Part shown: one piece after another, positions 1 to 64,000 of the stretch | Numbering within the stretch: the stretch's first letter is position 1 | How the letters are laid out: every line of letters begins with the position of its first letter | NCBI GenBank assembly: GCA_025642065.1 | Contig: JAODUP010000427.1 | Coordinates: 721,001-785,000 of the forward strand | Reading direction: 5' to 3' | Source: Paralvinella palmiformis | Taxonomy: Eukaryota > Annelida > Polychaeta > Terebellida > Alvinellidae | DNA length: 64,000 bases | Notes under the pieces: generated by a model | The model's database searches: none | What the model was told of the DNA's origin: nothing | The model's input: the letters and a program-made list of their open reading frames with translations, nothing else | Made by a program: the position numbers and the translations under genes

Positions 1-3000
1 ATTCTCTGTGTGCCTGTGTGTACTAAGTAAATTTTTATACAAAGCTCGCAGTTTCTGCCGTCTGTGTAAACCAAGATGAATAGCCAAGACATCGTAATAT
101 GTAATAATATTAGTGATGTTAAGAATATTAGTAATCACGTCTGTAATTTGGGTTAGATCTGTTATTCACGGGGTGTGTGTGTGTGTGTGTGTGTGTCAGT
201 GTGGGTGTGTTAGACACGGGGTGTTATATAGCCTCTCAGGCAATGGGCATTTGTCAGTCAGTCAGTCAGCCAGCGAGTCAGTTTTTGTGGAGTTTGTTCA
301 TGGTGAATCATCAGTACTACCAATAGTGGGAGAGTAGTACGAGTAGACATCACTGATTATATAATAGTATTGTTTATGCTTAGATAATTGGCTTAGAAAC
401 CTTGCTTTTGGAGCTTTTGGCCGGAGAGCGCCGTTCAACCATCCAGATGGACCGCTAACACACATTTGGTTTGGTTAATATCTCTTCAAGTTGGAGGGCA
501 GACGATGCAGTGGCTTGTTTAAAGACAACTGCATCCACGTTCAGATATATTTTCTTTGTCATAGCACCAGTTCATTTTAGTTCATTGGTGTAAACAATTA
601 TCTCGGGCACTCAAAAAGACACTGGGTGTTTTGTTTTATATTTCTGGGGATAACTCTGGATCTCTGCCAACCGATGGAGGGGGGAAGCGGCCGACGTCAG
701 GTAGTTTTGAGTTGAATAGCCAGTATTTCCTTTCCAGATATAAAAAGACTACTTTCACTTCAGCTGATATACATTACTGTGCCAGTTATCAGGTTTTCCT
801 TGCTCTTTCTTGTGTCCAGGAAAGTTTGCGGAATACTTAATCAAATAACGATTATTAAGCAACCGATTAATCAAAGTGCTGCTTGTGCTTTTGTTTACCG
901 CTTAGTTCATCTCCTTCCGCAATGTGTATATAGTGTAGACACCTACCTCAGTTTGTCATGTAAAAAGTCCTCCCCCTTCCCGATTATTCTGAGTGATTGT
1001 AGTAGATACTTGAGAGCCATATAGGTCTGATCTTGTGTTAATTCTGTGTCACTTGATATGTTGCTGTGTGGTAATTAGCAGAACCGCGACTTCCTTTTCG
1101 TTACCCACCACACCGTCTCCGTGTAGCATTTGTGAGCGGTCTCCAGGCGAAGCTGTCCTCCAGTAGCATCCTCTGCAGTCAGTTGACCATTCTTCGGGAT
1201 CATATAGTTCTGGCGGGGGGGGGGTGTTCGATGTCTCATATCCTACCTATCTCGCCAGCTCGTGGTTTTCCTCTGATCGAATCCCGGCGTATATAATAAA
1301 GAACCGGATTGGAGACACGCTTGTCCAAAAATGAGAGCAGATGTAACCCAATGTCTGTATCAGATTGTTTTCAGCGAACGTGCATATGGCGTATCTGATT
1401 CAATCGTATTGGTAATATTATCGTTAATTTATCATCTGGCCATTCATAGATCACATAGAGCCAGTTATGTTTGTAGTGTCATTCTAGTATTGATGTCGAC
1501 ATCGTATATTATTAGCCAGTGTAGATTTATTTCAAACTAGTGCAGCATTACGTAGAGGGTGAAACATGTAGATAGTATAAATATTTATGCAGAGAGGTGG
1601 AGTGATATAGGTATTTTTTGTTATATATCATTGAAACACAAACATTGTGTATACTGGTGTTGAAATAAGGGGTGGTTGGACATACACACAGAGACAGACA
1701 GACATATACAAAGAGAGAGAGCATTACAGGTGGTTATTGCACTGTATCGTGTTAGCCAGTAGTCAGTGATGGCATTAGCAAGTTACCAATCATCAATCCA
1801 AGCTGCCGTACTCCTATATCAGTCGCCGCGTATAGTGGACAGTGGACGCCGCAGCTGTCAGTATGTGTGTGTGTTTTGATACACATTGTCCAGACATATG
1901 TCACTCTAGCTAACCCATACACGCCTGTGTATAACCCTCACGGCGTCCATGTTTAAATACGTCTCGTCTTGTGACAGCTGTTCCCGTGATGACGGTACGG
2001 TGTTCTGCTTTCACCAGTAGAACAGCGCCTCTGTTATTCTTGATGTGATGCCGTCAGATATTGATTTGTTGTATTATTGATTCGGTGGTATATTGGCCGT
2101 TCTCGATCCGTTATATAATTACTGAATCCCACGCGCTGATAGATCTGTGTTGTTTATGTATTAACAGTTGGCCATTACGGTATACCATAAAAGACCATTT
2201 GTACTCCATGCCGCCCTTTTTCTCGATATTAATGTCGCTCCATTGAAGGTTACAAGGTGATCCCAGCCTAACGGGCAGCGCTGCAACGTTTCACGTCATG
2301 GCGTCGAAATCCAGCCTAATCTGCGTCGGTGAGGTGTTTCTTCTGGTCACCTCATTTCATTACAAACTCGTCCCGCGGCCATATCTTCCAGATGTGACCA
2401 GCACCAAGGCTAAACAACTCAATGGAAGCATCAACTCACATCACACACACACACTGCTGATGCCTATCATGTTTGTGCCATGACATAATTAAGCCTTCCA
2501 CAAATTTATGGCGTACCCACTGACTGCTGCTCCATCAGTCTGTTTACTGCCACCGTCTTTCTATGCATATCTATTTAGCTTACAGCTGATGATCCTACCT
2601 GGCAGCTGTTGATTAACTACTAGAGTAGATCACTACTTGTTCTTTTGATTGATTTGTCTTCCACCACTTGGTTAGCTGTTTTGAACAGTACAGATGTGTG
2701 TATGTTTGTTAGGGAGCCATCTAAAATGTAATATTTATAATACATCCTTTACACATACGTACTATACACTAATCATCTTGTGTGTAAGTAATATATATTT
2801 ATATATATATATATATATATATAAAGTACATTTTTGAATGTTAATATCTGTATAATAGTGTCATTTACATGTCCTTCATCTGATGGTTCATTGACCATCA
2901 CCAGATGGCACCAGCTGTTAGGTATGATTTTAAGTGAACACTTTTTTATTTTATCACAGAAGGCAGGCACAGTTATTCATCTAGGTCTAGTCTTAACAAG

Positions 3001-4369
3001 CAGGTTGTTTATTATAGCATTATTATTATTATATTTTAAACTGCATTACTTCTTTGTTCAGCCCAGAGAAGATTGCTTATTGTAGCAGATGGCTGTCTCA
3101 CGATAATCATTTATACATCTACACATGTTGTATTATCCCCACCTGTGAAGTATATAAACTGTAGTAGGTCTTGGCCCTGTCATTTGGCCAAGACCGTATG
3201 CCTTAGTTTTATGTCAGCAGTGTTTTATGTTACTGGCAAAGGTATTGCATGGTTCGATTGTTAGATATAACTGCCTCAAGCACATCACAAGCGGATGCTG
3301 CTCATCTGGAGAATGTGAACAGTGCTAGTTAACAAACAATATCAGGTTCATATTTCACAGATATATTATTAGTGAATAATTTGGAAACTGCATGATTCTG
3401 TTATGGGCTCTAGAAGTGTACCCTGCTGTACAAACACCTTGTTTGATGTTGGTATTTATTGTATGTATTTAGTAACATATATTGGAAGCATAATGTAAGA
3501 ATAAAGAACCTATAATTCTGGATTATTGTTCATTGTGTGTGTGTGTGTGTGCATGTCCTCACCCAATTTCAGTTTCTAAAGCACAATGATTATTCAAGAA
3601 CACACACTATGTGCAGAGGAGGAATCTGTGGCTATCCTCATAAAAAGTGACTTAAAATTAATGAGCTCAAGTACGTTGTTGGCACAGATCAAAATTAAAT
3701 GGTTCTTGAAAATAAAAGTATTTCTGATTATCATTTGGAAGCAACTGTCTTTAACTGCATTTCTGTGTACTTAATTCCTATGTTATGACTGGTATATATA
3801 TGGTTAGAGAATTGATGTTGCCAACTGATTGTACTAGTTTGTACAGCCATCATTTTTGCACTATGCATTCCCAGTTCAGACCTGTAAACATTCTCCCATT
3901 AAATTCTTGACTTCTGTTGGCATATCATGATTTTCATTATAATAATGGCTGTCATTAATGTGGCTAGCTACCTTAAAGCGGAATTGTCCGATGGTCTGTA
4001 ATTTAATGCTTCCTGTTGGGACCAATTCAAAATAAATATTGAATAGAATCCACATTTAAGAGATTATTATAGTGTCTTGATTGACAATCGAACCCAAACC
4101 TTTCACATACCAGACCTGACCCACTCAATGATAGAAATGCACAGTGTTTTGGCTTAATCTGGTGGGCTAGATAATTCTAGTATTCTACAAGCTGAATTTA
4201 TTCATTATGACACAAAATGCCATCTTCCTTAGAAACCAAACATGCCGAACTTAACAATACCACACTAAATGTGTCAAGTTTTGGCTGAAAATAATCAGTA
4301 TGAATGATAATAGATTAGTTAAGCAATGCTGTATGATTTACATGCAATGGGTCGTACCACATGATGCAC
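1..4369. other. Non-coding stretch, no gene recognised
   Basis: I see no recognisable exon here. Reading frames are short and of random composition. The stretch holds a (GT)n array at about 172-194, a (TA)n array at about 2789-2824, a (GT)n array at about 3534-3550 and a run of nine or more G near 1206. It could contain an untranslated exon or promoter that cannot be seen from sequence alone. Confidence 0.5.
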
Positions 4370-4712
4370 AAAAATTGAGAATATATTAAGTAGATATGGC
4401 TATAATTAGTTTTGGATGAACCAAGGAGTTGGTAATGAATCATTATTTATGTTTGAATTTAAGCAACATGTTCAAGATTGTTATCTTCAGGAATGGACTG
4501 AATCTGTTAACAAAAATAGTAAACTATCGCTTTTTAGAAATCTTAAAATTGAAATAACCCCAGAATTATATTTATCAAGTATAAGAGACAGAACATTTAT
4601 ATCGGTGATCGCAAAATTTCGATGTAACAGTCATGGATTAGCTATTGAAACTGGGAGACATTGTCAAAATATAGTACCTAAAAAAGGAGAGAATTTATTT
4701 ATACTGTTGTAA
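4370..4712 (+). pseudogene. Decayed non-LTR retrotransposon ORF fragment (C-terminal region)
   Basis: The frame around 4416-4712 reads FKQHVQDCYLQEW, then SKLSLFRNLK, ELYLSSI and GLAIETGRH. From family knowledge this pattern (FKQR...QNW, SKLxxYRxxK, ExYL, HRLxIExGR) is common in C-terminal parts of invertebrate LINE-like reverse transcriptase proteins. The frame extends upstream to about 4370 through a TAG codon (GYN-stop-FW), so it is broken. No reverse transcriptase core or poly-A tail is visible nearby, so this is an old 5'-truncated or internally eroded copy. Assignment to a LINE clade is not possible by eye. Confidence 0.55.
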
Positions 4713-5383
4713 ATTTCTGAATAATTATGTAATAGAATGAGAATTTTATTTTCTCATGCAGTGTCCAGCATACGATAATCTGCAAAATAAATATTTGTCA
4801 ACTTTTTACATAAATTTCAAGTATATGATTTTAAAATCAAGAATATAACATGCATCAGGGCATTTGGTTTATTTTTGCACTATGCTTTTATTGTATGTTG
4901 CAACATAATTTCATTGCTGTGATGTATACTTACATGTACCAAGATAATTAAGCCTTTATAATATGGGTCTAGGGCCTAAATTGCAGAATAAACAACAACC
5001 AGCCATACAAAAAGAAGTATAATCATAACGAAAAATAATTTATTGATCTCACTATATTTACATATTTAACAAACAATAACAAATCTGCAGTTAGCATTTA
5101 TGCAATGTAAGAGGAAACGTCAGAATTAGTAGGCAGTAGTTGGAATAAATAAAAACAACTTATTAAATATGATGTCTTTAATATGGATACTAAAGGTATG
5201 GGTAATTAATGATGAACAGATGTTTTTTATGTACCAGGGTAACCAGTAATTGAGAACTGCCTTTTAACATTTTGGATTCAATTTTGCAAAAATGAACCAC
5301 ACAATTACAAACAATATAGATGTTGCTCTATAAGGTCCCCAATACAATAACCAGGTATACTGGTATTTTGTTATTAATACCAA

Positions 5384-5389
5384 TTTATT
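5384..5389 (-). promoter_or_regulatory. Candidate poly(A) signal of SAYSD1
   Basis: AATAAA on the minus strand about 112 nt past the SAYSD1 stop codon. A second candidate is at 5039-5044. Position and motif only. Confidence 0.4.
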
Positions 5390-5500
5390 GCCAAAAACCT
5401 GGAAACATTCTGGGAAAGACCATACCAGATATCATTTTGTCTACAAATAACATTAGTTAAAATTAATATTTTCAATTAACAGCCATATATATATCACAGC

Positions 5501-8172
5501 TTAATTCACTGAAAGTGCCCCATAACGGAGCTCACTTTCAAACTGCTCTGCTGTGATCGTGCCATCCAGACGTTCACAGTTTGGGTTAAATACAGAGTAT
5601 GCACTGGGGCCATCACCTCTCTTCGGTCCAGTTCTTGTATTAAAATAGACAAATAAAAGGATAGATAGAACAAAGTAAACAGCACCAAACCCAATTTCAA
5701 CAAACAGACCCCAAATAATTAACCATAACAATATTTTCAGGAAAAGAATAAGTCTGTTGTTGTGTTGTGAAGAAGTATAGCCTGATGTACCAGCCTCGTC
5801 AAAGTACTGTTCTCTGTATGGAATGGGTGAAGCTACTGTAGGCACAACTTTGGCTGATGATGGCTTCACATCATGTTTTTCTACCAGAGAGTTGGTTTGT
5901 TTATGAAGTTCAACTGGTATTTCTTCCTACAAATACAATATGTACATTTTATACATGCGCATATACCCATAACTGACCTGAGGCATTCGATCCAAGTGAG
6001 CATGGAAAAATGTACTGCATTAACATTTGCAAGATTTAAAACACATTGAAGATCCTTTTTTACAGTAAATATAAATTATTCAGGACTAACTGCCAATTAA
6101 ACAACACATCAGAAATGTACTAACCAATCACAAAACAGTTCATAAGAGATTGACAGCAGCACATCAAATGTTTTTAATTATGGACATTTTGTGTAAGGGG
6201 AAGACTAAATGAACAGAGCTACTTCAAAAAATTATGAAGTGAAGTAAAAGGTTTAACACCATTCAGACAGCCATATTAGGATTTGAGTGCAGGTGGTCTG
6301 TGGTCGCCCAAACTACCAATTGGACCAAAGATGTGCTCTGACTTCAGAACACGAAGCAGAAGGAGATGATTTAGGAGATGGCTGAAAATCTGCTATCTTA
6401 GAACTGTGTATACAGTTCTAAGATAGCAGATTTTCAGCCATATAATGATATATCAAATTATCAACAACAGATAATGAATAATGTGTCAACTAAATGATTG
6501 TTTGTCTTAAGACAATTCTTAAGTTTACTGTTTAGTATAAAAAATTGCATATAATGTTCTGGTCTGACTGAAGAAAAAAACTTATTTAATTTAAAATATG
6601 ATAAGGCGGCAAAGTGGCAGAAATTATAATTCTGAAAATGGGGGCTATTGAAGATGGTGCAACCACTGGTTCAGCAATTGAAGTTCTTAATTTATAGTAA
6701 GATTGTGGGATTCTTCTTAAGGATTGCTAGTTGAGAATTTATAAGGGTTTCAAAAACAAAGAAATTGGCAGAAACAACTGATTTTAAAAACACAATCAAG
6801 TGTATTTAGTTGATATTCATATGTAGCATAAGCCATAACATCCAAACCAAGTTTATACTGCTGCAATCATTTATCGATTCAACTGCCATTAAGCATGGCA
6901 ACTTTTAGTAAAGAAATGAAGGAAGCCAGTGTAATCAGTTAATTACTAATTGATTGTTATTAGGTGCACTGCAATGTTGAATTCAATAGCCCTAGCCTGT
7001 ATGTCCTCTGAGCATCCTGTAATAGAGAACCAACTTTGCTGACTTGGCCACATCAAGTTGGTTTTGGAGTTTGTTGTGCACAAGTCCAAACGTTGAAAAG
7101 GCTCTCTCATTTGAAGCAGATCTCTAAAGATCAATCCTTTTATATAGGCTAGGATGTATATGCTAACCAAGCAGAATAACCAATGAAAAAAGTAATTAAT
7201 TGCCAATTGTTACTGAAATATATAGTCTACTGGACTATTTCTGCAGTTCTGCCAAAATGATGACTGAAACCTATTTCTGCCCTGCAGGCAGATACCTATT
7301 TCTGCCACGGCAGAAACCACCAACCCGGATCACAGGCATTCAAATATAAAATTGTGTCAAACTTCAATGCATGGAATATCTCCTTTGTACCATCCAGAAT
7401 CAGACTAGACCAAACCTGCTCTTACCAAATCCAATATGTGATACCTTAATCCAGCTACTTCGTGATGCTATTATAAATATGATATGACAGACTGATTGAA
7501 TATGACAAATCACACAAACCATAATCCACTTGATTCCATGGAAGTCACTACTGTAACCTGTGTAACGACTGGCATTGGTAATGAGTCATGTTAATGCAGA
7601 CAGTATTGTCTGATCCTCATAACATTAACATAATTTTAAAAACTCAATCAACTGTCAAGTCAAATGTGTTAGATCTATTTCATGTTAATAGACCTGTGTT
7701 TCAGGTAAGTGACAGAACTAGAACTAGTAGAAGAAAGCAAATGTCATTTCAGGGGAAATTAAAAATAGAAAGTGGACCAAACTGAGTAGACTCTATTATC
7801 TATAGTATAGATCTAACTATTAGTCTATTACCTAAGACTTGCCACTTGCCTGGCGAGTAGATCTAGACTACACTCTAGATGTAAGAGTAAGACTTAGTTG
7901 TCTAAGACTAAGTCTAAGACACAGACTCTATGAGACTGAGTTAAGACTAAGATTAAAGATAGGGTCACAGACTGTTTTGTTTAGATTTAGATATAATTTA
8001 CTGTATTATCGCTAATTTCGATGGAGCAGATAACTTCCTTAAAGGAGAAACTGTACGCGGAAGACTTGCTTACCTTATTTCGTCTAAACCATTTAAACAA
8101 AGAATATGATCCTGAATTAGCCTGGCGTTCTCTTGCTTTTTTCGCTCGATAAGCAGATAGTTGGGCTTCCAT
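5501..8172 (-). CDS. SAYSD1: SAYSvFN domain-containing protein 1 (two exons)
   Basis: Coding exons are 8172-8074 (99 nt, phase 0, donor GTAAGC) and 5926-5501 (acceptor TTTGTAG), giving 174 residues plus a stop; the human protein is about 183. The N-terminus MEAQLSAYRAKKARERQ matches the family's conserved amphipathic start. Residues about 91-130 form two closely spaced hydrophobic helices, and residues 141-147 are the exact SAYSVFN signature, followed by a short acidic tail. From family knowledge, SAYSD1 is an ER membrane protein that senses UFMylated ribosomes in translocation-associated quality control; the hydrophobic hairpin fits this. The start is chosen because it gives the family N-terminus. 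The frame is open further upstream to 8403, but that part has no family resemblance and is probably 5' UTR. The 2.1-kb intron holds a hAT remnant and a perfect palindrome. Confidence 0.93.
6378..6441. repeat. Perfect 30-bp inverted repeat with 4-nt loop
   Basis: Arms 6378-6407 and 6412-6441 are exact reverse complements, beginning ATGGCTGAAAATCTGC and meeting around a GTAT loop. It lies inside the SAYSD1 intron. Pairing stops abruptly at both outer edges. It could be a foldback element, a recent palindromic duplication, or a hairpin in the intronic transcript. Confidence 0.85.
6992..7123 (-). pseudogene. hAT transposase C-terminal dimerisation fragment
   Basis: In the frame starting at 7123 the minus strand reads SASNERAFSTFGLVHNKL, then NQLDVAKSAKLV, to a TAG at 6992-6994. 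The S-x-x-ERxFS...KL(R/Q)N(R/Q)L pattern is the hallmark of the hAT C-terminal dimerisation region. A stop at 7124-7126 precedes it, so only about 43 codons survive. It sits between GGCAGAAA boxes at 6616 and 6767 and the hAT-like terminus at 7238-7328, so these are probably parts of one internally deleted hAT copy inside the SAYSD1 intron. Confidence 0.75.
7238..7328. mobile_element. hAT-like terminus with TTTCTGCC/GGCAGAAA boxes
   Basis: Read from 7328 inward on the minus strand, the end is CCGGGTTGGTGGTTTCTGCC, similar to the CARGGTTGG start of the other hAT-like elements in this window. Boxes TTTCTGCC occur at 7274-7281 and 7299-7306, GGCAGAAA at 7309-7316 and a TTTCTGCA variant at 7238-7245, several as close inverted pairs. 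The opposite end and the target duplication could not be located. Confidence 0.5.
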
Positions 8173-8753
8173 TTGATCAGTTGATGACGATATCAGATTA
8201 TCGCTACAACACTTACCATTTCGTACTCTGTAATTTCGTCCCGATTTAATTCGGCACATTTGTTTACTTTTCGTAGCATTATGATTTTCTCTCCAAGTGC
8301 ATTGTTCGATGCTGCTTTTAATCCGCTCTAAAATAAATAAAGTTATAACCCTATATACTGTTCTGTCTTTTATTTCTAAAGACAAAGAAATTAGAAGACT
8401 CATATATTATAAAACGATCTAAATCCATTGACTAATCATAATGGACACTGGGACCCTCCCCCCCCCAAAGAAATAGGAGCTGATTTAATCAAATATATCT
8501 AATATATTCTTTGAATACACTTTTACTTTATTATTGTGCTGTCAAGCGTATCGTGTAAATCTGAGTTAAACGAAAACAGCTATATCTAATCCGGGGCCTG
8601 TGTTATATATGTGACGGTTTTGATTACAACAATAGGTTCGAAGTGAGTCAACATCAACTAAAACCTCCATTTCTATCTACATGCATCCAGAGTAATGAAG
8701 AAAGAAACTGTTAAAATCATACCAAAAAAATCATGCTTATGTCTGTTATTTAC

Positions 8754-8921
8754 CTTAAAAAATATAGGTCTGTCTGTGCGTATGCCGCCCAGACTCATCG
8801 GTAATGAAAGCCGTCGGCCCCACGATGGCATGAACAGCTGATCACTGACGGCCGGCACACTGGCGCCAAGTCGCCATCGGTGGTCCACGTACGGGTGGTC
8901 TACCATCAGTAAGCCGCCCAT
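8754..8921 (-). CDS. Unrecognised candidate coding exon
   Basis: A GC-rich open stretch begins at an ATG (8921-8919) and runs 56 codons to a consensus donor, AAG|GTAAAT (8753-8752), in phase 0. The peptide starts MGGLLMVDHPYVDHRW and ends GGIRTDRPIFFK. Its base composition is strikingly unlike the surrounding AT-rich DNA. I do not recognise the family and see no partner exon before SAYSD1 begins at 8172. It may be a first exon spliced to an exon I cannot identify, an alternative 5' exon of SAYSD1, or a fragment of inserted DNA. Confidence 0.3.
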
Positions 8922-9430
8922 CTTTCTCTTATTAAATTTGACCATGTAACATAAATAATATGATTTATTTGGATAGTTAAGCATGCATGTTAAACTTATA
9001 AAAGAAAAGGACTTTCTAATTGAAAAGTATGCTATTTTTATTATTTATTTAAATACGTTATGTGGCCAGGGTCACATAAATATACAACCATATAATATTC
9101 TATTTCATCGGGTAATAGCTGAGCTCTTTTTCATAGAGCAATTCAGTATTTTCTATGTTATTGAAACAAATATATGACAGAAACTATTAATTAAAGATTT
9201 ATGAATAAAACATTGATTCAAGGGTGGATATCAGTGTCTAGATAATATGGCCGGGAACTGTCTCAGATGGTGAAGTTCATAGTCTTTATAGTTCATAGTT
9301 GAACCTCTTGACCAGGATCACTCATGGATTGAATTTCAAATGTACAGAACCACGGTGCTGTGATTTAGTTGATGGTCATTAATATCTTTCAAATATACTG
9401 ATTAATGAAGCTTTAGTGAATGCAAAACAT

Positions 9431-9470
<40 letters not shown>

Positions 9471-10791
9471 AACAGAAGGGCTGTGATGTGATATTTTTCT
9501 GCAGTACGCATAGCTATTTCATATTTCGCTTATTTATAAAAGAACATATATATATGTTAATTTAACAAGGTTGAGTTTTTACTAATTATTACCTTTGAAG
9601 ATTTTTGACAAAGCATGGCTACGACGGACGTGATGATTTTGTTAAAACAATTTGGCAGCGCTATAACCGAGTAAACGATTCTGTGGTTGTACCAGTTTTG
9701 CTACCTACAGTACTATAGAATTACTGATTCTTGGCTATCGACAGCACTTTGATTGAAATTTTCTGTTGTAAATGGTGCAACACACGTTAGGTCAACGTTG
9801 GAATAAAGCCGCCCGACCCCCCCAAAAATTTATTTTTATTTTTATTATTGGAATAAAATAAAATATTTGTGAAATAGATTAATTAATAAAACGATACATT
9901 CTGATATGATTGTTAATTTGAAACCCTCTTGCAAGTATAATGATTCAACTTGACCTTCAGAATCTAGTAAAGTGAAGTGCAATGTAAAATATACAACTCG
10001 TAGCTGCGACTCATCACACAATACTGGTGAGGAGGGTTACAGATTTCTCCGTACTTATCGAAAAATAAGAAGTATCTGTGACTTAAACCAATGGAAGGTT
10101 CGTGATAATTGCCAAATAATGCATAAAAAGAATCTCAGAAATGTTTCGCATTCTCTTAGGCAAAATATGGCAAACAATGAAAACACTGGCATAAACAATT
10201 AAGTTACTAATGGTAGACGTGGTCAGTATTTTGAAATAATAGATCAGACATCCATATAAAATAAATCTAACCTTTAGTATCTTCTGTTGCTTGTGTTTTT
10301 GTCACCATGTATCATCTCCAGAGAGTGATTACAGCCCTTCGCTTATCAAATTATTGAGTTACCTAGTAGACTTGGGATTTGAATTGTTCTGCTTATTTTG
10401 CACGTAAAAAACCCACTCATTACTGAAAATGTGTGATAACCATGCTGCTAGAAAACAAATACAAGCATTTGATGTACGGCAATAGAAGATATTTGTTTAA
10501 TTATTTTTAACACATATACTGGTTTGTGTTCTGTAAAGATTGCTTTCTTATTATGTACTTAAGTGATAGAATTAAGAATAATTCTTATCTTCATTAATTT
10601 TTGCCAGACAAGTTATCTCGAAGCGGTATTACTGGTTATCAAGTAAGAAAATTTAACTTGCTAATTATAAGTGGCTATTTTTATATTAACTGCGTATTCT
10701 ATACCAGCGTATTAATTCCAGTTTGTATTACCCCTTATATACGGGGTTATAATTCTTACCAAATTCTGTCATTTCAGGGATGTTTGATTAC

Positions 10792-10845
<54 letters not shown>

Positions 10846-11662
10846 TCTTTTCATCCAAATATATGTTTTAAATTACACTACGATTTTTAATAGTTCAGGC
10901 ACATTTCAGCGGATTTTTTCCTAAACCGCCACCACCCACACTTTTTTAAATATTGTATCTGGAAAACAGTTGATTAGATTTATTAATTTTCACTGGAAAT
11001 GTATATCAATTTGTTTTGAATTATTATTTCGCACACACCAATTAACGTCGTACGTATTACATAACATATAGACTGTGCCAATGTTGTCTTAATTGACGTA
11101 AGTTGTTTGGCATAACTACTAAAATTACTCCGACAATTTGTCTTCTAGCCAAACCCAATTCGTTTGAACGATAATTAATTATCCAAACAATGTTTTTCTT
11201 TACTTTTTACACGTGTACTGAAAATTGTTTACTGGTTGTTTCTATAGATTCCGTATATTTAATATACCTTGTAGTAATCTGTTTCGTAAGCATATAATCA
11301 TATTAGTCACAGATCATCTGCTGGTGTAATATCAAATGTAAGTTGCGTGACGGTTTATTGACAATAATAAAGGGAATTCCAAGATAGCCGGGTGAGTCTT
11401 TATGGTACGAAATTACGAAACAGGCATTGCTCTGGTTTATCATCACAGTGCACCTTTTGGGCACACGAGTTTGACAACATTGTGGCCATTTAGTTTTTTG
11501 TGCCCTTTGCCTGGCTAAAGTGTGGATTTGTCTTTTCTTTCTGCATGTCAGTATTTCTTTCCAAAGTATTTTGCCAATGATATCTAACATGTGGAAATAG
11601 ATAATTGTTTCGAGGCCGTTGTTGTTTATTCGTGATGCGTTGTTATAATGACCACAAATCAC

Positions 11663-11735
11663 GCTCGCTCGGCCCATTTAACCTACCATGTGCACAAAAG
11701 TGGCAGTAAAACACCAATCGTCATCCTACCTACAA
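11663..11735 (+). repeat. SINE 3' part (GCTCGGCCCATTTA type)
   Basis: The sequence GCTCGGCCCATTTAACCTACC, then TGTGCACAAAAGTGGC and AAAACACCAATC, matches the 3' half of the full copy at 21470-21657. The tRNA-like head is missing, so this is a 5'-truncated copy. Confidence 0.65.
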
Positions 11736-12187
11736 ACCCATATCCGCTCCAGGGATCGAGCTTTAATTGTGGCGTTGGTGATGATCCGATCGCGACATAT
11801 TTGCTTCAATCCACGTATTAAGCTAACCATCCGCCTGTCCGTGATCCGTGTTCGTGTCACATTCATAAGGAAATAGCTAGAATCGATCTATTATTAATAG
11901 CTTTTACGTGTCAAGGAGAAATAGCAGAGTGGTTGCATTTTTGCGTACACGAATGCTCTCGGCAAAATTGATATTCTACTTTGACTTATCTATAATAAAT
12001 TTAAATCAGATGCATAACTAATTGTTGTTGTTGTTGCTTGTAGGTTATTATTTTTTATTTGTGCGGCGGGGAGATTCAAGGAATGATTTTTCAGCCAGGT
12101 CAATAAAGCCAAAAGGAACAGGGCTGGTTTAACAATCATAATACAAAATGACATTTTCCTAAATCCAACTTCTTCTGCTCAAAGGTC

Positions 12188-12500
12188 GAGCTGTGATGGA
12201 GCAGTTGGTTATATAGTAGAACTCGTAGCCAAAGGGTCGCGGGTTCGAGGCTCGGAGCTGCAACGTTGTCATGTGGCGAATGGTTCACTCAGCCAGAAAC
12301 GAGAACCTGACAAAACGTGATGGCTTTGTGTTAGAATAAAGCTCTGCGCCTATAATGGCAGTATGCGTTGCACGCTCCCTTGGAAGTTGAGGTGTGTGTT
12401 GGATTAAAACATCCCTGAATCAGCGATAATAATACCGTAAAGCCCCTTAGGACAGCCATCTAACTGTATAGGGCGCTAAATAAATGTGACGTATTATTCA
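12188..12500 (+). repeat. Full-length tRNA-derived SINE with GGGCGCTA tail
   Basis: The head contains an A-box-like GGAGCAGTTGGTTATATAG and a B-box GGTTCGAGG (12242-12250) at tRNA-like spacing. The body runs to a tail reading GTAAAGCCCCTTAGGACAGCC, then TATAGGGCGCTAAATAAATG. The same tail recurs at about 20612-20672 and 38447-38514. A tail carrying (G)GCGCTATAAAT is widespread among metazoan SINEs and is thought to be borrowed from a partner LINE. Confidence 0.7.
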
Positions 12501-13422
12501 CATATTAAAGGGTGGCCTCACTTCATGGCTGTGGATCATATTATTAACATATGATGATATATGAAAACGTTGTCAGAGGCCACAAACTGAAGTCACATAT
12601 TCAAAAGAATAAGCTGGAATTAGGAAGAACGCATTAAAATAAAGAATAGATTCAACTTGAGAGTTGTTTGCGAAACTAACAGTTGCCTATAAGGAATTAG
12701 GGGAATCGAATGATATTAAAAATGTAAATCTTCATAATGAAATGGGCGAATCCCTTAAAGATCGTAAAATGGTAATTTTTCATTCTCGTCAAATCCCGAT
12801 TTCTACCCCAAAAAAGGTACTATACGTATAATTACATACACCAAAGAGTTTTCTAATGGCATGAACATCCCGAGATCAGTAGCACAAAAACTGCTGTATT
12901 TATATTTTTACTGCTTTTAATTTTTTATCGTATTATAATCATAATGTCCCTTCATCATCCGCAAATATTTTCTAACTGTATTATGAAGTAGTTATGTGCG
13001 GCACGAGCTGTTGCTTTAGTACATATACCGTATTCGGGATTAATTGTGAAGAAACACAATTTAAAACACAATTTAAATCCAGCTGGATAGCAGAAACTTT
13101 AACTTAATTGCATTCAGTTAGGGGGTTTTTGGCCCCAAAAAAAAAAAAATTTTTTTTCCTTCCCCCTGTTTTTAAATAAAAAAGTTTAACCAAAGAATGT
13201 TAGATCCATTTTCCATGTACTGGCCCCTTTGAGTAGTAGGTGAGAATGATGCCAACTATAAAGGAGTCTGAACTTCTCTGAGTCATCTTTGTGCACGGAC
13301 TTGAAAGGAAATAATTATGGGTTTATGTTTTAAGCATTATATCCACGTTTCATGATCAAATGTCAAGAAATAAAATGACTGAAATTAATTCAGTTTGTGA
13401 CATATCAGATAAAACCAGTTAG

Positions 13423-13464
<42 letters not shown>

Positions 13465-13666
13465 CCACACAAACACCGTATGTCAGGCCAAAATACGTTT
13501 TTGGTTATTGATCAGTATTCTTCGAATGCATGTAATTAATATATGTTAATTAATTCACCGAACTGTAAAATAACGTACTGAGTCGTGTACTTCTAATCGG
13601 GTCTGTCATTATAGTTTTGCCATATTTTGTTGTCGGCAATACAACAGACCAATCAACTGTAAGATG

Positions 13667-13669
<3 letters not shown>

Positions 13670-13761
<92 letters not shown>
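13670..13761. repeat. (TA)n(TG)n compound microsatellite
   Basis: About 36 bp of TA repeats pass directly into about 56 bp of TG repeats. A shorter array of the same compound form is at about 10793-10844. Confidence 0.95.
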
Positions 13762-13762
<1 letters not shown>

Positions 13763-15250
13763 GAACTGGAATATAAATATACGCCTGTGGTATGCTATAG
13801 CTCTTATCTGTGTATAGACCGACAGCAGTATTTGTATAACAGAATTTAACTTGTATAGGCATATATATCAGCCTTCATCATTGGGAAAAAATATATGTGA
13901 ATGAAACTGGTCGTGTCTTTATCCAAGAATAAACTGAATCATGATACACTTCAACCTCAACACTGAATATAGATCGAATTAGAGAGCATATGTAAATCAG
14001 GAAATTTGTTTATCTCTAACGCATTCATATAAGAAAATGGCCATATTTTTTTTGGAAAAAAACACCCCCAAAAAAACCACCCCCACACAAAACCAAAACA
14101 GGGGAAAGGGAAGAGAGAGAACTAGAAAAAGGAAAGTTTTGAAAAAAAAAGATTAAAAAATCACCGAAAAAAAAAAAAGCTTGATTTACAATACTGTTCT
14201 TTTTTTGGCCTATAATTTATAACATAATCCACTTACAATGTAACGCATAAAGACTCTTTAATTTGGTAGTTACGCGCTATCAGACATAGACATATAACAG
14301 TATGTATAATCTATCGTCATTCTATGTTATAACAATATGCATAATCTATCTAAATTCTGTGGAGCCATGTGGTATCACGTGTTACGTTCACAATCAATTA
14401 AAACACTAGGAAAAGGACAGGATGACCACACTGGATCCAGTATATTTTATAACAATAGATTTTCCAACAAAAGGTATATTGTTTCTTTTAATTAAATTCC
14501 ATATTTTATATCAAGACCAGTGCTCAATAAACACGTTCACTGTGCGGGTAACTAGGTTACCGCAGCTATGCATGATTTGCGTTCTTGAGACAAAATATCA
14601 CGACAGGAAATAGTAGAACTGAATCTGAGCTCTACGCTCGTTTTGTTACCAAACAAGTTAGATCTATATTTACAAGACATGTTTGGTGCGATGTCGGGAC
14701 TGTATCATTATATGTCTGGTGCCGTCTTAAAATTGTGTAAGTCTGAATTGTTTCGTACTATTCCTATCTCTGTGTCGCGAAGAGTGGATCAGTAAAACAT
14801 TTCGTGACTGGACATGAATCATTCGCTCGAAGACAAGACCAGTCACCAAGTAGATCTACTAAGTAGCCAGTAGGTGTAGAATGTAGATTAATTCATTAAA
14901 CTGCGGCTGACACACCCACTTTCGTGAGCGTCCTTTAACTGGATTGTATACATTTGTTTAGCATCGAAATGTTTTCATAATTGTTAGGTAAGTGATGGAT
15001 CTAGTCATTCTAGATCTATTGATTTCCGGGTTTGGAAATAATCTGGTTGCAACTGTTAGATCTCGATCTACTGTTAATTGAGTGAGTAACAGAAAAATTT
15101 ACATCCGGTTCATTACTATTATAAGCTTCCTGTGTGACTTTAACCGTGTACTCCTGTAACTTAAGCCGTTTAGATCTACTTTTTCGTCACAATTATTACA
15201 CATGTCTGTTGGGTAACCCACCAGACATGTCAGAATTAAATTGTCAAAGT

Positions 15251-15791
15251 CAAGGTTGGCTTTCTCCCTGGGAGAAAGGTATTTCTCCCCTGGCATGGCC
15301 CCTGACCTGGGCCTGCATGAAAAGGGGAGAAATGCCTTTCTGCCTGGGAGAAACTCCCAGATGTGTTTATTTTACGGTACAGCAGCAGAACAACATGTAA
15401 ATCCCCCTAGTACATTTGTACGGGGATACAATTAATATTACTAATTTATTCATCTGTTTTAATAAAAATAACAAATATTAAAGATTTAATTGGTTTATTA
15501 TATAACATTTGGCACATAGCACTGTATGATTTTGTGTATGAAAATTGTGGTATTAGAACATGTTTATTACAAATATGTGAATCAAAACGATGTACGTACA
15601 TGACCATATAATAGCCAGTTTCCACACTTCCATTCAGTAAACTGTTAAAGTCTATTAATTGGTTATTTTCATGACAATTTTCCCCAAATTTAGTTTCTGC
15701 CATGGGAGAAATTATTTCTGCTGTATTGGGAGAAACTGGGTAATTACAGTGGTTTTCACCACACATATAGGGGAGAAACGTGCCAACCTTG
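15251..15791. mobile_element. 541-bp non-autonomous hAT element with GGGAGAAA arrays
   Basis: The ends are CAAGGTTGGC and GCCAACCTTG, a perfect 10-bp inverted repeat. The flanks are GTCAAAGT (15243-15250) and GTCAAAGC (15792-15799), a 7/8 match to the 8-bp target duplication expected for hAT. TTTCTCCC or GGGAGAAA boxes occur at 15261, 15270, 15282, 15325, 15346, 15704, 15728 and 15771, many as tight inverted pairs, with TTTCTGCC variants at 15337 and 15694. Short open frames inside have no transposase signature, so it depends on a partner in trans. Confidence 0.8.
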
Positions 15792-15799
15792 GTCAAAGC

Positions 15800-17195
15800 A
15801 GGTGAAGAGTACACACATTGTAACAACACAGCTAGTTCGAATTGATGAATTAATATGTTTCATTAGTTTATAAAATTCATGTTTACTTTTATTTTACCTG
15901 ACTAATAAAAAAATGGGTATGTTGATATCTAGTTAAGTAACTTTAGGTAGTTTTTAGACCATTTAAATCTTTATCAGCCCATGTCCCAAATAAGGACACT
16001 GAATGGCCTAAATTGTGCCGATGTGTCATTAAACAACACTCCACTCATCATCCATGTCCCAAATCGTTTTACTGTCTACATACTTGAGACTAACATTGTT
16101 AAATATTACATATTGAATTAATTACCCAAAATAGGGTGATCTTTAAGTGAGATTTGAAATAGACCTAAATCTTCCCATTTTTTCCTCTGGTAAACATTTG
16201 AATAGGAATTATCTATATGTTTTAAATTGGGAACTGTCACAAATACCAGGAAATGCATATTATATTTTTTCATTATTTCTCATTCAAGTTTTATATATGT
16301 ATATATCTATAACTACTGGAAGATCACAAACAAGACACATTGTTATACATTTTCCTAGATGCATGGCATAGAGTTCATTACACAGGTACACTCTACTGAA
16401 GGTCTAACAGATGGCATGATTGACCACAAACATCTAGCATTTGGGTTCAAATCCCAACCTGGCTTTGACTGAATGGTGTTACTGGGTACATAAAAGTCTA
16501 AGATTTGAATGAAAAAAACATATATGGGTCATTCCATATAAAATCAGCTGGTGCTTCCCATATCAAATACCATGTATATGATGAGGTCTGGCACAAGTTT
16601 AAGGTTTTACTAAAAAATATACCACTTTGAAGTACCAAGGGGTACCTCTAATTTTGTTGCTTTAGAAATCGTGCCTAATATTTTAGCCCTGTTTGAACCC
16701 AGATAATTCTGTAATTAATTGGCATAGAGACATGAAACTTTCAGGGCTGAAAGCTGTATTATATGTCTATCTATAGATGTAATAAAATGAAAATAATGAA
16801 TAAACCTATGGTCAGCAAAATCTGGATTTTATCAAGTTCATTTTTTTTTCTACCAAATTTGCAATTCAGTATTTTCAGAACCATAATAGTTAGCAATGTT
16901 CAAACTGTACAATTTCAATCTCTGTACTGTAGACTAATAATAAAATGAATGGCAAGCATACACATATAACCTGTTCTCAGAATTTAATCACGGAAATCAG
17001 AAAGAAATGCGTTTTGTCTTGGGGGGGGGGGTCATATCAGCTTTACTATGATTTTAACTGATTATTATAGTACAAAGCTTCTAAATATTTACTAATAGCT
17101 ATAAAATGGTCATTACAGTAAAATTCAATCTTGTTTTCTTTAATCATTGTTTTTAATAGTATTTTGATGGCGTGTATAATATCGGTTACTTTCAG
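15800..17195. other. FRMD8-proximal non-coding DNA
   Basis: No coding exon is visible. A tRNA-like SINE head lies near 16400-16490 (B-box-like GGGTTCAAATCC at about 16442). A run of ten G is near 17022. The stretch may contain FRMD8 untranslated exons. Confidence 0.35.
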
Positions 17196-17232
17196 AATTG
17201 AGCCACAACATTAGAGACAACCACTAGAAAAC

Positions 17233-20200
17233 ATGTCTTCTCACAATATAGCTGAAACCAATGTAGATGAACCTGAGGAGGCTGAAATAGAAGGACAGCC
17301 ATCTGTATTGATCTCTACACCTGGAGGTACTGAGTCATCTTAAGATATTTACAGGCCTCCGTATTATTTGTTTTACACGTATCAAAATTTTGATGTCTTC
17401 AGACACTTTTCATGCTAACATAAAACACCTTGAATATATATATATTATAAAATATTGTGCTGTATAAATTTTGGGTGAAAGAGAGCAGTCATTTCTTGTT
17501 AATATTGAGTGTTGTATGTTTGCGTGATGAATCACCGCGATTAAAATAATGTTTCCTGGATGCTCTTCATAACCATCTTATTCATTTCCATTTGTTTTGG
17601 TGGTAGGTTAAATGTAAGTAAGTAGTATATAACTATATTGGATGGTATACACAATAATGTTACAAGTTAAACATTCATATTACCTAGATACTGTTATTTA
17701 TATACCACCAGACACTAACTGACAAGCAATAAGCCGTAACCTCCAATGAAAAATAACATATGAGAGTGGCGAGTGATTATATGAGGAAGCACAGTTGCCC
17801 AAACGATTATATGCTGTTTATGCTTATATAGCTGTCTATGCTTGCCATGTGTACGTGTGGTATTATGTAAACTGTTAATACTACATTTATTTCTTTGTTT
17901 TAATGGTGCAAGTATATTTATAAGAGTATTCATTATGTAATGGTTCTTTCTTAAACGAATTTGTCTTGCTGATTCCAGTGAATAAAACAAGTAAGTGATG
18001 TCTATGTTAAAACACATTAAGTAAGGAAATTAAAATTTTCTTATTCTTTTGTGTATTTAATTTGTTAGAAACTAAGTAAACTTTTAATAATTTAGTTACA
18101 AATTAGTTGTTTTTTTTTGGTTCTAAATTTGACGGAGGCTGCTTATTAACTTTCCTATTTCTATGATGAATGGCTGCACGATTTGAGCCGATGGTTGCTT
18201 TTGATCTGAATTTAGTTAGTCTTTTAATATATAGCTGTTTTTGTTTAATTGGTAGTCTTTTCCTTCTGCATTTGTTTCATCTTTCAGTCATACGTTAGAA
18301 AGGTTTCTCTATAAATATTCTCCTATAAATTACAGTCTTGATTTAGATATGTATAATTAAATTTGATGGTCCGTACTTAATTAGCGTGCCATGATTGGAA
18401 ACACTATATTTTATTATAGGTTCGTAGATAGTTCAGAAAATGACTTCAGATATATGTAAAATCACTATTAATACCTCATAAGCAAGATGTTGTGAAGTAT
18501 TAGCAGAAAATATCGATATGGAAGCAAACACCTTGAACTCCTTGTTATATCTGAATCAAGAGGGAACTGGGACAGTTACAAAATATCTCGCTGTATGATG
18601 GCTGAATAAGGTACTGAATGCAGGCATGTCTTCTCTATGTTAATTAAATGGTAGGAAACGTTTTGGTGATGCTGGACTGGGTGTACTTCGATTCTGAGTG
18701 CATTATTTAACATCCCCAAAAACATTGATTATTATGGGAATGCCTGTATTTGCACAATTTGTTTTCCTTGCCAGATGCCCCTCTCCCATATGCCCCAGTT
18801 GTAACCATCGCCCAGGCTAAACAACTTGAATGGATGTGGGGAGGGGGGTGATGAAGGTTTGACCGTTGCTTAGTGGTAGTAACAATAACACAGTAGAGGC
18901 TCTCCTTGGGAAAATGGAGTATTTGGTGCATTCTATGTCACTTTTTCACCAAACCAAAGTAGCCGACCAATTTTCTGTCGATAAAATAGATGACGAGGGT
19001 CTGTAAAATAGATGGCGTATAGTGTTGGCTGCTATTGAAAAGACTGCAGATTCAAACCCACAACCTGGAAGTTTACAGTGCAGAGTCCTAGTCACTGTAC
19101 CATCAGAATGCCCAAATAGAAATGATTGGTTATAAGTACTTAGTATTTCCATATTTTTAAGTCGAGCATATAATGTACAAACCAGACATGGGGTCAATTC
19201 AATTCTGGAATTTGAATTGATGGCCGGAAAAAAATGGAATTGGAATTAATATAATTGGAATTGAAGTTTCCTACAAAAATAATAAATCCACAAATTAATT
19301 TACCATTTAATTTTTCTTCCATGACAATCCTACTTGGAATATGAACTACTCAGAGTTGGTATTCCAAGTAGGTACTTGGAGTATCTCTCATAGTAAAAAG
19401 TAGTAGGTAAAAAAAGAGTCATTTAGAATTGATAAATTTGATGTGGAAATGGAATTGATTGGAATTGACAAAATGGAATTAACCCCATGTATGGTACAAA
19501 CTAAATATAACTACAAATATAATTGTTCAAAACCTCGCTCTTTGAGCATTCTGTATGAACAGTCAAATGACAGATTGGTTAGAACACTGTGTTGTAAACC
19601 TCCGTGTCAGTCGGGGTGTTTTGGAATCAATATAGATTACCTGTGTATGTGGGATGTTTCCTTGGGAAATTGTCCTATGGCCATATGTCACAACGTATCA
19701 CTCATCCACTTCGGCAGTTTCACAAATCAAGAGTTAACCTCGTACATTTACTTTTGTTTATCTAGAACGGTGATGAATTACTCGTATTCGCATGAAACCT
19801 TTTGATTTGTAGGTTTTCTTCATATGTCTGCTAGCTTAATGATTGTGATTTATTTATTATTCTATTTGAGTGGATCAGTGAGTGTGACTTTTAACAGCAG
19901 TTTAAAATGTACATTTTAATGATTGTAAATAGCAGTGAACTGATTCTAGATTTAGACGAATACTGGTTTATGTCTCGATACTGGTTTAGGCTGTGAATGG
20001 TTGATAACAAATAATGTTTTGAAGCTTCATATTCCAAATTGGGTAATTCTGAGATATCGTCTGGAAAGTGCCTTTTAGAGTCGTAGTTTCTGTGCAGTCT
20101 TTATATTTGTCAAAAAGGTCAACTAACCAACTTCACTCATATTAAATTGACATCTGATCTATATGTAAATGGTTATATTAAGAGACATCTCAGTGCATGG

Positions 20201-22835
20201 CCTTTAATTTTTTTAAATTTATTTTTAACATCAGGTGCTTCAGTGCAGCTTCCACCAATTGATAACAGTGGTGGTGGGAGGGATGGCAGTGGTACACCGG
20301 TGAAGCGCAAGCCGTTGCCTCCTATTTACACAGCCCTAGTGGCTCCCAGCAGAGGTGGCCATGCCGACTATTCTGCAGGTGATACCATCATCAGTTTACC
20401 CGAGGGCGGTGGATCACTTCCCACTCAGACCCCACACAGTGTCATCTCCATACCTGGGAGAGTTTCAGAAACATCAAGAGGTGGAAAATGTAAGGATCTG
20501 TTTTGTTCTTATTGGGTGGTTACATGCTATGGCTAAGTGTCTTAATACGACAACAGTAATACTTTATTTATTCAGCATTTCAAATGCTTATGACTATCAG
20601 GGCATTAATACTGTAAAGCGTCTTAGAGTTAGAGCAGCTATCTAGCTGAATAGGGCGCTATATAAATGTCACATATTATTTTTTATTAACAAGATGGTTT
20701 TGTTCTAATTTATTCAGCGGTCGAGACCATCATTTACATGATGGACAAGACAGGGATACATTTCACGGTTGAGGATGGACAGAATGCAGAAGCTGGAGAA
20801 CTATTTGATTATGTCATGGAGGAGCTGAGTCTGCCAGAGGAGGCTCGGGAAGTCTTCTCACTTTGGCTTATTTCAGATCTTCTTGGTAAATAAGTGCTAT
20901 TTTAGCCAAATGGTTGTGCTGCATTTTAAAAATATTGTAAAAGTATTGTTTTCTTATGCTTTATCACAATTCAGCTTATGCAACCTCAATTTAAGTCTCA
21001 TATTAATAGAATTAGAGTTGCATTTTGTTAAGTTAATTCATTGATGATTATTTTTTTCTTCTCGTCCTTATGATTCTTGTTATGATCTTGCTTATGTTTT
21101 TTTAAATGCTTTCCAGAACTGCAGTTGAAACCAAACCATGTCCCATTCAAACTTGCATGTTATTGGGATGAACTGTTAGAGAAATACACCACAGCTGCAG
21201 AGGAGGATATAGAAAGAGGTTTTTGTTGCACCATTTTGCATAAATAGAACTTTGTCTAAGCAGTTATGGTGTTTTTTTCACCGCTAAATATTTTTTGGCC
21301 ATGATGACCTTAGTAAAAGGCATGTACAGAATCTTTGTAATATAATTTGTATGGGTGCCAGATAGAGCTCATTTTTGTTTATTTGGAAATTCTAGTTGAC
21401 ATATGATCTTTTGGAAAATAATTTTGCCTTTAGTAATCACATTCGCATTGAATTTGAAGAGTGTAAAGTCCATGGTCTAGCGGTAGTGTGTTGGACCACA
21501 GATCACTGCCACGTACCCGTGTTCGAATCTCGGCTTGAGTATATCTGAAGGTTATTTCATCTTTGACTTTGCTTCATTACCTGTGGAGGTTGCTCGGCCC
21601 ATTTAGCCTACCATGTGCACAAAAGTGGCCATAAAACATCAATCATCATCATCATTATCCCGTTGTGTTATTTTTGGACAAATGTATTCCTAAGAATCAA
21701 TGTGTCACATCAGCTGCGCCTACTTCTATTGTAAGAACATAAGCATTCTTGAAAGAAGATGCATTTATTACAGTCATCAGTGTCTTGGTTACATGTGATG
21801 ATAATTGTCCAAACATTTATAAACTTCACTGACTCCTGGAGAGACAGTGTATATTCTTCTATATATTTCTAACAGCTTATAAATCTATCAGTGATGATAC
21901 AAAAAATGTACATCCGAATAACTGATTTCATTCAGTCAGCAGATACTGTAGCACGTACCTGTGTTTCAGCTCAAGTCGTGTCTTGATTGCACATTTATAG
22001 GTTGCCAGTAGACATCAGCAGTGCATCGTCTCTTTAAAGGTTTTAACCTAGTCTAAAAACCCACCTGTTCATGGTTGTTCTCAATTGTAAACAATATCAA
22101 TTATTAAGATTTCTATTGGGATTTTAGATACATCTTATTGGCTGTCATTGCGTATTACCTGTGAATGGCTCTTGCCCATCCAGAGGTGTTATGGTTTTTC
22201 TGTAGTTTTGTTATACCATAAGGAGCTCTTTTTAATATGGGCACTTTATTGTCAATGCAAAATTTGACTTCGGTTAATCATTAATGTCTGTGTCTGCCCC
22301 TTGAAATTGGCTTATTCCACATTATTATGAGGCTAATTTTGTAATATTTTTGGTTTCTAACAAATGTCTGTGTCTGTCCCTTGAAATTGGCTTATTCCAC
22401 ATTATTATGAGGCTAATTTTGTAATATTTTTTGTTTCTAACAAATGTCTGTGTCTGCCCCTTGAAATTGGCTTATTCCACATTATTATGAGTCTAATTTT
22501 GTAATATTTTTTGTTTCTAACAGATGCATTTATTAAACTTTTGTGTATAAAGTATCTTAAGCAATTACACATAGAATTTGACAGTAACTATTGTGAAAGA
22601 AAACTTTTAGATGGAGTTTTGAAGTTGGCTATGTTTCTGTATTTAATTTAATTAAAAAAATATTGTTACATGTTGATTTAATAACAGTATAAGCAGCGAT
22701 ATGAAATGCTCTTTCAAAATATGATGTATTTTACTTTACAGATGAACCAATCCTCATGTTTCAAAGAAACGTTTTCTACTCAAGAAGTAAAGAAAAGAAG
22801 GTTTGTTTTCTATTTGTTTACCACATTTTTGTGTA

Positions 22836-22872
<37 letters not shown>

Positions 22873-24208
22873 TATTGGCTACAGGTACCCGTATCTGATT
22901 AGTAGGCGTGATTGAACGTGTAGGGTGAGCAGGTAGTAATATTGTATTAATTCTGGATGCTATTAATTATTTGGGAACAAGTAATTAAATGGTTCATCAG
23001 TTACTGATTATAAATGTTAAATGACAGACAATTATGTGAATTTGAAGCTGTAAATCTAGTTCATGTTTGATCTTCTGATGAGATGACACTGCTCTAACAC
23101 TAGTATTCAAATTTTGACCAAGTGATATCTTAGTAAATACGGTGTGCCATTGCTAACCGTCGTCCACCGAAGAATATAACTAATCTTCTGTAGGGACAAA
23201 CTTGTACCAATTTACTTTTGTTCCATGCTACATTTTTCACTATTAGTACATTGTTTTTGTGATGTTTACATGACTGATCATTGCTTGGCAGCTCACCAAT
23301 CCAGAAATACTCCGACTATTGTATGCTGAAGCCAAAGAGAATGTGATAGATTCACGTTATCCACTTAACCAGGAAGACTGCGACTATCTGGCTGGATTAC
23401 AAGCTCATATACACCATAAAGGCTTCTACGGACACATTCATAATCCAGCATATTACAAGTATATTAAAATAGCTACAATTGTTGTTTTTTCACATGATTT
23501 GTATGATATCTTATTTACTTAACAACAAGATAGCCTCATACTGAGTCCCATAGAAACAAACTTTTGAAGAAATAAATATTGCACTTTCGAGTAAGGTGGC
23601 ATTTTATGATGCACAAGACAACTACACTGTTTTGGGACATTAGCTAAAAGAGTTTAATTTTTTCGCATTTTTCAGAGATAAAATAAACCAGTTCTACCCA
23701 ACAAGATATGCAAAGAGGAAAAAGTCTCTATTCAGTAGTGATGATCAGCCCGAGGACAGATTGTCGGCCTGGCATCGTGCTGCCTCCAAGAAGTTACAGA
23801 GTGTCACTCTGGTGGAGGCATACAGGATGTACTTGGAGTACTGTTGGAAGCTGCCTTACTACGGGTAGGAAACGAGCGCAAGCTAAACTCCATATGAGGT
23901 GATTTTGTTTAATACTCTGATGAGCGAGATTATTGTGGAGGTTTGTTTCTTTACAGGGCAGCATTTTTCAGAGGTCAGATAGAACATCCTGGTCAAGCGC
24001 TGTTGACATCAGTTAAAGACGATCCTGTTTATGTGGCTATTAATCCATGTGGCATCTTCATTATTGACCTAGATGACTCAGTAAGTGTTTGTTGTTGTTG
24101 TTATTAGACTGAAGGGGGCTAATTCAGGGCTCAGTGGATCTTCCGTTTTACATGTTCTTTATTCTGCCTGCAGAATATTTTATGTTCTACAAATAAAATA
24201 GATATTTA

Positions 24209-24244
<36 letters not shown>

Positions 24245-26727
24245 ACACACCCACATATATGGATAGATCCATTAAAATGAAAGTGTTAAAATTCAAGCAT
24301 TGAATCTGATAATAGTGATATGTTAACTGCAAACATGATTTAATTGAAACTATGTATATTCCCTATATAGGTTATTAGGTAGGAATAAGAACTTTCATTG
24401 TAATATATTCACAATAGAACCATTTATCCAAAAGGAATTTAAACTGGACACATTTTTAGATTTAGATGCTTTCACAAGAAACAGCTTAATGAGAGCTGAT
24501 AACAGTCTTTCAAAAGAGGCAGACATCGTCATTATTCAGCTCTGTTAATTTCTTCTGGGAGCTCTAGGACGTCAATCTGTAGTGTGTGTTTTAATTTTGT
24601 TTGAGATGATAGGATGTTATGAAAGTAGAAGATATGTTCTAAATATAAAACAAATGATGGATTATGGAGCTGCGTGGTTAACAAACTAATGCTGTATTAG
24701 TCATTCCTTGTAATATATGATGACTGGTTGGAGAATAGACATCAGATGAGCTGTATGTAATTGGGTTGGCATTGGTCTTCTATCCAGGTATTCCTGTTGG
24801 GTCTCCTGTATGAGGACATGTCATGGGAGTATGCTGAACCATGCAACAAGGAGAACAAGAACTGTATACCATGCCTCTTCCTCCAGTTCCAGCAAGTGGA
24901 AAATGGTGAATGTGTCAGCAAGATACTGCAAGTGTTCTCCAGAGAGGTAGGACCATATGGCAACCTAGAGCTAGTACAGACGTGAAATATGGCAATAAGT
25001 TGTTATTATGCCGGTAAAATGCCATCAGCATTCTCTAGCGTATTAGTTAAGAAAGAGGCACAGTCCTGTAGTTGATGATCTGGTAGGGGTGTAAAGCCTC
25101 AGTCAGTTGTTCGTAAGAGAAAAGGGAATTAAGTTACATCACAACCAGATCCGTTGTGTAGGAGTTAGTTGATCAATGTATAATGTAGATTATATAAACA
25201 ATTAAGTCACTTGTGTTTTTATGGATGCCATTTTACTAAAAGAAAGGTAGTAATTGTGTTCTTTCATGTTTACAAGATAACAGAGCTCAAGTTCTTTTCA
25301 TTTTAACCATATTCTGTTTGGAAAACGAACAAATTTCCTCGCCAAGCTGTGATCGTTTAGTAACTACAGACCATTCCTCAGTAGTCTAAAGTTGTCATTG
25401 GTCAGGAGAGCTATTTAAGCTTTTGATGGCTTTATTTACCAGGCTAAGCTAATGGATGCTCTAATAGATACTTGCGTTGAGGTGAAGAGAACAAAGAAGT
25501 GTGGATGCGATGAGGTTGATGCACTAGGTAATGACGACGTGTCTGGTCTGTCCGCTATCAGCTCACCATTTCTTTTTACTGGCCATCTCTGTATCTGTCC
25601 GCCGATGATGCATGATTACTGTATTAACACAAGGCTTGTTAGCGTACCGTACACTGATGTACCATGTCATTTCACAAACTATGTTATTGCCAGCACCTTT
25701 TCCTCACATGATATTGTTGATCATTTCTCTAATGGAACGGCACAAGGTCAAAAGGTAATGCAAAATATTGTCCAGTTCCTGAAACCTTAAGCTGTATGTT
25801 CTTCGTCTGATACAATTTTGTGTTTTGGAGAGGGGGTGGGGGAGTATTTGTTCTGTGGCGAAGCAATAAAATACAGACCATATGCGTCTCTCTCATTTGA
25901 GGTACCTAAGCCATGTAAAATAACTCCCATTTAGGCCATTATTATTGTTACATGAGTACAAAATAAAAAAATTCACTATTTAGTTTTCAGCAACATACAA
26001 GACTGTTTGGAACAACTATACTGTAATACATGTATATGTAAATACACTTTTGATCTGAAATTACATGTTTGGCTGACCCCTGTTTAGATTGTTATAACCA
26101 GATAACACAAACAGCTTGTATTAAGTAATGTCAGATTTCAGGAGCACACAGTCCGTGTCTGGCTTCAAAATGGCAGTGCCCACAAACAAATGAGTTATCG
26201 TTGATTAACCAGCACTTTCAACTGGATTATTTAATATGTAGTTTGATCATGTTCATATTTTTGCATCATTTATAATTTGTTTGAGTATATTTGTAGTAGT
26301 TCTGAAAATTTTGACAAGCACTCATATCTAGATTGCTTTTAGCTTGAATTGCTGTTCACCATATGAGGATGTCAAATATCTGTGGATTGGTGAACTTCCT
26401 AGTTCTTTTGTTGTTCTTTTTATCATCTGGACCATTCAGTTTTCGACATGTTCATGACCTTGATTTCTGATTACTTTTTGTATTATCATTAATTGTGTAT
26501 ATTGTAATCCTTGTAAGTACTATGTGTATGTATGTGTGCTTGTTTTTGCATGGCCTCTGATCACTATAACCCACTATGTTTCTGTTCTTGCCTTTCTGTC
26601 AAACCAGGCTAGGCTAATGGATGCTTTGATAGATTCTTGTAGATTGCTGAGAGAAACATTAGAACCTGGACAGCACCACTGGGGTAAAATCTTAAGTGGT
26701 TTAACAGTATTAATAATGCTGTGTCTG

Positions 26728-26772
<45 letters not shown>

Positions 26773-29764
26773 TGTTTTGATCTATCATGTATATAATTAT
26801 TAAAATTACCTAAATCTCCTCCTAGAGTGTAATCTCTCATAATAGCTTTTACATGGTAATACTACTACATCACCTGTATATATTTTCATCACATTTAATT
26901 AAAAAGTTCTGTTTAACATTTCACTTATTCTCAGATGAAAGCTGGGGGTGTATTAAGATGCAGTTGCTTTAATTTGTTCAGGAAAGAAATCTTAAGATTT
27001 AATAATATTTGATCAATAGTGTTTTTATTTCCATTTTCCAAGTTTTTAATAATAAGATGGAAATAAGGTATTACTATAGTTAAAGCTGTTTTACCATTGA
27101 TTTCTTACCAAAAAATATAGAGCCCTGAAATAAAGAAATAAAAATAATTGTGTAAAAATCAAATTGTAAAAAGAGTAATGTAGATTTTGCTGATACTTTA
27201 TGACAATTTGTTCATCTTCACAGATGAGGATGAAGATGGCGTGTTAAAGGCCAACAAGGATACATGGAAAGAATTCAGTCGACTATCACTGGCTACTGTA
27301 AAGGGAGGTAAGTAAGAGGATTACTATTGAATCAGTGCTGCACGAGGGTGTACCTTGCTATAATGTTTGGCTACAGTTTGTTTATGTAACCCTAATGTTC
27401 ATCCTCATGGTGTAAAATGTTCTCTAAAAGTAAACAAGAGACCATATTAATAAAAAATAATTGAAATGTGGTTTGTGTGATAGTTCAGAAACTGAAAAAA
27501 TCAATGATATACCGAGGGTTTAGTCCATTAAATTCAACTGTAATAATTACTAGCATTATTTTCGATATTTGAAAACCTGTTCTTTACAACTGATGTTTTT
27601 ATTTGTTATAAAAGTTTTAATGCCATTAATTACTTGATTTGAATAAGAGTATTCCAATGGTGCAGTGGTTAGAGCACTGTGCTGCAAACCTCCATATGTC
27701 CCAGGTTTGACCTTTGCCACGGTCTGACCTCAACTCAACTTGAATTAATAAATTGCAGCATTATGCGATGAGAGGCATGGTGTTGTTATGATGATGATGA
27801 TGATGATTGATGTTTTATGTCCACTTTTGTGCACATGGTAAACTAAATGGGCTGAGCAACCTCCAAAGGTAATGAAGCAAAGTCAAAGATGAAACACCCT
27901 TCAGAGATGCCCATGCCAATATTCGAACTTAGGTGGTAGTGATCTGTGATCCAACATGCTACCAGTTAGACCAAGGAGGCGAGGTGCCCATTAGTGCTGT
28001 TATGATTGGAAGGTTTTCTGTCAAACAGAATTATAATGTTGTTAAATTTGATAGGACTTGTGCTTTATGCTGGGATCTTTAATTTTATTTATTGTATATA
28101 TTAATGATCTATGCAAAAGATATTATGTGTTAAAACGTAATCTGTTTGCAACCAATACAAACATGTTCTATAAAGGAAACATCAGTTCAGAAATACTTAA
28201 TTCTGAATTAGATCAAGTAAGCTAGTGATTTGATCTAAAATAAACACTTGATAGTCCAGTAATTGATATGAGGATTTTTTACAACTGTTATTAATACTTC
28301 AGTAGTAAAAACGAGGACTATATCAAATTCTTAACTGTCATCATAAGCAATAAATTTATTTGGTATATCTGTATACAATCACTAGAATATAAATTATATA
28401 TTATTGTATAGTTAATGTGCTCAGTCACACAAAGAGTTGTATGTTTTTAATAAGAAAAATTTCAAGCAAGATTAATATGAACTGAAATCATGAAAACTGT
28501 TAGAAGGACAGCTCACCTTCGGTTCAAATTTTCAGGACTAATACAAATATGCTCATACAAATTTTAAATGATGTCAAAATATGAACAGGATCAAGCGTAT
28601 ATTAAATAATCAAGTTTAAAGCATTGATTAATCAACTATTAATGGTCTGTGGACGCTGTCATTTTTATGATAAAGACAGACTGAATGATCTTAAAATCAG
28701 ATGTCACTTATCAGAAGCTGTTTGTAGTGCCCGGTTATAACAATGCAAACAGGGGTCATGTAATTTCGGAACAAAAGTGTGTCTACAAATATTACAGTAT
28801 AATTGCTCTAAACAGTCTCAAATGTTAGTGAAATGGCTAAAGAAAACTAAACAGTGAAATTCCTTAAGATGATTGTTTTATAGCCCTACTCTTGTAACAA
28901 AAAAAAACATATCTACAGAGCTGTCAGATTTATGCCAATGAACCGGAGACGGTGTCAACTAGTAGTAGTTAGGTTGAGCATGAGGGCAGTTAACGTCACG
29001 AGGATGGCTAAGCCAGAGCATCTCTGACCTGACTTGATTGGGATCCAGATGACCATATAATCCTTGTGCCATCTGAGGTCAGAACAACTGACTTTTTCCT
29101 TCCCCTCATACAATCTAGCTTTCGAGGAAGCCGTAATGGCTACCCTCCGGTAATTAGGATTAATTTTATATTTATTATATTGGGTAGAGTTTGTGATTAT
29201 TATTGGGTGATTTTGGGTTATTTGTATAAGCATTAATACACGTTTAAATCATATTACCTGAGGGTGAACTGTTCCTTTAATCACCGATAGTCAGGATCAT
29301 TGGCCATCATAATGCAGCATGATCTGTCTTATACACAGACACATTAGTCATCCAGTTATTGGTCTACTACACTGCTCTGAGAGTTGAGATCACATTCCAA
29401 TTTTATGTGGATCTGTGAGATAAGCCCTCCATCAGTAAAAGCTTTAATCTATTGATAATGTTCACTAAGGAGTAACCCCTTGCCCATATGTCCTCGGTGG
29501 TGAGATTAAGACATAAGGTGAATAATTTCATAATTCGTTCATACATTGTAGATGCAGTATATCACATATGTAGACCATGTTATGATGGAGGAGCTATCAT
29601 GCACATGCACAACAATAACTGATTTAACATTTTTGGCCATTTTAATTAGTCATCCCACGTTTTACTCTTTTTACTTACTGTATGTTTTTTTATGTGTATT
29701 TTCAGGTAAATGCATCAAGTCGCCACTGAAACGTCCAACAAAGAAAAAGAAATCAAAAAACTAA
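17233..29764 (+). CDS. FRMD8: FERM domain-containing protein 8
   Basis: Coding exons: 17233-17326, 20235-20489, 20718-20885, 21117-21218, 22742-22800, 23292-23458, 23676-23864, 23957-24080, 24788-24946, then either 25443-25527 or 26608-26683, then 27224-27307 and 29706-29764. All junctions are GT-AG and phases agree, giving 514 or 511 residues; the human protein is about 464. Residues 1-116 are low-complexity. The FERM region follows: MDEPFLQFRRNVFF-like DEPILMFQRNVFYSRS, EILRLLYAEAKENVI, RYPLNQEDC, LPYYGAAFFRG and LLGLLYEDMSWEY are all close to family motifs, and the tail is lysine-rich. From family knowledge, FRMD8 (iTAP; Drosophila Bili) binds iRhoms to stabilise the ADAM17 sheddase and modulates LRP6/Wnt signalling at the plasma membrane. 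A splice acceptor at 17195 precedes the start exon, so a 5' untranslated exon lies upstream. Confidence 0.93.
19183..19493. mobile_element. 311-bp hAT-type MITE with GGAATTGA boxes, exact 8-bp TSD
   Basis: Ends CAGACATGGGGTCAATTC and, inverted, CATACATGGGGTTAATTCC. It is flanked on both sides by GTACAAAC (19175-19182 and 19494-19501), an exact 8-bp target duplication. The interior is rich in GGAATTGA and its complement. It is inserted in FRMD8 intron 1 in a non-coding position. It has no coding capacity. Confidence 0.85.
20612..20672 (+). repeat. SINE tail fragment (GGGCGCTATATAAAT)
   Basis: TACTGTAAAGCGTCTTAGAG, then AGCTGAATAGGGCGCTATAT and CACATATTATT. It matches the tails at 12440-12500 and 38447-38514. 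FRMD8 intron 2. Confidence 0.7.
21470..21657 (+). repeat. tRNA-derived SINE, full copy with (ATC)n tail
   Basis: The head TGGTCTAGCGGTAGTGTG (A-box-like) and TGTTCGAATCTCGG (B-box) is followed by a body reading CTTTGACTTTGCTTCATTACC and GCTCGGCCCATTTAGCC, ending in AAACATCAATC and ATC repeats. Other copies: 27790-27993 (minus), 39484-39664 (plus, altered head), 11663-11735 (tail), about 46420-46486 (minus, internally deleted) and 59572-59637 (minus, tail). Located in FRMD8 intron 4. Confidence 0.75.
22283..22522 (+). repeat. Three tandem copies of an 80-bp unit
   Basis: Copies begin at 22283, 22363 and 22443 with AATGTCTGTGTCTG and differ at only a few bases. Each ends in a pyrimidine-rich stretch plus TTTCTAACA; only the last copy continues as CAG, a usable splice acceptor. 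Located in FRMD8 intron 4. Confidence 0.95.
22839..22868. repeat. (GA)n microsatellite
   Basis: About 30 bp of GA repeats in FRMD8 intron 5. Confidence 0.95.
25443..25527 (+). CDS. FRMD8: FRMD8 alternative exon 10a
   Basis: 85 nt, entry phase 0, exit phase 1, acceptor TTTACCAG, donor GGTAATG. It encodes AKLMDALIDTCVEVKRTKK and then a Cys/Asp-rich end (CGCDEVDAL). It corresponds to the C-terminal helix of the FERM F3 lobe by comparison with the human order of motifs. It is clearly paralogous to exon 10b. Confidence 0.85.
26070..26320 (-). mobile_element. Partial copy of the TTAA-flanked MITE family
   Basis: Matches, in reverse orientation, the interior of the copy at 55739-56330: shared blocks around GATTAACCAGCACTTTCAAC, GGATTATTTAATATG and TTGTTTGAGTATA. 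Terminal repeats are not recognisable. It lies in the intron between the two alternative FRMD8 exons. Confidence 0.6.
26608..26683 (+). CDS. FRMD8: FRMD8 alternative exon 10b
   Basis: 76 nt, entry phase 0, exit phase 1, acceptor AAACCAG, donor GGTAAAA. It encodes ARLMDALIDSCRLLRETLEP and then GQHHW. The first ten residues differ from exon 10a by a single K/R change, while the second half is unrelated. Using both exons (161 nt) or neither would break the frame of exon 11. Confidence 0.85.
26728..26770. repeat. (AT)n microsatellite
   Basis: About 40 bp of AT repeats immediately downstream of FRMD8 exon 10b. A similar array lies at about 24212-24241 downstream of exon 8. Confidence 0.95.
27658..27760 (+). 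repeat. tRNA-like SINE head
   Basis: TGGTGCAGTGGTTAGAGCAC followed about 40 nt later by CAGGTTTGACC gives tRNA-like A and B boxes. A similar head lies at about 19576-19620. FRMD8 intron 11. Confidence 0.5.
27790..27993 (-). repeat. tRNA-derived SINE, minus-strand copy
   Basis: Begins with (GAT)n and GATTGATGTTTTATG, then CACTTTTGTGCACATGG, and ends in the complement of the tRNA-like head. It is the reverse of the copy at 21470-21657. Confidence 0.75.
28500..29280. mobile_element. TTAA-flanked MITE, about 780 bp
   Basis: The left end is TTAGAAGGACAGCTCACC, and the right end inverted is TTAAAGGAACAGTTCACCC, an imperfect inverted repeat with (near-)TTAA at both edges. Its left interior matches the copy at 55739 (GGACTAATA, ATTAAATAATC, GATTAATC). 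The central part, 28950-29160, is not shared and encodes nothing recognised. FRMD8 intron 11. Confidence 0.7.
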
Positions 29765-29884
29765 CTACAGTTCTCAGCATTCTACATTTCTTTAAATTAA
29801 CTCTAAGGATTTGTTGTCTCTGAGTGTCCAGTCAGAGTACAATCAGGATTGTCATTGCGTTGTGTCCAGAGAATTATTTTTAAT

Positions 29885-29890
29885 AATAAA
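29885..29890 (+). promoter_or_regulatory. Candidate poly(A) signal of FRMD8
   Basis: AATAAA 121 nt after the FRMD8 stop codon. Confidence 0.5.
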
Positions 29891-31498
29891 CCAGTGTATA
29901 AGAAACAAGTTTTAACAGGACAAATAGCTAGGAAGTACTGTCTAGGCTTTGTTTATTTTGTTTTATTTAGGCACATATAAGATCATCTTTGGTTGAATTC
30001 ATCTGCCATCATCAAACTATTAACTTATCCTGATGTTCTGTTGCAAATATGAAAGCCAAAAAAATCAAATTTCAAATATTCCTTGTTTTTATGAAACTTT
30101 TATGAGTTTTGTTTGTGTGTTTTAATCTTGGCCAGATTGTCTGTGATAACCACTAGTAAGCCTACGTTAAGATGGCTTTTAGCTATGCAGCGAGTTGTCC
30201 ACCGAGTACGGCATCTACATGCTGCTGTGCACCAGTGCGGCTATTCATGTTATTTTGATGCTACCCTATCTGATTTCGACAGAATTTCATTGGTGATGGG
30301 AATACTATTTCTGTACATCGTACGCACTTGGAGAAGTGTATGTTTTGTGTGGCTGCTTTTCACCAATTTGTGTGCAATTATGATTTCATCATTCCTGGAG
30401 TTTTAACCAAAAACGCCTCGTATTCATCTCCATTCTCGAGTGTGTATACCACGTGGCATGTGTACTGGAAATTCTTGCCACATATTTTCTATGATTATTT
30501 TATTTTTATGAATCAATTCCTTCGTAGCGGTCTGTGTAGAATCTCACGACTTGCCCGTATGTAATATTTTTATCGGTTGTATATAGATAGTGACAGAATT
30601 ACGTTCGCAATAATTCACGCTTTCGTGCATCAAATGTTGAAAATAGATGTTTTCCTTCCTCTCCATAATAACATTTGTTTTGATAAGTACGTAACATCCA
30701 ATCAGTTTGTATCATCATGAGCTTGAAAGCCTGCTATTGTTCTTGGATACAGTCTATGGTCAATAAAGGCCATGTCAGATCGGGATTTTCGCTTTTCCCT
30801 AATTTGACATCAGTTTTGATGGTTTGGTAGCAGGTTTGATGCGTGAATGTCCATTTAACTCTATACTGATTGAAGTGTTAAAATATTGAGTATGTCCACT
30901 GTACAGTTCATACAAGATAATAAATCTGAACTCAAAGTAACTTCATCAGGCAGGTCTTCTTCAAATGGCCTTCGCCACACTTCAGTTGACTTACATCTGC
31001 GTTTGAATATTTTAGAAAAATTGTTATCACTTATTCCATTACCAACATCACACGTGTTAATAATTAATTATATAGCCATAGCTTGTGGTCACCATATCCT
31101 CACACCTATACTGAAACCATGTTTGATAAGACAAATATGGAATTTCAGTTTCAGGGGCTATTCATGAAAACACTTGTTATTCACCTTGGTGTAATTATTA
31201 ACCATAGAGATCCTGCTTTATTTTATTTTTTAGTAATTCATCAAGATTTGTCAAATATATTTATATATTTTTTTTTTTATAAGTTGGACCTTCTGGAGGA
31301 TATTGTAATTTGTTACATGGACTAAGTTATTGGCCCATGTTTCAGATAATAACCTGTACGTGAATCAATCAAATATCCTTTTTGACATATTGCAGATATA
31401 AACAAATCTAATGTATCAAATATGAACGTGTTCAAAACGAAGATCCTAGTAGCAGTAGTAGATGAATGCATTGTTTGAAATAAGATTTTTCACAGGAA
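29891..31498. other. Convergent intergenic stretch
   Basis: Lies between the 3' ends of FRMD8 (plus) and MAD2L1BP (minus). Open frames of up to 97 codons around 30113-31325 overlap one another and have no family resemblance. Nothing else is seen. Confidence 0.5.
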
Positions 31499-31504
31499 TT
31501 TATT
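31499..31504 (-). promoter_or_regulatory. Candidate poly(A) signal of MAD2L1BP
   Basis: AATAAA on the minus strand about 155 nt after the stop codon. Confidence 0.4.
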
Positions 31505-31658
31505 TTCCTACAAAACCGTATATTGTAAAATCATATGGCAGTAACATGAGAAAATATTAATTGTATCAAATATGTGCAAGTTATCACACACACACACACG
31601 GATAAACATGGATGAATGTCTGTGCTTAAAATATAAAATTCTCTTGTACATGTCATGA

Positions 31659-34600
31659 TTACATACGACCAGGCTTAGTAGTTCTATCTTTATAGCCTTT
31701 TATACACGTAGGCAGTTGGTACCATAAATAACCAGTCTGTACGAGATCGTATGGGTCACAGTGTACACTTTGGCTTAGTGGAGTCTTAGTCAATGCTGCT
31801 GGGGTCTCGCATTTACACGCCCAAGAAACGGACTCGACTTCCTTCACATTTTGTCTGTGGCATTCTGTATGCAGACGACAAGCCGGCATACTGTGAAAAG
31901 AGTGTTCACCACCTTTAGCTGTGTTATGGTCATCAGTTTCTATGAAGCTTCTCTGTGACGACACATCGAGGAGTGATGCATTCAGTGGCTCCACTCCAGA
32001 TATGTTAAATTCAGTTTCGTTCGGTCTGCTCCACTCTTCAGTACTGCTGTTGTTTGGATAAATAAAATGCACCGACAAACGGCTTCCACTGCTCGGCAGC
32101 TTGAACCTTGGCTTTGGAATGATTGGCGCTTCACAGGTATACTCCTCTGGCATCTCTAGGAGAACAAACACCCTGGCACACGATCTAAGCTGATGACTTT
32201 CGACAAAGAAAGGTGATGCCGTTAGCTCTCTGAACAGCTGTGCCTTGCACTGACTCAAAGTGAGGATCTTTCCACTGTACAGTGAAGTCGGAAACTGAAT
32301 CATGTAAGATTCTTTTGGCAATACACTAGTTGAGCCTACCAGGATCAATACACGCCTGATTGAGACTGCTGACGTGAATGCCTGTTCTAATGTAGAGATA
32401 ACTTCTGACATGTGCTGGACATACAGCTTTTGCTGGCGTATTTCCAGTCCCTTCCTGGAAAACGACTGATAACCCGGAAGAAGTGTGCAATCTTGCTGTT
32501 TGTTCTGAAAACACACCAAAAAATCAGCTTTAGTTGGTTCTCATGGATAAGATCTAGCTAATATTTATTTCTAAAAATGAATTGTTTCATGTTAAATCGG
32601 GACAAAATATAAATAATACTATGTTACATAAATGCCAAAATAAAGTTGAGTAGGTAAATATCAAATTAAAACTGATTTAATCAACTCATTGTTATGACGG
32701 CTCATCAGAGATTACATAATTATCATCTGCTTTACATGACCCTCTGTATTTAACCAAAGTCATTATTAGGTGTCTGGATTAGAAGGTCGCATATTTATAA
32801 CCTACATCAAGATGAGAACATTAGTATTATTACCAGCTTGATCAGTGATATTTAAAAAAGATTTCTGTCATGCCAAATTAGAATGAAAAATATTAAATAC
32901 TCTCCAAGGACTGAGGTGCAAACTAAACACAAAATATATCATCGTGGGAATGGACAGTTTGTGATGACATGACATTTTAGGTGTCTCATAAATGTCCCAG
33001 TTACCAAAAACCCATAAAAATAGTTCTGTCAACTATAAATACTGTACAATATTTCCAGATGATATTACATGACTGTACTTTCACAGTAAATGCTAAGCAT
33101 CACAATGAATATATAATTTCTTAACAGATTTATTCCAACACAGAGAAAAGTGAACTACTGAAACAGGCAAGACTAATTTACTGGTGACTGGAAAAATTTC
33201 AAGAAAAATACTAAATAAAATAGGGATAATGTTTTCTGGGAATAGTTCACAATATATTATTGTACTAGAAACAAATAAATGAACCAACGTGAGAGATATA
33301 CTATAGAAGGAAAACAAATAAATCAGTAGGCCTGTGTATATACTATGTACACATTTAAATACATTTTGACACTAATGTTTTTGTTTATTTCTGGGCTTCA
33401 TTTATTATCAATGTTGATGTTTTTTAGCCGATAATCTACTTGATCTTCTGATGAAATACTAGTACAGTTAATAGACTGGAAAGCAGTGTTCTCACCTGAA
33501 ATCTAATAACAATGTTTCCCGACACAATTACAACATTTTGGCAAATTATTGTAATCCAGTAGACATTTATGTAACGATATATGGCTAAATTCGCAAGTGC
33601 ACAGCAATCCAAGTTTCCACCAGACGGGGGAAACCAAGAAAATAACATTGCGCTAGTCACAGATCCATCATACAACTTCTATACTGCTTCTCATCACATT
33701 CAATAAAACACTTGAAACCCTGAATATTTATCATTAGAAATAATGTGTATTTAAAGTGTTCAATTCCTGGACGGCCTAGGAACTCTGATCCAAGAAATCT
33801 TGTCATGAATTTGCTATTTTCACTGATCTATCTCACAATGAAACTCGTTTGCTCTTCCATGACAATCTTGTTCAGAGACTCGTCAAAGGTAATGAATGAT
33901 CCAATGCTCTGATGTCACTGATCAGTCTTTCTTTTCAAGTAATGATCCATGCCAAAACATAATATGTAGGCTATCTCGGTGGGATTCATGACAAAATCCA
34001 CAACAATATCACTGTCTAGAAACATACTGCTGAATAGATCACCTATCTTGGTCATCTTATTGTAAGAGAAATGACAGAGTACACATTTGAACTATCTTTG
34101 TTCTCTTAGTTTTAACTGACACTAAGTATGGATGTTCTGCATCAATGGAACAATGTTGTCATTAATAGTATTATAAAGTAGTATTAATTTGTATTATTAA
34201 TACAAATTACACAGATCATCAACGTGAACAGAAACATTTAAATCACCACCAAAATTATGCTTCTTGCTGGGTTCAATTTCATTATGATGTTCAGTAGAAG
34301 TGGAAGTGACTGGGCTAGTGAGCAAACTGAAATGCTGTGACGTGACACAGGTGCTCTCTAGACTGATGCGGATTACAGTTTCTCTTGAGCATTAATATCT
34401 GAGCCATTTTGAATCATCTTCCTCTTGTAAAGTTGCTTCTGGCTCAAACTGTAATGGTTGTATATCATTCATGACATAATTTTAACAAAATAATGCCGTT
34501 TAGTTATGGAATAATTCTTTGCTCACACTTGCTTACATGCTATTAAAGTATTATTGTACAGGCTCTACAGACTTCAGGTCAACCAGATACACTGAAGTGA

Positions 34601-37115
34601 TGTCAGCATTCGGGAGCTTCCGGTCACTGTTTAGCTTCAAAGTTGATTAATCAGCACTTTGAACGGGATTATTTAATATGTGGGTGATCGTTTACATTTT
34701 TTGACATTATTTATGATATTTGTGAGTATAGCTGGATTAGTCCTTAAAATCTGAAATGAAGGTGGACTATCCCTTAAATTAAGCTGATATGAAACATGAC
34801 TGGGATGCTTTTGATTAAATAAGCTGAATGACTTCATGGTGGAGAAAATTTCTTCTGCAACATTACACCTGGTCCCAAAATCATGATCAGGGATATATCT
34901 GATTTGTCATAACATAAATATCATATGGATGCACCTATATTTCTCTTGACATTAATGCATGGTCTGTCAGCATTAGCTTTTTACATATTTGGTTCTTTTT
35001 TATGAAACTTATGGTACATTGAACCACCTGAATTACAGATCATCTGATGCCAAAGAACATGTTTCTGCAGATTCACAGATTCAACATGTGCCTTTAGGGA
35101 ACACTGAAAATTGAAATAGAACACTACATACTAAGTATATGGTTCCCACAGCTAAGGAAATATTATTTTCCAGGACAAAATTACCATTTTCCCGGACAAA
35201 GTATACAATATTTAAAGGTAATAAATCAAGATACATGTACATGCAAAAAGCATATCATATTAATTCAATGTATGATCAATTATTGGCATTTTTATGGTAC
35301 ACCCCCCCTCCTCTCCTCATAATATTTTTCTTCTACAATCAAAGTTTACTTCTACAGGCATAATATTTTTTCACAGGCTTTTTGTGTTCTAAGTGGATTT
35401 TTTCACAGGCAATATTTTTTCTATGACATATCATGATTTTGTAAAATTCAAGATTTCTAGGACCTGGAAAATTCATTTTTTATTTTCCAGGATGTGTGGG
35501 AACCCTGATATAGTGATAGTAACATAGGATATAGTAAGTCATTAATGATTAAGTTAGGTATGTGACATTGAGTTATTTTACAGATAACTTTATTATTTAA
35601 TTAAACTTAGAGTCCAGTCTTCTAGCTACTCTATATATAATCATTAAACCCTGTGCTACACCATAAATTTAACAATGTTTCCACTGAACTTATATTTTAC
35701 TTTTAGCAACAAATTATTCCCATTTTCTTGGCATATCCCAAATAGTGGCATAAGGGCTATAAATGGAATTCATACTCAGAGGGTAATTATTAAATGTACT
35801 ACATGATCTATAAATGAAGTCCCTCTGGCATTGGTAGTAGCAAAAAAAAGTTGCAACACCATTTTCTAACATTCCAAAGCAGATGGGAATGGATACTGTT
35901 CACATACTTTTAAAGTGAGTAATGCTACAGTATCTCTTGCCATAGCCTGAGTGACAGCATATCTTTTAAGCTGAGCAGAGTTGGGTTTGTACCGGGTACA
36001 AAGATATTTCTATCCTACCTATGATAGAAACCTATGGTAAAAACAATGATAGACATAGGAAAAATAGTAGAAACTGGATAATTATCCAGTAGAAACTGAT
36101 TTTCAGATTGAATTAGGAGGCATTATTTTCACAAGCACAGACACTCATTGAAAACATACAGATGCAAATGTTGAAGTTTTTCAAAGTTGCTGTTTAGTGT
36201 TTGATTCTACTGAAAATAAAACATATATATGTAATTGTAAATATAAATGTATAGGTAGGACACAATATGTACCCAAATCTGAATTTCTGACCAAAATACA
36301 AAGGCCCAAAAGGGGTATTTTTAATGTTGAAAATTGATGAAAAAATAAGATTCCAATCCAAGTGTTGATCTTGGGCCGTAATGGTAGTTTTCCAGCCTGT
36401 TACCACTACCAGATCATGGCAGATGTCGCACTAGTTGTGAATATTGTGACTAACTGTCTATTATGACAACCCCATCACGATAATCCCATGTCATGTGACT
36501 TGTCAAAATTGCAGATATATCTCAGTAATACTAATAGGTTATCTGAAGTTGATTAGCCGCGTACACTTAACTTTAAGTTAACCCATTTTGACATTATTAT
36601 TCTATCACACTGACACTCACAGGTGTGGTGGGTCAATGGGTTTAACCATCTCGGCATCTGATAATGATATTTTGACTTATCAAACTCGAAAGTGGGTTGG
36701 TTAGTAGGGTCAAAAACACGTTTAACGACAGTCACAATGTTGAATGCAGCAAACGTTAGTTAAATAAACAATATTCATCACAAGTCTTACCAGGTTTAAA
36801 GTTTATATTCTAAATTAAACTGATTTAGGAAAATCTACTCTTCATTTCGACTTTAAGTTTAGTCTTTACTCTTCAAAGTTTACTTGAGTGATCAGATCAC
36901 TGATCAGATTACGGTTTTATCAAACTTACCTGCTGGGCATTTACAACACGCACAATTTGATTGTGCGGCATAGGAATCTGCTGCCTTTGATACATAATAT
37001 CCTTTAAGAATTCCGTCACTAATTTGACCTTAACGGAACTGGTTAAAGCACCATCAAGAGCTATTGTGGAGATACAATTTTGAAAACGACCTTTTCGTTT
37101 CGGCAAAGTCGCCAT
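31659..37115 (-). CDS. MAD2L1BP: MAD2L1-binding protein (p31comet)
   Basis: Exons are 37115-36930 (62 codons, phase 0, donor GTAAGTTT) and 32504-31659 (acceptor TTTTCAG), giving 343 residues. Residues 36-50 (FLKDIMYQRQQIPMP) are nearly identical to the vertebrate p31comet motif. EVISTLEQAF with RRVLILVGSTSVLPKESY follows the vertebrate order, and the C-terminus YLWYQLPTCIKGYKD is the conserved HORMA safety-belt end. The protein is about 70 residues longer than human; the extra length is mainly a Ser/Asn/His-rich loop (about residues 220-315) before the C-terminal strand. From family knowledge, p31comet binds closed MAD2 and recruits TRIP13 to disassemble the mitotic checkpoint complex. The 4.4-kb intron holds one TTAA-type MITE and two hAT-like ends. 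A short exon inside it cannot be excluded, but the phases join without one. Confidence 0.9.
34295..34777 (-). mobile_element. Copy of the TTAA-flanked MITE family
   Basis: The right edge AAGGTGGACTATCCCTTAAA is the complement of the 55739 left end. Interior blocks ATTAATATCTGAGCCATTTT, CTCTTGAGCATTAATATC and TTAATCAGCACTTTGAAC are shared with 55739-56330 in reverse. The left edge is unclear. MAD2L1BP intron. Confidence 0.65.
35138..35507. mobile_element. 370-bp hAT-like MITE (GGTTCCCACA ends, CCTGGAAAA boxes)
   Basis: The left end is TATGGTTCCCACAGC, and the right end inverted is CAGGGTTCCCACACATCCTG. TTTTCCAGG or CCTGGAAAA boxes recur near both ends. CAGGGTTCCCACA termini are known from hAT-type MITEs in other animals. 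No clear 8-bp duplication was found, possibly through decay. MAD2L1BP intron. Confidence 0.55.
35976..36095 (+). mobile_element. hAT-like left end with TTTCTATC/GATAGAAA boxes
   Basis: Begins CAGAGTTGGGTTTGTACCGG, includes the palindrome GTACCGGGTAC, then TTTCTATC (36007), GATAGAAA (36023) and AGTAGAAA (36066, 36088). It resembles the ends at 15251 and 53590 with a different box. The right end was not found. MAD2L1BP intron. Confidence 0.4.
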
Positions 37116-38154
37116 GATTCATTTAAATGATGGCGCCTGAAATAAAAACGAGGCTACATAAACACAAGCACGTGTTTCGAAAGCCTTGACCTAATATTAT
37201 TGACAACGTTGACAAAAACAGAGCCCGTTTCATTCCATCAGCGGCTCTGTTTCGTATGCCCGTTTCGTTATATCAGTAGATGGCTGCAACATTGAATGGA
37301 ATGATTTATTTTTAAATGTGTTGATATATTTAATAAATGTTTTTTCTGAGTGTATTTCTTTTTATAATAAACAACATAAAATGGCAAACTGCAGTAGCGA
37401 ATCAAACATGCCAATTTACATGCCATGGCTTACGTTTTTACTGTAAAATATAACTATTACTTGAACTCGAAGATTTTCGGTCTCTAGTAAGTAATATCCT
37501 TTGTATCCCACCTGATTACCGTTCTCATCTCCAGCAAACATAAGATTATATAAGTTAGTTTACAGTATATCATCGATCCTTAAATTACATACATTTCCCC
37601 ACCTTATTTTAACTTCGGACTTCTTAATTCCTGTTGTTGGTACTCCCGGAAAAGTTATAATTGATTGTCAGTATAGTGGGATATATCTTAATTACTAGTT
37701 TTCTTTGGATTGAATTGGGAATAAATATTTCGCCGTTGTTCCAAAATATTCCCAGCCCACGCACGTACGTGTTGAGATCAGTTTGAAAACTGGAACAAAT
37801 TAAAGCTTGATTTTACTGTTACCAATAATTATGGCCGCCCGTTGAAGATATTTAAACTGAGCCAGGATATGATCTGATATAATAGATCCAGGAGATCGAA
37901 TAGGTAATTATAACAGGGTTAATTGATGTTTCTATAATCAGTTAACTATAATTCAAGTCGTGATTCAGGCTTTCACGCAGTGTTGTTGCATGTTCATCCA
38001 ACTACTATATATAGATACAGTTATCTGAAACATTCTGAAAGAAAATATTGGTACGTTGTTCGTGAATTTTAAAGGCGTTGTCATCATTAATAACATTTTA
38101 ATATGTGCTACTTATAATTACTGGTGAAAATCACATTATTTCGCTTTAAATAGA

Positions 38155-38192
<38 letters not shown>

Positions 38193-38555
38193 CATACCAT
38201 AATATTTTGTAAATATATTTCTTGGTGTGACCAAATATGAAAGTAATTCTCGTAGTAGGTTTAACTTTTAAGTAGATATCAATTTTGCATGGTGGTTTAT
38301 CGCTCGCCATAATCCCGATTTTCTTCACCCATTTCTATATATATATACGGCGAGTAGTTCACAGACTTTTTTGGACGAGAGTTATTAATATTTTAATGGG
38401 GGAGTTTTTTCTTCCAGCCAGTCAACACTTAATTATAGCTGTAATATTGTAAAGTGCCTTAGAGTAGCTATCTAGCTGAATAGGACGCTATATAAATGCC
38501 ACATATTATTATTATTATGTAGCTATATAGGCTGTTTTCACCGAATGTGTGTGTG

Positions 38556-38620
<65 letters not shown>

Positions 38621-39451
38621 CATCAATTTAAAATAATAAAAGTATTTCTAATTAGTTATCATGCTACATGATGATTGGAGCAATAAATTACAGACAACAC
38701 CTGCCATGCAACTATTGAGGTATTCAGCTATAAATATAAAAACAGTCATTTCGGCAATTATTATTATTATTATCTCATATACCTTATAATCATCCTGTCA
38801 ATGATAATGATTTCAATATCATCCCCTAACCATAATCACCTGATCATGCACTTTCCGGGACACCGCAGTTGTATCATGACTTCTGACATGATCCATGCTC
38901 TTATATTATACACAGTGTAGGAGCTAGGATAACGTACATATCCATTTGGACACCTGAGCTGATCTAGCCAAGAAATCACGAGCCTATATCTCGTCATCAC
39001 TCATCATAAATTGTCTCACGACGTCTTATAAATGGTACACCAGTTGATTCATTTTGCTATATACCGTGACCGGTGCTGAAGTATTATTACCATACATAGA
39101 CCATCTTGCCAGACCCATTAAAAACAACTTGTAATCAACGAAATTGTGGAAGAGTAGTTTACTATTAGCTAAGTTTTATCATTCCCTGTTATCGATCTAT
39201 CGCTTCTAAATCGTGTCAGGCTCGTTTATGGGGTGGTCAAGTATTGATCCTAAATCTGTTCAATTGTTGTCAATATAGGTGTGATCTGATAACTTTTCAT
39301 GTTTCATAAACGATTTTTCAAAGCTTAAGATATTTACGTATTATAACGTATAGGTGTATCGATCGAGCCTAATTATCGTTTTCAAGTTTGTTACATTTTT
39401 ATGTTTTCTCTGGCTTCCCTGATAACTCAGGGATGCCTCCATGGACTAATT

Positions 39452-39483
<32 letters not shown>

Positions 39484-39492
<9 letters not shown>

Positions 39493-39664
39493 CGCGGTTG
39501 GCCACATATCTCAAACACCCGAGTTCAAATCTCAGCGTGGGGATGTCTGAAGGTTGTTTCGTCTTTGACTTCGCCTCATTACCTTTGGAGGTCGCTCGAC
39601 CCGTTTAGCCTAGTTTCGGCACAAATTTAGGTGGTCGTAAAACATCAAGCATTTCATCGTTTTC
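39484..39664 (+). repeat. tRNA-derived SINE copy
   Basis: Shares GTCTTTGACTTCGCCTCATT, GGTCGCTCGACCCGTTTAGCC and AAACATCAAGC with the copy at 21470-21657. The head follows directly on an (AT)n array, and its A-box region is degraded. Confidence 0.65.
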
Positions 39665-40336
39665 ATTTAATCATTTCCCTGATAACTATGATTAATATAT
39701 TGGTTTATCATTTGGTAGTCGGTGATCTTAACGATGTGTGGTGTATCAATCAGATGATTATCTATCTTATTTTGGTTGAGTAAACTTACTCACATGTAGG
39801 CTGCCTATACATGATTATGTCAACAATAAATAATAATTATGCATGAGTGCATGCATGGACTTTCCGGTGTATGTGTTTTTTTTTTCGGCATTGTTAAAAC
39901 TCTATTGTGATATATCGTAGCACAATACTCAGAATGAAAGCCAAAAAGCAATATTAATAGCGCTGTAATTTAATTGTTGCGCGCGCAGGTGCGTGTGTGT
40001 GGATCACGCAGCTGGGGATGTCTAACAATTAAGTGACAAAACAAATGCATACACGATCGAAGCTGTAGAACGAAGGGTCGACGCTCTAGGATCTGGAGGA
40101 AAAGGACTACAACTTGCTAAAAATAGCGCAGAGAGTGGGAGAGACACAACGCTGAAGAGTCACGCCAGGTGGAGCTTATAATTCATCAGTGGACTTCCTA
40201 AGGTCAGCTGACCGCGAAATAACATTTAAACCACAACGGCTTATATAACCGATATAAACTTTAAAAAAAACAGTCAAATTACAAAAAGATTGGACGCGGC
40301 ATAGAATAATTATTACATCAACAATAAAGACAAGCC

Positions 40337-40447
<111 letters not shown>

Positions 40448-40605
40448 TGCTGGCTTGTCCTTATTGTTAATGTAATAATTGACTGGGATCGTATAAGATC
40501 CCTCTTCACTGACGCTACCTCATATATATATAACAGTTAAAGTTATGTTAAACCGTAACACTAATATATTGCGTAATAATGTTGGATGTATCAGCTCTAG
40601 TGTAC

Positions 40606-40986
40606 TAGTAGAGAGGCAGATTTAAAAGAGTCGCTTATTTTAGGAGTTCAAATAACTTTGGGTTACAAGCTGGCATCCACCCTAGATCATTAGTCCATAG
40701 GGCTGCGCATCACCCCTGGGTGGATGCCATCTCTGATTTTTCCTAATAGGCGTGTATTAACTATTTTTGTGTGAAATCGGCCTTTTTTTGAAATTACCAT
40801 ATTGTGGGGGTAAGAGAACTAAACATGCTCATAGGTTGGCCAAACATTGCAGCAGAAGAACAAACTAACCACCAAAATGAAGCTTGTAACATGCACCAAG
40901 AGATCATTTTGTCAAATATTGCAATTTACCAGTCGCAAGGGGGTAATTGAGGTCAGGCCCTACTTTGACCCCTTACCTCCCCCAAA
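40606..40986 (+). repeat. Left terminal inverted repeat
   Basis: Outer block to about 40815, then a weaker stretch, then a second matching block at 40951-40986. Inside it TGGCATCCACCC (40671-40682) and GGGTGGATGCCA (40718-40729) form a perfect 12-bp inverted pair nested within the TIR. Confidence 0.8.
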
Positions 40987-41411
40987 TTACCCTTTTCGCC
41001 TAGAAATGCCCCAAAAATGTGTAAAGTTCATAGATTCAGTATATTTATGATATGGAACTTGGAGAAGACAGACAAAGGCAGGTTTTCACCAAGTTTCATC
41101 AACCTGGGGGAATTAGGGGCGAAATGCCGGAGGGTTGCATATCCCCCATTTTCTGGCAAAGACCAGTGAAAAGGAAAAAAATAACATATAATAAAGGTAT
41201 TCCTTTAGAATACATTTATTTTACATTGTATTGACCACCGAACAGGATTTTGTGTTTAGAAATAACTTTTCGGGTCTATATCAGTCCCAGCAAAAGTACT
41301 CTGTGCAACCCCCCCCCCCCATTGCAGCCCTTACCCTAGGCTCTACCCTTTACAACTTGATGATTGTTGTTCCGCATGAAAATGATTTGGGTAGTGAAAT
41401 GATCAATTTGT

Positions 41412-44400
41412 ATGCAGTCTCATTGGTAAGTAATCGTTTTAGTACCTTGTTTCACATAAATTTTGTTTTTCTGGTGAGGTCAAGGTCGGGTTGAATAGGG
41501 GAAATGTTTTCACGGTAAAAACTCTCTGGGAGCGCTACCTAGAGTTACTGACTACAAGGTCAGCGGAAAGCGAACTCCAGGATGACAACAACACATTGCG
41601 GTGGTTTCGCAATAAGGTAAAGAAACATTTTGAGGGGAAGGCCGAGTTCATTGCACAGGAAAATAGAGCTGATTCCCTTCTCATTTTTCCAACTGTATCA
41701 AAGGACCGTGTTACTGCAAAATGGAGGGAGAATGCTGGGGAATTAGAGGCAATGGACACAGAATACAAACTGCAGAAGGCATTCAAAGAACTGGACATTG
41801 ACACTCAGCTCATGAAATCAATGTACCACGTGGGTACCAAGATTAGAAGTGAATTGCAGAATGTAGAATCACATAGTATGTATGATGGCATTGACATTGC
41901 TCATGTTGAAAAAATGGTACCTCAGAACCTTTTCCTTCTTCTCAGTATCATAGTAGGTGACAACGAAAGTGATGAATGTAGGGAAAAGATATTTAGCTTA
42001 GCTCAAGATGTAATCTATGTTGCTTCAAGGGGTAACACCCTTACGCCAAAGCATGTAGGCCTAGCATCTACTGTCCACCACGCAACTAGAAGTAAATCAT
42101 TAGTCCAACTTCTGAACGCTGCTGGTCACTGTGCAAGTTATGAGACAGTTGAGAAAGTAGACACCAGCATCGCCAAAAGTGAAATTGAACTAGAAATGGG
42201 AAACTTTACCCAGTTTGCGGGAGATAACATAAATATAACCGTAGAAACACTAGATGGAAAGGGCATGTTCAATGCTACACAATATGCTGCATTTCAGTAT
42301 GGAAAACAAGAAAACAGCAGCACTGTCAATGGTAATAGGGTAATCAGCAAACAAAAATGCTTTGGTCCATCGTTGCCCCCAGACTTTCATGAAATCCTAC
42401 CATCTGGCTATTCAAAGAAGAAGCGCCCTGCCCCAATCTTCCCCTTGCTTGACTCAGATTGGTTTGAACCTAGTGATGAGTGCTCGGAGTCCACCAGGGC
42501 CAAAGACTTGGCCTGGTTCTTATGTCGAAATAGTAACCCAGATGCGCAGCAGATCCCAAGTTGGACAGGTTTTAACCATGTTGTCTCTACTTTTGAATCT
42601 GAAACTACCAGTGTTGGTCACATGCCAATTATTCCAACCCCAGCCGATGACATGAACACTGTTTACACAGTTCTCGTTAGATGTAAAGCCATTTCGGAGA
42701 AGCTTGGGCAGACATACACTGTAATTTCATTTGATCACGCCTTGCATTGCAGAGCGAAGGAGGTTGTTTGGAGTAAAAGAGATGAATTCGAAAATGTCAT
42801 TGTCAGACTAGGGGGCTTCCACACTGCCATGAATTTTATGAAAGCTATCGGTCAACACATGGATTCTTCAGGGTTAAGAGATGTGTGGGTTGAGAGTGGT
42901 GTATATGGTGAAAACACAACCTCGCATATGCTAACAGGGCATGCTTACAATAAGGCAATTCGTGGACATAAACTAACATATGAAGCACTCTGGAGAATAC
43001 TCTGGCCCAAGTTCCAGGAGTGGGCTGTGCAAAACGGAAAGTCACTGCATGAAAACCTATTGGCGGTCGTTGACGATGTTGTGGAAAAGTTCACAACCAA
43101 AGATGAAGATGTCACTGATTATTTTTGTGCACTGGTTAGAGTTACATCTACTGTACTTGATCCGCTGAAGGAGTTTGATGAATCAGAGTCGGCTCACCCA
43201 ACATTCACATTTTGGCGGCAGTATATGGAGATGGTTTCCATTTTGATGGGATTCATTAGAGCGGACCGTGAAGGCAACTGGGCCCTTCATTTGGAACTTT
43301 TCTCAAAGATGTTGCCTTGGTTTGCCATTTATGATCACACTAATTACGCTCGCTGGGGGCCAGTGTACCTGGCTGATATGAGAGCTCTCCCAACTACAGC
43401 ACCAGAGGTCTTCAATGAATTCGTTGCTGGTCGGTTTTCAATCAAGAGAAATGAGGGTAAATTCAAACAGGTGGCGACTGACCAGACACTTGAACACGTC
43501 AACCGGATTGCTAAAGTGAGTGGAGGTATTGTAGGGATCACACACATAGATTCTGCACGAGATAGGTGGTGTTTGACATACAATGAGCGTGCCAGAATTT
43601 CAGATGATACCCTGCGTCTCTTTGGCCAACAGCATGATGATACAAATGACGACTGGACTCATAGGGATGCTGGCAAAGCCGGTTTGAAGAGAGACGAGGA
43701 AGATGTCAGAAAGCTGATGAAAGAGTTCGAGAGGTTCCAGGTCTTTTCACATTCCACATCTGAACTGATGAACTTGTCAAACAATGACATCGTACCTGAT
43801 GAAATCACATCAGATATTCTGTCTGCCGAGGGAAAAGGGCACAAATTAGTGACTGAATTTGTGAAATCTCGTCTTGATGAACAGGACACCGACTTTTACT
43901 CCAGAATCGCACAGATCAAAGCCAAGACCATGGCAACTATGTACAAGACAACTGTTCAAGTCAACAAGGATACTGTCACTGTTGTGAAGGCAGAACGTGA
44001 TATATTCAGAAGGCTGCTAGTTGTGAGAGATAGTGGACGGGAAGTTGACCTTGGAAGCGTCCTCAAGTATGAGCTTTCCCCTGTACCGTTGGCGCTAGCG
44101 AGCACAAATCAAAAATTGAACACAACAACCAAGGCTGATCTGGCCGACATCCTCACAGAATCTATTGAAGTGAAACAAAAGCTTCCCGCCAGCAGCAGTC
44201 CAACTTGCCTTCTAGTTGACGGTCCAGCCCTAATTCAGGCAATTGGTAAACCAGAGCATGCAAGAACATTTCAGGATCTAGGCAATGTATTTGTTAAGAA
44301 CATTTTGGCTAAGTTCAAGTCCGGTTACCCAAGAGTTGATGTTCTATTTGATCGCTATCAGGAGACATCGATAAAGGATGGAGCACGAGCAAATCGAGTC

Positions 44401-45345
44401 GGAAGTTCACAGCCAATCAGACGGAAAATAGACTCGGGCACAGTCAAATTGCCTCATTGTTGGTCCAAGTTCATGAGCCACACATCTAACAAGTCTGAAT
44501 TGGCAACCTTCATATCAAATGAATTGAAGAACTGTTCTGAGCTTCCTTCAGACTGTGAGTTGGTACTTGGAGGGGGCTTCAGTGATATTAGAATGGTGTG
44601 GTCATCAGCATCACGAGACCTTTCCCACTTAATCAGCACCACAGAAGAAGCAGACACTAGGATTTTTGTACATGCTAAGGATGCTTTAGCTTGTGGGTAT
44701 CAACGCGTGGTCATCAGTTGTCGAGACACAGATGTCTTGGTACTAGCACTTGGCCACAGATCTGAACTTTCTCCAGAGATTTGGATTCATTCTGGCACTT
44801 CAAAAGATCCAAAGTACATCCCTGTCCATTCAATCAATCTGGCCCCATCAGTGATTGACAATCTAATGGCATTCCATGCAGTCACTGGTTGTGATACAAC
44901 CAGCCAATTCTCAGGTAAAGGAAAACATACCTGCTGGAAAGTATTTTTAAAGGAACCAGACTTACTACAAGCGATTGGCGGTTCTGCAGAATGCAGTGAA
45001 GATGGACGAAAGGGTGCAGAAAAGTTTGTTTGCCACCTGTTCGGCTACGGAAATTGTGGGTCCGTGAATGAAGTTAGGCTGAAGATGTTTGTGAAGGGGA
45101 AGTCCTCCATAGAAGCCTTACCACCTACTGAGGACGCTCTTTCTTTTCATCTCATGCGCAGTAACTACCAAGCTTTCATCTGGAAGACAGCCCTTACGAA
45201 TGACACGGATCTACCCTCTCCAGATGGGAACGGATGGACCGTTAAAGCTGGGAAACTTACGCCGGTGCTAATGTCCTTGCAATCAGTGCCAAAATCATGC
45301 ATGGCTTTGGTCAGTTGCTCTTGTAAGAAGTGCAACCAGATGTGA
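41412..45345 (+). CDS. Transposon protein with FEN1/XPG-like nuclease region
   Basis: The uninterrupted frame runs from 41491 to a TGA at 45343-45345 (1,284 codons) with no ATG until codon 88. A better start is an ATG at 41412 (MQSHW) spliced over a 73-nt intron (41426-41498; GTAAGT to AATAG), giving 1,286 residues; this is a prediction. Numbering codons from 41491, residues 241-500 show AGDNINITVETLDGKGMFNA, VISFDHALH, VRLGGFHTAMNFMKAIG and HMLTGHAYNKAIRGH, motifs I recall from multicopy unnamed proteins of cnidarians and molluscs. Residues 907-1140 carry LLVDGPAL (D910), VLFDRYQETSIKDGARANR (D954, K962, R969), EEAD (E1053, D1055), CRDTDVLVL (D1079, D1081) and VTGCDTTS (D1135), which match the seven acidic positions of FEN1-type nucleases in order and spacing. 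The probable role is the element's own mobilisation enzyme. The C-terminus is cut by a frameshift (see findings). Confidence 0.75.
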
Positions 45346-45424
45346 CTGTCTAAAGGCTGGCTTTCTCGCTTGCACAAGCGCTTGCAACTGTGAAGGGTTG
45401 TGTCAAATGGATGAAGATGATTAA
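45341..45424 (+). pseudogene. Out-of-frame Cys-rich tail of the transposon protein
   Basis: The main frame ends in SCSCKKCNQM-stop. In the next frame, from TGT at 45341 to a TAA at 45422-45424, the DNA encodes CDCLKAGFLACTSACNC and then EGLCQMDEDD. This continues the Cys-rich pattern without a break, so a single-base shift near 45340 separates the tail from the body. Homologous proteins in my recollection end in a similar Cys-rich motif. Confidence 0.7.
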
Positions 45425-45701
45425 TTAACTTAATTAAGCATGGTGACAACAGCAGTTAAAGTCAGTATGTTCTCAAACTGTTGGAACTGTCGTAAAGGTT
45501 TGACCCCCCCCCCCCGTCCCCGTCCTCACCCCCTCCCCATTGCTAAGTGACATGTTTTTAGAAAAAGATGACGATTGTAACTAAGCTTCTAATGTTACAG
45601 AGTTACTTATTGAATTTACAAAAAAAAATTGTGGTATTAGAACAGTAAAGCGTCTTTTCTAAACGGTGGCATTTTTTAGGGAAAAAAGTTGTGAAAGGTC
45701 A

Positions 45702-46059
45702 TTTTTGGGGGGTAAGGGGTCAAAGTAGGGTCCGACCCCTGTCTCCATGTGGCAGATACAATTTTGTAACTTTTCATGAATAAACTTGTTAGAGTATATT
45801 ACACACTTCATTTTCATGGTTGATTTGTTTGCATATCTTGAAAAGTGACGATATAACGGCCCTTTCTACATCCCCTACCCCCAAAATATGCCCATTTTCG
45901 GAAAATTCCATTTTCACACAAAAAGGGTTAATACACGACTATAAGGAAAAATCAGAGGTGGCATCCACCCAGGGAGGATGGGCCCACCTACGGGCTAATG
46001 ATATAGGGTGGATACCAGCTTGTAACCCAAAGTGATTTGGGGTCTCTGCCTCTCTACTA
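45702..46059 (-). repeat. Right terminal inverted repeat
   Basis: Complement of the left repeat. It keeps the nested pair as TGGCATCCACCC (45959-45970) and GGGTGGATACCA (46006-46017; one mismatch). It includes a run of G at about 45706-45712. Confidence 0.8.
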
Positions 46060-46062
46060 TAC

Positions 46063-46141
46063 GTATTTCTCGGGCAATATAGAAATCCCGATGTCGTAAT
46101 TCTCCTTTTATTAGCCTTGCGCATGTATTACAAATTGAATT

Positions 46142-46186
<45 letters not shown>

Positions 46187-48487
46187 CGCTACTGATTTCT
46201 TAAACAAATAATTAAGCGTGGATATCATATACTGAGTGATCCTGGACAAGCTGGGATCGCCGAATGGTTCCAGACTGAACCTCTCCGATTGAACGACCAT
46301 GCATACGGTTGGAAAATGTTCCAAGATTAATTAAGAGTTAATTAAGAGGCTAGGAAAATGCTCCCAGATGAATACAGCTTCTAGACTGTAATTCTAGATT
46401 GGAATATGATACACAGGATGATTGATGTTTTACGGCCACTTTTTGATCTGTAGTCCAACACGCTACCGCTACATCACGGAGGCGTCCCAATATGAAACAC
46501 CTGAAGGAACTTTTCACATGTTGATAAATTGTCTATTACAAATCCAAAAAGGAGTCTTTTAAATAACATTTTATCAAGAAATACGGTTTTGTATAACAAT
46601 GTGGTACACTTGTCGTTCATATTTTTGTATGCTAGACTTTTAATTTAATGATAATTTTAGATAGACTTCTAGATAGACAAAGAAACATGCAACCATCAGC
46701 CTTATGTTTATTTACACGCATTATAAATGTCGCTTAACAACCTTTCATTTTTTAATTATAATATGTGATATTTAGGACTGCAACGTCCGGGTGAAAGATT
46801 TTTAATCAGGTTGGCAGGTCTAAAAAAACTGCTCTAAACATCGATAATTCTGTTATGATACGAGATCAAGAAACCTATATTGAAACTTACATTTTGGAAT
46901 TATATTTTTCTGGTGATTTATTTCATATTATTTTGATTATGTTGTCATGAGGTCTGACTGGCAGTGGCGATTTTGAGTGATGAAAGCTGACTGCGATCGA
47001 GCCCCGACAAATAATTCTATCTAATTCTATAATAATAGCAGCAACACAATAAAATAAACAGAAAGAAAGCGTTATATTTAACAAATTGAATCGATCTGGT
47101 TTTGTGAAAAACAATCGTGAATTTACAAACGCGTATCTTAATTAGTTATTTCTTCCATGCTATTTCACTGGGTACGCGGCGTCGCTGACCCGAAAACCGG
47201 ACTCGATCTCGGGATCACGGTCTGTGGATGCATCGTGGAAATCGTGCATTCATTAGACTCGATCCACGTCATATGTATCCTGGGGCCTACACATATCTAG
47301 CTGCCTTAAGCAAGAGGTTCGAATCTTCGTGACAGTGGAGTACATAGAGATTTTGGGTTCTCCTCACATGAATCCAAGTCTTACCACAAATGTTTTGTGG
47401 TAAATGGCTAGTCTGCTGTCGCAAAATAAAAACCGGCAATAAAAATTAGACGAAAAGACGATAATTAAGGGGGGGGGGGCGATATAAATTCCAAACATTA
47501 ACATATCTACTGGTGTACATTATCCGATTTTGATCATTTTTAAATAATTGTTTTTTTAAACACAATTTTATCATGTACTTTTTATTACAGGATGAGCTAT
47601 TAAAAATATCGAAACTACTACGGTTTTAGTCCTGACTACAGTTTTTGTGTCCATGTGTTGCATGAAATAAACATCTCTGATCTCTCAACGTTCAGAAAAA
47701 AATGTGAGAAGTGTAATAATCACATTGTAATAATTACAGCCCAGTGTTCCGTACGTCTGCAGAGTGGATTGATGTTGCATAGCTGCTGAAGTTCACAATG
47801 TACTGCATTACAGATCTCCAGGTTGTTAGATAAGTTCTTAGTGCTTTTCACGCAAAACTATTTATGAGATGGATCTTACTTTAATAAATGTTTATTAGCA
47901 ACAGCTTCTTCAGAGATATACTCACACAACCTAGCTATCCCATTCAACGAAGTCAGACATACACAATAGGAGTACTAGCTATATATATATATATATATAT
48001 ATATAGTAGCTATTTTACTGTTGATTTTATATACAGGAATATCTTCCAAACATTCTTTTTATATTAATAAATCTATGATATAGCTGTCATGCCTTTAGGC
48101 TTATACTTATAGTGAGCCAGTGACAGCTTAAAGTAATATCTCATGCTATGGGGTTTTAGTGAGTGAACGTTTGTTTAATCTGTCCTAGTCACTGCTGAAA
48201 GATGTGTCTGAGGGGTAACTCCACAAAGAAATGAGATAATCGGATGAAACAATACCCAAACACGGGCAACAATAGGATTTGAAACCCGACGTCTGCAGCA
48301 GAGCACTATATTATAAACTTCGTTTTAGGAGAGTAGGCCTACATTTTTTTTTAGCATGTTAGATAGATCTGTGTACTGTCTCTTTTCTTCAATTATATGG
48401 TAATCAAGCACCGAATTAAAGTGATTTTAATGTTACATATTACATGTCATAATACTTTAAAATAAATGGCAATAGAAAGGAATAGTA
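46063..48487. other. Repeat-rich intergenic stretch
   Basis: Contains (TC)n(AT)n at 46140-46187, an internally deleted SINE at about 46420-46486 (minus), a run of ten G near 47470, (AT)n at about 47981-48004 and tRNA-like fragments near 47320 and 48280. No exon is recognised. Confidence 0.5.
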
Positions 48488-48493
48488 TTTATT
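48488..48493 (-). promoter_or_regulatory. Candidate poly(A) signal of MNAT1
   Basis: AATAAA on the minus strand about 280 nt beyond the MNAT1 stop codon. Confidence 0.4.
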
Positions 48494-48770
48494 TTGCACA
48501 CTCAATGCTAGGTATAGCATAATAACTAGACTGCCACGAAACACTGGACAGTGAGACGAGTACAACAAAATACACCTTCATAAATGCATCTAACGGCATG
48601 GTTTCCATATAACAAGGAAATAACAGCACCAGGTTGTTGACATAAAAAAAGTCCAGTCTGGATGTGTTCGTCAGGTAAAATCCGGAAAGGACAGTCAGCC
48701 TTTGAGTCCTTTCTGAATGAGTGAACAACAAATGGTTTTAACACAACACACTCCTGAAGATAACAGTTGA

Positions 48771-57438
<8,668 letters not shown>

Positions 57439-57665
57439 TAAAGGGCAGATTTTCCCACTTAGGATGTTTGAATGAAAGTAAAGCTTTTTTGTAACCTCAT
57501 AATCTCTACAAATCTCCAAACTGCTCAGGTAAAATGTATATTTCCATCACAGAATTATATATTTACCACCCAGAGTAATAGAAAATTAAACGTACGGTGT
57601 ATATTCAGTTTTAATTTAAATATATTTATTCGACATTATAGAAGAATGCCAAAATAAATAATAGA
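57439..57665 (+). repeat. Dispersed duplication, copy 1
   Basis: Shares with 58150-58340 the blocks ATGTTTGAATGAAAGT, ATATTTCC(A/G)TCACAGAAT, AGAAAATTAAACG and GTGTATATTCAGTTTTAATT, in the same order and orientation. Copy 1 has about 35 extra bases. No terminal repeats or target duplication are evident. Confidence 0.8.
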
Positions 57666-58149
57666 CCAGGTTAATTATGAAAAAAATGTAAGGACTTTCT
57701 TCCTGGTGATTAAGATAATTTAAAACAAATTACGCCTTCAAAAAGAGACTTGCTATCACTCCTATTTAGAAGAATGGGCAGCGACATGGTACAAGTAAAA
57801 AGATAATGAACAGGATAGACAGACATGACCCATCAGCATTTTTCAAAAGAACATTTCACGAGCGAACCAGAGACCATTGATAGACATTATAATTGTTCAT
57901 ATGGTCCTTAATTCTTTCAAGTCCAGACTCGACAAGTAGTTGGAAGGATTATATGTACACACATGCGCCATGAGCTGTATGACAAGAAAACATGCGTTTA
58001 ATATGTACAAATTTGTCAATACCGGAATACAGTATGTAATTTAAATCTAGGAATATTGTATTACCACTAGAGCAGGCTCAGCTAGTGGACCGTAGCTGAT
58101 ACACTAACATTTGTTGAATGCGAAATGTTATATTACTGGTGTGGTGTAT

Positions 58150-58340
58150 TTAAAGGACAAATTTACCCAATTAGAATGTTTGAATGAAAGTGAGCTTTTT
58201 ATAATAAATACATATTTCCGTCACAGAATGATATATTTTACCAGCCAGATTAACAGAAAATTAAACGGTGTATATTCAGTTTTAATTAAAATATATTTAT
58301 TCGATATCGTAGAAGAATTTCAAAATAAATAAAAGTATGA
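58150..58340 (+). repeat. Dispersed duplication, copy 2
   Basis: Direct-orientation relative of 57439-57665, ending just before the (AT)n array at about 58360-58411. Confidence 0.8.
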
Positions 58341-58353
58341 TTGTCAGTGTTTA

Positions 58354-58359
<6 letters not shown>

Positions 58360-58411
<52 letters not shown>
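58360..58411. repeat. (AT)n microsatellite
   Basis: About 50 bp of uninterrupted AT repeats, directly bordering the GC-richer island that follows. Confidence 0.95.
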
Positions 58412-58416
<5 letters not shown>

Positions 58417-58419
58417 GAT

Positions 58420-58901
58420 TTTGGCGCATCTTTATTTCCGAGTTTTAAGCCTTCCAGACTCCCTTCTGAAGCAAATCCTGCGATACTATGGCTGTCCAAA
58501 CAACCTTCGCGAACAAGGACATACGGTCTTCAAATGTTGTTCCCGCCCACCTTCTCCTTGAGAACCCGCACGAGAGCAGCCTCGTCTTATACGTCGCCTA
58601 AGTAGACTACATTGACGGCAACAAGAGCCGCACAAGCCTGGTTCTCTTCGTTGATGACGTATATACGTCTTTTGGTGGCTGCGACTGGGTTGTCCGCGGC
58701 CGCGGACACATCTGCACCACTGGCGATTAAGGCGCCGCAAAACGGGTCGTCTTGAGGAAATGCATACCACTTACTAGATAGACCTGGGAAAAAATAGACC
58801 TGGGAAAATGTAGGGACTACATAGCATATTCCTAGCTTTCGCGTTGGAGATCTAGGCAGCTGTAGGATACATGCAATTCTTATTAGTATTGTGTAGGACA
58901 C
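58420..58901 (-). pseudogene. Broken open reading frame in a GC-richer island
   Basis: A minus-strand frame runs from 58901 to a TAA at 58589-58587. It then stays open to a TGA at 58532-58530 and stays open again to about 58420. It contains GALIASGADVSAAADNP and KRRIYVINEENQACAAL. Alanine-rich, protein-like composition on both sides of the stops suggests a decayed coding sequence. I do not recognise the family. A competing plus-strand frame is also partly open. Confidence 0.35.
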
Positions 58902-59038
58902 ATGCCGGCGAGACGATAACTATCCTTGGACCAGATCCAGGAAATCCGGAGCCAGTTACCAGCTGCAGAAGAAAAATAAAGGTATGGTATGCATTTCACG
59001 AGGCTATACAAGATATACCGAATATGCCATAGGAAAAG

Positions 59039-59584
59039 ATGTCAGAAGCGGTCGTGCCTGTGCCGGGAGTGCAGCTCGATTTGGTTGTGGAGATTTTCTT
59101 TGTTCGTTTAGCGGATGACGTCGTGGAGACAGACGAGATATTTAGTGCAGAGGAAGAACGAGAAGAGGCGTATGTAGGAAGAGGTTCACGAATAGGCCCA
59201 GAAGCGGCGGCAAAAGATAGGGCTGCACGTAGATTAAGATCAAAACATGGATCTACACATCACTTTCGGTTATCTTGCTATGGAAAGTGCTCGGAAAGAC
59301 CTGGACTGTAACATGTCAGTCTGTCACCCAGTCTCGAATACAAAGATCGCAGCGTCGATATCCTTTCTATATGGTATAGGCAGCTCAGTGGGGCAATTGT
59401 CACTCTAAAAAGCTTGTATGGCGCGCTTTCCGTTCGAATAGATCCGGGTGTTGCAGGAAGAATGCATCAGCGGAGAGGAGAAACAGAAATTAAAGACGAG
59501 GAAGAACTCTATGGAGATACGACCAAAAAATGGCTGAACTGGAGTGTTCTATGCCAGGGCGTGGTGGGTGATGATGACGATTGA
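59039..59584 (+). pseudogene. Two collinear open reading frames split by one stop, unknown
   Basis: Plus-strand frame from ATG 59039 to TAA 59309-59311 (90 codons, acidic, Glu/Arg-rich), continuing in the same frame as an open run to TGA 59582-59584. The second part reads VDILSIWYRQLSGAIVTLKS and DEEELYGDTTKKWLNW, which looks like real protein. Its last codons fall in a SINE tail (59572-59637). No family recognised; decayed foreign or host gene. Confidence 0.35.
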
Positions 59585-59637
59585 TGTTTTACGGCCACTT
59601 TTGTGCACATGGTAGGCTAAATGGGTCGAGTGGTGGA
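59572..59637 (-). repeat. SINE tail, minus strand
   Basis: GATGATGACGATTGATG, then CGGCCACTTTTGTGCAC and GGTAGGCTAAATGGG. Same family as 21470-21657. It interrupts the preceding open frame. Confidence 0.7.
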
Positions 59638-59891
59638 GGATTGATATATTCTATATTCCTGACAGGACGGTGGTGGAGCTGTGCAACATGCCTACACGCC
59701 AGCCAGTGCGATCGCCCGGTCTTCCTTTTTCCACGGCAAAGTTGGGAGAGAGGTGGACGTCCATTTTCAGGAGCGCCCCATCGCCATCTAAACTGGAGAC
59801 TTCCTTCTCAATGAAGTATTCGTGGATCTTCAAGAGTATACTGCTTAAAAGTATTACTTCACTATCCTGCAGTTCGCAACGTTATTGTGTT

Positions 59892-60245
59892 CTATAAAAT
59901 AAATGTCTGGATGACTGGAAGGTCGGCTGTCTGGAACATTTCTGCAGTAGACACGATTACCGCTTCCCCAGTAAGTGCATTCCATAGTGGAATAAAACGT
60001 ACATGGAATGACTGCTGGTATGTCATGCAAGGGGCTGACAGATTTGGTAGTTTGTGCTTGTGTTGGCATTTGGTATCGGCATCTGCTGTGGTAATGATTA
60101 CAGGCAAGGTAATCCCCGTCAGGAATAGCAGGGTTCTAGGTGAGTCCTGGTAGACCGTCGAAGCGAAGACATATGCATTAGCAGGTTCTGTAAAATTTGA
60201 TCCGTGATAATAGCTTATCAAGTAAACACATACAATCGACTTCAT
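59892..60245 (-). CDS. Hypothetical 117-residue open frame with signal-like start
   Basis: Begins at ATG 60245-60243 with MKSIVCVYLISYYHG, a short basic then hydrophobic N-terminus resembling a signal peptide, and stays open to 59892. Composition is protein-like and richer in Thr and Pro than random frames nearby. No homologue recognised. It could be part of the same decayed or inserted island, or chance. Confidence 0.25.
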   Translation of the reverse strand: MKSIVCVYLISYYHGSNFTEPANAYVFASTVYQDSPRTLLFLTGITLPVIITTADADTKCQHKHKLPNLSAPCMTYQQSFHVRFIPLWNALTGEAVIVSTAEMFQTADLPVIQTFIL

Positions 60246-60383
60246 TAGAAACACATTCAATCGACTTCATTGTCCTGCAACCTGTTATTTGTAAACTGTG
60301 ATGTCATGGGAAGCAATGTCTTATAAACACCAAGGAGGAATTAAATTGAGTGGTTTGTTTAGTATGAACGCTGATCATACCCG

Positions 60384-60590
60384 ATACATAATTATAACAA
60401 TAATAACATAGCACTTATTATAGCGCCACATATCCTAATGCTTAGTTCAAGGACGCTTAATTATGTCTGAGGGGATATTCCCATAACACAGGTAAGAGCT
60501 GTATACGAACGCACAGCCTATATTTTCATATACAAATAAACCAGCACAACGCTCTATCCACTGTGCTACCTGAGCAGCGAGCAATTAAAT
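60384..60590 (-). repeat. tRNA-derived SINE, minus strand
   Basis: The complement begins GCTCAGGTAGCACAGTGGAT (A-box-like, tRNA head) and ends ...TGTGGCGCTATAATAAGTGC plus ATTATT. The tail resembles the SINE at 12188-12500. Confidence 0.6.
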
Positions 60591-61013
60591 TGAAACGTTA
60601 ATATATGTCATTCATAAATATATTTCAGTGATACTGACAATATTTTGGGGGTGGGTGTTGTGTTTTATACCATAAACATTTGAATTGACCAATCACTTTC
60701 CACCAGCAGGAGATTTTGCATGTAATATACTTAATTTGGTCTCGTCCGAAACTGCTCAGGCAAATGGGTCACCCACATCTTTTCGAAATCAGTTTCTTTT
60801 GACAAATAACATATTTTCATATACATTTAATGTAGCTTTCCTAAGACACATGAAAAAGACAATTGTTAGCTTTTCAACTTCATATGTTTTAATTTGTCAA
60901 ACAACTCACTTATTAGATTTTTGGAATCATTTGGAGACTTGATATTAAACAATATAAGAAAGACATTATTGTTTAATCCAAGAACAGTGTTAATGTAACA
61001 TTAACTAAATAAA

Positions 61014-61048
<35 letters not shown>

Positions 61049-62432
61049 TATATATATATATATATAAAAGAGAGAGAGAGAGAGAATGAGGTATTAAGTA
61101 AGTGTTGAAATTAATTATCAATATTGAAACACCATCAGAGAAGTATGAAAAACAGCACAGTAACTCAAACATTAATCTATTCAGGTATATGTTTATTAGA
61201 GCATCCATTGTTAAGAGAATATATTATTATTAATATTTACATGTAATAATAATAATTAAAAAAACATACACATAAACATATTTGTGCTTTAATGAATATT
61301 TTTTAGAAAATTGAAAAAAAAAACTACATAAAGACTAAATAATTAAGTACCAAAAAATAAAACAGTAAAATTATATATATATATATATTTCAAAAACGAC
61401 TTAATAATATTTTGATTTGTTTAGAAAATTATATGAATGTGATCACAGTTTTATTCTATATTGTTACTAAAACATTATACTACTGTTCATTACCCAAAAT
61501 GTTTGATTGTAAATGCTAAATCCTGGCTACTTAAATGATTGCAACATGTGTATGACTACAGTCATTGGAAGCCACATAGCTACTGCAGGTCATTATATAT
61601 ACATCTTCACACATCATAATAATTTAATCACAATAATCTTGCATAGTCTACTTCACAGTCACCACAGATATATAAATAACACAAAACAAACGTGGCAGCT
61701 TTGGAAAGACCTTGCTTGATTTTTAGTACCGGTAGGTTGAACATTTGGTAAACTGCATGTTAAGCTAGTTGTAACTAGTAACAATTCCAAATTTCAGGTA
61801 GCAAGTCCATAACTTACTCTTTTTGATGATGCAACATGTTTCTACGAAACAATCAGCTTTTTATCAGAGTGCATGCTTCTGGATGCCACATATTTTGACG
61901 ACATCTCTGGATCTTCTATGCACAACATTATTACTAGATAAGATAATAGGATTAGCTCAGACCAAATTTAGTTAACATGCATCCTTTGAGTGTAATTCAC
62001 TACATGCATTTCAGTTCCAATACTGAATCACAAAGAAAATAATTCTTAAATATCATATATAATAATGCTGAAACACTAGCAGTGTTTGAGCTAGGATTTG
62101 AAATTTAGGGGACATGTGTCTCCCCTCTTGAAAAAAAGTGAGACATCACATTTTACCTGGATTCATCTATTTATAAATACATTATCCGATAACTAAAAGA
62201 ATCCAAAATGCACAGCAAGTCATACACACACAATTATTAATATATACACAATATATAAAATGATTGTGTAATTGTGCGCTTGTTTGCTTGAAATTTACAC
62301 ATGCATTTGCGTCACTGTGTGTAGTGTACCACCAAGATTACAATGCAAATGCTTATTATTTTTTTATAAGTTTATTAATAACAAAATCTCTCCTTATTAA
62401 CTTTAATGAACCTGAAATTATTAGTACAATGT

Positions 62433-62472
<40 letters not shown>

Positions 62473-62540
62473 AGTGACATACATTCACAATGATACATTT
62501 GTTTATAAAAAAGTTCACCTCACTGGCTGCCATCAATCTA

Positions 62541-62578
<38 letters not shown>

Positions 62579-62608
62579 ACAGTACTAACATTTGAAAAAA
62601 TAGTATAT
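60591..62608. other. Repeat-rich intergenic stretch
   Basis: Contains the compound array (CA)n(TA)n(GA)n at 61017-61086 and (AT)n arrays at about 61371-61388, 62434-62470 and 62541-62575. No exon is recognised. Confidence 0.5.
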
Positions 62609-63330
62609 TTATTTGTTGTATACAGTTTTTAATCTATCCTTCCCCTTCCTGAATTCTGTGAGGGCCTCATCATAGCTGAAGTCCAGCCAGTGAGAACCCT
62701 CCAATTTGATTATTGCCATGATGTTTAGTTTCTGACTGGACAGTCCATTACGGAGATGGGTTTTCAACTTATTCTGTGCTGAAACCCCCCCCCCTCTATC
62801 GCTGTGGTGGGTGTTGATGATGCTCCCCAAAACTGGAAGTGACTCTGTAGGGTAGTGTTTGGACCTGACCAGAGTCTTCAGCATAGCCCATTCCTGGTGA
62901 GTCTCGGATGCTTCAATATATGGTTCATCCCCCTGTCTATACTTTTGACTCAACATGGCAATTTCATCATTGCCAAGTTTGCCAGCATCTTCCTCTGACA
63001 TACCAATCAGTCCACGTAGGCCCAGTACAGATAATGCCTAGATGGTGTCAACAGAAGACTCTGGTTAACGCTTCTCTATTTGCACAAGAATGTTGGCAAG
63101 GAAGTCCTTTCTGGAAGCTAGAAATTATCTGGGGTGAATTACGAAGCTTTAGTCCTTTTAAATTATTTGAACCAGTTATGAGTGTCTCAACCTGGTTCAG
63201 GTAAGGAGCGAGTCGTGTGTCCTCCTGCAGGGTCTTGATCTGCGACACCACGGCTCTGATTGTTGGGTACACAATTCCCAGGTAGAGGTCTTTCGTTGGG
63301 AAATCCCCTTCGAAAATTCTCTCCCATCAA
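62609..63330 (-). pseudogene. hAT transposase remnant (ZNF862-like C-terminus)
   Basis: The minus-strand frame starting near 63330 reads GDFPTKDLYLGIVYPTIRAV and EDTRLAPYLNQVETLI to a stop at about 63048. A second frame (63001-62609) reads YPTESLPVLGSII, SAQNKLKTHLRNGLSSQKL and then WLDFSYDEALTEFRKGKDR. The order (LYPTxR..., SxxNxxKTxxRNxLxxxxL, DFDYDxAL) matches hAT-derived proteins of the ZNF862 type. The catalytic-region ERGFS motif is replaced by DRGGGVS and an in-frame C8 run (about 62787-62795) lies just beside it. Only the C-terminal third is present, in more than one frame. Confidence 0.65.
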
Positions 63331-64000
63331 GCAGACGACATGGCGCGAGGCGGAGCGAATATATGACCTAGATAAATGGCGCTAAAAGTTAACCAGCCAA
63401 AGATATCTAGTTAGATATATAATTTAATTGAAATATGTTTAGTTTTAACCTACACTAGTTTTATTTCAATCCAAGTCAGCACTTTTGACAATGTCCATTG
63501 TTTTCAGTTTGACAACTTCAATTTAGCGGTGCATAATTTATGCATAGCTTAAATCACTGCAGAGTCTTAAAACAATTAAGAAATGAATACGTCAGTATGT
63601 TTCTTGTGATTACCACTTTACTAAGTTTCTTCCTTGCGTTTAGTGATATTGTGGTTTGTCAAATTTTCAGCGACCAAACATTTGCTCAGTTTTAGTCATA
63701 GCTAATGGTGCATTTTACTCCAATCTTTATATCTCGCTACATTACCATGTCTGTTTAATACCTCATATCTCAGTATTCCGTTCTGTTTGTGTCTTATTCT
63801 TCGAAATAAAACCTTATTGATGCACCAGCTGTCATTATCCACTACGATTACCAGTGACGTATCACGTGCTTAATTATGTGACAACTAATTTAACTTAGTT
63901 CACCGTATTCTATGATGTTTTGAGCAAGATCTGATTAGAAAGATATTATTAATTCAAAAGTAGTATGTAATAGCCGACCCAGACACCTTAATGATAAGCT
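63331..64000. other. Non-coding end of window
   Basis: No exon, repeat or RNA gene is recognised in these 670 bases. Confidence 0.5.

Follow-up and report, generated by a model that had tools for sequence, protein, structure and literature searches.

The window, the 64 000-nucleotide stretch of Paralvinella palmiformis DNA analyzed here, carries at positions 40606–46059 a damaged copy of a transposon of 5454 bp, in which a single long open reading frame is enclosed by terminal inverted repeats. The features of the locus and the evidence for each are listed below.

40603–40605 (no strand): left target-site duplication TAC, from the sequence and the exact 3 bp duplications in five of five two-ended copies
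40606–40994 (+ strand): left terminal inverted repeat, beginning TAGTAGAGAGGCAGA, from repeat alignments and sibling copies with an identical start
41475–41478 (+ strand, approximate): junction of an internal deletion that removed ∼1 kb, from sibling loci L040 and L031 and tblastn
41491–45345 (+ strand): open reading frame of 1284 residues from a TTG start, encoding transposase plus nuclease, from the ORF scan and 44 homologous proteins listed
42043–43632 (+ strand): predicted RNase H-fold DDE domain, approximately residues 185–714 (D245, D415, H444, E668), from structure model m4f6f1bc8ef38, VIA matches to transposases and triad conservation
44128–45222 (+ strand): predicted FEN1/EXO1/XPG-fold nuclease domain, approximately residues 880–1244, from structure prediction with high confidence
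45316–45421 (+ strand): CXC-type cysteine-rich C-terminal domain, split between frames, from sibling comparison, Pfam TCR/CXC and LIN54
45694–46059 (− strand): right terminal inverted repeat, from repeat alignments and sibling copies with an identical end
46060–46062 (no strand): right target-site duplication TAC, from the sequence and the flanks of sibling copies

Elsewhere in the window, open frames on the reverse strand match Pfam p31comet (31659–32519; E = 5.1e-07) and SAYSvFN (5501–5869; E = 1.9e-28), and each is likely to be an exon of a host gene. These coding pieces appear to fit an animal nuclear genome.

The open reading frame of the element has no internal stop codon and is the only frame of at least 120 residues within positions 39000–48000; it corresponds to the single gene of about 1,286 residues described in the initial annotation of this DNA. 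Its product consists of a transposase part fused to a nuclease part. The transposase part is predicted to adopt an RNase H fold, in which residues 416–676 match Pfam DUF6589, and the closest known systems include the RAG1/Transib, hAT (Hermes) and Mutator-like (ISCth4) transposases. Foldseek alone did not recognize this half of the protein, and no mention of DUF6589 was found in the literature searched. The nuclease part was found by structure prediction and was not recognized by Pfam or PDB sequence searches. The initial annotation had read this part as a FEN1/XPG-type nuclease from its acidic residues D910, D954, E1053, D1055, D1079, D1081 and D1135 and its basic residues K962 and R969, all of which are indeed at these positions, and the structure prediction that it proposed as a check returned a FEN1/EXO1/XPG fold with high confidence. 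The domain thus resembles the FEN1/EXO1/XPG 5′ nucleases in its predicted fold (∼880–1244), in its seven active-site acids and in a basic pair spaced seven residues apart, but differs from them in sequence (9–17% identity in the nuclease matches listed), in its fusion to a transposase and in lacking a Pfam XPG match.

Conservation was analyzed in two alignments. Alignment A1 consisted of the window protein and 43 of 44 proteins; the excluded protein, P0039, is named as a Nymphon striatum protein, joins a piece of the protein family of the element to a reverse transcriptase domain and is perhaps a gene-model chimera. A second protein search yielded 114 proteins, and the large alignment drew on 121 of 143 proteins, between 840 and 1749 residues long, in addition to the window protein, giving 122 rows; coverage of both domains exceeds 70% in 95 of these rows. 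Searches of viral contigs and of contigs from prokaryotic genomes, queried with the window protein, yielded no relatives. One relative, P0060, is labeled as coming from a bacterial metagenome bin (Sedimenticola) and is perhaps eukaryotic DNA in that bin.

In these 95 rows, which include the window protein, D245, D415 and E668 are the only exceptionless acidic columns (91 of 91, 94 of 94 and 95 of 95, respectively); the D/D/E triad is complete in 90 rows and the other five are gapped, four at D245 and one at D415. All seven nuclease acids are present as Asp or Glu in 79 rows. Ten rows (P0026, P0027, P0030, P0031, P0033 and P0045–P0049), all derived from short contigs of 3.9 to 7.0 kb, were classed as having lost the nuclease site, the criterion of at least three of the seven acids not being Asp or Glu having been set after the data had been seen. 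Six further rows miss one or two of the acids, one of them through a gap, and were left outside this group. The triad and H444 are retained in all ten proteins and the nuclease domain is covered to at least 96%, but the seven acids have the same residue in 23 of 70 cells (31 of 70 if Asp and Glu are counted as equal), compared with 186 of 250 cells at 25 other nuclease-domain columns that are conserved at ≥93% in the other 85 rows. K881, Y956, K962 and R966, which are not among the seven acids, are also largely lost. In a quick tree of the transposase part (88 rows), the ten rows form one group with an SH-aLRT value of 92, the mark set by the tool being 95; a single change suffices to place the trait on the tree, and none of 500 shuffles gave a number as low. 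This group, in which the transposase triad is kept and the nuclease acids are lost, may be new.

The persistence of the domain without its acids in these ten proteins, as reflected in the cell counts above, is what would be expected if the domain were merely structural or DNA-binding and cleavage were unnecessary for transposition. We consider this unlikely, since the retention of all seven acids in most rows argues that selection has maintained catalysis in the majority of lineages, and the ten proteins could be products of domesticated genes or of elements aided by another nuclease. Because the site is kept in most rows, the nuclease probably performs useful chemistry, as judged from sequence conservation.

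The initial annotation had gone further in implying that the flap-type nuclease is itself the transposition enzyme, acting as the only enzyme of the element with no DDE enzyme present. The confidently predicted nuclease fold and the presence of its acids agree with such a role, but a predicted RNase H fold with an exceptionless D/D/E triad is located in the same protein, and the group of ten keeps this triad after the loss of three or more nuclease acids. We therefore regard this proposal as very improbable and favor a protein in which the DDE transposase and the nuclease are both represented.

The genome (594 Mb in 2597 contigs) was searched with the window protein and contains at least 50 matches (36 of 1394 candidates were scored); among the matches listed, the window copy alone spans residues 1–1284. 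More distant matches with 32–48% identity on contigs C555, C59, C1830, C11 and C1164 point to additional related families in this genome. Within the 64 kb window no second copy of the element ends was found, except for a 20 bp match at 15541–15560. A total of 19 loci were examined (17 places from the genome together with L001 and L025), five of which have both element ends.

The first and last 15 bases of the window copy form a perfect inverted match (TAGTAGAGAGGCAGA from 40606, with its complement ending at 46059), and both end points are shared by sibling copies, in agreement with the matching ends noted initially. The inverted-repeat arms measure ∼389 bp (left) and ∼366 bp (right), close to the 360–380 bp first estimated. 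Ungapped alignment of the terminal repeats extends over 169 nt at 82% identity, and gapped alignment of 40649–40994 with 46039–45694 gives 259 identical columns out of 356; a more permissive local alignment scores 399, compared with a maximum of 163.5 in 200 single-base shuffles. One-ended copies have identical end points with few base changes. Perfect 3 bp target-site duplications flank all five two-ended copies, including that in the window (TAC, AGA, TAA, ACT and ATA). The initial annotation had left the flanks as either TAC/TAC or TA/TA; the former is preferred and the latter rejected because the duplications are exactly 3 bp in all five copies. A 4 bp duplication was also rejected, as the fourth base differs in each of the five. 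The search for other copies suggested at the outset has thus fixed both the ends of the element and the length of the duplication. Simple repeats (CA, TA and GA) adjoin both ends of the window copy, at approximately 40340–40450 and 46140–46186, and pair in part as inverted repeats. Loci L031 and L046 contain ∼146 bp of extra sequence just inside the right repeat, near element position 5053, which is absent from the window copy.

Compared with its siblings, the window copy is both deleted and frameshifted; neither this damage nor the DDE domain had been noted in the initial annotation. At the deletion point near 41475, L040 contains 1045 bp and L031 ∼995 bp of extra sequence. Longer relatives begin with a cysteine/histidine-rich N-terminal domain, which siblings L031, L038 and L040 possess and the window copy lacks; in L031 and L040 this domain sits within the ∼1 kb deleted from the window copy. 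Consistent with this arrangement, tblastn recovers residues 7–260 of P0001 from L040 and L038, and from L031 as two separate segments, but only residues 229–260 from the window copy. The deletion explains why a profile of the N-terminal domain, built from 18 relatives of more than 1450 residues, gave no convincing match there (best E = 0.44 across the window). Additionally, eight bases near 45340 that are present in all ten siblings aligning across this point (two further siblings align only after it) have been lost from the window copy. This deletion shifts the reading frame and the CXC-type domain is therefore split between frames. Pfam TCR/CXC was matched in three of the 28 members scanned, and the match of the C-terminal domain to LIN54 is weak (E = 0.042).

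No other listed match has an open frame as long as that of the window copy, and this might be taken to indicate a domesticated host gene instead of a transposon, but such a reading is hardly tenable given the 50 or more genomic matches, the inverted repeats, the target-site duplications and the damage to this copy. The notion that the gene was inserted by chance into a different element that supplied the long repeats, for which nothing was found in favor, can be dismissed, as this gene lies between these same termini in sibling copies as well, and each of the five two-ended copies has its own 3 bp duplication. Thus, sharing of both end points and of 3 bp duplications among the sibling copies leads us to conclude that the repeats and the gene constitute one mobile element, as had been assumed from the start.

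The element most likely belongs to AcademX, an already described lineage of the Academ superfamily; AcademX nucleases are of the XPG type. In the parts of PMC10045372 that concern these groups, target-site duplications are given as 3 or 4 bp for AcademX and 9 or 10 bp for AcademH, and these lengths are linked to the encoded nuclease and helicase, respectively; a passage of PMC9587614 places Academ among the superfamilies with a DDD/E transposase. The element shares with AcademX, as described in these passages, a transposon-encoded nuclease (here a predicted fold), a DDD/E transposase domain (likewise predicted) and 3 bp duplications, and it also has terminal inverted repeats. The window copy differs in its frameshift and in the absence of ∼1 kb including the N-terminal domain. 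The assignment, made on shared features set against descriptions of Academ, is likely to be correct. AcademH belongs to the same superfamily, but combines a helicase with 9–10 bp duplications in the account of PMC10045372, whereas the duplications here are 3 bp in all five two-ended copies. A Pfam scan detected no helicase family in the window protein, and among the 28 members scanned nothing came closer to a helicase than a single weak match to Pox_D5 (E = 0.038). For comparison, curated bivalve Academ elements have a mean length of 5565 bp according to an excerpt of PMC10294476, and RecQ helicase is the only enzyme mentioned for Academ in the relevant passage of PMC3627910.

In the literature searched, no paper was found that contains Academ and XPG together as whole words. 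The Academ passages covered report no test of the role of the AcademX nuclease; the founding reports, those of Kapitonov and Jurka in 2010 and Kojima in 2020, lie outside that scope. The combination of a DDE transposase, an encoded nuclease and 3–4 bp duplications is already published for AcademX. The flap-type nuclease inside a transposon with terminal inverted repeats is real by prediction, but the group that carries it has been described before.

Our preferred interpretation, in which we have considerable confidence, is that the locus contains a damaged, likely AcademX copy whose DDE domain most likely cuts and joins strands, while the fused nuclease would process a branched DNA intermediate by trimming or cleavage. 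The DDE domain would be the engine, handling both strand cutting and strand joining, and the nuclease an accessory, because the triad is exceptionless and remains intact in the group of ten despite the loss of the nuclease site. DDE enzymes release 3′ ends and join them, and their reaction leaves the 5′ strand still to be processed; FEN-type nucleases act on 5′ flaps and junctions. We therefore favor a role in which the nuclease would either cleave the 5′ (non-transferred) strand at the ends of the transposon or remove the flap after joining. DNA binding would be provided by the N-terminal cysteine/histidine domain, which is missing from the window copy, and by the CXC domain.

More speculatively, and with doubt prevailing in our own assessment, AcademX could reproduce within one protein the division of labor seen in Tn7, with the DDE half cutting and joining the 3′ strand and the fused flap nuclease cutting the other strand; one lineage would since have switched its nuclease off, either moving or serving its host by the DDE enzyme alone. 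The family represents a natural experiment, in which members with the full nuclease site can be set against members that have lost this site and kept the transposase triad.
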